From assembly GCF_001638985.1 (NCBI RefSeq), contig NW_017265146.1, positions 310,001-374,000 on the forward strand: DNA of 64,000 nt. Reading direction: 5' to 3'. The notes under the pieces were generated by a model. The model was given only the letters and a program-made list of their open reading frames with translations. It was not told the DNA's origin and searched no databases. This DNA comes from Phycomyces blakesleeanus NRRL 1555(-) (taxonomy: Eukaryota > Mucoromycota > Mucoromycetes > Mucorales > Phycomycetaceae). Below are positions 1 to 64,000 of the stretch, in pieces. The position numbers were made by a program, and so were the translations under genes. How positions within the stretch are numbered: the first letter of the stretch is position 1; each line of letters begins with the position of its first letter.

Positions 1-1457
1 AAATTCCTTATCCATTTTACCGTACACCTTTTCCGGAAATTGCTCGTACGTTTTGAGGGGAAATTTTGTATAGTCTTAGAATAATTGTTTTGTTCGTAAG
101 TCTCATTCAAAAAAAATTGACATTCGAATCGGCTCGAAGGGAACTGCAAATCCTACATACTAATAAAATAAAAGGTGCTCTTCACGACCCCAGACCTTAC
201 CACTTGACGTTCCACCAGACTCATCCCCCAAAACGTACATAAATATTCATGATATATATAGTAATTATGTAACATAAAATTTCCAAAATGATAAAAAATC
301 TTATACGTGTTGAAGATGCATCTTCACCTTCGACAGGAAGTAAAATGGGAAATAACGTCCCATATACAGCATACTAAACAGCCATATTTACATAGCTACT
401 TTTCATAAAAACAATAGTTATGTTAATGTGCTACTTTATTTTTTTTTCTTCTATTTCCTTGCCTTTTACCAATACAAATATATATATATAATGAGCTATA
501 GAAGTGTTTGGGTTCCTTCAATTGTACAAGTTGGTAATGGTATGAGCCCACCAATTGAAGTTGTTGTCATTTGGATATCGATCATTAACCCAAATTTCTG
601 TTAACTACAGGGAATCCTAAGAAGAAGAAAGGTACTGTATATCCATATTAAGATGTCAACTTTTTGAAAGTGCATATTGGACTTGGATGTGAATGAATAA
701 TTGTTGCAAAATGATAAATGGTCTTTTAAATGAATCTGTTTGCTCTTCTGAGTTATTTGTCGATTAGAAAATCTAAGGGCAAGCATTAGACAATGCTTGT
801 AAAAATTCTTCGACTCCTCATTCTCCAAGAACAGTGTCAATAAGGTGGTTGTAGTTCATTGTTGTTTTGTTTTAATAAAAATATTGCAAAATAAAGAACA
901 CGAGAAATAATACAAAAAATGCACACATATTATAATGGCATTTTAGAGATCAAGTACTCCAAAAATATCTTGAGTAACATATGGCTCCAAAATTGTTTTG
1001 TGTAAGGTCTGGGTGATGGGTCTGGTGGAACGTCCAGTTGTAAGGTCTGGTTGCGTGAAGAGCACCTAAAGTGTTTCTACTTGATATTGAAACAAATTAG
1101 GAAATGTCTTAGACGAATCAAAATGTAATTTTAGTCAATATGCTTACCTTTTGTGGACAAAACGAGAATGAAATTTATGGTGTTTTCCAGCATATGGGTC
1201 ATTTTTTTATCATACTCATCTGAGGCCAGCGAATGTTTAGAAGCAAATTCCGTTTTTGGAACAAAATGAGAGTGAAGACAAGAAAATTACTACATAAAGT
1301 AATTTAGTAGCTACATTTGTAATTATTCATTATTTTTCCATTCTTGAATAATTTGTTCCGTTTGCTGGAGAACACCATTATTTTGTTGTTTCAACAAAAG
1401 TCATGTCAGCTTTTATTACTTCTTTAGGACCTTGAGCTTTGTATCTATTTACCTGGA
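1..1457. other. intergenic region upstream of MTC6
   Basis: No gene could be supported here. The stretch is AT-rich and is mostly occupied by an inverted-repeat element (173-1067, listed separately). The remaining 390 bases before the MTC6 start codon hold only A/T runs; I saw no tRNA, no conserved reading frame and no clear TATA box. Confidence 0.6.
173..1067. mobile_element. non-autonomous TIR element (MITE), about 895 bp
   Basis: Bases 173-230 and the reverse complement of 1010-1067 match over about 58 positions with roughly seven differences; both start AGGTGCTCTTCACG and share the core GACGTTCCACCAGAC. The interior has no transposase; the longest minus-strand frame (601-840) is about 79 codons and unlike any family I know. 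An AAA triplet lies on both sides, so a 3-bp target duplication is possible but unproven in this A-rich setting. Superfamily cannot be assigned. Confidence 0.72.
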
Positions 1458-3281
1458 ATGAAGCTCCTTGGTATATTTTTCTCACTGATCTGTCTTCTGA
1501 CCTGGTCATGCAGTGCAACCTTTGATGACTCGATCGACGATGTTCAACAATTGAACAATGTACTCGACATAAAAGATTCATTAAGAGTACAAAGAGACAT
1601 TAGCTGTAATGTCACTATTAATCACTACTTATGGCCGGCCATCAACCTTACTTCTTCTTATTTCGGAACCAACTTTTCCAAAATGCAGCTTGATAGTATC
1701 GACGCCCTACTTGAACTTGGCTATATGCGACTTGAATTCGATATATATTGGGACTCGACCTATGAGATATGGGAACTTTGTCCAGTCGAGGTTTCGGACA
1801 AGAATTCTACCGAAGACCAGACGATAAATCAATTTACATGTACAATTCACAGCCTAGAAATTTTTTTGGGGTCTATAAACAGATATCTTGTATCAACACA
1901 AGTTCCCAAGGCACCACTCAAAACCAATTTGGTGATGCTGATATTGCATATTCATGGCACCGATAACCAGTCTCATCCACTCACCTTGCTGTCAGAAATT
2001 ATTTCCAAAACCATCATATCTTCAACTGCGTACACCTCCCGTATATACACACCGAATGATTTTATCTATGATCAAAAAAACAAGCCTAGTAACTCTACAT
2101 GGTGGCCACAATGGATTCAGTTAGTTGAACGCCATTTCCAGCTCTTGGTTGGCTTTGGCGAGATACAAGCTGAAGTTAATAGCAGCAATAAGACTATGAG
2201 CAACGAGGGAATACTATTTGGGGCCGGTACTTTTGGCGTTCCCACATATTTTGAGAATAGCACATTTGTCCAGGATACGTGCTACAAAGCACTGGAAAAT
2301 CCTTTGAGCGAACCACCTTCATGGTCTTTAGTTGACAAGAAAAACCAGTCATTGAACTCAGCAGAAATTTCCCAGGTTGTAAGTATACATCCCATAAATT
2401 TCATTTTACCATCTCATACTATTTCTAGATACACTGTGGCCAATCCCCAATGTTGGATATCAGTGTGTCAAGTACAGAATATAGAGATCTTTTACAAAAA
2501 ACTATTGAAAATACACTCTGGTCTTGGGACGAAGGACAGCCTCCTAAAGATAACAAGGTGGCATGTGCTGCCATACAACAATCAAACGGGCGGTGGCGTG
2601 TGGAAGACTGCTCAGAGCAGCTCAATGTAGCTTGCCGCCACAGAAATGAACCTGGAAAAGTAAAAATAAATAAATTGACAGCACTAAAGAAAAAATTATT
2701 AATTTTTTTTACAATTACACAGTGGGTAGTGGCTAATACAACAGCTTCATATGATCAAGCTTTTTTAGTTTGTCCAGATAACTATCTGTTTGATACTCCT
2801 CGCACGGCGTGGCAAAATCAACAACTATTTTATACCATTCAAAGAGACTATATTGATCCTTCTACAGAGGAGAAATCTCAAGACAGAGCGGTGTGGATCA
2901 ATCTAAATTCAGCCATAAGTGCACAATGTTGGGTAGTTGGTCAATCAGATTTATGCTGGTGGCTAAATAAGGCAAGTAAAAGCAAAAGAAATAAAAAGAA
3001 AATAGGACGTTACGCATGTAAAATATAGCTTTTTTTGTGTCACTTAATACTCTATCTATCGTAATCTCGTCTAAAAAAATGAGGTCTGATAGGATACAGA
3101 AGAGTTTATTGGGCTGATTAAAACGTCGGCTGTTTCTGGTGTTATAGTATTGATCCTGTTTGGCTTCTTTACATGGGTAAAATGTGCAAGATTATGGAGA
3201 CTGCGAAGATCAAATCAACGAAAAAGAATTGCGCAGCATATGCTTGCAAGAAGAGACTATGTAACAGTCCCGGTAAGATAG
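1458..3281 (+). CDS. MTC6: MTC6-like type I membrane protein (maintenance of telomere capping protein 6)
   Basis: Four exons: 1458-2378, 2429-2659, 2723-2971, 3093-3281, giving 529 aa, close to yeast Mtc6 (about 526). The N-terminus is a signal peptide (MKLLGIFFSLICLLTW, then small residues). The N-terminal lumenal part has the family pattern of a TIM-barrel-like region (LELGYMRLEFDIYWD, then ELCPVE). It is followed by a Cys/Trp-rich lectin-like part (WSWDEGQPP, NVACRHRN, CPDNYLFDTPR, AQCWVVGQSDLCWW). Exon 4 encodes one membrane span near residues 480-498 (VSGVIVLILFGFFTW) and a short basic cytosolic tail. Several N-glycosylation sequons fit a lumenal protein. The third intron is GC-AG (AAG/GCAAGT): only this donor keeps exon 3 in phase with the membrane-span exon. 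The stop at 3279-3281 assumes no further splicing. Yeast MTC6 came from a telomere-capping genetic screen; its molecular role is unknown. Confidence 0.85.
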
Positions 3282-3679
3282 ATAGACGTAAAAATAAATT
3301 ATTGATAATAATGGTATTTAATCGCTTTTATGTAAACGTATATATGACTGCTAGGCTTGAAAGAGACGAAATAGAAAAATAGTATTAAATGTTGGTAAAT
3401 AATATGTAGTATAACCTCTTAGTTAGAGGTCCTCTTTAGAAATAGATAAAGTTCTCGTGTCGACCTCGAGTTCTGTTTTTTTTGGGTGATTTTTTCGGGA
3501 AAGAAATGGCAGAAAACCAAATAAACAGTTAAAAAAGGAAGGCTGCGGTGGAGGTTTGTGATGAGCTCGCTGCTTTGGTGCACTATTATTATGAAGCGAT
3601 TAGTTAAAAGGTAACAGGGCAAGCATACAATGAGACATTTACTATCTGCCTATGATTGGCATGGATGTGTTTAGGCTAT
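3282..3679. other. convergent intergenic spacer MTC6 / hexokinase
   Basis: This gap lies between the 3' ends of MTC6 (+) and hexokinase (-). It should hold both 3' UTRs. I saw no conserved reading frame, RNA gene or repeat in it. Confidence 0.6.
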
Positions 3680-5257
3680 TTACCTTGGTTGATATAACAT
3701 CGCAATCAATGCACCTCCGATGCTTCCGCCTTCTGTGGCCAGCGATATTTGTAGTCTACTACTAATAGTTGGGCCAAACCAATCAATTAAACTTTGTTGG
3801 ATACGTTCTGGCATTTGAGGGTAAAGTTCATAAACTGAGCCATTAACACCGATTACAATGGGGTCTGTTTCAGACAAGTTAATTTTCTGCTGTTCGAGTA
3901 AAGAGACCATGGCACCACCAGCAAGACGGGCAGCACGATCCGAGATAAGATGTGCGACCTGTATTAATAGCGATAAATCTGTAGCTGATAATTGGTACTC
4001 ATTCTCGAATGTCAGTAAAGTCTCTACGGCGACTTTTTGATCTTCCCATCGAGTAACAGCGTTACTATTATAGACATTTTTTTAAAGCATATAAGTATAC
4101 ATAATAATAATAATAAAATTTAATTTGAATAATAGGCTTACCTCTCAAGAATACTAACAGAGGCAGAAGAAAAATCCCAAGGGTTTTTAAACTGATTCGG
4201 GATATTTCCTTTGAACAGATCTCCGGAAGCAATCAATTCCAAAGAAGCAAGTCGGGTAAGTTCGCCTAGGTAAGCTCCAGACATCATTTTCTCATAGAGC
4301 TGAAATTTTGGCTGCGAGTGAGTTGCATCCAAGGCAAGATCAAAGCGGTTTAAAGGGAGATAGGACTCATTTCCGAAGATGTCAATCTCTGTATTTATCA
4401 ACATCTCTACATCTGGTCCCATATTATGATTCTTCAACTTTTGAATACGGGAAACTTTCTCTGGATAAGCTGCATTAACCCCAGTTCCATAAATAAACCC
4501 AATTCTGGCTTGCGGGTGGGTATATGCATGTGCAACCAAAGTTCCCACTGTGTCATTTAAAATTGCAGTGACGGTCACATTGATAGCCTGTCGTTATCAA
4601 ACATAGTCAGCCAACTATTATTGAATATGTGGTGTATGCTTACTTTGCGCTTAAAAGCTTCTTGGAATAGGATATTCAAGTCTTTCCCTTCGATACCTTT
4701 GATATCAAACCCTTTTCCCATACGAAGGATTGTACCAGTTGATATACCAGTCTGGCTAAATATGAAATAAAGTTCAGGTCGCTTAATAGTGTGTACACTG
4801 GTTACAATAGCAAATAATTCAAAGACAGCACACAAGCTTACTCTATAGGAAAGCTCCAACAGACACCCATTGAAAGAGGTGTATGTGTATTGATTTTGGA
4901 CAGTAATTCATCGACAGCTTCCACAATCCAATCGAAAAAGGCATCTGATGTTCCGGTACGGAGTGGGTCGGCCACGGCAATTGCCCGACGTACTTCAGTT
5001 ACTTTAACTTCGCCTTCGCCAAGTAAGTTGACTGCTGAGACTCGGAGGGTGCTTCCTCCAAGGTCTAATGCTAGAAAAGTGCCTTTCTCTTTGCCATTTG
5101 GCATACGAGTAACGTACGAAGGGATCATGGTGGCGATTTCTGCAGAGGATGTAGTAAGGCCCGTATTGTACTCTTGTTGGAAGCCTTTGACGAGAGCCTC
5201 AAATTTAGTAGGCGATAATTCGAACGCTTCGCGAATAGCAGTAAGTGGATCAATCAT
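3680..5257 (-). CDS. HXK: hexokinase
   Basis: Phosphorylates glucose and other hexoses at C6 with ATP in the cytosol, the entry step of glycolysis. Four exons on the minus strand: 5257-4842, 4755-4644, 4587-4142, 4064-3680; 452 aa. Seen in the protein: the phosphate-1 motif FLALDLGGSTLRV (residues 61-73; the usual LGGT is LGGS here), the hexokinase signature around GVCWSFPI followed by QTG, the catalytic-Asp segment ILNDTVGTL, FIYGTGVNAAY, NTEIDIFGN, and the C-terminal adenosine-site part GVNGSVYELYP with EGGSIGGALIA. I chose the ATG at 5257 because the protein then starts like other hexokinases and is preceded by a pyrimidine-rich leader. An ATG at 5431 is in frame with no stop between, so a 58-residue N-terminal extension is possible. 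Exon 2 joins exon 1 with a split codon that reads Asp where Glu is usual. Confidence 0.95.
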
Positions 5258-5887
5258 TGAGAGAAAAAAAGAATAAGGGGAAAGAAGCGATAATAATATC
5301 ACTTCGTTCTGGATATTTAACGGTGTGGCGAGACTAGATATGGCCAAGCGTATGGAAGAAAGGGTAATGTTAAGCAGGGTCGCTGATTTGTCAGACCAGA
5401 ACACTGGGTGTGCAACATAAGACCCACTCATTTTCTCCCTGAGACCCTGAAGAGAGCGTTCTCAACCAATCGTAATACGATGGGCTCATCAGAACTATGA
5501 TGACCGAGCGGGGTCCTTTTTATTTATAACCTTGTGTATGAGAAATTACGATAATCGAAATACACCATGTGCATCTTGTAAACATACTATAATTAAAAGG
5601 TGATTATGTAACTGGGCAATTTAGATGAAAGGGACTATGAATCCGGTTATAGTGGTGGAGATGCCCGGCTTGTTCCATTTTTTGCGTGCCTCAATCATCT
5701 TACCATAGATAAAGGGAAATGTGCGAGACAGTTAGATTGTTACTCTAGCACCTTTAGTGTTTTATTATGCTATAACTATCTTCCAATATCAAGCTACAAC
5801 TTTTTATAATCTCTTGCTGAATGTGCTCTATTGGTTTAAAGTACTTGACAGTCTAGGAATATATATATATAAATGTATAGATAAGTA
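5258..5887. other. hexokinase 5' region and spacer to MITE
   Basis: Minus-strand reading shows a TATA-like stretch (TTATAAATA, plus 5519-5530) about 270 bases before the hexokinase start and a C/T-rich leader just before the ATG, which suits a fungal promoter. No other gene is visible before the MITE at 5888. Confidence 0.45.
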
Positions 5888-6647
5888 CAGTCAGTTCAGT
5901 GATTTTTGTTGGACTCAACATTCATTTTATCGGGCTAGAAATCTATTTTGTCGGGTATCAAAAATCAATTCTTTTTGTCGCAAAAAAATCATTTGTCGCA
6001 CCTGAAAAAAATACTTAAAAACAACTTTATATCTAAATGTAGACATAAAGGTTTTGTTTTTTTAAAGAAACTGCTAAAGTATTAATTTTCCAGAAAACAG
6101 TATCCAGTAGTTTCTTTAAAAATTAAATCTTTAAATAAAAAAAAACAAGTTTCCTAGACAATATTTTCCTATTATCTTTGTAAACTAATGTCATTTTAGG
6201 ATAATAATGTAGAAAAGGTGATACAGAGTCTAATTATTGATAGTGAAGTTTAACCATTACATCAATGTGGAAACTGAAATAGAATAGTGCTTGGTGCTTA
6301 AATGAATTATAATGTTTAGCTTTTTAGACAAGTACTCCTGCCGATTTTCGGGTTCCATTCATATTCTTCTTTCTGAGATGGTACTTAATATTGTGTGCGT
6401 GATACTGCCGTTAGAAGGAGTGATTACAGCTGCTAGGGATCTTTTTTTTCTGGAAAATCCTTTACTTTATATCTAAATGTAGATATAAAGATTTTTTTAA
6501 AAAGAAACTGTTAAAGTTGTTTTAAGTATTTTTCAGGTGCGACAAATGAACTTGGTCCGGTGCGATAATTTTTTTTTGCGACAAAAAAATCGATTTCTGA
6601 GACCCGACAGTGTATTTCAAGCCCGATAAAAATTATTGGGCTGACTG
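5888..6647. mobile_element. Tc1/mariner-type MITE, 760 bp, TA target duplication
   Basis: The two ends are long imperfect inverted repeats of about 170 bases. The left starts CAGTCAGTTCAG after TA (5886-5887); the right, reversed, starts CAGTCAGCCCAA and is followed by TA (6648-6649). Inside both arms are repeated ATCGGGCT/GTCGGGT-like units, a TTTGTCGCACCTGAAAAA block, and the paired segment ACTTTATATCTAAATGTAGA. TA duplication plus CAGTC-type ends is typical of Tc1/mariner derivatives. There is no transposase frame, so it would need one in trans. It lies directly against the 3' end of the deaminase pseudogene. Confidence 0.85.
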
Positions 6648-6649
6648 TA

Positions 6650-7629
6650 CAAAAAAAAACAAAGAGGGTGTGATTCACCAGACTGGATCACCTAGAGCTC
6701 GTGTAGCGTTAAGCATGTCCTACCTTGACGTGGAGTTCCAGGGTCTCATCCTCATAACACACAATAAGACCCTTGGGGTATATCTGAAGGGCCGATACAG
6801 TTCACATGTGGCCAACGCCTTGTTCGATACATTCTGCCAATGCAATTGCCTGATTGAAATGTATAATTTAATTCACCCGGCCAATTCAAAATATTCTAAC
6901 TTTTCCCTCTAGACTTTCAATGTCTTGCGGACACCTGTTATTATTATCAGCACCTCACGATAGTCCATAATAGCTCTAATGTGTATAATCAGATTGATTG
7001 CAATAAACTCAATGAGTACAACTTGTGCTACTCCGACAGTCAAAGCTACTCTCGGTAACTTTGCCATGTCTCCATCAAAGAATCGAGTGTTAGCAAGAAC
7101 GATGTCATAAACCAGGGTTTATACACGTGTTTAGGATGTGAAAGAAGAACCTGGTTCATTGAATATGATATGGCCATTAAGTCTAATTAATCCTATACGT
7201 CTGATAACTGCTTCATACCGGCTACATTCTCTGTCTAAGTCAGGAGCATATCCACTAAGTGTATACACATGATGAGGTTGGATGTTGCCATGCATAAACA
7301 GGTTTTTTCACATAAAGGAGCGATAAAATTTGGGGTGACTAGATGAAAGTCCCACATACTCATCCGTGTTAAATGTCACAACATGTTCAAAGCTCAACTC
7401 GCCGTCTTGATAAAATATGGCTAATATTTTGTACCCACTGATTAGAGAAGACCCTGTAAGAAACCTCAAAGCAAACGGGTGTCTGGAAGTAGGCTTAAAT
7501 TGGATGATGCAATTATTTATATATGTTGCTTAGCTAAGAGTAAGGCAAATATAAATATATTGCTTTCAGTAATACTTAACCAGTGTAGTCTACTACTGCC
7601 TTTGTGTCTTCTTGGATATCAAGTCTCAT
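6650..7629 (-). pseudogene. decayed glucosamine-6-phosphate deaminase (NagB family)
   Basis: Minus-strand segments line up in order with GlcN6P deaminase, the enzyme turning glucosamine-6-P into fructose-6-P and ammonia. They are a start MRLDIQEDTKAVVDY at 7629, then HVVTFNTDEYVGL, then APDLDREC, GHIIFNEPGSS, ANTRFFDGDMAKLP, VALTVGV, REVLIIITGV, IEQGVGHM and ETLELHVK near 6715. The frame is destroyed: stops follow the SFM before KNLFMHGN, after GSSFTS, and replace the Trp normally after GHM. The catalytic loop GxDGH is degraded to RLNGH. Intron remnants (a GT..AG gap in VTVGVG/AIMDYRE, and one after the first 17 codons) show it was a genomic copy, not a processed one. A MITE inserted at its 3' edge. 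No intact copy occurs in this window. Confidence 0.87.
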
Positions 7630-8384
7630 TAGAAAACAGAATATGATGAGATAAGAAGGGTATCGAATTTATGAAAAGTACTTTGGATCCATTTAATTAA
7701 ATGTAACAAAAGACCGATTGGCTATTTTCGATATTATTCTTCCAAGATACAAGTATTTCCTTGCCATTGCCGGCTTAAATATACTAGTACATGATACTAT
7801 TTATTTAAACAGGTCAGGTTAATAAAGTCTGTTGCAGGAAAATAATAAAAATAATACTTCAATGCGCCTACATTCGGTACTGCAAAATCAGAACCAATCC
7901 GAGATCCTGGATTATTCTAATCTTCTAGGCGACTGTCTGCAGAAGGCTTCTCTTCAATTGAATAAGGAAAGAAAGGGGGAGGAGGGGGAGTAATCGCGCA
8001 GGAATACTGACTGCAAGTATACTTCTGAGAATTTCTATCTTCTTATTGGTCAATGGATATTCAAACTTCTTTGACAACACTTGTTACTCATACAATAGAC
8101 CCGTATCTTATTGACCACAAAAATCAATTGGGAGCGAGTTGTTTTTATGAATACCTTTAGATCAAAAACTGAGTTAACAAGGTAATCGTTTCAACAATTC
8201 AATAAGCCTGGAATTTCCATTTTATCCAAGATCCCTTGCCAGCCTCCAACCCCCTTATTTGTACGCTTACTCTATTCATCCCTTTCATTTCTCTTTTCTC
8301 TCTTTCCTTACAACTTACTCACTTACTCACCTATTCACTCGCATCTTGTTGTTCTATTCCAAAGGCTCATCGAGCCACTTTGTC
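7630..8384. other. spacer between deaminase relic and flippase gene
   Basis: Holds the former promoter of the decayed deaminase and the promoter/5' UTR of the flippase gene. The last 150 bases are C/T-rich (runs such as CTTTCCTTACAACTTACTC), as in fungal 5' leaders. No gene or repeat recognised. Confidence 0.5.
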
Positions 8385-10905
8385 ATGCCCAGTCGGAAAA
8401 ACAAAGACTCAGCTCATGGCCATCCTCAGCATGGTAGATCATTGTGCTGTTTGCCATAGACGCGTGTTTCTTATATGCACGATAGTTATACATTATCTTT
8501 CTAAAGTTAGTTGTTTTTCTGTATTAGAAGCCACAGAATCGTCTCGGTTCCTTATTCCATTAACGCCACCAGTAATGTCGGCATATTCATTATCTACAAT
8601 GAATTCGAAATTGCCAAACAATGATTCAACCGAAATGCTCGATCCTTCTCAGGCTGCTAAAGATCCGTTATCTAGATATCAATCCTCATTTATTCATTCA
8701 AATCCTACGCAACCATTAAAAGGAATGGGTTTCGACTGGAAGTTCTGGAAATCAAAGTTGCCGCTTGATACCCCGCGCCTGATCTATCTACACCAACCAG
8801 AACTCAATCATACCCGATTTGTCGACAATAAAGTCTCGACAGCCAAGTATAGTCTCTTGACATTCTTACCAAAGTTCTTTGCTGTTGAGTTCAGCAAGTC
8901 TGCAAATATGTTTTTTCTTTTTATCTCCGGAATCCAAGTAAATAGTACACTCAATAGAACTCTTGTATTTTATCCTATTAGAATAATGCTCACTACGTTT
9001 AAAAAGCAAATTCCAGATATATCGCCCACATCACGCTACACTACTCTTGTTCCACTCGTAATTGTGCTACTTATTACAGCTATAAAAGAACTTATTGAAG
9101 ACTATGTAAGAAATCAAGTAAAACAAGACAATGATCTATGACTAAAAAAAATGCTTGTTTATATATATATAAAGGGGGTTCATCGTTCGGATGATCAACT
9201 TAATGCAAGGGCGTGTAAATTACTAGAAGGACAGCAATTTGTAGAAAAGAATTGGAAAGATGTTAAAGTTGGTGACATTTGTAGAATAGAGAGTTCCGAG
9301 TTCTTCCCTGCAGATTTGGTATTGCTTAGTAGCTCAGAACCTGAAGGACTGTGTTATATCGAGACAAGTAATTTGGACGGGTAAAATACTTTATTTTTTA
9401 TTAATTTATTTTAAAAGTCTTATACTAACACTCCAGTTAAACCTAGTGAAGTCAATTTCAAGATTAAACAAGCACTTCCTGAAACAGCATGGTGTATCTC
9501 TCCTGCAGAAGTTTCCCGACTCCAGGGCATGGTTCAATCAGAGCAACCCAATGATAGACTTTATAACTATGATGGAACTCTATATCTAAGTCCCTTAACT
9601 GGGTTGGGGCAGCCAAAGCAGTACCCTCTTGATCCTAGCAAGCTCTTGTTGCGTGGTGCACAGTTGCGTAACACTAGCTGGATTTATGGTCTAGTCATTT
9701 TCACTGGCCACGAAACAAAACTAATGCTGAACTCAAGGTAATATAATACATAATACTGTTTCAAAAAAAACCTGAAATGACTCAACAGCAAGATTTCCTG
9801 CTTAGCAAGAAACCAACAAAGGCCTCAAACGTAACTCACATCACCAACCGAAATATCCTCTATCTCTTTGTTTTATTGGTACTCATGAGTATATTCTGCT
9901 CAGTAGGGAATTTAGCTATTACGGTAATAAATACGAGGATTATTAAGTTTTTGACGCTCTAATATAAGAAGGAAAACTTTATATATGTAGATGCGAGATG
10001 GATTCCGACTGAGCTACTTATTACAGGCCACAACTGAAAGAGCGCGCGAATTTGGATTCAATATATTGACTTTCATGATTCTTTTCAACAGTTTTATTCC
10101 CATCAGGTAAAGATAATATTTGTATATCTTATTTCTGATTTTATTTTATATTGTACTTTATTTATGTTTTTTTCTCTCTCTTTAGTTTGATGGTAACAAT
10201 GGAAATAGTCAAATTCGTACAATCCACCATGATTGATAATGACCTCGATATCTATCACGCGAAAACCAATACACCAGCGGTGGCACGTAGCAGTAGTTTG
10301 ATAGAAGAGCTTGGTCAGATTGAATATATTTTTTCTGACAAGACTGGCACACTAACATGCAATGAAATGGAATTTCGCGAGTGCTCTATTGCTGGCGTAT
10401 CATACACCTCTCATGCAGATCCTGATCGTCAGCCACATACAGAGTACAATAGTTCTGAGAAATATGCCTTTGATCGATTAGAATATCACAGAACACATTC
10501 AGCTCATGCCTCGATCATCGATTCGTTTCTAACCTCCTTAATGACGTGTCACACCGTCATACCTGAGCGAAAAGACGGATCAGACAAAGTAATATATCAA
10601 GCATCTTCACCCGATGAAGGCGCATTGGTACAAGGAGCCAGTACAGTATTTGGATATACATTTTATGCTCGTAGACCACACACAATCCACTGTGAAATTA
10701 AAGGTGTCGACAAGAAATTCGACATATTGAATGTGTGCGAATTCAACTCTACGCGAAAGCGCATGTCTGTTATTCTCAAAGATCCTGACGGTAAAATCAT
10801 CCTGTATTGCAAAGGCGCTGATTCTGTTATATTGGAACGGCTGGCACAAAATACGCCTTTTGTGGAATCAACTTTGGCTCATCTAGATGTAAATAGAAAT
10901 TAGAT

Positions 10906-10937
<32 letters not shown>

Positions 10938-13026
10938 TTACTATTATTATTATTATTTTTTAAAAAAAAACAGGTCTAAAAAGCCCTTTCTTTTTATATC
11001 ATAGACATTTGCATCAGAAGGTCTACGTACGTTATGCTATGCTATGCGCGAAGTTCCCATTGACGAGTACACCAAATGGGCAGATATGTACGATAAAGCG
11101 GCTACTACATTGGTAGACCGTGCAGATGCTCTTGATAAAGTTGCTGAGCTTATTGAACAAAACATGCAGCTTCTGGGTGCAACTGCTATAGAAGACAAGT
11201 TACAAGATGGTGTACCAGATACTATCCACACTCTTCAAGAAGCTGGAATCAAAATATGGGTGCTCACAGGGGATCGTCAGGAGACAGCGATAAACATTGG
11301 CTACAGCTGTAAGCTATTAAATGAAGATATGGATGTTGTGGTGTGTGCAGCTGAAGATCACACATCAACCAAAGAATTCTTACAGAAAAAGCTTGAAGAG
11401 ATTACAGCTCAAAACGATGGCCAGGTAAAATATCCTTTTATTTAATTTTATTGTTTAAACGATCAGTGATGTGCTGGTACTCATATGCTGATGTACGCAT
11501 ACTGCTTAATTCAGTCTTTTGCATTTGTTATCGAGGGAAAGGCATTGACATTTGCACTCGAAAAAGATAATGAACGATTATTTTACAATCTGGCTATTCG
11601 ATGCAAAGCTGTCATATGTTGCCGTGTATCCCCACTTCAAAAAGCCCTAGTGGTTAAAGTTGTCAAGCGTTACTCTCAATCCATTCTATTGGCAATTGGA
11701 GATGGTGCTAATGATGTCTCTATGATTCAGGCTGCGCATGTTGGTGTTGGGATAAGTGGCATGGAAGGACTTCAGGCTGCTAGAAGTGCAGACTTTTCTA
11801 TATCTCAATTTAGGTTTCTCAAGAAACTCTTACTCGTGCACGGTGCGTGGGCGTATCAAAGATTAAGTAAAATGATCTTCTATTACTTTTACAAGAATGT
11901 GGCTTTGTACTTAACACAGTTTTGGGTAAGTGTACTCTGAATAAAAATGGAGCTCTCGACGATACGCATATATGATGAATAAGAGAACTAACTATTATTT
12001 GTAGTATGCTATCTTCAATGGATTCTCGGGCCAAACTTTGTATGAGTCGTGGACAATGTCATGTTTTAATGTAATATTCACCATTCTGCCGCCCATGGTG
12101 ATCGGCATATTTGATCAATTTGCTTCTGCACGATTACTTGACAAGTATCCACAAATGTACCTTTTGGGACAACAGAATGAATTTTTCAACCAAAAAAGAT
12201 TTTGGGGTTGGATCATGAATGCAGCATATCATTCAGCAGTATGTTTGATTACACAAGTATATCGAATTGCAAATGCTAATGCGGTCTGTTGTAGATTCTG
12301 TTCTTTGTGGGAATGATTGCCTTTGAGGATGATGCTGTCTTTGAGAACGGTTGGACAGGCGGGCAATGGTGGGTTGGGACTACCATTTTCAGTGCGACTT
12401 TGGCTACTATTTTATGGAAAGCCGCCTTGATTACAGAGTAAGCAAATTTACTGCAATTTAATGTGTTTTTATTAAAAAGTTTTTTTTTGTAAAACTAACA
12501 TGGAAAATAGTATCTGGACAAAATATACGTTCATTGCAATACCCGGATCCATGCTGATATGGTTTCTATTTTTGCCACTTGTGTCTTATGTTGGTCCTCA
12601 TTTACCTTGGGCAATATTTACTGAGTACCAAGGAATTGTACCATTGTTGTATGGAAACTTGAATTTTTGGTTATTTTTTTTCCTTGTCCCGCTAGGATGT
12701 ATTCTTCGTGATTACATATGGAAGTAGTAAGTATCTATGATTATATTAATTCTTTTACATACTAATATATTAAATGTTTACTTACGTGTAACTACAGCTA
12801 CAAACGGATGTATAAACCAGAAAGCTACCATTGTATTCAAGAAATTCAGAAACTCAACTTACCTGATTATCGACCGCGCATGGACCGATTCCGTCAGGCT
12901 GTAAACAAGGTTCGCCGTATTCAACGCCTGAAGCAGCCTCGAGGTTATGCTTTTTCACAAAATGATACCGATCAGTCCAAAATCATTCGGATGTACGACA
13001 CCACGCAACAGAAACCTATTGGGTAA
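8385..13026 (+). CDS. DRS2: P4-type ATPase, Drs2-like phospholipid flippase
   Basis: Moves aminophospholipids to the cytosolic leaflet of Golgi/endosomal membranes; the family works with a Cdc50 subunit. Fourteen exons: 8385-8433, 8528-8937, 9007-9105, 9175-9380, 9447-9737, 9806-9923, 9991-10106, 10186-10888, 11005-11424, 11515-11925, 12005-12238, 12295-12437, 12511-12726, 12798-13026; 1214 aa with all phases matching. Seen: [20 protein letters not shown] (TM1 entry), [24 protein letters not shown] in TM4, the phosphorylation site [11 protein letters not shown] (Asp about 481), the nucleotide-binding site [16 protein letters not shown], several membrane spans, and the C-terminal RGYAFSQ autoinhibitory-type motif followed by IIRMYDTT. 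Oddity: the actuator loop reads DGEVNFK where P4-ATPases usually have DGETNLK. The start (MPSRKNKD) is inferred from phase and a strong acceptor at 8527; a longer plus frame also reads through this first intron. Confidence 0.94.
10904..10956. repeat. (ACT)n/(ATT)n microsatellite inside a flippase intron
   Basis: Intron 8 of the flippase gene carries about ten ACT units followed by ATT units. It is a simple repeat, likely length-variable between strains, and does not affect the coding frame. Confidence 0.9.
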
Positions 13027-13681
13027 ATGCGGATGTGCGCGCTCAAACAGGTGTATCTATATGTTATGTAAAAGATGTTTTTGCTCTACTTTTATTTTCT
13101 CTATTCACACAAACATACATGCACGCCTTATTTTCCTAGTAATTCTCCTTTTATTTCATCTAAAAAAAAAACAATACAAAACTACACAACCACACACATT
13201 AAATGTCTTCAAGTATGACCAATCATTAAGCATATGTTCTTATTGTAATGAATATAGTGAATAAATAAATATATATATATTTTTAAAAAAAGGGTTTAGA
13301 ATTTGAAAATACATCTAAAAAGCAAAGTAGCAGTGATACCAACCTACTTATTAGTGAAAATAGTTTAGGTTCTTGTACCTAAAACAAAAAAAGATGCCCT
13401 ATATAGAAAAATTACTATATACTGCTTAAAATAAAATAGAAAGAAAAAGATAAAACAGTTGGTATCTTGTGTCAGAGTATTTGGTTTCAATTACGGGTTA
13501 GTGTTTCCTTTATATATTCCTCACGAAGCACGAATCAAGCTCAATACTTACTACTTTATATTGTAATGGTTTTTATTTTAATTTACGTGATATTTGGTTC
13601 ATCATAGTTGTATTTTATTGTACTAACTTTTCACAACTGACACTTGGATTGTGACGCATAAAAAGTACAAGAAGGCACTTA

Positions 13682-14113
13682 TGGTGCTATCGGACTTAAG
13701 TATCTATGTATAATGGTATTTTTCAAAAGATATCAACTTTTGCAAAAATGGATTTAATAAAAAATCTTTGAATAGAATTATTAAGCATACTATTCTCTAT
13801 AATTCTATTGAAGCGTTTTGTATTAAATTCATTTTTGCAAAAGTTGATACCCTTCAAAGTTTGGGTGTTTTGAAAGATTTATTTGCGGAGTTTAACTTTT
13901 TCAGAAGTTGAAACATCTTGATGGCTCCAATAGGCGGTATATGAAAATATTTATCCTAAAACAGAAAATCATGTGATCAAGAAAGTGGCCAAGCTTTAGG
14001 AACACACATTTTTTCCTACATTTAGCGGAGATCGAATAATTATTACATATATAAAAATTTCAAAGAAATTGAAACAAATGCAAAAACATAGATACTTAAG
14101 TTCGATAGCACCA
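13682..14113. mobile_element. 432-bp MITE with TA flanks and a nested palindrome
   Basis: The ends TGGTGCTATCGGACTTAAG (13682 on) and the reverse complement of the right end (ending at 14113) match over about 28 bases with one difference, and both sides are flanked by TA (13680-13681, 14114-14115), as in Tc1/mariner derivatives. Inside, TATCAACTTTTGCAAAAATG (13730 on) pairs with an inverted copy ending near 13850, so one element may sit in another. No coding capacity. Confidence 0.8.
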
Positions 14114-14251
14114 TATCTCTTTCAATAACTTTCTTTGGGATTTTATGTCTCTTTTATCTAACAGGTATACAGCCCATTGTTTTCTCTTTGCCTTTGTTTC
14201 TAAAATACTCATACATTACAAATGCGAATATCCCCGCAAAAACTACATTTC

Positions 14252-14752
14252 CAAAGCATCTGTAGCAGTAGCATTGAAATTCGGTTTTTCCTAATTTAAA
14301 TGCTTTTTGGGAAATGATGTTCAAAAAAATCGCCTGCAGTAGTAGCATTTCCAACAGCATGTATTCACATGCTCAATCTAAAATTATAGCTTTGCATTTT
14401 AATCATTTTATTATTTTTTCTTTAAATCGAATAATAGTATATAACAATGCTTAGAAAAACTCTTAAAAATTATGGTCCATACAAAGTTGATAATATTGGA
14501 AGCATTTAACTTGCATCTTTTTATATCAGAAATAAAATAAAAACGTCTAATAAAATTATTTTAAGATGATAATAATAATCGTAATGAATTTACTAGTGAG
14601 GATTATATCAAATAGTATAACTATCTAAATGCTTCTTTTATTATGTAACTAAGGCTTTACCCTTCATTTTTTTTTACTGCTTTCAACTTCCGGCGTGGCT
14701 TATTAGCACTTTATTTAATACTAATTAAAATACTACTGCTACGGATGCTCTA
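14252..14752. repeat. inverted-repeat candidate with AGCATC..GTAGCAGTAG ends
   Basis: The left side AAGCATCTGTAGCAGTAGC (14254 on) and the reversed right side GAGCATCCGTAGCAGTAGT (ending about 14751) match at about 24 of 31 positions. Further variants of the same motif lie near 14335-14360 and 15640-15662. This looks like a worn MITE family with GAGCATC ends. Boundaries and target duplication are unclear. Confidence 0.45.
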
Positions 14753-16866
14753 AAAGAAGTAGAAAAAAGAAAGAAAGAAATTTAGTATTTGTGATCTGAA
14801 GGAAGTTACGTTAAATAGCATACCTTTGATATTGAATGAACATTAAATAATTCAAAGCTTTGTATTTGATGCTTTTTACATTATATTAATACTTTTATTT
14901 TGAGTATGCATACCTTTAATAGTCTAGATTAGCGAGCTTAATTATGATCGAAATGAAGTTTGATGAGTAATTGACTCATCTTAACTATTGGAGTTCATAT
15001 TTACTGTCCCTTGTTATCACATCTCCGTTAAGGATTATAATTTGTGCTAGCTAGTAACCTGGACATAGAGACTAAATGATTTGAGCGCCCCTCCTCGCAA
15101 TATTATCGTAATTGGTTACATTGCCTCCTGCAAGTGCCCTAAGGGCCAGTTTTTAGGTTTTCTTAAGGACCTGACGCATTCTCTTCTTAAAGTGAAATCC
15201 TTCGAATCAATCATATTTTTTATACAGTCTATTATGTTTAGAAATAATTTTATATTATTAATATTTATATCAAAAGAGAATTGAAATGCCTATAAGAGTT
15301 CTCGAGATCTGGTTAACTTCGGTAGTCTCAATATGAAAATGTTAGCAACTTTGTAGTGTAATGTGTACCTCTTGTATAACTGATAGCCAAGATATAACTA
15401 TAGCTTATTATTATTAATATGTTTTATAATAAGGATCTGGCTTATATAAGATGTCATCATGAAATAGGATGTAACTCGGATTCAGGAGGAGGGGAGCTGT
15501 TACCGAATGGTAAGGTATTAGATTTGAATAACTTTATCTTTAATTCTTGTACTTGATTGAAGGAGTTTGAAAAGGTTTTTTGCATTGACTGCAAGAACAC
15601 GGTGGGGTAAATTTAACGTAAAAGTGGAGATAAAGTGGGCTACTGAAGATGCTCTAAAGGTTAAAAAGGGCAAAACAAGTTCATCTTGAACTCACCCCAT
15701 CAGAGTAATTTATGGCTATCCACACTTTTTTTTTCTAAAACAAGTTCAAGTACATATTTGGTAGAATTATGATATTATTATTGTTCAAAAAAGTTCACCT
15801 TTTTTTCCGATTACTGAAGATTATTCACGAATTGTGACCCCTAATATCCTTTTACTAATTCTTATTTTTGGTACTTGTGTATTTTAAATAGTTTTTTATT
15901 AATGGCTTGCGTGTATAAGAAAAAAGACGCAAATATCAACATTTACTATAAAGACAGCATTCTTGGTCAACTCGACAACATTTTTTTTGGTATATTCTTC
16001 GCAAGAAAACATGTAGATTGTCTGCTCTCTTGTGATGACAGCCATAGTTTTGCTGATGAGAGAAGAGAATGTAGACGAGGTAAACTTATCGAACGACCAG
16101 GTAGGCGGGGCTCTAACTAAGTCGCTTGAATTTTGCCATGTACAAAAAAACCTTTTTAGAAAATGTCTGAAATTAAAAATGACTTTTTCAAATAAAAATA
16201 TTCGGTCAAAGTCCGAAAAATAAGTAAAAACACTGTACCCAACACCTTTTAGTGACAGTTACTAGAGAATTGGAAGCTGTGTATAACAGTAAGTATTAGT
16301 AGTGTGCTTTAATATCTGAATACTACTAGTGCAAGAGTTTAAATGGACAAAGAGTGTCCAGAATGCGATTATTCCTTTGAACCATCAAAACTGGGAATAT
16401 TTTAATTATTAACAGTTGATTGGTTAGATTGCGTTAGATGGACTAAAATCCAGACTTCTGGCTCCTTTATCGGAAGTCTAATCTGACAATAAAGGTGGCT
16501 GTAACGAGGAGACTAACTAATTATGGATGTCTCTACCGACTAACCAACCAAACCACCAATAAATTTAGGTAACATAAGCCTACCCAATAAAGTTAAATTC
16601 ATAGTGCTAAAAACCTATCTATTTCATCAATATGTTGTTGTTGTTTTTTGGGTTTGCTTGCTATTTCATAAAAGAGGCAATATATAATCCATCAATAAAA
16701 ATTTGAATGTTTTTGTGTATTATTAAATGAAGCAAAGGATAGAGAGTATGTAGAGCATTTTAAAACACTTTAGAGTAAAGTTACTTTCTCTAAATTTGGT
16801 CTTTTTTGTGTTGTGTTGTGTTGTGTATATTTTGGGTTTGTTCAAAGATATGTATATAATCTTATT

Positions 16867-19357
16867 TTATGAGCCGAGACGTGCCATGGCAGCAGCTTTA
16901 ACATCTTCTGTCCAGTGTGTATCGGTTGTAGGGGATTGGGATGAAGAGTGTTCTACTTGTGTGTGCGGTATTTGATTGTGGATACCACGTGCTCGAGATA
17001 TGTGTGGGCGTCTGAGACCAGGTACGATATCAAGAGATCGATGATGACCATGGTGAGCTTGGGATGGTGAATTCTCAACAGGTTCGCCATCAAGTTCTGA
17101 TGCAGATTGACGGTTTGTGGCATAAGACGAATAATGGTTCATATGAGAAGAAAGAGATATATTGGTGGGGGTTGGAGTATACTGAGGTTGATGATAATAA
17201 TTTTGTGTTACTGTTCTTTGTTGTTCTTCCTGGTGTTGTTGCTGCTGTTGCTGCTGCTGCTGTTGATGTTTATTATGATGGTGCAATGATTGAGGTTGTG
17301 GTGTTGAGTATGTATATGTATCATTTCGGTTGTGTTGAGGCACCCCATTAGCTGTCTGGCGAGATTGATGGGCATTTCCAGGTGATCGATATGGAGAGAC
17401 GTCTGTTTCCTGTCGTAGATGAGGTTCCTGATCTCCTTTATTTTTAAAAAGGAAAACACACACACACATACTTTAGATACTTTACTTCATTTATATAAAA
17501 CAATCTAAGCACCACTAAAATGCATTGCCTGTTGAGCTTGAACTGGAAATCTTTGTGTTACCACAATCTGCACCACTGTCTGGGTAGTACGTTGGCTCGT
17601 ACGAATTTAGCATGTTTGTTCTGTGCCATTGAGATTCGTCTGTGCTCCCAGCTATATATGTATGTCCGGTATCTCCACTCCATCCCCGAGAGTAATCATT
17701 CGTACCTGTTTGTCTTTTTTTAGAAGTTAAGGAGCTGTATGGTGGTGCAAGTGATTGTACAGCCAGTCGGGAAGGCGGCACGTGTGGGCGTAGTGGATGT
17801 ATTTCTGTAGAGTTTCCATACGATGATGGATTTGTAGAATTGAATCCAGAATCACTATTAGCCCCTGGTTGGAAGAATTGGTTGGTGGGTGTAGAGGAAA
17901 TTGAGACGGCAGAAATGGTAGGCGAGGTATTTGAACCCATTGAATTTAGACCAACTATTGGATTAAACGGCCCACCAAGTTGTCTTTCTTTAACAGGAAT
18001 CATGGATGTATGTGATTCAGAAAACTGGACAGGCGAGCGTACACGGTCTTCGACAGGATTGTCTTGGCCGCTTGTCTCAGACTTGCGTGTACGTTTCCAC
18101 ATCTTTGGCTCTGTATCAGTATAGCCCTGGGCTTCATCCTCTGACTCATTCCTTCGGCCAGTCTTTTTTCGTTGGCGAAGTTCCTTGCGTATACGAATCT
18201 TTAGACCTTGGTCAGCAAAAGTCCTAGATAGATATGTAGACTCCTCCATGCCCGGGAACCTAATTCAAAATACACACTAGATGAGTAATTGAGTCCGTTC
18301 TCGTATTCAGTGGGGGTATACTTTTTTGCAGAATATACAACAAATACATCGGATATAATAGATTTGCAGTGAAAAACATCTTTCCTGGAGAATAAATAAA
18401 AAAGAAAAAGAAAAAGAAAAAGAAATAAAAGGCGACAAAGAAAAGTTAGTAAACACAAGGCAAGGCGAGAAAATCTCCAAAAGTATAATTAAAGAGATAC
18501 AACTATTTACCCAATAATCTCAAACAAACTCAATTTGAGCCTATAGTTGCCTTCCATCCGAACAGACAGGTCCGGGAAGACAAAGAAACCCGCATCAGAG
18601 TTATCGATATCTTTGAGGTGGTAAAGAGAAGACACAACTGATCCAGTTGTACTTCTAGTTTTGCCATCCCTCAAGAGATGAAGCTCTTCGTCCAAATCGG
18701 CAGCCATAAGAGAAGCATACATGAAATAGTATGGATTTTGAAGATAGGAGCTGAGTAATGCAGGCCAGAAGCCCATTTAACCGTTAGTATAAATTAAGGC
18801 ATCACAAAGAGAGAGAGAAACAGATAATATATATATTTATCCTTACTTTCTGTCTGCGGTAGGTGAGCTAGGATCGGTTACTTTTAGTTGTACAATGGCT
18901 ATATATCCAAATGCGCATGAGAATACGAAATAAATTGTTACATTTGTGTTTCTTTATATGCATTTATATCATACGTGGAGGATCGATGGGCCTTCTGTCA
19001 GCTATTCAAATCAATTGAAAGGGGTAGGAGTAAAAGGATAAGGAGAAGGGGAAGAAAATGATGGTGGAGTTTTAAAAGGCGTTAAAGGAAAGAGAATAAG
19101 AGTAAGAGTAAGAGTAAGATTAGTTTGAAGGATTACTAATGAAATTGTTTCGGGTTTACCTTTTTCTCCTACGCCACACATTCGAGATTGCTTTGGTTGC
19201 TGTCGTAAAGATAATTGGTAGTCGCTAAAGTATAAGCATCACAGCTTCAGCAAAGATTCGAAACAAGGAACTCAAGATCTTCTTAATCGTACATTTCATG
19301 TCGATTATCTCGTCTTTGTTTGACAGTCGCAAAGTGGTAAACAACAGAGTCATCCAT
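16867..19357 (-). CDS. velvet-domain transcriptional regulator (VosA/VelB type)
   Basis: Velvet factors bind DNA through a Rel/NF-kB-like fold and coordinate development, spore formation and light responses. Eight exons on the minus strand: 19357-19293, 19224-19160, 19001-18975, 18898-18847, 18750-18511, 18384-18322, 18259-17529, 17435-16867; 603 aa. The velvet domain spans about residues 22-195, with LRQQPKQSRMCGVGEK, ADRRPIDPPPIVQLKV, NPYYFMYASL, TTGSVVSSLYHLKD, FFVFPDLSVRMEGNYRLKLS, VVYSAKK, FPGMEES and SRTFADQGLKIRIRKE. The rest is a Ser/Pro/Gln-rich tail with a poly-Gln run (CAA/CAG repeats, plus 17230-17265). Exon 3 is only 27 bases. The last intron needs a GC donor (ACAG/GCAATG); otherwise translation stops at 17515 and the poly-Gln exon is lost. 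The intron before exon 5 has a perfect TACTAAC branch site. Confidence 0.9.
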
Positions 19358-22300
19358 TGAGAATCAATTATCAGTTTAATGTTATTTAGTTCGGTGAGTA
19401 TTGATGCTATACTGATGAAAGGATGGATGACTAAACTGTGTTTAGGATTCCAATTAGCGCAGATTTCAAGATGTAAACACTCGAAAAAAAAGCGACAGAG
19501 CTAGTTACTCTAGCTATTCACACCAATCCATTTAAACAGTTTTGCGTCATGTTAAAATATAGACTATATGCACCACCAGTGATCAGAATAAATGACGTAA
19601 CGATTTAAGGTTCTCACAGTGCGTTAGTCAAAGCAAGCTGGTACTTTCCCTGTATTTGTATTTGTGAGGCTTTGTATAATTTCTTATAAATATTACCAAT
19701 CAGATAATTCAATAAATAATTATGATATATGTATATATTTATATTTATATAATATTGTTGATAATAAAAATAAGACCATTTTTTATTAATATTAATATGG
19801 AAATTGACTTTAATGGTAATCCCCCCTTGCATTTTCTTGGTGCCTACAATTAAAGATAGGCAACAAAGGAGGCCATATTATTTAATCAAATAATAGCAGT
19901 AAAAGTTTGTCGATTTGCTTAAGAACACTTAATATAAGATGTGTGAATTTCTTTTACTATTTATTCATTTATTAAAAACACAAAAATAAAAATTAGACGA
20001 TGACATTGAAAATGACAATAATAATGATAATGTATCTTATAACACAATAAGACCGTGTTTATATCCAGTCTTGCTGCTTGATGTGATATTTAAGGACTAT
20101 CTTTTAGGAGAGTAACCAAGACATACGCGCGTCGATAAATGCAGATCAAACAAAAAATGGAAATATAGAAATCCGGCTAATTTGTATTTGTACATTTTTT
20201 CTTTGCTTCCTACTCTTGTTAACAGTAAACCTTTTGTGCGTTTGTGCGTTTGTGGATTTGTGGATTTGTGCATCTGCCTTGAATAAAATGGTAAAAAAAA
20301 TATTACTTGACGCGTAAGAATACGTTACGGCTTTTAATTCATCACCCACGGAATTGTTGTTCGTCAACCCAAAAATAAATTACAGGTACAAGTGAACAAA
20401 GACACGTAATATAACCATCATTATTTGTCGATTAAACGTCACAAAGCTTAAATAGACTTTCTTTGAGAACAAGGCTACAGAACACCAACCCAAACCTGGA
20501 ATTATTGTGAGACAAACACGACCTCAATACATATGGGTTTGTATTTACAAAAAATATTACTCGACTCTACCAGATTCTGTGTTTATTGTGTACAACAAGT
20601 GCTTTTTTTATAAGATATATATATATATATACAGGATTCTCATATCTCTACTTATTTGTTTTAGTATTAGTATTAATACTAGTATTATTCAATATTCAAT
20701 ATTCAATATTCAAATTTAAGAATAACAGATTTTCCAATTTTTTTTTTTTTAAAAAAAAAAACAGTTGACATACCTGATAATATCAGTACTCGTTGCTCAG
20801 TGAGGGATTTCCTTTTCTCGTTCGTGTTTGAAAATAAGATTCCTATATAATCCAATTCAGTACACCGAAACAAAAAAAATGCTGAATGTAGTATTGCGAT
20901 CTTTGACTGGATTTGTGATTATTATGTATTTATTAAATTAGTTTTACCCGAAATAATAATGATTAGAATGCTGATAAGCATATGAGGCATTTCTAAATAA
21001 CGATTTTTCTTTATTGTTGATTTGATTATATTTGGTTAGTTTACTAGACTTTGCATACATAAACTCAAGAACAAATCTTCTTCCCACAAATACACACAAG
21101 CATTAACATATTATATAAATATACAATGCTAAGGCAATATATTCAATTATCGATATTTATATTTATATTTATATCTATACATGTATATACGCACATTTTT
21201 CTCAAATTGGCTGTAATGTTTACGAAATAAACTAATATAGAATGCTAGTTTTTTGCTTGTAGAAAGCATATTGAAACTTGTTTCTATTTTCTTCCCTAAT
21301 CTAATCTATTATATATACATACAACTAACCTTCCAAATGAATCAAAATCATCAATTTCTTATATTTAATAGGATGTTTCCTTATTTTAATGGATTGATTT
21401 CTGCTAAACATAGCTATATACATACACATAAAGTCTATATTATGTTACGCGTGTTAAATTTGTAGTAACCTTGGAGCTGATCAGGAAAACAACGGAATAG
21501 TATAGCGTACCTAGGACTAAGCTTTGTAATCCAAAGATAACAACATTAAATAAAAAGCAAAAAGTAAAGTTAAAGCATACGGAGAGCAGATAAAGCAGCT
21601 TACTATATCTTAACTCATTGGAACTTAATATATAGTCCTGGAACATAATGTCAGAAAAAAAAAGGTTTTATAAAAAAACAACAACTTAAATCTGGGCAGC
21701 TTTATTTGTTAAACAGAATATTTTTAAATATATGTATATATATATAAGAAGCAGGAATATATTACAAAAGAATAAACTAAGAATTTACAGAAAAGGAAAA
21801 TAAAAAAAAAGTTGCAATATTGGGCAAAAGAGGGGAGTATAAAGGGTTTCAAGATAGCCGTGCGTGGGGAGGTTGTATGGCGCTCCGAGGTGTATATTGC
21901 AAAATATTTGTTATAAAGGCTTGCTACTATTTTTCGATGTGATGAATGCTACAGCAGGGGGGGAGGGGATTTGTATTCAAGGTTTTAATCAAAACTTTCA
22001 ACGGAGAGATTCACAAAGTACCACTCTTATTTCTCTATTCTTGCTAAGGAATCTCTCAAGATACCTTACGGCAAAACAAAACAAAACAAAACAAAACCAA
22101 CGATTTTTATTAAAATTTTTGGTAACTTTTGTTTTCTATCCTACCTTCTGTAAATGTTACAACCATTTAAGGTATTTGAGTAAAATCCATGTCTTATTCT
22201 ATGGCCAAATTATACAGGTTCGAACAAAAAAAAATTAGTCTCACTATTCTACAAAGTATAGAGAAAATATAGCTTGAAATTTCTACTGCTATCAAATTTT

Positions 22301-23141
22301 CAAATAGAACTGAGCAGGAAAATATATTTTAAATAAATCAAAGATATCATATGTGATATATATATTAGTAATCAATTCTCAAGTTTGCCTTTTTAATTTT
22401 TTAACAGGAAGCAGAAGGGTAATTAATTTCCAAGACTTTTTCATTCCTTTTCTTTTCAGTGTTTTTTGCTACTGTTCTTAATAGTCAGTCAAATATTTAG
22501 GATTGTATATAAAGGATAAAGGATAAAAAGAGATATATTTTCTACAGTATTTATTTTATATACCCTACCACAATAATATACTTCATGCAACTATATTATT
22601 ATTTTAGCTTTTTTTTTTCTTTACCTTTTTAATGAAGAAATGTATTACTTGGAAAGGATATTTCGAATTATTTTCACATGAAATTTTACAAAATTGAAAG
22701 CGTATTCTTGCAATTATTACAAAGACATCACATAACAAACCCAAAGTACTCTGTAATATATTCGAAGAATACAATTTCTGAAAAGATGGTTTCGATAACC
22801 TTTCTTAACATCAAATCTTATTGATCAGCTATTGAATCCAAGAAAGATAAAGCATACTTTTTATATTTTAATTTGAAATAATCTAGTGCAAAAACAAAAC
22901 AAAAAAAAAGCCTGCAATAAATATATATATGGCTTCTGCACGATGTCATGTTATACATTCACATCACTAAAAGAAAAGTAAATGTAGTTAATAGCAGTTT
23001 AATTTTTTTGACAGATATTTAATATTTATATAGTAAATAGTAAATAGTAAATAGTAATAATTAAGATTTCAAACATATATGGTTATATCATCTTTATAAA
23101 ATACAGGCTTGTTACAGAATAGGGTGTAATCTAATCCTCTT
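19358..23141. other. 3.8-kb gene-poor AT-rich region
   Basis: This holds the velvet promoter side and the RasGEF 3' side. I found no coding sequence with family features. Low-complexity pieces include AGTAAG repeats (about 19095-19120), 8-bp GTGCGTTT/GTGGATTT units (20236-20272), ATTCAAT repeats (20687-20712), TTTATA repeats (21155-21175), AAAC repeats (22075-22096) and AGTAAAT repeats (23030-23058). Nothing suggests a tRNA, rRNA or intact transposon. Confidence 0.5.
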
Positions 23142-26100
23142 TTACATTCCAGATTCCTTTAGTCTTCGAACAATCGTGTCTTCATCTCTCTCCCTAAAAA
23201 GACATATTTGTAGATTAATATAATATATCTTTACACCTTTGCATCTCTATATAAGCACATACCTTGGTTCAAGCGCTAAACTCAAGTTGTACAAAGTTTC
23301 TTCATCGCGACTAGATTGTAGATGAGTAGTAATGAATTCTTGGATATCTGGTACAGCCTGTAGAAGATAAGGTGTAGACTGATGTTGCTGTAATTCGCGA
23401 ATAACCTCCGCAGTCTTCATACGTTTGGAAAAATTAATCATATTATCCGACTTTTTGAGATAATTGCTATTGCCATCCTCGATAAATGTCAGATCTTGCA
23501 AGTAGATACCCAGGAATGGAATACAAGGTGGATTGGCATGATGAATAATATCTCGATATTCCGTGAAATTCCTGTTTGCACCCATCAGGCGTCTAATGCT
23601 AGCTAGGGTTTGGTTTGTACGAGCATTCATTAACTAGAAATATCAATCAAAATCAGCTTTACTTTTCTTAAGAAAAAACTCGACTACAATACATATATGA
23701 AATCAGCCTTTTACATTACCTCCCAAGTTCTTCTCAAACGACCAACAGAGCTATTGTCAAAAGAAGACAATATAGCCATGCATGTATTGTAGTTATTCAG
23801 CAATCGACATTTCTACTCAGTATGTTAGATAAATAATTTATAAGCATACACACACACACATGTAAGTATAATTCATATATTTCTATTACCTCTGCAATAA
23901 CAACCCAATGTTTCACAACAACAGCTCTCTTCCTGACATCGTCTTTACTCAAGATAGAATCAGTCACCCAAGCAGTCACCTGGTTAGAATACTCAATAGA
24001 TGCCTTCACATTAACAGCAATATGCTCTGAATCACCCTTGCCCCAATTCTTGTCAAGGCATTCAACAGGTTTGATGCGATTATAGAGCTTAAAGTCCATA
24101 ATAGTTAATTGTCTGGCCATTTCCAAGGCATCCAGCTCTAAAAATCGAATACGTCGCATGTTCTTCGGCAAGATTGGTTGAGGCATCTCACTCCGGATAT
24201 TGAGTGTCATCTTACGGATCTGACCATTCTCTTCAGAGTCCATACGTTTCTTAATCAATTTGATAAGCTGATCGTAGCCGAATTTCATCGTAACTCGCAC
24301 ATAGTCTTCAGTAAACATTGCCAGCGTTGGCAATGTAGCCTGGTCTTCTTCCTCGTTAAAATAAGTGTCCAGCCAGGATTTGATCACATTAAACACACTA
24401 GCCAGAAAATAAGATAAATGGTTTGCTAGTTTTCTAAAAACCTTATTTGATGGTTTACCGTAATCTGACCAACTTAAGTTTCTTCTCTTGCCACACAGTA
24501 AGTTCTTCTGCTGTCAAATCCTCTGGAGGAGTAAGCATATATCGCATAAAAAGTTCTTCAAATAATTCTTGGGTTGTGCAGAACGAGCGATATGTGAGTA
24601 GAAACGTGGTAATGAACTTGGAATCTATATTTTGTGCAAAGAATTTTGATTAGCATCGTAACTAAACCTTAAATATTTCCCTTACCGAGTTTATCATGTT
24701 GAGTCAGTCTCTGGACAAGTGCTCTGATAGTTCCACCTTTGACATTTCCTTCCATATTAAAGATTATCTCAGATGAGTTGTAATCTGTTCCCAGAAAGTC
24801 GGTACGCTCGTTATTGTAAAGACTAGCTCCAGCACTTGGCGAGGAATTTACGGGTGAAGATGCCATGCTTGCACTGAGAACCATGGCTGGTATTGTATCC
24901 CTATTACGGGCAGACGCCACCGTATCCTCGCCAAAAAACTTAAGTAGTTTATCTTTAGGTTGACGAGGGGAGACTAATTCTCCAACCTCACCATCAGAAA
25001 AGTCGGAGGCGTTCCCAGATACCAGACCTTCATGTGCTCCGTCTTCGACATCATCTTTTGTACCTTCAAATACGTCTGCAGACTGAGTGGCTATGACAGC
25101 CTCGGTTGTATTTGGATCACCAGTCGATTGGCTTTGAGGATCATCAAGAAACGTAGGGCATCCATCACTGTCAACAACAGCGCTAGGATTAACAAGAGCA
25201 GTCGAAGAACCGTTTACAGCAGAAGCGACAAGGGGGGTTGCAGAGTCTTTAATATATGAGCTCTTGTTTAAATCAATATTATCATCTTGGTTGATTTGGC
25301 GGCTAATATCACAAATATCTCGAACGCTCTTTTCAATTGATTTAACACACTGCTCTAGATTGTGGAACGTGCTTTTAATTTCATCGAACCCAAGTTCTTG
25401 GTTCGTGATGGCTTGCGAAATAATAAATAATGTGCCCATGTCATCAAATATAGCCTGCTTTTCTTCAGCAAAGTAAGAAGATTGTTTTGGGTTGATAGCG
25501 CAAATGTCTTCCATCGAGTTTAAGAACTGACTGGTTGTGTTACTCAGGTTGCGAAATTGGGCTACTAATACAGGTGAGGTCGTCTTGATTCTGTCAGAAA
25601 TGGGATGGTTGGGATTCAAGTCCGAAAATGCTTCATTGGCACTTTCTATAAATGCAGTCGTAGCACCATGAATATTGTCGGCCAACACCAACAAGGTAGT
25701 AGTAGCATCGGGATTTGCTCCGTTTACACGATTTACACCAGCTACACGCCAGCGCAGAGGGGATACGCCATCATGCAAAAGCTTGGGCTTGTTGTCATGT
25801 AAGTCTAATTGGGCCTCTTGTGCAGTGATGATAAAGTTTCGAACAGCTACAAGGACTTCGTCTGCATCTGTATGAAGCTTGTTGATGGATTCAGGGGGTG
25901 GCCATGCACCAGAAGCCACTTTGGAGGACAAGGCCAGCTTGGCCAGAGAAGCCATCACACCGCGATGATGTGTACGAAGCTTTTTGTTGGACTTGATTTG
26001 GGGCGAACTATCCTTGTCGATAGAATTGGAAAGATAGAGCAATAGACGGACATGGTATACCACAGAAATTGTGTTCTTTTGCAATGTGTCGAATGTTTCG

Positions 26101-27615
26101 TTTCTAATGGAGTTCTTTAACGTCTGGATAGCCATAGCAATCTGAGCCGAAACCTTGCTCCAAGAAACCACTTGGGCATCGACAAGACTTTGATTGCTTG
26201 CATTTCGGTATTCAGCAAAAGATGTAGCTTCGACGCTTTCATTCTGGGTCCCAGAGTTTTCCTGACTGTTTGAAGAAGAATGCATCTAGGGGTTTATCAA
26301 TGAGACTTTCAGAATCCTACACACACAAATGTGTGTTGAAGTTAAGAAAATTACCAGTGCACCTGTTTGGAAATCAATGTTCTCCAAATTCCAAGTAGTT
26401 TGTTCGGTTACAACATTGCAAAAATATAGTCGCCCAGAAGGTGTTGTTTTGCTAACCCAATTAGGTGGCAGCTAACCGGCAGTCCAAACATTGAGTAAAA
26501 AAAAAACATAGCACAACAGCAGATAATACACTCCATTATATACCTGTTCTTCTTCCAAGGATTCCATAGCTGGCGCACTATAGTATGTAGTCATTCCTCC
26601 TTCTGCTGTAGTTGCGCCTATGCTTGGAGAGACAGAATCTTCAGAGAACCGACGACCGGTGTCAAAGCGATTCATGGACCGAACAGGACGAACCGGCTTC
26701 TCTTCTTCTTCTACTTTTTCGAATTCTTCTTCATTTCCGAATGTTTCGTGCTCCAAAAAAGGTTTGCGTCCAAAGTGCTTCTCATAATAGTCTGAGCTCG
26801 TCTGTTGGTTTTGGGATATGATTGACCTTGAGGTATCATAGAGCATCTTTTGACTGTCATATTCAAAGTCATTGAGTGGAAGTGAATAACGCATTTCGTT
26901 TGTGACGACATTGTAATAATATGTTTCTGATCCATCTTCAGTAGTCTGCTGTATCCACTCGGATTGACCATAACTTTGTTGAGATCTGGATTCAGTCATT
27001 TGTGTGGACCGGTCTGATATCAACAGGTCAGTTGCATCAAGACTTAGGCGTAGTTGTTGACGACGAGGATTTTTTTCTTCAACTAGGCGTGGTTCTACAT
27101 ACTGAGAACTTCCGCCTCGCCAGGGATCAGTAACTTCGACACGGCGTGAATGACTCACATTCTATCGAGTCAGTTCATTAATTGTTATTATTTTTTGAAA
27201 TCTACTGATTTTTTTTACACTTACTCTATCATTAATCGAGTATTCTTGTCTAGTATTGCGTGGTTCAGGTACTTCTTCCGGGATGACTTGAACATAATTA
27301 CTAGGGAACCAGCCTCGTTTCCCATTGCATCTAATTCATCAAAGAAATACATACATACATGCATATATATATGTTTTTTTTAGATTAAATGTGCTTATAT
27401 ATTTTAACGATCTATGTATTTTATAAATAAATTAATCAATTAATTAATTAATTTTTTTTTTGCTTGCTTGTCTCTTACAATCCATCCCACCACCCTGATT
27501 CTAGTTTGGCAAGGACAGTAATGATGGCACCTTGTTCAAATGACAGGGAAGAATTATCTGTCGAAGAATAGGGGTAAAGAGCATAAACTCTGCAGGTTAT
27601 GTTTCCTGTACTCAT
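23142..27615 (-). CDS. Ras guanine-nucleotide exchange factor with SH3 and WW domains (Cdc25-like)
   Basis: Activates Ras by GDP release, at the membrane, upstream of growth/cAMP signalling. Ten exons on the minus strand: 27615-27479, 27330-27225, 27161-26544, 26471-26355, 26285-24686, 24624-24459, 24397-23890, 23812-23720, 23633-23263, 23193-23142; 1255 aa. The SH3 domain is at about 8-62 (VYALYPYSS, ESGWWDG, RGWFPSNYV). A first WW-like repeat is at about 148-178 (SEWIQQ..YYYNVVTNEMRYSLP), with Tyr in place of the second Trp. A second WW is at about 288-318 (LPPNWVSKTTPSGRLYF..TTWN). The middle is a long helical/Ser-rich region. The RasGEF N-terminal (REM) module is at about 845-915 (TIRALVQRLT, FITTFLLTYRSF). 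The catalytic Cdc25 domain follows from about 1000 (FLELDALEMARQLT, NYNTCMAILSSFDNSSVGRL, PPCIPFLGIYLQDLTFIEDG). An in-frame stop lies 13 codons upstream of the chosen ATG. Confidence 0.93.
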
Positions 27616-28560
27616 TGCTTTGAGATGGTCAGCATAGACTTCAGGGCACGGTTAAATATAAAAGTAATAATAATGAATGGGCAGATGGCCTAGACGTCAA
27701 AAATGAAAATTTGCAAAAGATGATGATTGCAATGGAATCTCGAGAGATGAAGTTTGTCTTGAAGATTCCAGCAAATAAAGAAAAAAGAATGTATTTATCA
27801 AAATAAAAATAAAAATAAAAAAGATACTCTGTATGGAAAGAAAAGAGGGGTGAGCGGGAAGGCGATTTTTTTTTGCTTCCTTTGAATGTCTATTGTTCAA
27901 CCTTGAAATTTCTGTGAAACACTTATTTACCCAACCACTAAAACGATTAGGTTTTCCTATTATCGGCTTCTTACCTGGTGGTCTTCCTGCTTGTTCTGGT
28001 CTACATATTATTATAATTTGTACATGTGTGGGTATGTGCGGTAGATTGATAAAGAATTCTGGAAGATGCTCTTCTTGTACGTGCGTACAAGGCGTGTATC
28101 ATCAGATGTTTCGTTAATATGGTTTTTGAATAATAGGCATTTTAGTTGAGCTATGAAAATAATAAGAAATTGATACCGATTTCAACAGCAACTATATTGA
28201 TCTGTATCCATACATCTAAGAAAAGAGTTCATTAAATATGCTTTAATCGAGAAATATTGTACTCTTTCATTTGTATTTAATAAAGGTGTACAAGGTAATT
28301 ATATCCTTTTTAATGAAAGTAAAAAAAAGCACTACTATTAGTGACCGAGATTTGTACAACAAGTACAGGAATGGCAGGTGAGATCAGGAGCTTTAAATGA
28401 ACTACTCTTCTTTATTTTCTTTATATTTTATAAAGGTAAATGAACCAGATGAATTCGGTAGGCAATGTTTAAACACACGGTGATAGAAATATCTGACAGA
28501 AACAACGTAGTAGTGGAAGCATCCTTTGGAAGCTAAATGGTACTATACCATTATTTTAAG
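27616..28560. other. spacer between RasGEF 5' end and CDS1 3' end
   Basis: Carries the RasGEF promoter and the CDS1 3' UTR side, both genes being on the minus strand. Some C/T-rich minus-strand leader is visible near 27840-27880. No gene or structured repeat recognised. Confidence 0.5.
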
Positions 28561-30430
28561 CTAAAATCGTTGTTCAAACATTTGTTTTGCTTGCTTTGTC
28601 AAGGCACTTGTACCACACTTTTTTAAGACACTTGAATCGAGGATACCCTGGTTCACAAAGTACGTCAAGATACGTTCAAGAAGTTCGAGTTGATCACCCA
28701 GTGACAGGTTGTTAACAATTGTGGCCAAAACAGAGCCAACTGATGCAGTGTGTGTCTAAAAAAGAAACTCAATATTTTTGTTTTATTTGGTTACTTTTCC
28801 TTGTTTTCCCTTACCTTGATAAAACTTTGGTAGTACATGTACGAGAAAAGACCCATAAGAAACTGACAATCCATCCTATCAGTCCATCCACCATGCCCTG
28901 GAATACTTTGACCAAAATCCTTAATTTTGAAGGCACGCTTTACCCCACTCGCAAAGAAACCTCCAAAAGGAGCAATTAGAGAGGCAAAACAAGCCATGAC
29001 TAGTGCATGCAATTGAATGGGGGCAATCCAAACTTCGGTTACATGTCTACCAGTCTTTTGATTGTTGAAATAAGTAAAAGTTTGTAGATATAATAAACAA
29101 TAAACTTACTATTTTACTGAGTAATGAACTCCAGTTTTGAGATAGTTCCCATGGAACTGCTGTAAACACAGGATTTTTTGGCTCACAACTTACGGCTGAC
29201 CATGCAGAAGTAGACAAATTCTGTTAAGATCGTGATTTGAATTTTAATATTAAGAGGCTTGTAATTTTCCAAAGTAAAGAAGAAGAAAAACCTTTGGTGC
29301 ACAATACCTTTACTGGACAAACCATGTAATCAAATCGCATCAAAAATGATGCCCACTAATATATTGTTTTTCATTAGCTTTTAAATAAATATATTTATTA
29401 GAATAATTTACCAAAAACCCAAATACAAGAGTACATATCCAAGCACCCACAAACCCTTCGACTGTCTTTTTAGGACTAAGTTGAATTAATTGTGTTCTTC
29501 CCCAAAAGAAGCCGCATACATAAGCAAATATATCATTGCAAATAACTAAAGAAGCAGGCAAGACCAGCCTTGAAGACAAAATAATTAAAAAAATAATTGA
29601 ATAAAAAATCAAAGTTCAAAGCTATTTACCAGATAAGCCCTTCAAGTACATTGTCAACGATAAAATGGCACTGAAATACGATCAACAGTAGTGCCATGTG
29701 CATCCATCCAAACTGGGCCAATTGACGTTTGTAGAGTCCCTTTTGTAAATTCACGACAAAAAATACGAAACCTTGACAAATAAAAAACGGGGAATTAATG
29801 ATAAAAACGCAGAACATATTGATTTTTTGTGACATACCAATGACATAGAGCGTAAAACTTATGAATCGATGGTGAGTTGCGAAAGGCAAGAGAAACGCAT
29901 CGACGAGTAGAATTTCTTGAAAATAATATATTATGGACTCTCCATAGAGAAAATAAGTAGCTGCAACCAAGAAATACCTAAGAATTAATAAGTATAATAT
30001 AGACAACTTGTTTGTTTGTTTGCTTTTTGTCTTTTAATAAAAGATAAAATAAAAATTTCATGATTTATTATTTTATTATTATTTAATTTATATATTTAAA
30101 GGCATATTACCAACTCATGGTCCTATACCAGCGCATATTCTTTTCTCTTGCTGGGACTTGTGCAATCTCAATCACCTCACTGTAGACCAATGTTTGAATT
30201 GCAATGACCATGAGAATGACAAAAAGATGACCAGAAGCCAAGATAGCAAAAAAAGTTCCAACCATTAATAGAGTTGTGATGGTTCGTATCCACATATTTT
30301 TCCATTTCTTGGCCAAGGGTTGTTCTGTCAATAGCATAGTATCTACTGGTGGTGCAAGAGGATCTGATTTTTTGGTGCGTGGGACACCCACAAATCGTAA
30401 TTGAGAAGACGAGCTTTGCCTAGTATGCAT
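28561..30430 (-). CDS. CDS1: phosphatidate cytidylyltransferase (CDP-diacylglycerol synthase)
   Basis: Makes CDP-diacylglycerol from phosphatidate and CTP in the ER, the branch point to phosphatidylinositol, phosphatidylserine and cardiolipin. Eight exons on the minus strand: 30430-30111, 29977-29838, 29771-29630, 29568-29412, 29355-29308, 29220-29110, 29054-28815, 28755-28561; 450 aa (yeast Cds1 about 457). Multiple membrane spans; [33 protein letters not shown], and the family signature from [13 protein letters not shown] to [11 protein letters not shown] are present, with both signature Asp residues. The signature has Trp where Phe/Ile is usual after GHGG. One exon is only 48 bases ([16 protein letters not shown]). 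The N-terminal 50 residues are Ser-rich and cytosolic. Confidence 0.95.
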
Positions 30431-30808
30431 ATTACGATTTGATAAGCAAAAAGAAAAGAGAAATCGAAAGAAAGAAAAAAGAGAAGAGAAAGAGGCCGGA
30501 TATATTTGGTTTACTTTCATGTCAATGTATATATATATATATATGTATATATATAAAATTATATATATGTGTGGGTGTGGGTGTTTCTTATATTCTAATT
30601 TTTTTAACAAGAAATTCTCACATTAAAAAACACCTTTCATAGGCATTAATTTTTACTCTTTGTGTCTGTGTAGATTTGTGCGTATGTATGTACGTGTGGG
30701 TGGGTGGGTGTGAGTGTGGGTGTATGTGTATATGTGGAATCAACCATTCAATTAAGACACTTGTTCGTATCGTTGCCTTTTTTTTTGCTTTGCTGTTAAC
30801 TTCATTCT
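30431..30808. other. short spacer CDS1 / MSS51 with TA and GT repeats
   Basis: Contains an (AT)n tract (30530-30570) and a GTGGGTGTG-rich tract (30670-30740) between the CDS1 start and the MSS51 stop. No gene. Confidence 0.6.
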
Positions 30809-32321
30809 TTAATCCTCCTCGGGTTGGTGAGTGACATCATAACGCTTGCCACGGATACCCCAGATACCCCAGTTGGCAAAGATGGTCTGTCGAAGATCAG
30901 CAAGATTAACATCTCGTTTAAGGCTTCTGAACTCGTTGGTAGTTGGTTTGAGAACCCAGTCAAATTCACCCTGGTAATCCTGCTCAACAGCCTCAATATC
31001 ATTTAGCATATCAGCCTGGTCATAGCCTGTCAAGAAGATCGAGCACTTGGTTTCCAAAGCCTTTGTGATCGACTCTTTCCAACCATCACGGGCAGTGGAA
31101 TGTCCGATTCCAGGTGAGAACATGAAAAACAAATCAGTATAAGGGTCAAACTTGTCAATCTTCTCGTGATAATCGGAATACAAGCTGTTGTCGTATGTGA
31201 ACGAGACACGCTCGTTGAGAGAGGTAGTATAGGGTTCTTTGTTGAGAGGAAGGGCATCAGGTCCCACAAAATGGATATGGAATGGAGTCTGCGGGAAAAG
31301 GTAGGCAAGCTGGAGCCAGATATGTTGAGGAAGACTGGCTTCAGCTCGAGCACCCACAACATAGAGATTGATGGTCTCAGTACGAATCATGGTCTGTCCA
31401 TCCTTTGCTACCTCATTACGAGGGTAGAGAATACTTCTCAAAGCTAACACCAAAAAATACGATAGCCATCTTGTCAGAAAAATTACCCCTTACACACGGT
31501 ATTCATATTAATGAAATGTTTTATATCTTACCGGAGATTGAGCGCATTCCTTCGGGAGTAATCTCTTTTCCAAGCTTGTATGGGCATGACTGGTGAAGAA
31601 TAGAAGCTACAGTAACAGGGTAAGTCAAGAGTTTGGAGACGTGGCGCATTGAACGATCGGAATCCATTGAAGGGAAACTGCGGGTGTAGAAAAACACATC
31701 CCAGTTGGACATGTTCACAGCTTCATCAAAGCCTTGGGAGCCTTGAGAAAAAGTTTAGATACAAAATTAGGTCAAATTATACAAAAATATAAATGCTTTG
31801 TTTTTAAGCTTACTAGGAAATTCAAATTCTTTCATAGTACGTCCGGAGCGCAAGTCATGGTCGTCTTCATTCTGCTCCCGCAAAATTGAGCAGATCTCTT
31901 TATGGGCTTCACGCCCCTTGTGATAATGATCATCGCTACAATGAGTAGGGTATCCACAATCGGGACACTCATAAACAGGCGGCTTCTTGTGTTCATGATC
32001 ATGAAGATCGCAGACAGGGCAGACACCGTATTTGCTTATGTAACTGCCACGTTCACGCAATTCAGGAATAGGTGACTCGGAAAGTTTGTGAAATAAATTG
32101 TCTGGCCCAAGCATTGGCTTTTCTACAGGAGGGGCAGGTGGCGAGAACAAACCCTTGAAAGAGATGGCACGGACAGTTGTGTGATGTACTGCATGCTTTT
32201 GAAGGAAAGGACGGACAGTAGAAGAACCGAGACGAAGAGAGACTTTTGTTGCATAAGCAGCTGTTTTAGCGCTGTTAGAAAGGACTCTAGAAGACGCTGC
32301 AAGCTGTCTCCATGTGTTCAT
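30809..32321 (-). CDS. MSS51: MSS51-like mitochondrial protein (COX1 expression)
   Basis: In yeast Mss51 activates translation of mitochondrial COX1 mRNA and binds new Cox1, linking synthesis to assembly of cytochrome oxidase. Three exons on the minus strand: 32321-31814, 31741-31532, 31443-30809; 450 aa (yeast 436). The N-terminus is rich in Arg, Ser and Ala without acidic residues, as in a mitochondrial presequence. A zinc-finger (MYND-like) region runs from about residue 101 to 144: CPVC, ECPDCGYPTHC, and the following His/Cys to KEIC. The two Cys-Pro pairs recall the CPX haem-regulatory motifs described in yeast Mss51. The conserved C-terminal region follows (NMSNWDVFFYTRSFPSMDSD, LTYPVTVASILH, LNLYVVGARAEASLP-type segment, FMFSPGIGH). 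Confidence 0.93.
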
Positions 32322-33009
32322 GTTTAAAGAAGTGTAATTAAGCTCTATTTATATGGAGCCCTTTAGAAAATTTTCAAAGCTTAACCCCCCGCACACCAAG
32401 TTACAACCTACTTTGCCTGTTCAGGTTAAATTCCCAGTCACGGCCTTTGTTTCAACAGACCAGGTTGACGGACCTCATAATGATGACAAAATCACTTTTT
32501 TCTATCGGTAGATTAACGAGTAATCTTAGGGACACGATTTTTATATTGGTTCTTCGTCAAGTTACAGTTCTTACACTTCAAATTCAGAAATTTTATTTAG
32601 TTTCTCCAAAAAACGAGCATGTTGCACCAACACAAGATGTATGTTACGTCGCTCAAACTTCAATTACCTCCCTTTGTCATGTTCGTAAAGTTTCCCTCCA
32701 ATAAATTTAAAGCAGTGATCAAAGCTCGTGGTGCCAACGCCGTATATTAGACATTTTCTCTTTTTCTTTTTAATTTATAAAATGTATTCCGTTAACTATA
32801 AGAAAGCGAAGTTTCATCTTATTCAGTTGAGTTCTTTAGAAGATATAGCATAAATAAGTTAAAGTGTAATTTATTCTAGATTAAAAATCAAGATATCTGA
32901 TAGTAATTTCTGTAGTGAGAGCGTATCCTTTCCAGTTCTAACGAAAGACTCTATATTATGTGAAAATGGTAGATAAGTCAGAAATACGTAAAATTAGCCC
33001 AGCTGTGTC

Positions 33010-33465
33010 TTATCTCTTTTTAGAAAGCCCATCGGTAAAGCTTACAATACCTCCATACCGGATTTCAAACAAGGAGTTGGAAAAGGGAAAAGCATAAACT
33101 TCTTCAAGCACATACAGCTGTTTGGCATCTAATCTCATTGTGCACAAGTACGCATTCGGGCCCACAATCTGAATGATTGGCCATTTTACTTCTATAATGT
33201 TGCTTTCGTCTAGATATGTTGCCTTTTTGACCACTTCTCCAGTACTATCATCAAAAATGGTAACATATTATTTCCACACCAGAAACATCAAATCAAGCAT
33301 GAACCTAAGGTTCACACTCTTACAAGCTTCAATAATGAAGTTTCTCCTATAATTAAGTGATTTGATGAGCACAGTTAGTAAAATGGAATGTATGCGCTTT
33401 GACATAATGACAAGCCTTTTAGATATTACCAATGCAACAAGATCTTTTGGCTGCCTCCAACCCAA
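33010..33465 (-). pseudogene. decayed ORF of unknown family
   Basis: Reading down the minus strand from 33465, about 65 codons (starting GWRQPKDLVALVISKR) run into a TAA at 33270-33268 and continue in the same frame for about 85 more codons (YVTIFDDSTGEVVKK, then IIQIVGPNAYLCT, EEVYAFPFS) to the stop at 33010. A frame interrupted by one stop with protein-like content on both sides suggests a recently broken gene or repeat-encoded protein. Another stop lies just upstream (MELHA*DLGWRQ). I do not recognise the family. Confidence 0.4.
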
Positions 33466-34688
33466 GTCTCAAGCATGAAGCTCCATAGCTTCATCTGTAA
33501 ATCAAAATCTGAATATAAACCTCTGTATTGCTTTGATAAACCCCATGAATTTTCGACATAATTGTATATTAAACATAAATAAGGAGTGATTGTGCTTCAT
33601 CTTCTCGACCTTTCTATTTACATGAAGGTGTAAACTCAGAGAACGAATTCTTCTTTCTTGATCTACGACTTTAGCTTACATGCCTGAATAACGGACTTGT
33701 CATTTTAATTAATATTATTTTTGCCTTTGTGATAATTCAGGACTTTTTTTTTATTTTTATTTTTGCACCCGAGATAGTATATGATCTATAGATTGTCAGC
33801 AACATATCGCAATAAAGTATAATCTTTAACCTGAGGCTCTTATTGTCTTCAACGTGCTGTAACCTTTTCCTCTTTACAATCCTGTTCTTGTTTTTTAAAG
33901 GAATTGATTTGTCTTTTAGGTTGTTTTCGCATAGGCTGTGTATAAACTATATCAGAGATTTAGAGACTAATTAATACAAACTTGAACAATCTTACAGTCT
34001 ATATTATCTCTATTGTTTTCTCTCTTTTCGTCCTTCACTTACAGCAGCAACACCTTCTCTATATACAATGTATAAAATAAATTTAGCCACTCTTTCTCAA
34101 AGATAACAATCCTAAATTGCCTTTAATAAACAAAATGGTGATAGAGCTGATAACATCTTGGATACCTATCTCGCTTTTTAACTGTCTCATCCGGCTTTAA
34201 TCAGCAGCAGCCTGAAGAAGAAACCCTTCGCCTGTGACCTTTGCAAGCGCTACTATCCCTTCGGTATCCCTTCTTTTCTTCTGGTGGTATAGTTATAAAT
34301 GAGAAAGGAAAGCAAAGGTATCTTATTTAATTAAAAATCTCATCCTTAAATAGAAACTTTTAGCTGTACGCTTAGTTTTTAGTTATGGCGTGTGAAAGGC
34401 AATATCCGTCAACCAATTCTTTTTTCTTTCTTTAGTAGTAAAAAGCTAGTAGGTATTTTTGAAGACTGTAATCTGTATAAACTTGTGCCTTTTTATTTAT
34501 GACTGATCATAGAGAAGTTTGGGTAAGCAATTTCTTCAATTTCTATCAGCATCTATAAGCTTAACTTTTATTATTTATTCTAACACTTTTGTTCTCTTCT
34601 ATATCGTACCAACCAGAATTTTATTTCAAAATAAAGCTACTTAAAAACATTTTACCTACCATCTTTTTTATTGTTGGTCTTGGCTTTA

Positions 34689-35035
34689 TAGAGTTTCGCA
34701 TTCAAAAATGAGAAAGTCAAAGGTTTTCTGAGACAATCTCGGGTTAAATTTGAGAAAGTCTACCTTTTTAAAAATAGAGAGGGTATGAAGTTGTAGCAAT
34801 CTCCCATCAAAGTTGGTGAATGTAGTATAGTGTAAAATTATTACAAGTCTTCATATTTCTTTTACTGTACGTACATTATGGTTTTATTTGTAACTGTACA
34901 CAATATATAAATATTATCATAATGCTGTTGTTTGGAAATTACGGATCACACACTTGAAGGGTGGAGTTTCTCAAACTTAACCTGAAATTATCTCAAAAAA
35001 GTTTTGATTTTCTCCTTTTTGAATGCAAAACTCTG
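34689..35035. mobile_element. 347-bp MITE with TA flanks
   Basis: About 80 bases at the left (TAGAGTTTCGCATTCAAAAA on) match the reverse complement of the right end (CAGAGTTTTGCATTCAAAAA on), including a shared GTTAARTTTGAGAAA block. TA flanks both sides (34687-34688, 35036-35037). It has no coding capacity. By structure it is another Tc1/mariner-type derivative, of a different family from those at 5888 and 13682. Confidence 0.82.
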
Positions 35036-35254
35036 TAAACTTATCGCAAACCACTTAAGCGGTCATTAAAAGTGTCAAAATTTGACGTTCATTAAAAAAA
35101 AAGTTTGGCTGCAAAACTAATTATACAATTCTTCAACCTCGTTTCTTTCACTCTCTTTCTTTCTATATAAATATATACTCTCTCATTCTTACACGGAGGA
35201 TTTATTTAAGATTTTTTTAAAACATATATATATATACATACACTTATATAATTC

Positions 35255-36706
35255 ATGCCTGCTACTGAGACAATCCAATGGTCTCCTCAGTCGCAATGGG
35301 AGATCGCCTTTGTGTTTGCATTCACCACTACTTTTCAACCAGAGGCGCGACAGGCTGGGTTGTATCCCTTTCCAAAATTTCAACCAGAGGTAAGGCATAC
35401 ACGTGTACAAATATTGGCCTCTTTATAAGAGAGTCATTTGTAATGACATGACTTAGTGTGATGATGATACATTAGGATCTTGAACACGCCTTATTACAAA
35501 CCGAAGAAAGTGATTTAATGGATCAAATACTTTGCTCTTTTCTGAGCAATGCCCTGAATCGTAAAAAAGGCGTCGAGTAAGGGATATTAAGATAATTATC
35601 AAGATAATTATTAATATTATTATTATTATTATTTATTTATTTAGAATAAGCGGATGCAGCAGAACACTCCAAGAACTGATTACAACCAAAATTAAGGCTT
35701 TTGAATGCGATCTGACAGAAAATCCTTTGCTCAATCACAACAATTTTCATTCACTTGCACCAGAAGTAAAGGTAAATTATTATAATAAACAGCGGTATAC
35801 CCCAGAACTAATATTAGTTATCTAGCTCAATTTATTGCGTCTATTGGTGGAATGGCAACTCCAAGACTGTGTCAATATACATTCAGTGATTGATACTTAT
35901 TTCAAAAATGTTAAGAAAAACCAAACAAACCCACTCGAGTTTGTTCCTTTTGGATATGACAGTAAAAAGAGAGCTTATTTTCAATTTGGAGGTAAATATT
36001 ATTATTATTTTTTTGAAAATTTGTTCTGGATACTCTTGTATTCAGAAAAAGACGAAAGGAAATAATGACATCATGACATAGATTCTGCATGGTTGTGGCG
36101 TGAAAAGACTGGGATCAAGAATGGCTTCCAATGGGAGACAGGTAAAAATGAAAGCTTTTATGGGATACAACTGGTTAATATTCTATCTGCGGTTTAGTCG
36201 CAAAGGATATAGAAGGACTCCAAAATTTTTTAAGTGAAACTGAAGTCAGCAAGAATCGTGCTGAACGAGCCCTATTACAACGTGTACAAGAGTTGATCCC
36301 AATTGTAGAGGAACGTCAACGTCGACAAGAAAAGAAGGATCGAGCTAAAGCCCGTCAATTGGCCCTGGAGTCAGCATTTGTACCCCGTGAACTTCGACAG
36401 AGAGATCGTAAACGTCCTGTACGCTATAACTACGATGATTTTACGGATAAGGATGATTATGATCAGGAGGAGAACTATGAACGTGTCCGACCCACTCGAG
36501 TTAGTAGTCGGTTAAACCCAGGCTTTTCTCAACCTGAAGAAGAAGAAGCGGAAGAAGAAGTAGAACAAACAAACAACGTAGAGGAAAAGGAAGACCAGAC
36601 AAAAGTTAATGGGGAAACAGAAAAAAACAATGAAGATGTTATTATGCTCGATGCACCAAATGCTATTTTAAACGATGTCCGGGCAGACATGATTGAGGTG
36701 GACTAG
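35255..36706 (+). CDS. putative chromatin-associated protein (DDT/WHIM-like fold)
   Basis: Six exons: 35255-35389, 35476-35576, 35645-35771, 35826-35991, 36082-36141, 36198-36706; 365 aa. The N-terminal half is helical (WEIAFVFAFTTTF, LEHALLQTEESDLMDQILC, LLRLLVEWQLQD) and is followed by FVPFGYDSKKRAYFQFGDS with WLWRE. This order, a DDT-type helical bundle then a GxDxxxxxYFxF segment, resembles the DDT-WHIM region of ISWI/Rsf1/CECR2-type remodelling subunits. The C-terminal half is charged: a basic part (RQRDRKRPVRYNYDD) followed by a long Glu-rich tail, as in nuclear proteins. The family assignment is by pattern only; a fungal-specific protein is the alternative. Confidence 0.72.
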
Positions 36707-36945
36707 CTGGATAATTTTTATTATGTTTTTGTACTATCATCCTATCTGATTCTAGCTTTTGTAAATATTCATATAAAATAAACATCTTTTGACAAATCTC
36801 GGAAGAAGTATGAAAAAGAGGGATTTGTGGGCGGCAATTGAATAGCTTCCGGAATGCTGACATCATAAACCGTCCAAGGAGCAGCCGGAGCGAGCGTAAA
36901 ACGGAATACGCTTGGCAGTCGAAAGGCTCCTTCTCTGCAAACACA

Positions 36946-37787
36946 ATGGGTAAGGCATCCGTCCAAGATGATATGACGAAATTATCTATCTATCAACCCA
37001 TCCATCCATACCTAACAACCTCTACTTCTCAATGGATGAATGAATAGGTATCAGTCGTGATTCTCGCCACAAGCGCAGCGCCACCGGTGCCAAACGCGAT
37101 CAGTACAGAAAAAAGAGAAAGTAAGCATTTGATGATGTAAATGAAATGGACAAATAAATGAATCAGTAAACTCACACTTTATTCCTAAGGTTCGAGTTGG
37201 GTCGTCCCCCAGCCATGACTAAGCTCGGTGGCAGACGTATCCACGTCGTCCGTGTCCGTGGCGGTAACGTCAAGCACAGAGCTCTTCGTCTTGAGTCTGG
37301 CAACTTCTCTTGGGGATCCGAGGGAATTGCTCGCAAGACCCGTGTTTTGACTGTCGTCTACAACGCCTCCAACAACGAGTTGGTCCGTACCAACACTCTC
37401 GTTAAGGGTGCTGTCGTTCAGATCGATGCTACTCCCTTCCGTCAGTGGCACGAGGCCCATTACGCTTCCTCCCTTGGCAAGAAGAAGGCCAATGCCGAAG
37501 AAGTTACCGTCGAGAAGAAGTCTAACAGCGTCCAGAAGAAGATCGCTGCCCGTCAGGCCGATGCCGCTGTTGACCCCCTCCTCGATGATCAGTTCACTGC
37601 CGGTCGTCTTTATGCCGTCATTGCCTCCCGCCCTGGCCAGTCTGGTCGTTGCGATGGTTACATCCTTGAGGGCAAGGAGCTTGAGTTCTACGTCAAGAAG
37701 ATCAAGGTATGTAATTTTTTGACTAAGGTTGTGTTGATTTAAGTGTACTAAACATTTTTTTCTTTATAGTCCAAGAAGCAGCATTAA
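36946..37787 (+). CDS. RPS8: 40S ribosomal protein eS8
   Basis: Four exons: 36946-36949, 37048-37120, 37190-37706, 37770-37787; 203 aa (yeast about 200). Starts [19 protein letters not shown], continues [17 protein letters not shown] and [16 protein letters not shown], and ends with the final exon SKKQH. The first exon is just ATGG: the intron splits the second codon, so all but one base of the protein after Met lies downstream. Codon use is strongly C-ending (GCC, AAG, CGT/CGC, GTC) compared with its neighbours, as for a highly expressed gene. The promoter must lie within the 240 bases after the preceding gene. Confidence 0.97.
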
Positions 37788-38446
37788 AATTTTTAGTTGT
37801 CTCTCTCTCTTTAATCTACATGGTTCATTTTTGTGCACGACTAGTTCCAAACGGTTACTTTTCTGGAAATAAATGTTCCTCCCCCTTGTGTTTAAAAATC
37901 ATTCAAAAATTCATTATGTTCGTATTCAAATATTGTTTGTTCACTTGGAGTTTTGTGTGCTTTTGATTTTGGGTATAAGTAAATATTGCGTTCAAATGAT
38001 TAAGATGTAGTCATAGGTATATATAATTATATGTGTATTCCTAAGGAGACAGATCATAATTGGAGACTTGATTTATAAAAATATATTAAGACTTGTCATA
38101 TTTATTGAAGCATATGTAATCTGTTATTCTGTGAAGACATACAAGTTAAATTAGGTGTCATAAAACCCACATTTTTCTAAGTATGATATACATTCTAATT
38201 GTATTGAAAGGACATACTCCAAGATAGACATATACTGGTAATTTTCTTTCAATTTATTAAAGCAATTACCAAAGTGTGCTGATCAAATTGAAAGTAATCT
38301 GGATACTTTCAGAATGGGTTTAAGCAGTGGACGAAGAAATTGATTCCCCGAAATCTCTAGTGCCAGACCCACCGGAATAATGTATATTGGACACCATCCA
38401 AGGCAGGCCCAATCGATCCCTCTTTTAGCTTCGATATCGTCAGACA
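37788..38446. other. spacer between eS8 and uL5 genes
   Basis: Holds the eS8 terminator (AATAAA-like at 37868) and the uL5 promoter. No gene, snoRNA boxes or repeat recognised. Confidence 0.55.
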
Positions 38447-39236
38447 ATGGTATGCATCCATCCCTTATAGATCGCTACTTTTTATCATCATAACCACGCC
38501 AATTCCAATCCATCTATCGATCCAACCATATCTATCCACCCACCAATTTTTTTTTCTGTGGATACAACTATTTCGACATCATGTGGAATTACGGTTCTTT
38601 CAATAATTACATGACCTCTCATCGTAATGTTCTTGTATCGTAGAGCGCCGAACAAAAGACTGTTGCCGTCAACAAGATGAAGGCTCTCCACATCGAGAAG
38701 CTCGTTCTCAACATTTGCGTTGGTGAGTCTGGTGATAGACTTACTCGTGCTGCCAAGGTTCTCGAACAATTGACCGGTCAGACCCCCGTCTACTCCAAGG
38801 CTCGCTATACCGTCCGTACCTTCGGTATCCGTCGTAACGAAAAGATCTCCGTTCACGTCACCGTCCGTGGCCCCAAGGCTGAGGAGATTCTTGAGCGTGG
38901 CCTCAAGGTCAAGGAGTACGAGCTCCGTGCCCGTAACTTCTCTGAGACCGGTAACTTTGGTTTCGGTATTGATGAGCACATTGACTTGGGCATCAAGTAC
39001 GATCCTTCCATTGGTATTTACGGTATGGACTACTACATTGTTATGGGTCGCCCCGGTAACCGCGTCGCTCGTCGCAAGCACTGCAAGTCCAAGGTTGGTG
39101 CTACCCACCGCATCAAGAAGGAAGAATCTGTTGAATGGTTCAAGACCCGCGTAAGTTACTTTATAGTTGTGCTTAGACTGGAAAATCGCTCTAACATCTA
39201 TGCCTTTAGTTCGATGGTGTTGTCAGCAACAAATAA
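38447..39236 (+). CDS. RPL11: 60S ribosomal protein uL5 (L11)
   Basis: Part of the 5S RNP on the large subunit. Three exons: 38447-38449, 38644-39150, 39210-39236; 178 aa. Seen: [74 protein letters not shown] and the C-terminal FDGVVSNK. The first exon is inferred: the first downstream ATG lies after conserved N-terminal residues ([10 protein letters not shown]), and an ATG immediately followed by a GTATGC donor at 38450 restores the usual start, so exon 1 would be the start codon alone. Codon bias is strong, as for eS8. Confidence 0.95.
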
Positions 39237-39522
39237 ATATTGTTCACTTCATTGCCCTATTAATAATGCTGCGTTTTCTTGCAATCAACCAATTTGAAAT
39301 ATATATATATATATATATGTGTGTGTATGTGCGTGTGTGTATATTTGTCTTTGTGTGAAGCTGGTAAAAGAGAGTGATGTAAAAAAAAAGTGTTTTTTCT
39401 TCTTCTTTTCTTTTCTTTTTAGCTCTATTAGCAATTCAATAAATCTGCATTTACTATTTATTCATACAAGCAAAGGACATAAAAATGGAATACATTTTTG
39501 GTCAAAAACAATGTGTTACTTT

Positions 39523-41221
39523 CTATGGGCGGTTAGATGGTTTTTTCATCATTCCAATTCTGCTCATACTCTTGCTAGGAGGCCTAAGTCCACTAAGTCC
39601 TGTCGTACGTGAAGTTTCTTCGTCTTGATCTGTTTGTAGTGGTTGTGTATTATGTCGTCGCTGAGGAGGTTTGAATCCTGTTGTAGGTGGTATCGGCTTG
39701 ACAATTGTGATTCTTGAAGGTGGCGTGCTGAAAAGACTCGTGCGTGGAGTTGTATTAGCCCGCATAGGGGAAGTTGGCCTAGAAAGGGCAGAATATCGTC
39801 TGCTGTCTACTGGACTCATGATTGGGGAATGAGGAGTAGATGAGACATTTGGAATATGACTTGTTCTTTGCGCAATTCTGCTATCTGATCTTCCCATAGT
39901 TATTGATTGGTGTGTTTGCTGCGGTTTCTGTTGCTTTTGTTGCTGTAGTTGGTGCTGTTGTTGTGTAGGCTTTTTAGAAGAAAGCGTTTTCTCTGGGTTA
40001 GGAGTTGATGTTTTTGGAGCAGGTATATGAGATGGGCGAGTAGGAAGAGCGGAAGGTGAGCGTCCAGTTGGCACCAGACTTGATTTCATGCGGGAACCTG
40101 GACGGGGAAGGCTACTGTGAGAATCAACATCTTTGCGTGTGTAAGAGCGACTAGGTGTTGGCATTCCACTGGGACGCGGTAAGATAGGGGATGCAGCAGA
40201 AGAAGCCTGACTGCTAGCAGAATAATTACTGAGGCGACTATGAGAGCGTGAAGATGTCGAGGTTGACTCTGATGGATATATAGGGGGGCCAAAGCGTGTG
40301 AATTGATTAAGTCCGGTAGTGATGGTCGATTGGGAGTTCAAACTGTTCTCACTACTCATGCTCCCCGATCGCTGTTCACGCACCCCTCGTTCAATCAATG
40401 ATGCCGTCTGCCTAAATTGTGCAGCTCCTGGTCTATAATGTATTGTCTGTGAAGAATGGTTTGACATTGTTTCCATATGGTCTTCTTCCGGTGACCAGTC
40501 AAGCTCATGCTGTACATGATGCTATAGGTAAAGTAAAACGTAACATTTTGTTAAGTAGCTTTGAATACAACATGTGCTTTGTGAGTGTACACACCTTATT
40601 TCCAATATTAAGGAAATTCTCAAAATCGTCTTCTAATGATATTGTTGCTGTAGCCGCTTTGTTGTTATTGCTCTTAGTTCCATGAAGGATTGGTCGAAGA
40701 GAATCGAGTGTCTGGAATACTTTGTTAGACGTTTACCCCCTTGTTCTCCTTACTGCTTACCTCATACGTCTTCAGGAAATCTTCAGAGTCTTCCAGCCCC
40801 AATTCAGCCAAATCGGTCAAATTCGTTTCATCGTCCATATCCACTGTAAAGTTGGCATTGATCAGATCTTGCAAGTCAACGCTGTCTTCTGATCCAATCG
40901 ATGATATCGACTCGGGCCGTCCCTGTCGGCGGTGTCGAGAGTTCGTCTCTATAGGAATACTATCCAAAGAAGTATGAGCTCAGCACATAAACAAAGATGC
41001 CTATTTGTTTGCTAAATTGTTTACATGTTATTGTCTCCATCTACAAGCAACGAATGACCATCTCTGTTTTGATCTGCCGGTACAGCAGATGCATCCTCTC
41101 GATACCCAGGAACATTCATCAACCAGCCATGTACATTTGCTGGCCCAGCATCGACTTTTGGTGACACGCTCGCCTTCTCTTTTTTCAGGCCAAAGAAGCG
41201 TCGATTATGAGAATCTGTCAT
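39523..41221 (-). CDS. Ser/Pro-rich protein with SxIP (EB1-binding-type) motifs
   Basis: Four exons on the minus strand: 41221-41025, 40959-40761, 40711-40595, 40521-39523; 503 aa. I do not recognise a family. The N-terminus (NRRFFGLKKEKA, GWLMNVPGYRED) and two acidic segments (SVDLQDLINANFTVDMDDET, LEDDFENFLNIGN) look like short linear interaction motifs. The long last exon is Ser/Pro/Arg-rich and basic, with a Gln-rich patch (QQQHQLQQQKQQKPQQ). It contains PSHIPAP and TSHIPNV, which fit the SxIP motif that binds EB1/Mal3 at microtubule plus ends, and many SRP/SPR-type sites for proline-directed kinases. A cytoskeleton-linked role is my inference. Confidence 0.8.
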
Positions 41222-41872
41222 GAAGAAAATAGTAAGAAAGAATTAAAAAGAAAGAAGAAAGAAAACGAATCTCCAAAGGTGCGATGGAGCAAGTAGCTCC
41301 CGACCAATGCGCGTGCCACAAAGAAAAATAGGATTCAAGCCGGCCTTACATCCCAATTCGGGGAAAAAAGATCCCTTTTCTCTATTCACACCTCCTGTGC
41401 GTCATCTATTTGCACACGTATTTAGAGACTTCTGTTGAATGTTCTTTATGTATAAAAAAATTACCAAAAAAAAGTTTATTATTGTGCACTTCTTTATATA
41501 ATAAATGTTATTTATAAAGTTACTCATTAATACACTAGATTTAACGTATTATATAATATCAAATGAATATGTGTGTATTGTCAATATATGTATCTGTTAT
41601 CCACAAAACAATAAAATCGAACTTTAGATCCTTGGCCCCAAAACGTCCAATATGGTTAACTTTCTCCTTACTCTGAGGTTATATTCATTATCATTATCAA
41701 ATAACTTAAAGCTCGTTTTAAAATAACCAGTAATACTAGAGCAGCAAAAGGAATTACTAAATGTAAAGTTTGGCTCTTCTTTGCATTCAATAATAGCCGT
41801 CACTATACAAACCTTTATGTTTTTTAACTTCAAAGGCCGAGACATAAGCTTAAACCTGAGATCAACACGATC
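41222..41872. other. divergent promoter region (SxIP protein / ELP3)
   Basis: A 651-bp spacer between two outward-pointing genes, AT-rich in the middle. Short frames here (41624-41845, -) lack conserved features. It presumably contains both promoters. Confidence 0.5.
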
Positions 41873-44071
<2,199 letters not shown>

Positions 44072-44296
44072 AGAGGCCAGTGTATCTGTATCCTCTTTGC
44101 TAGATCCTGTATATATATATCTTTCCTTACGATATGTCAATTCACACCAATATTATTGATATATAAAAAAAAATTCACATCAGTGTATTTATTTGGCTTG
44201 GCGTCATCATTTCTCTCTTTTCACAATAAAAAAAATGATATTATTCTGTAAAATAATAGAGCACTTTCACCCTTCCGAGTTTATTGATTTAACATA

Positions 44297-47200
44297 ATGG
44301 ATAATCATAAAGAGAAAGAGACAGATTCTTCTTTCCATCCTGAGCCTCTTTCCTTTAGCTTCAAGCCCAATCCAACCCGGAGGTTAGGAACCTCTCTGGG
44401 GTCTCAATCAAGCTATGAACGTAGTGCATCCAGCTTAGAGGTGAGGTGGACTGCCCACTAAATAAGCCAGAGTACTAGTGTTGTAATTTTGAGATATTTC
44501 ATTGTTGGATGATTAGACAAAACCGTCAGTGGATTCGATGGAATCTGTTGAAACTGCACGAAGAAGTATGAAGATACTTCATCGACCCATCTTACCCAGT
44601 AATACCAATGGCACAAATCTACCATCATTACTCCCAATCCTCTCTAAAAGACAGGACCCACCTTTAAGAAATTCTTCTTGCTTTCCTCCCCAGAACAAGA
44701 CTTTGGACATGCTTAAAGACTTTAGTCAGAATCACTCTGCGGTCAATGTCCAAGAACAGAAAAAAGGTGCAACTTCTATACCGCCGTCTAAGATTAAAAA
44801 CGGCCACGAAATTCATATACAGGGTGTTCAATATCCAGACAAACCCTCGCAGAATCCTGTAAAATCGTCGCATGGCAATGAACAGCCGAGCATGTCCCCC
44901 ATTATATTGCCCAAAAAAGCTACCAAATATATCAAGCCAGATGAGAGAATTATACAAACTTTACCGGTACTTACTATAGCTATTGAAACTAGTACTCATA
45001 GCTGCCTTCTCTACCTTTAAAAATAAACAGAATCCAGAACTCGACTTTCCAAACCCTAAAAAAGCAGCACCGTTTCAAAAAAACACCAAAACGGTTTATC
45101 CGATAGAGCAGCAATACACTAGGGCCGGCACTAAAGTTGCCAGCGTAGATAACTTTAACACTGAAATTGATTCTCTTGCTGGCCTATGCAAACAGATACT
45201 GGCTCAGAAAGAAACCGCGATTACTGAATCTAATCAACAAATACAAGTTCTCGAAAAAAAAATTCAATGGCAAAGCGAGCAAATTCAAGAATACATCACA
45301 AAAAGCACAAAGTTAGAAGATTTTTTTAATAAATCATTTCGACAAAGTGATCAAACCAAGATTTGGTAGGCTTAATATATATAAGTAAGAAGGCTTAATT
45401 ATTCTTACAATAGTAGTTTCGAGAATCTATCCGAAAAATATGATATTTTCTTTTCTACCCTCCAAGGCCTTGAATCGTTTATCAAAACTGAAAAAAGCCA
45501 AAAAGAATCTGGGACTGAGTCAAAAGAATCCGAAACTGCAGTCTCTTTGGTTGATCAAAAATCTATTAAAGTCATAAAAAAGAGTAAATAATTAATCGTT
45601 ACCAAAATGAAGAGAAGTGTATTAAATTATGGTTCTAGAAATTGATAAGTTCTTGGAGAACGCATATAAGCTTGCCGATATTTCTACACAGATTGGAGAA
45701 CATAATAGCTACTATAGATATCTAAATGAAATGAAAAAAGAAACGGATCTTCAAAACAAGGCCTACCGAGATCTTATTGGTACATATTTCTTTGTTATAA
45801 ATGGGAAGAGATTTCATTAACGGTACACCATAAACCATGTCTATGAAGATATGTGTAAAGCTCAGGATAGGGATTATATCGAACAAATTAATGGTTTAAA
45901 GACACATATCTTCGATATGCGTAGTAGTATCGATACAAGTATTTTAAGATCACGGTCTATATATGAATTTATTGAGGAAATTAAAAAATTATGCCAAACC
46001 ATAAGAGAAGATATGATTCTTATGAGATCAACGTAAGGGTAAAGGCGTATATATAGTATAATACGTTTATTAATTTTACTTTAGTATATCAGAATTAGAA
46101 ACTACTTTAGAAATTTACGAGCAATCTACAGCTGATGTCGATAAAGCCACAAAGTCTACTGTTAATAGCCTACTTGCCCAGTAAGTTCTGGAATACTATA
46201 TACAAAAGTACTCATTTTCTGCGACACACAGGTTGGAAATGTCGAAGGTTAACTATAATGAAATGTGTAAACACTACGAAAGAACTATTCAAGACATTCA
46301 AAAGAATACTGAGGTAACAGAAAGTTGAATTTTTAATACTTTAGTACTGATTTTTGATTAAATATTAAACATCTCGTATATACTTTTATAGAGTAAAAAA
46401 CAAGAGTTGAGAGAATACAGAAACTCGTATGTTCATTAAGTTCTAAGCTTAATGAGAAAATAATATATATATATATGTATATGTATATGTATATTTACAA
46501 AAAAAAATAGCAAGGCAGACGAAATAGATGCTTTAAAAGAGGAAGTTTCGAAATATAAAACTCAAGCAGTTACTGCCGAAACACTTTTAACAGAGTTAAA
46601 AGAAAGGTGCCTGCATGAAATATGATATAAAGTTAAATCTGATACTCACATTTTAAAAGATGCAAGCGACTTGAAGAGGCTCAGCACCTTATTCCTACAA
46701 CTCAGAACACAGGTTCCACCGCAAAGAATTCACGTAGTCTTTTGTCAACTGCCAGTTATTCTCGGCAAGTCGTGAGTTTACATATCTTAAGAAATTAACT
46801 GATTTCGAATGTATACTTTAATACATAGGAACCGAGAAACGACCCAGGCTCGAATGCTAAGCCATCACTCAGAAGAAGCGAGCGTCAAAAGAGAAAAAGA
46901 AACTGAAAGCTCATTCCAAGACTCTCAGACTACAATAGGGTTAAATTCAAAGAAACGAAGACGGGTATACATATATATACATATACATACATGATACTAA
47001 CAGGTATTCTCTTTTGCAAAAATAAGACGTTGCCGACTAGAAATGTAAGTTATATAAGAAGAGATATTATATTCAAAAGGAGAATACACATAAAAAGAAA
47101 AAATATATATACTAATTAATGCCGCCCAGAAGGTACTGGAAATCGTGGATTCTGATGACGAGCCAGAAAGAAAGGTATTGTTTTTCAGAATACCTTTTGT

Positions 47201-47386
47201 GAATAGTTTATATACTGATAGCTCTATTAAGTAGATTCAGGCTATACTTGCTACATCACCTCAAGCCAAAGTAATATACATGAAACTTAGAAAAATAGTG
47301 ATTGTTCAAATAGGGGTTGTTTATTAATATTATTGATATTATATATAAAGAAATTCTAGGGAAAAGAAATTATAAAAATCCAATAA
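44297..47386 (+). CDS. coiled-coil protein of unknown function, many short exons, possible frameshift
   Basis: I do not recognise this gene. Phase-consistent exons: 44297-44440, 44517-44966, 45031-45365, 45417-45583, 45639-45779, 45849-46032, 46085-46180, 46232-46313, 46392-46426, 46511-46606, 46660-46771, then 46829 on. The N-terminal 200 residues are Ser/Pro-rich and basic; from exon 3 on, heptad-like helices dominate (SLAGLCKQILAQKE, IQVLEKKIQWQSEQIQEYI, IDALKEEVSKYKTQ), so a long coiled coil is likely. In the 46829 exon the frame ends at TGA 46904-46906 after RSERQKRKRN. A different frame continues (SSFQDSQTTIGLNSKKRRR) into phase-0 exons 47027-47044, 47130-47174 (VLEIVDSDDEPERK), 47235-47270 and 47360-47386. 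The A-rich stretch near 46892-46901 could hold a one-base indel. Either the protein stops at 46906 or the gene carries a frameshift. Confidence 0.62.
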
Positions 47387-47467
47387 ATCCCAATAAATCA
47401 ATCCTTTTTAAAGCTATAGTATACTGTACAGACAGATATATCTTATGAATCCTATATTGAGTTGAAT

Positions 47468-49519
47468 TTATACACGAAAATCAAATATGCTTGACATATC
47501 ATTACGAGAACAGGCTGTACCAAACGTATTAAAACAGTCTTTCCAATAATCTACATTTTTTCCTTCGCCAAATACCCTTATTTCATAGGCATCTATTTTC
47601 CCGCATTTCATAATCGCATAACTAAGATTTTCACTTTTTTTTGGTGTTATATCAGATTTTTTTTTATAACACTCTTGTATCAGGTCGGATTCGTGTGTTT
47701 TGTTGACGGTCTTCAATTTATGAAAGTATACATAGGCATTTTGGCTATCTTCTTTATCCAGTATGAGCAGTTTAGATGAATTGGGCCCTTTGCTATCAGT
47801 GCATTCCTCTGTGTGATCCTGAGAAACCTCCGTATCGTATTTCTTATATTTATTATACATCTGACCCGGCTTATCATTCCATTTTATATTATAATGTGGG
47901 GTTGAAACAATAGTAATTCCAATGTCTTTGGGTCGTAGTTCTATGAACTCGAAGCTGGAACTAAAGTTCACATTATATATATATATAAGCTTGAAGTGGG
48001 TCAGAGACATATCGATCGAAAGTCCACCTTCAGCCTCTACCTGACCAAAAATCTGTACATTCTCTAGAGCCATATAGTTTAATCTTTTACAACGCTTTGA
48101 GATATGATCAAGTGCCCCAGGTACTAAAATTATCTCCTTGAGATCTAATAGCCGTAATCCGTGAGAGGGTGGATTCTCTACTGTATCTGAACTCACAGTG
48201 ATCAAGCCACCTGCAATCTTTATTTTCTTCAAAGATATACAGCGATCCATTAAAATATCAACATCGATCGACACATTACATTTATTGATCTCTAGCTGTG
48301 TCAAGTGAGGACAGCGTTCAAATGAAGCTGTAATTTCTTGGCGACTATTAAAGTATAGTACGCTATCGATAAAAAGTTCTTCAATAGTTTGAGAGAATGC
48401 CAGGGTAAAGTTGTGAATGGTGTTATGAAGTAGTTTCTCTTCCTCTAGGTAGTGCCCAAAAAAGTAATGTATGTTCTTGACCGGTACCTTGAAAACCGTA
48501 AATATCTTCCAAATTAAAGGGCCAATAATATCGGTTTCTCCAGTGCTATAAAAATCAGTTGTTTCCAAATGTGGAAACACTCGCGGAAGCCTTGAAAACA
48601 TATCAAGAGCTTCTTCTTTATTGTAAAGTACTCCGCGATTTAGCCTATGATAGAATCCATCCTCACCAATAGAATGGTACCGATCGTGGAATCTGACTAT
48701 AGATTCTCCATAGTCATTGTTAGTCTCCTGAGGCACTATATCCATTTCGTTGTATACTTCTTCATCCGATTCATATTCTTCATCGATAACCCATCTAATT
48801 GCTTGCAAGTTTGGATATTTTTGAGCAAAGTAACATAGCCATCTATGATCAATATCTTCAAGCCCTGCATCAAATCGCAACATGCTTTTGGCAGGAGGAA
48901 CTTCTGGTACACGAAGCAGATCTCTCGTTGTCATCATACCAAGCCTTACAGATGTCAGGAGATGTTTGAGCTGCGGTAAACAAGCATGAATGATTTCAAA
49001 GTCTTCCACATAGAATGCTACTCCCGCCTGAAAACGACAATTGAGTTTAAGGTCTATAACATTCGGAAAGAGTGGTAAGAGGGCTAAATAGACTTGTTTG
49101 ATTGCAGTAGTCGAATCCCCAAGAAAGGTGATATCTAGATTCTTTACTGAATACCAGGGACCTAGGCCAGTCAAAGCTATATCGTCAAATGGACCAGCAT
49201 TTACTCCATGAATATATAAAGATTTTACATGTGGAAAGAGGTTCTGTAAATATTTGAGCTGATGGTCTGTCATGGTTCCATGTGTAATCAAGCACAAGTT
49301 GTGTACTTTATGTCCAAATTTCGAGTATGCTTTTGGTGTTTCTGGACAGCATATAATATCCAAATCATCTTGATTACAAATCCTGATATCTCTCCATAAC
49401 GATTCTTGGAAGGGCTCTAGGAACGCTTTACATACAAGACAGCACTGACTAACAATACCACGGCTAAGCTCCGAAGCAATTTTTGAAAGTATTTCAAAAG
49501 GTAATTCGGACAAAAGCAT
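47468..49519 (-). CDS. F-box protein with LRR-like repeats
   Basis: A single-exon 683-aa gene. The N-terminus LLSELPFEILSKIASELSR..VSQCCLVCKAFLEPFQESLW is a clear F-box (residues about 1-45), which docks on Skp1 in SCF ubiquitin ligases. The rest has irregular leucine-rich units (NLCLITH, VKSLYIHG, VKNLDITFLG, VIDLKLNC, LTQLEINKCNVS, LKKIKIAGG, LRLLDLKEIILV), fitting a substrate-recognition solenoid like the large F-box families of mucoralean fungi. It has no intron, unlike most neighbours, which suits such expanded families. It converges on the coiled-coil gene with less than 100 bases between them. Substrate unknown. Confidence 0.88.
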   Translation of the reverse strand: MLLSELPFEILSKIASELSRGIVSQCCLVCKAFLEPFQESLWRDIRICNQDDLDIICCPETPKAYSKFGHKVHNLCLITHGTMTDHQLKYLQNLFPHVKSLYIHGVNAGPFDDIALTGLGPWYSVKNLDITFLGDSTTAIKQVYLALLPLFPNVIDLKLNCRFQAGVAFYVEDFEIIHACLPQLKHLLTSVRLGMMTTRDLLRVPEVPPAKSMLRFDAGLEDIDHRWLCYFAQKYPNLQAIRWVIDEEYESDEEVYNEMDIVPQETNNDYGESIVRFHDRYHSIGEDGFYHRLNRGVLYNKEEALDMFSRLPRVFPHLETTDFYSTGETDIIGPLIWKIFTVFKVPVKNIHYFFGHYLEEEKLLHNTIHNFTLAFSQTIEELFIDSVLYFNSRQEITASFERCPHLTQLEINKCNVSIDVDILMDRCISLKKIKIAGGLITVSSDTVENPPSHGLRLLDLKEIILVPGALDHISKRCKRLNYMALENVQIFGQVEAEGGLSIDMSLTHFKLIYIYNVNFSSSFEFIELRPKDIGITIVSTPHYNIKWNDKPGQMYNKYKKYDTEVSQDHTEECTDSKGPNSSKLLILDKEDSQNAYVYFHKLKTVNKTHESDLIQECYKKKSDITPKKSENLSYAIMKCGKIDAYEIRVFGEGKNVDYWKDCFNTFGTACSRNDMSSIFDFRV

Positions 49520-50464
49520 TCTGAAGAGGAGGCACTAAAGTTATTAAATTTCTTTTAAAAGGAGTATATATATATATTCATAAATAATAATAATACAATG
49601 CTAGTGCTCATAGTATAAACACAATCTATCAACTGCATGAGTAAATCATACAAAAGACACTTTTCGATAATGTGTTTGTAGGTCGTTGCTTCTTTATTAT
49701 GAGTTATATATAATAATAGTTGCAGTACAATATTATTATTCAGCCAACAATATGATATATTCATCTAAAGGACTTGTATTTTTTGGGCTCTAAAATTTTC
49801 TTAAAGTTTTTGATTTATTATAAGATTAAACATAGACATGATGAATGCAAATGGGTGACATCAATTTTATATGATGATATTTTGTATAAATTATTGCAAT
49901 GCATTGTGTTGCCTTTTTTTTTACAAGTGTATTTGTTTTTGTTATGAACAAACCGTGTTTTATTTTCATTCCTAGTCCTTTATCATTTTTTTTCTAATTT
50001 TTTTTATTGTAGTCAAAGTGTAACTTTAAAATTAACAGGATAAAGACCCAAAAATTTCAGTATTTAAAATTGATTTTTTTTTTGTTTCAAGTTCAAAAAC
50101 ATGTTATATATCATTTTCTTAAAATATATATTAGTCGAGGCACAATATACAACACAACAATGAACCAGTAATAGTATATTTATGTAAAGAACTACTTAGC
50201 AAAAGTACTTCATACAAAAGAAAATTGAGCTAAACGTCGATGATTTTATTTGATAAATAAATATCGGTCTGAGTGAATATGATATCGATTTATAGAGAAG
50301 TTGATTTACAGATTTTTGAAACAAACGTACCCAGAGTTTGTGAATAATAAGTGAGAATACAGTAAATTGCGTATCCTGTATTTTTATTTTGTTTGGTAAA
50401 ACAATGTAATTAATGCAAATAAGAAGAAACAGAGAGAGAGAAAAAAATAACACAGACATAGAGT
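49520..50464. other. AT-rich spacer between F-box gene and URB1 3' end
   Basis: Contains the F-box gene's promoter side and the URB1 3' UTR. Long A/T runs only; short frames (49555-49764, 50196-50459, both -) look like noise. Confidence 0.55.
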
Positions 50465-53400
50465 CTAATACAAATCGTTCAAGACCTCATATTCATCCGC
50501 GAGTATTTCCTTTACGTGTTCAGGCAATTTATCATGGGTCGAAGCAGTTTTGACTGCGGCCGAAAGAATGTCCTTCCATTGTTGAATTTCTTCAACATCA
50601 GGGGATAAAGCCAATATTTGATGAACCCACGCCAGAAGGCCATTGTATTTGATCAAACTTCCACTGACAGAAGGAATAGATGTAGCTTGTTCCATGATCT
50701 AACAAAGCAAATGTATATTAATAAAATGGCATTACCTCTTTTTTCTTCTTATTTTTTGTACTTATTATAGTTTTTTTATACCTCTATTATAGCCTTTTTG
50801 CTAGCTTGGTCTGCCAACGCAGAACTGTAAAATACTGCAATCATATCCCAAATACGTTGTCTTGCAAACATTTTATAATCCTTTGAATAAAAAGCCAGTT
50901 ATTGATCTTTTTCCATTTTCTAGTATATAAAATTTTATCAAGTACTTACCTCGTATGTACGCATTGAAGATGACAGTACACGCAACATCCACAAACGTTC
51001 CTTCTTATGGTTCTCTGACGAAGAAGAGAAAAGTAATCCGAAAAGAGGAACATACTATAGGCAATATACGCACGTACAGTTAGATATATATAATTGGTTT
51101 CTACAAAACTTACGTTAAAATCAAATGCCGCACTTTGTGTCATCCATTTGGCAAGGTAAGGAAGCATATAATGCCCTGGGTGAAGAATGATAGAAAGAGC
51201 ATGAGCTACACACACGGTGACTGCAGCAGGTATCCGAGGAGGAACATCATTGCTAGATCTTCCTACAATAGAATTCTTAAAGACATCTAACAAGAACAGG
51301 ATTTCACTTTGTTCTCTAAACTTGGCGTGCTATTAAAGATATTAATAAGAGAAAGAAGATCAAAACAACTCCCTTAGCATCATGTTAACTTACATCAAGA
51401 ATCACATAGAATTGATCCATGATTTGGAATGCAATCCGTCTCACATTTTCATCGAGAGAAGACATTGAAACACTGACAAATCCAAGTGCGTTACATTCAA
51501 TAAACTTGCGACAATCTGCTGCTCCGCTGGAAATGAGGTTCGCAAACAAAGGCAAGAAAAAGTCAGGGTCATATGTAACCTGTTTTTGTTCATTTTCATC
51601 AGGTATCTTAGGATCTGAAAGAGTGGCATCCACGGGGAAATGAGAAAATGTATACTTCATCAGACCAGGATCAACCAAACCCAATGTCTCTAGTGAAATT
51701 GTGTTTGCCTGAAGAAGAGTTCCAGCCTGAGCATGGGCTTGACGTGTTTTATCAGATCCTGGACCCCACATTAACAGTTTAGGCAAAATTGTCTCACGCC
51801 CGTTTCGTTCACAAGTCATGAGTATTTGAAGAATAAGTCGATCAGTGAATGAAGTTGTAGCACTGTAGCTCGTCAAGAGAGGATCAAGCAAACCATGGTG
51901 TTTGCTGAGTACATTTGGTTGGATTTCGTTGAGAGCGTGGATCAAAGAAATAATGGCCTTTCGTTGTGTTTCATTCTCTGGTTCTTCTGAATCAGTGATC
52001 TTTTGAATTGTAGGAGTTGTGAGGTTTTGGTATTGATCATGATCAAGTACACGGCGTACGTAAGTTTCAATAGGCTCATTCTTTTCATACTAAGATGGAC
52101 AAAATATATGTATTAATATTACCAAGAATAAAAGCTCAATACATAAAATGTACTTACATTTTCGTAAACACGCTTTGTCAAGGCAGTTGTGAATCGAATG
52201 GCTTCTGCGTCGGCAATATTGTCGAGTAGTGTAGTAAGGATAAAGTCACGAACAACCTCAGGATCCAAAATCTTCCAGTCGAAGTCCTCTAATGAGTTCT
52301 CCAACAAACTGGTGAGTTTATCATAGAAATTTTCGATAGGTTCAACATCTGACATCTTGTTCGCATCTGCTGCCGCAGTCAACTGCTTTAGTATGTGTTC
52401 CAGAACTTGCTGAACGTAATCTGTTCGTTCTTCGGCAGTTTCTGGGAACAAGTCATACCCCATTTGGATCAGCTCCACCAAAGACGGTGTCAAGGGCAAA
52501 GAATCTTTGAGGCTATTGAGAATAATAGCAAATACTGCGACAGACGATCGTTGACAAGATTCACGTAAAACAGCCATATCTGTCTTGGTGTCTTTTCCTG
52601 AAAGGATATGACCGATTATGGGAGCGCAACATACATCCAAAAGAACAGAAAGTGCTTCTCGATCCTGTGCGTTTGTCATGCTTAATTCCAATAGTGACAG
52701 GATATCAGCTTCCAGAGCTGGTGAAGGGCGCTTTTCCCATAGCTTGGTGATCACAGCAAATGTTTCGCTAGGAATTACGAAATTATCTGAATCGGAACGG
52801 CGGCGGACATCACCAACAAGTGCAATCAGCAATCGGATTGTAGTCTCAAAAAATAAGATGTTGGATTTTTTGCAGTGTGCAAACAAGGCGTCATAGTCTA
52901 CACGAACGAGAGAGTTCATCAACTCTCTCGCATTCAAACCATCTCCTAAAATATCAACGTAGGCAACAGCTACGTCAAGAATCTAATTCGAAAATAAATA
53001 TAACGTTTAATTGCTTTCTCATTACGTTAATTTTTTTTGGAGTAGTAACTTACACATGTATCGAATACATCAGGAAAACTTGCTTCATTTTGCAGTTGTT
53101 TTATTAACGAAATAACCTTTGTAAATACGTCTTTTAAGGCAGGATGATCAAGCACCAGATTCTTAAGATAATGGCGCGTTTTCAGGTCATGGCTTTTTTC
53201 CAGTACATTCAGTGCATGTCTCAAGATACCAAAGGTGAGAAAAAGAGGCGATTTGATTTCTTTGGTATCGGATAGAAGAAGCATAGTGAGATGTTCGAGT
53301 ACCAAATGAATTGCATGAGATAGCTTTGTAGGTGACATTTTCTCCATAGCATTCTGCATAAGAGGTAATACAACACGGCTAGTTTGTTTTTGTGCCCATG

Positions 53401-56400
53401 CATTGTAAAATAGTGTTGTAAATGGTATGGCTTTTAGTAGTCCAAGGATGGCCTCACTATATTTCAGAGTCATGAAAAAACAGATAAGTAGAATATTTTA
53501 ATAAACGGCAGCGAACTTACTGTTCCGGGGAATCAATAGAAGTCAACTTTTTTACTTCAGCATTGTCAAATAAACTTCCAGAAAGAGGATAGCGCTCGGA
53601 GATGTAGGCAACAAGAGGTTCGTAAGAAGACCACCCAAGGTTCTGGCCACATAATGTGACTACGTTAATTAAGTTCTTGGAAAATACATTAACGGGTAAT
53701 ATTTCGAGCATATCAACCATTTTCTTTTGCATATCAGGAACAGTATCATGATCTATTATTGGTTGTAGTTTTTGTCAAAATTTAAGGTCCTTATTAATAA
53801 AGTCTAAGTATATATATATACATTAATGCATATTGTATTACCTTTAATCAATGCGATCAACTCGCCCTCAAGTTCGGTATCTAAACCCGACGCTTCAGTA
53901 CAGGGTTCTTTGGTCTTTTGTTCCAAACATTGTTGTGTCTGTGTTATCATTTCATTCACGCCCCACTCAGAAATTTCTTGAGGGTTTAAGATAGTTTTTG
54001 TTTCACAAGTCTCTGCGAGTTTCTCGGAAAAATACTGCAAGTAAAAGGGGGCTTTTTGCTTCGAAAGCAAAAGAGTTATGAGTTTGGTAAGGAATCGGAC
54101 GATAGGTCGTTTTTCGATACTGATAAGATTAAAATATTCAAAAAGAGTCAACAACAGAGGGCTGAACGGATGGGTGTATTCGGAGAAACCGTTTGTGCCA
54201 TCATCTGCCATAGAAGATGTATCGTTGGTGCTGATAACGGACCGTAGGAGGGCATTAGATGTTGTTTTAGAAATTTCTCCATTTTCCAGGGCTGATTTGT
54301 TTGTATTTTCGACAAGGCCGGCTAATTGATCTGAATATTTATACTGTGCTTTTCCAAATCGGATTATACCACCATCAAGGAATTTTAGAACGGTAGATTG
54401 CTCTTCGGAAAGAGATACATCTTCGTTTCCGGAACGAACAAAATTATGAGGAAGAGCATCAAGCCAGAGTTCCACTTCTTCTGGGTCATGCTTGAACATA
54501 AAGGAGTCGGCAAGAGTTTTGTGTACAAGCTTTCCCGTAAGGTTTCGAATATGCTTGTAAGGTGTACGAAGGTAAAGAGTCAACAAGGTGGTGATATGAG
54601 AAAATGAGTCGGCAGCTATAAATCGGGTTAGAACACTCAAATAATTCTTTTTTAGCACTTTTTTTAAAAAGAAAAGTTTAAGTTTATTACCAGCTTTGTT
54701 TGTCCACTTGAAGTCTGGGGAGCACAAGAGAAGTTCAAGAAGATGAACAAGAGAGCTGGGACGAACAGACAGGATATCAGAAGGGACAAAGTTACTAGGG
54801 TCTGTGTTGGATTCCATGATTGTTTCGGGCAAGAATTCTTGGTAGTATCGAATCAAGCGAAAAGCACTATCTCCCAGCATTTCATTCTGTGCATCAAATT
54901 CTTGTTCGTCCACACCTTCGGGTGCCTTTTCCTTCTTTTTTCCAGAAGTTTGACTGTGAATAGCGACAAACACATATAGCTCGGGGACTCTACGCCTTAA
55001 ACCTTCGCGTATGCCCTCCAAACACTTTTGCCATTGTCTTGATGGGAGCTCCTCAATAGTGTCATTAAGTATTTTTGAACTCTCTTCACTGTCTTCCAAG
55101 GTTGAGATTACTTGATTGATTGCTTTTGTGACCTTGGCATGTTTTTGGAATGCAGCTGCCAAAATAAGCATTGTAGTATAACGGACTAATGGACTAGCAT
55201 GTAAAAGACCTTTTGTAGAGAAACTACGTCCGAATACATTTGGAATTGTGTTTCCAAGTATGGTTTCAATTTCTGGTGGCGTTGCACGGTAGAGTTGGGT
55301 ATCTCCGTAGTAGAAAGATGGTGGAGATATCTGGATAGTCTTTTGAAGCAATGATGCATTAGCAAGCCACTTGCTACTAATACGGGGTTCGAGGGTCATT
55401 GAAGTTGTCTTCCAGTAGCTATAGCAATGACGTTTAGTTATTTGTGACAAAAATATATGTTATGCTAATATTTTACCTTTCAATTAGTTCAGGGCAAGCA
55501 GTCAGAATTTTCAAAAGAAGTTCCTGTTGACGAATATCATCGGCAGGCTTTAAACTCAGGATAAATTTAGAAAGAACGCGGTTCTGAATCTTCCCCCCTT
55601 TTACACCTTCTTCTACATTTCCGTCAACAAGAGTATTTGCGGGGTACCAGCCAGCATCACGGAAGCAGACGCCAATACCAGGTACAGTACATGCATCAAT
55701 GAGGAATTTATGAGCTAAGTCTGCAGGTATTCCAGTATCTGTAGATGATATTTGTTCGGGTTCGTTACGAGCATATATTTTTGCAACCTGGATGATGTTA
55801 GATAAGTATATTACATAAAGAATCTGTAATTTGTTTTGCTTTACCTGCTCAAGCATGTAGGATGAAAAAAAGTGGGTCTTTGCAAGTCTGGAAATTTTAA
55901 AGTCCATTAAAAGATATTCGTACAGCACCGAAAGCGTTTCTTTGATCAACTAATATATACATGCATGAATTATTATATCAACGTCTTATACAAAGAATCA
56001 GATTATTTATTATTCTCTTACCGGATAAGCATCATTTTCTATTCCACTAAGAATACCACTAACGAATCCTTTGATACCAAGCAACTGCTTTTTGATATCA
56101 GCATCTCCGTTTCTCAGAAACGCAAGTACCAATTCGACATAGTTTGTTCTCAGGTCTAAATAATGGAATATTAATACAATTGATAGGATATATACTTAAT
56201 TCTGGTTATTATTATTTGGCCTACCATATATATAATTATGAACATTATTGTTCTTTTTGTTTTGTCTATAGCGAGATGCTCTCAAGAACCCCTATAAATT
56301 CGTTACATACGTTTATATATAATGTTCTCATGTGTCTTATTTTTGGTATGTTTGTACTTGCCTCTGTCTGAAAATTGAATGAATGAAACAAATCTCGTGC

Positions 56401-57179
56401 AGTTGACTGATTGAATGAGCAAATTGAAGTCAATAACTTAAATGTAGACTGGCATTGCGGGATACGCATAGATGATATGCCTCTGTAAATGTACTTCATT
56501 TGCTTCTCTAGGATGTAATAAATAAGTAGGGGGTTAAGGATGTATAATATGTAAACAATATAGTCGGCGCATATCGGTTTAATATATTTAAAAAGGATAT
56601 TGTCTGAATGAGTTGAAGACCAAAAGCCCGAATAATAGGTGTCATGCAGAGTCGAATGAACATGCTAATTATATCAGGTACCATACATTCCAAATTTTGA
56701 ATATGTGCCTTTGAGGAAAAAAAAGATGTTAATTTAAATTATTACTTTTTTAACTTTACTTCTAAATTAGTGCCAGTGAAGTAGAATGTAAACTCACGGT
56801 AGATTGGTAATCCCACAACCTTGTCAGATCCCCACAATCAGAGCAACCCTGAACATATTCCACTAGTGGTCGAGTTGACTTGACCATGGGATCAACACGG
56901 CCACGGATAGCATTGGATAATTGAGCTCTCAATTTACCAAGGGCTTTGTTTATAAAGACAGATTTTTTTTCGACAAGCATGTATTAAAATTAGATTGAAT
57001 TGCTGTTTTCCAAAAATGGAGAACTCGAAGAGACGTTTACCTCGTACCATCGTTTCAATGTCGCATACTTTCAAAGCCTCGGCAATCTCAACTGGTTTTC
57101 TATAATAATCATTATCCATTTGATTTTGTTGTGGTTTTTTGTCTTTTGCGATAGACGATTGATCTTCTTTGCTCTTCAT
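50465..57179 (-). CDS. URB1: URB1/Npa1 ribosome-biogenesis HEAT-repeat protein
   Basis: Nucleolar scaffold of early pre-60S particles. Sixteen exons on the minus strand: 57179-57041, 56943-56798, 56708-56601, 56514-56358, 56155-56022, 55949-55845, 55787-55477, 55418-53842, 53752-53521, 53456-53054, 52982-52158, 52089-51394, 51329-51114, 51054-50950, 50880-50782, 50698-50465; 1828 aa (yeast Urb1 1764), all phases matching. Family features: [99 protein letters not shown], and near the C-terminus [17 protein letters not shown]. The N-terminus is Lys/Gln-rich. The third intron (56515-56600) is of AT-AC type, listed separately. The downstream part is a long alpha-helical solenoid with few other motifs. 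Confidence 0.93.
56515..56600 (-). other. URB1: U12-type AT-AC intron in URB1
   Basis: An 86-base intron read on the minus strand. It begins ATATCCTTTT, matching the U12 5' splice-site consensus ATATCCTTT. It contains ATCCTTAACCCC, matching the U12 branch consensus TTCCTTRAC, 19 bases before the end. It ends in TTATTTATTAC. Removing it joins ..GLQLIQT to [15 protein letters not shown], a continuous conserved URB1 helix, in phase 0. The GT donor GTTTAC inside does not restore frame with the nearby AG acceptors. One phase-compatible GT-AG choice (donor GTCTTC 26 bases earlier) would delete nine conserved-looking residues and has a poor donor. Confidence 0.85.
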
Positions 57180-57799
57180 GACAGATTATTTGAAGACAAA
57201 ATGGTCAATGTATTGAGGTCTTCTTTTGCAAAAAATGAACAAGGTTTGGATCCCGATTAGCTTTTTAGGTGGCTTGCGGCAACGGCTCAGGACTGCTTCG
57301 TTTAGCTTGCATGAATCTTAATTGTACATGTTCAGGGAATTTACTTGATATTGGTAGACAAAGGGATATTCTGATACTTTTTTAAGCATAATTTTATTGG
57401 GACTATATGTACATGTAACACTTGTATGTGTCTGTTTAATTACAAGATATCACTGTAGATATGAAATTGACTTGTAATTGATGTTATTATAATATGATAT
57501 GTTTTTTCATAAATATATATTTTATTATCCATTTCTGTATTGAATTTCTACCACAAATGTATGTGTATTTATGTGTATTTGAAAAGCAGTTTAATAAAAA
57601 AAAATATAGTAAAATAACCTTGGCGTTGGTCACAATTCTCTTTTTTTTCCCCCTTTGCTTTCATTTATCACTGCTTGAACCACGTGATCTCTATCCAAAG
57701 TTATTTCTTACTTTCTCTCTTTTAGTATCCATTGGCTTCTAACTTCTTTGTTATTCTTTTATTCTTTTATTTCTTACTTATTGGTAGTGGCCCTATTCT
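57180..57799. other. divergent promoter region URB1 / SOG2
   Basis: A 620-bp spacer between outward-pointing URB1 (-) and the SOG2-domain gene (+). The SOG2 side ends with a C/T-rich leader (CTTTCTCTCTTTT, TTCTTTTATTC). No other gene seen. Confidence 0.55.
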
Positions 57800-59430
57800 A
57801 TGGATCACCCTGATACTCCTTCTCCTCCTTCTCCTTTATCGCGTAATTATAATGGAAATACGGGGCCTAATTTAACCGGTTTACCGCTTAATAAGCAAGG
57901 CTACTCTATAATGAAATCCTCGTCAAATCGGCATGCCATTCGGATAGCCAATCTTCCTCCACTCAACCTCTCCCGAAAATCATCACTAGAATATAATTAT
58001 ACCTCTCATAGTCCATCATATGCTACCTCGGCCATCCTCTCCAGTCGCAGCATGAGCACGGACACGCATCCCCAAGTACCCGATCCCAACCCATCCAACC
58101 AAAAACTCCTGGAGGCTTGCCAAAACGTTTCATTTCTCTCCACTCTTATACACACAACTCTCTATAAATGTCTCGACTTTTGTGTTAGCGATAAACTCAC
58201 TGGAACACTCTTACCCTCTTTGCAAAATTCGAGGTCATGTACAGACAAACTGGCTATGGCACTTCATCAAATCGATTACCAAATGGCTCGGCAGCCATCA
58301 CCAAGCCCAGCATTTGAGATTGATCTCGTCAAGGTTGCCAAGGCTTGCATCATTTCGCTCCGAGAACTTTGCAAGCGGGTTAAAGATTGTCTCAGCCTAT
58401 TTGTTCATATCCTGGATCCTAAACATGCTAGGAATTTGGTGATGACTCTTCATTGCGCCACAGTAGACCTCAAAGAAGCCTGGGAAATGATCATTTCTCT
58501 TCCCGTAGCTGTCCACACCTTATCTCTTCAACCGAACCTTTCGGCTCCCACGGACTTTCATTCTACCAATAATCATCATCCCTCCCTACCTCGTGCTAGA
58601 TCTGCAAGTGAGCACCATGCGGCCTCACCTGCCATGTCACCCCTCGCTTCTCCCTGTACAGCTGAAGATAGTACTCAATTGCTTGGGCATCTCAAATTAG
58701 CTGTCACTGGCTCACTTCATGTAGTTGACTTACTTAATCTATCCATTGAAGCGTCCACAGGAACTGATACCCTAAAGCAAAAGCTCCACTCGCTCGGCAG
58801 GCAAGCCCAGCAAGCAGTTGATATGGCCCTATGTTTAGACAAGAGTTTAGAGAACATCATGGCAAAAGGAAACGGACTCGGTATGAATTCCTTGTTCACT
58901 TCTTCTACATCCCAGCTACCCAACATTGTGTCACCACCTAGCCCTTCTTTACACAAGGATTCAAGCCGAAAATTGTGGGAAGATACAACAGCATACTTAA
59001 AGGTAATTAATTGTTGTTATTATTATTATTATTATTATTTAAAAGGGGGGTTTTAGGAATCTAAAGGTCACAAGTTATTGTTTTTATTTTCAAGTCTATT
59101 CTATCGGTGATGAGCTCTATACGGTCTATTTCTACTGAAGAAGACTTTACTTGGCCAAAGGCAGTTAAACAAGGATGCCTACACGTTACACGAGTGACAG
59201 CGGAAGTAGCAAAATTATGGAACAACTACAGCATATTCGCAAAACATGGCTATTATCTTGGAAAGGGAGACAATTCTAGCAAACAACATGCGACGCACAG
59301 AAGTATGAGTGGTATTGACACCAGTCAGGCATATGCAACTCCTTCATTTGAACCAACATCTACCATGCGTAGACACAAGAGTCAGACCAGCTATGGCATG
59401 AGGAGCATGAGTAACAAAACAGAAACTTGA
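57800..59430 (+). CDS. SOG2: SOG2-domain protein of the RAM signalling pathway
   Basis: Two exons: 57800-59002 and 59095-59430; 512 aa. The RAM network (Cbk1, Kic1, Mob2, Hym1, Tao3, Sog2 in yeast) controls polarised growth and cell separation. The Sog2-type region starts near residue 105 (LLEACQNVSFLSTLIHTTLY) and continues with LVKVAKACIISLRELCKRVKDC, TLHCATVDLKEAWEMI, LLGHLKLAVTGSLHVVDLLN and, in exon 2, GCLHVTRVTAEVAKLWNNYS. The N-terminus and several linkers are Ser/Pro-rich. The leucine-rich repeats that precede this region in yeast Sog2 are absent, and the upstream 620 bases do not encode them. The terminal part has RRHKSQTSYG, a possible basophilic kinase (NDR-type HxRxxS-like) site. 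Confidence 0.82.
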
Positions 59431-59605
59431 TTATTTTATTAAAGATAATGTCGATTGTTTTTTATGGGTTTCATAATCCACAAAGATATGATAGTAAGCG
59501 CTACATAATTTACTCCCGAAGCATTGTAGGAATCAATATTTAAACCCAAGGAAAACACGAATCAATTGTATATACATGTCTATACACACAAACACACACA
59601 CATAC

Positions 59606-59610
<5 letters not shown>

Positions 59611-59640
<30 letters not shown>

Positions 59641-59646
59641 TGTATA
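59611..59646. repeat. (GTAT)n microsatellite
   Basis: Nine or so GTAT/ATGT units following a short (AC)n tract. Likely length-polymorphic; no coding role. Confidence 0.9.
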
Positions 59647-60097
59647 TTTATTTATAAAGCAAATAACCTTGGGTCAACACGTTATTCTTTTAAGCAGGTT
59701 CTGTATTCCAGAATACAACATTTTGGCCGTGTGAACAAACGTATTTTTCCTGCATTTCTTTATGTATATATTATATATATATCTATATAACAATTACTTG
59801 AAATCTCTACCAAATTGATTATCTCAACGCTAAAGTATATATGAATTCTTGTACATAATAAATATTACACATTTTTTAAATGAAAACAAGAGCATTAGAA
59901 CATTAGAACATTAAGGCTTGGAAATAGTTAACAAGTAATAATGGAGCAAAATACCAAATATATATTTGAATGTATATTCCGTGTACATAAATTAACTAAA
60001 AAAATGTAATCTTGAAATTACTTTTTTGGAGATTGACTGTAAATAAAAGACGCCTTTTTACAGTGTTTCTACTTGAGATTGACACGATATTAGTTTT

Positions 60098-60451
60098 CTA
60101 GTGTATAAAAGAATGATATTCAAACAAAGAACTTAAGTTTTTGGGTGGGAGATAAGCACCGACTATAGAATTTTTCCAATTGAGTTGTGTATCTGATATC
60201 ATACTTTTTACTGGATTCTGCTCAAGTGTACTATGTAATCTGGTACTAATAATGCGTTTGTAGCTTTCTTTTCGATTATCGGTTGAGATGTCATGTACCA
60301 GAAATTTTGGGACAATAATTTTTTGCTTATAGATTTTGATAAATAGATGTGAGCGAAACAATATCTTTCGAACTTGGTTTGATACGTCTATAAATTTTGT
60401 CGCTAAAGCCTTCTTGTATTCCGGTAGTAAAAAAGGCTTCCAGTTTGACCT
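60098..60451 (-). pseudogene. ORF relic of unknown family
   Basis: A 117-codon minus-strand frame without an early Met, opening just after a TAA at 60454-60452 (SNWKPFLLPEYKKALATKFI, then RKILFRSHLFIKI, VVPKFL-like IIVPKFLVHDIS, AYLPPKNLSSL). The composition is protein-like rather than random AT-derived sequence, but no upstream exon or start is evident. It may be a fragment of a repeat-encoded or decayed gene. Family not recognised. Confidence 0.35.
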
Positions 60452-61555
60452 TTAGAGTGACAGAGGTAAATGGCCTAATCAACGCAGCAACCTGCTTTTA
60501 TTTTGCTTGCTTTTTTTTGTTGGGACACTAAGATGATCTTGCACTCGCGTTACCCAATTTTCTACAGGTTGTGCAAGTTACTATAGTAGAGTAATTTGAC
60601 ACAAACATTGAGTTCTCTATATTCGTTTTGGTCTTTCTTTTCAATTTTCTCATACCTATTCATTTTCTTCTTATTTTTGTTCCAACTAAAAGCCATATAT
60701 ATATATATAAGGTATACGTTATGTAAATAAATTAATAGTTCATCTATTGATCGTCTTTATTCTTAAAAAAGAAAAATGTACCTTTTGAAGCGGATGGTAA
60801 AGAGTTATCATTGATGCATGCATAAAAGGTTTTGTTATAATGATATCTCTGTCCAAAATCTTTACACAATACGTCTATATTTGATATCACAATATAAATG
60901 AAGTAATAAGGTTGCATGATTGAATACAGAGATATAAGCTACCTTCATACTTGGTACTCTTTTTTTTATGAATTGGTCAAAATATTTCATATATGTCTTT
61001 TTTAGACATTGGTTTTAGATAATTAAAGGAAAGTAACGTTATTAAAATTAAAGAACCCAAGGGCACTTTATACTCAAATAGAAACTGTGGTAATTTGGCT
61101 AATTATTGAATCACTGATCAAACGAAAAGACTTGATTATTATCCACTAGCATTTTTTTTACAACGCTTTGATTTCACAGTATAATGATCTATGAATTACC
61201 TTATATACATACATATTATGGTCATTGTTGCGCTTTGTAAAATTTATATATTGTAAGCAGCGTATTTCTCTTGAAGTCTCTTGATAATTACAGGTAAGCC
61301 ACCTCATTGGCAGAGATTTCGTCTCAAAACTTAATTTCACTGTCTGAATATCATTTTCCTTTTGTCTAAAAGAAAACTAACGTTGGCTGGATTTGAAGTA
61401 GAAATCCTGTATTTGAAACAAAAATGATGTCAAAAGGTCGATGATTTTAGTCAGGGGAATATTATATATATTCTTGGCCAAGATACCTAAAATATATGAG
61501 ATCATATAAGGTTAGATATTGACAAATCAAAATATTCTATACACAGTAGTTCTAT

Positions 61556-62298
61556 GGGGGGTACTCAGCCAGATTGATCGATCAAATTTTGAATTCAGAA
61601 CGCCATATTATTGGACTATAATTGTAATAGCGACGATAAAAATTTGATCGTCTTTTTGAAAGGTCAAATTTCGATCAAATTTTGATCGAAAAACGTACGG
61701 CTCTCTGATTAACCTAATCCTTACTTTTTATATGCAATACGATACTGTTTTTATCTTTCTCCTTAATAAATCATAGAATTTATTGCCAACAGTTATATAA
61801 TACTTCTTTCTCTCCATCTTACATGCCAAAATATAGTACAAAGCAACAAGCAATTGATGCCTTGAAGAAATCGCATAAAATCAGGGAATTTATCGTGAAA
61901 AAAAACACTGGTAGAGACTTTATCAGCAAGTGCAGACGAACTTATTAAAGATATTTTGGAAGTAATCAAAAAGGAAGTTAATATAAAGTTGGAGCAGATG
62001 ACTGCCGCGAAGGAGCTTAAACAAACACTTAAAGCCAATAAATACATACACAAGGTTGACAATGTATTGCCAGATGTTGAGTAAAGGGAAAGAACACTTG
62101 ATTTCTTCGAGAGTCTAGATGCCTACACGTTCAAAGAAGAAATCAGAATGTGCAAAGATTATTCTATAAATGCTATAAAAATCTATGAATTTTGTACGAA
62201 TTTTGTACTTTTGTCTTTTGGTGTCCTCAACTACAAATTGATACCATTGGCCAAGATTCACACAAGAATTTGATCGATCAATCTGGCTGAGTACCCCC
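61556..62298. mobile_element. 743-bp TIR DNA transposon derivative
   Basis: Perfect inverted repeats of about 32 bases, beginning GGGGGTACTCAGCCAGATTG and followed by ATCGATCAAATT, lie at both ends. Both sides carry TAT/TA flanks (left ..TAT, right TATAG..), suggesting a 2-3-bp target duplication. A GATCAAATTTTGATC-type near-palindrome (61669-61692) repeats the subterminal motif, as transposase-binding sites often do. The interior keeps a short broken frame (61823-62084). GGG-starting ends with a 3-bp duplication would suit PIF/Harbinger, but I cannot confirm the superfamily. Confidence 0.82.
61823..62084 (+). pseudogene. broken ORF inside the TIR element
   Basis: Starts MPKYSTKQQAIDALKKSHKI and reads into a run of eight A (61898-61905). 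Beyond that the same frame stops at 61948, while another frame continues (LSASADELIKDILEVIKKE, ending VDNVLPDVE at 62084). One indel in the A run would join them into a protein of about 87 residues, probably the N-terminal remnant of an internally deleted transposase or accessory protein. Confidence 0.5.
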
Positions 62299-62505
62299 TA
62301 TAGCATAAATCAATATTTCTTTTACTCACTTGCCTTTTCATCCGTTTGTCTTGTACGACGTCGTTTCTGGCGGTTTGTGGATATGGTGTAGCGGTGAATC
62401 ATTAGTATATCGTCATTGTATTCCAAGTTTGGGTTTTTGAATTGTACCTGCATTCTATCACTCTCTTCTCCTCTCTTTCTCTTTCTCTTTCTCTATCTAC
62501 TCATT

Positions 62506-64000
62506 ATGTCTCATACTATACTTTCATCAAATACACATAAAATATATAATTCCCATGTCTGGTTTACATCCATCACAATTGTAGCTATAGCAGGTACAAT
62601 TTTGTATCAACGCCGGCGAAAACATATTGCCCGTACCACAGAACAACAAGTGAAGGACTATCTTTTGAAAACAAGAGAACCCGAGACGTCTCAAACAAAA
62701 TCTACTGAAAATAGTGAAGATGAAGGCGGCCTAGCATCTTACTTAACCTTACCATCTATCGAGAGCGCAGACGAATTCATAAGCAGTTTATTCTCAACAT
62801 ATTATCTGCCTTATATTCCATCCGTCGCCATACCTAACATGCCATCACTGGAAGACATTAATAACCGTATATCAGACATGTATCCTGGTTTTATGGGTCA
62901 ATTTGAAGCTATAAGAGAGAGCTACACAAATTTCTGGGAATTCCTTTCTTTAGAAGATTTTAGAAAGATGGTAGAAGAAACCCGGAAGGATGACACAAAT
63001 GCGAGTGTGTTCCCAGAGATCGAAAAGGATGCTTCCGTACGGTACGTGCAGGTCAAAAAGAAAGTTGATTGTGGGTTTGTAACAATGATTTTTTGCTTAG
63101 TATGGGGACCGGTCTATCAGAAGATGAGATATCATTCATAAAGGCAAGAAAACTGAAAATTCGGGATGCATTTGCACATTTCATTGGAGTTGATCCATCA
63201 TTAGTTGAAGAAGAAGATGTTCCTGTGATTGGAATTGCGTCAAGGTAAGTAGGCTAGTAATAGAAAGAATATCCGAGCAGATTGGCTAATAATTTAATGC
63301 TTTCAATAGTGGTGGCGGGTACCGTGCTATGGTGGCTAGCTCGGCATATATGAAAGCTATGGACGATACGGGATTGATGGATTGTGTGATGTACATGGCT
63401 GGTGTTTCCGGATCAACGTGGGCTATCGCACAATACTTTAGTTCCTTGACGAATGCATCGTTCTCGGCCCTTCAAGACCATCTCAAGAGTCATCTACACA
63501 CACACATTGCCAATGTATCCAATTTTCTGACTGTTCTGTACGCCTCTGCGCACAACACTAAAGTACTATTACGTGGTGTAATACAACGCTATTATCAGCA
63601 AGAGGGTACACTCAATCTTGTCGATGTCTTTGGACTCTTGCTTGGCGGTACTCTCCTGACTACCATGGAAGAAGTTTCTCCGTCTGATAAAGCCGATAAT
63701 GACATTAATGAAGACCAAGCGAAGGAATACACTGAAAAAATCGAGCCCAAAGAAGTCTCCAAGGAACAACAAAGGGGAACTGAAAAGGGAACCATAAAAG
63801 AAGATGACGGAGCAGAGAAACGGCCTCGATTAATAGGCAGAGCAGATCTGAAGTTATCAAACCAAAGACACTATATTGATGATGGATCGCAGCCAATGCC
63901 GATATATTGTGTTGTACGTCATGAAATAACCTACGCCACAGAAGATAAAGAGGATTCTAATAGTGAAGAGAGTAAGAATGATGTAGAAAAGGAGATTGAC
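62506..64000 (+). CDS. cytosolic-PLA2-like phospholipase, 5' part (cut by window end)
   Basis: Hydrolyses fatty-acyl esters of phospholipids. Exons in the window: 62506-63041, 63101-63244, 63310-64000 (frame open at the end); 457 codons seen. The N-terminus has a membrane span at about residues 17-38 (VWFTSITIVAIAGTILY) followed by RRRKH, so it is likely anchored with the catalytic part in the cytosol. The catalytic domain starts with PVIGIASSGGGYRAMVASSAY, carrying the oxyanion-hole Gly and the Arg of the Ser/Asp dyad family, then YMAGVSGSTWAIAQY with the nucleophile Ser in GxSGS. A charged Glu/Lys-rich insert (63660-63850) and a second acidic stretch at the window end separate the catalytic blocks. 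The Asp of the dyad would lie beyond 64000. Confidence 0.9.

Follow-up and report, generated by a model that had tools for sequence, protein, structure and literature searches.

The window analyzed here is a 64,000-nucleotide stretch of the Phycomyces blakesleeanus genome, numbered from its first letter. A whole URB1/Npa1 gene occupies the minus strand at 50468..57179, its exons placed one by one through matches to URB1 of P. nitens. URB1 is needed to build ribosomes and acts on the first 60S precursor. The domains PF11707 (Npa1) and PF16201 (NopRA1) were found together in the P. nitens orthologue (P0002), which the window matches exon by exon. The spliced window protein retrieved 39 URB1 homologues, headed by P. 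blakesleeanus (P0001), P. nitens and Spinellus. When P. nitens URB1 was searched against the 53.5 Mb genome, all 17 matches fell inside this one locus (window 50468-57179), and no second copy was seen at the sensitivity of that search. A few residues differ between the window protein and P0001 beyond model errors, which may point to another strain. The gene model is approximate past exon 8, where comparison with P0001 indicated that one in-frame intron was left unspliced and that at least one join is wrong. Exon 3 (56601..56708, minus strand) ends in ...GLQLIQT and exon 4 (56362..56514, minus strand) in NFQTE; exon 4 is followed by intron 4 (56292..56361, minus strand), a 70-nt GC-AG intron of the gene model with donor GCAAGT. 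With the AT-AC intron 3 described below, two non-canonical introns stand side by side. A gene with a SOG2 domain (RAM signalling) lies head to head with URB1 on the plus strand (57800-59430), and a partial PLA2_B lysophospholipase-type gene (63293-64000, plus strand) runs past the window end.

Intron 3 (56515..56600, minus strand) is 86 nt long, lies in phase 0 and was assigned to the U12-type AT-AC class from its sequence, pattern scans and splice-pair tests. Read on the minus strand, 56600..56515 is ATATCCTTTTTAAATATATTAAACCG...ATACATCCTTAACCCCCTACTTATTTATTAC. The 5' splice site ATATCCTTTT (56591..56600, minus strand) agrees with the RTATCCTT rule for U12 donors as excerpted from PMC2846911, and the branch-site motif ATCCTTAAC (56533..56541, minus strand), near the 3' end, agrees with the U12 branch consensus CCTTAAC as quoted in PMC3033335. 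Within the intron the branch motif reads ATCCTTAACCCC, also written TCCTTAAC; the branch A, the second A in TTAAC, is followed by 19 bases up to the end of the intron. The terminal AC is at 56515..56516 (minus strand). Both AT...AC termini and a conserved reading frame restored on splicing were found, and the start, branch position and AC finish given in the earlier note were all seen on the minus strand.

Three U12 patterns (strict, loose and very loose) were scanned over the whole 64 kb on both strands, and URB1 intron 3 was the sole match for each. Across 100 dinucleotide-preserving shuffles the expectation per window was 0.03 for the strict pattern; the loose and very loose patterns averaged 0.39 and 1.31, so the strict pattern alone is informative. 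RNA folding of the intron was ordinary (z -0.54). According to the passages of PMC10639083 used here, minor introns fall least often in phase 0, which counts against a U12 reading. A strict GT-type U12 pattern with spacing 35-65 gave 0 matches genome-wide and 0 in the reversed control, and is too narrow to count U12 introns.

The junction was then judged by its protein product. All 130 candidate splice pairs (GT-AG, GC-AG or AT-AC, from exon 3 to exon 4, frame open) were scored against the P. nitens orthologue. The top score, 436 against a self score of 454, went to AT-AC at 56600/56515, the runner-up scoring 421; the nine next-ranked pairs listed were likewise AT-AC, with intron codons left over. 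Spliced at 56600/56515, the product was identical to P. nitens URB1 at 84 of 87 residues, and joining 56601 to 56514 gave a continuous conserved URB1 reading in phase 0. Because five one-base shifts of the 86-nt interval yield the identical protein, the protein alone cannot fix the exact cut; the U12 consensus does. Conservation across the junction was assessed in an alignment of 33 fungal URB1 proteins (9 of the 39 homologues found with the spliced protein plus 24 new ones, P0040-P0063, from 120 matches listed). Thirty were ungapped across seven residues on each side, and the region was interrupted in P0029, P0057 and P0060. The earlier note had spoken of an uninterrupted URB1 helix: the conserved sequence is indeed uninterrupted, and the helix was not borne out, as a profile search matched URB1 to no solved structure.

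An enclosing U2-type GT-AG intron of 113 nt, running from donor G/GTCTTC in exon 3 to an acceptor at CCTAG in exon 4, would also keep the frame open without a stop, and its product (...IRAF-EKQMKY) would lack nine residues, much as the Lichtheimia hyalospora protein P0021 lacks the corresponding ones (IIRPF-DTRMKY). That join, however, removes a stretch kept in 30 of the 33 aligned homologues, falls outside the ten best-scoring pairs and leaves the U12 motifs unexplained. GTCTTC is moreover unlike the remaining donors of the URB1 model (GTAAAC, GTGAGT, GTAGGC, GTAAGA, GTAAAG, GTAAAA, GTAATA, GTAAGT, GTATTG and GCAAGT, the later ones approximate). We regard this intron as very improbable.

It is just as improbable that 56515..56600 is coding or retained sequence. 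An open frame does cross the intron (ORF 56266..56664), and the deposited P. blakesleeanus protein P0001 is annotated in this way, the intron being translated through in the exon-4 frame with exon 3 frame-shifted. The read-through frame nevertheless exchanges the conserved exon-3 protein for unrelated residues that P. nitens, Spinellus and others do not have, and an intron kept in the true exon-3 frame leads to a stop after 161 codons. The deposited URB1 model of P. blakesleeanus is wrong at the AT-AC intron, and annotation-based surveys of minor introns could therefore miss such cases. P0001 also carries extra residues at the GC-AG intron 4 that are absent from P. nitens.

Parts of a minor spliceosome, which the earlier note had expected in this organism, were recovered from the genome. 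Genes for U11 (56.3 bits, Rfam cut-off 39) and U6atac snRNA (58.1 bits, cut-off 33) are present. A likely U12 gene matched the whole model with an E value of 1.5e-6, at 46 bits below the cut-off of 53, and bears the branch-pairing sequence GAGTAAGGA. A genome devoid of U11/U12 snRNA genes, the outcome that the earlier note had named as fatal to its reading, was thus not what the search found. Of the four snRNAs for which that note had proposed a covariance-model search, two came out above cut-off, U12 fell short of it and U4atac was without a match. The U12 candidate (L001:1501-1698, minus strand) has an insert in one loop. The U11 candidate (L002:1501-1796, minus strand) measures 296 nt against a model of 134 positions, with about 160 nt, much of it low-complexity, inserted in one stem loop; MIR matches at this locus were under their cut-offs and lay over low-complexity sequence, and were dismissed as artefacts. 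For U4atac, no Rfam match was obtained in the genome at E<=0.001 or at E<=10, and a home-made pattern, built from the genome's own U6atac and the layout of human U4atac, likewise found none there; the controls were silent or uninformative, too weak for absence to be concluded.

The three RNAs are complementary to the intron. U11 AAAAAGG complements donor CCTTTTT over 7 contiguous Watson-Crick base pairs, U6atac AAAGGA complements donor TCCTTT over 6, and U12 TAAGGAT complements branch ATCCTTA over 7. The U12 of this genome reads AAGGAU against AAGGAA in the Rfam consensus, with a matching A in the intron's branch motif ATCCTTAAC (window 56541); judged from these sequences, a co-change is possible.

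AT-AC type II introns have U2-like donors such as ATAAGT. Introns with AT-AC ends that are removed by the major spliceosome do exist (PMC7072748, in the passage cited), and intron 3 could in principle be one; its donor and branch, however, match the U12 motifs in full and complement U11, U6atac and U12 of this organism, which makes this the most improbable of the readings weighed.

Several protein components of the minor spliceosome were matched as well. PF05253, the zinc finger of U11-48K, matches at genome locus L004, and the best solved-structure match of the hand-spliced L004 product was human U11/U12-48K in 8r7n (residues 8-219, E 6.6e-8). This zinc finger was found in one prokaryotic control too (Sulfolobus), and that of L004 gave a match to gametocyte-specific factor 1 as well; for this reason U11-48K was called on the longer match. 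A C-terminal PDCD7 match (last 54 positions) and a Ubiquitin_4 match, the latter a domain that we take to be that of SNRNP25, were both above cut-off in the genome. CCDC84/CENATAC gave no match in the genome, with the controls silent too; this protein promotes AT-AN introns in human cells according to the portion of PMC8280824 cited.

From these results there is little doubt, as far as sequence can tell, that 56515..56600 functions as a U12-type AT-AC intron within URB1/Npa1 of a P. blakesleeanus-type fungus, removed by the minor spliceosome. The U12 assignment made in the earlier note held: donor, branch and AC end agree, the strict pattern matches nowhere else in the window, and no other of the 130 pairs scored as high. 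Judged by complementarity, U11 and U12 most likely recognise donor and branch. U11 would pair with the donor at CCUUUUU, U12 would pair with the branch AUCCUUAAC with the branch A bulged, and U6atac would take the place of U11 at UCCUUU, after which the minor spliceosome would join 56601 to 56514 and exons 3 and 4 would yield full-length URB1. The major spliceosome would have no good substitute at the exon 3/4 junction, and full-length URB1 should therefore depend on minor splicing. The earlier note's proposal of such a dependence is a fair one, given a single locus and a retained form truncated after 161 residues. We infer splicing of the intron in the living fungus, and also a dependence of URB1 output on minor splicing. 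Yeast Npa1, the URB1 counterpart, is essential (PMC6136799, in the excerpt used), and by analogy, if that essentiality holds here, 60S assembly would presumably depend on the minor splicing of one transcript.

Traces of the intron were sought among deposited relatives by aligning the 39 homologues, of which P0001-P0026 were counted as Mucorales by name, two species appearing twice. Eight of the 26 Mucorales models are broken at the junction and the other 18 read across. Besides P0001 and the L. hyalospora model P0021, in which the residues around the junction are missing, the broken models comprise P0017 (Cunninghamella echinulata), with ISFFLL inserted exactly at the junction (ATATCCTTT encodes ISF); P0006 (Apophysomyces), from which exons 3 to 5 and the first part of exon 6 are missing; P0020 (Absidia cylindrospora) and P0023 (C. 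echinulata, the other record), which start directly past the junction; P0025 (C. blakesleeana), which starts about 100 residues past it; and P0026 (Rhizopus microsporus). The first 45 residues of P0026 read exon 3 and exon 4 as one contiguous stretch, one base out of frame: 41 of 45 positions are compatible with the protein of Sporodiniella, and among 200 shuffled controls the best reached 20. R. microsporus URB1 therefore appears, from this translated sequence, to have no intron at the junction, and P0026 was ruled out as a broken model hinting at one. P0017 is the sole relative with a positive trace of the intron; the skipped models are compatible with it, as weak evidence.

A sliding similarity count over the same models (n=26) placed 7 broken models at residues 124 and 127, 5 at 128-130, 6 at the junction (131), 3 at 134 and 136 and 2 at 140; the count was 0 from residue 260 onward, except in a variable loop at 330-359. 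Upstream of the junction the ten-residue maxima were likewise 3 to 7, and a count of at least 6 was reached at 25 of 443 positions, so the pattern is no proof. The high upstream counts are due in part to truncated models, in which the entire N-terminus is missing. The breakage of Mucorales models near the junction is suggestive of an effect of the intron, as far as the alignment goes.

U12 introns have been on record for P. blakesleeanus since 2010 (PMC2846911). The passages of that paper used here report, from 47,847 ESTs and by two methods, 9 or 8 AT-AC and 8 or 12 GT-AG U12 introns, along with 446 GC-AG introns. That study, which also covers Rhizopus oryzae, concerned the species of the window or its closest relative, with the same RTATCCTT donor rule and the same AT-AC class; its introns, unlike this one, were EST-derived. 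About 20 U12 introns are cited for P. blakesleeanus in the part of PMC10639083 consulted, which predicts 205 minor introns in Rhizophagus irregularis. The latter likewise belongs to the early-diverging fungi and has both minor introns and minor snRNAs, and differs from Phycomyces in that larger number; phase 0 is the rarest phase there (PMC10639083). Lichtheimia and other basal fungi resemble Phycomyces in that U11, U12 (in Phycomyces a likely one) and U6atac were found, with an atypical U12 and an extended U11 (PMC4133162, in the sections cited). The same sections give one U4atac copy in the basal fungi other than Lichtheimia and none in Lichtheimia itself; the former would differ in this from the Phycomyces genome, where the searches found none. 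For Apophysomyces, few minor-spliceosome components are recorded in the excerpt of PMC5604411 used.

The main texts of the literature searched yielded no printed record of this AT-AC intron in URB1, and a full-text search found none linking minor introns with Mucoromycota, or U12-type introns with ribosome biogenesis in Mucorales. The URB1 intron adds to the U12 introns known in P. blakesleeanus, where neither such introns nor minor snRNAs are new; what this analysis contributes is the error of the deposited model at the junction, together with the mixed traces seen in Mucorales.

A tentative wider reading, to which we give somewhat less than even confidence, is that the AT-AC intron is old in Mucorales URB1, has persisted in Phycomyces and Cunninghamella and disappeared from Rhizopus, and that gene callers restricted to GT/GC-AG introns break the gene there. 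If this is true, public annotation undercounts fungal AT-AC introns in essential genes, and how much minor spliceosome a cell has would limit the availability of a factor that acts on the first 60S precursor. URB1, found at one locus and with an essential yeast counterpart (PMC6136799, in the excerpt used), in any case offers one clean minor-intron gene for tests in a laboratory fungus.
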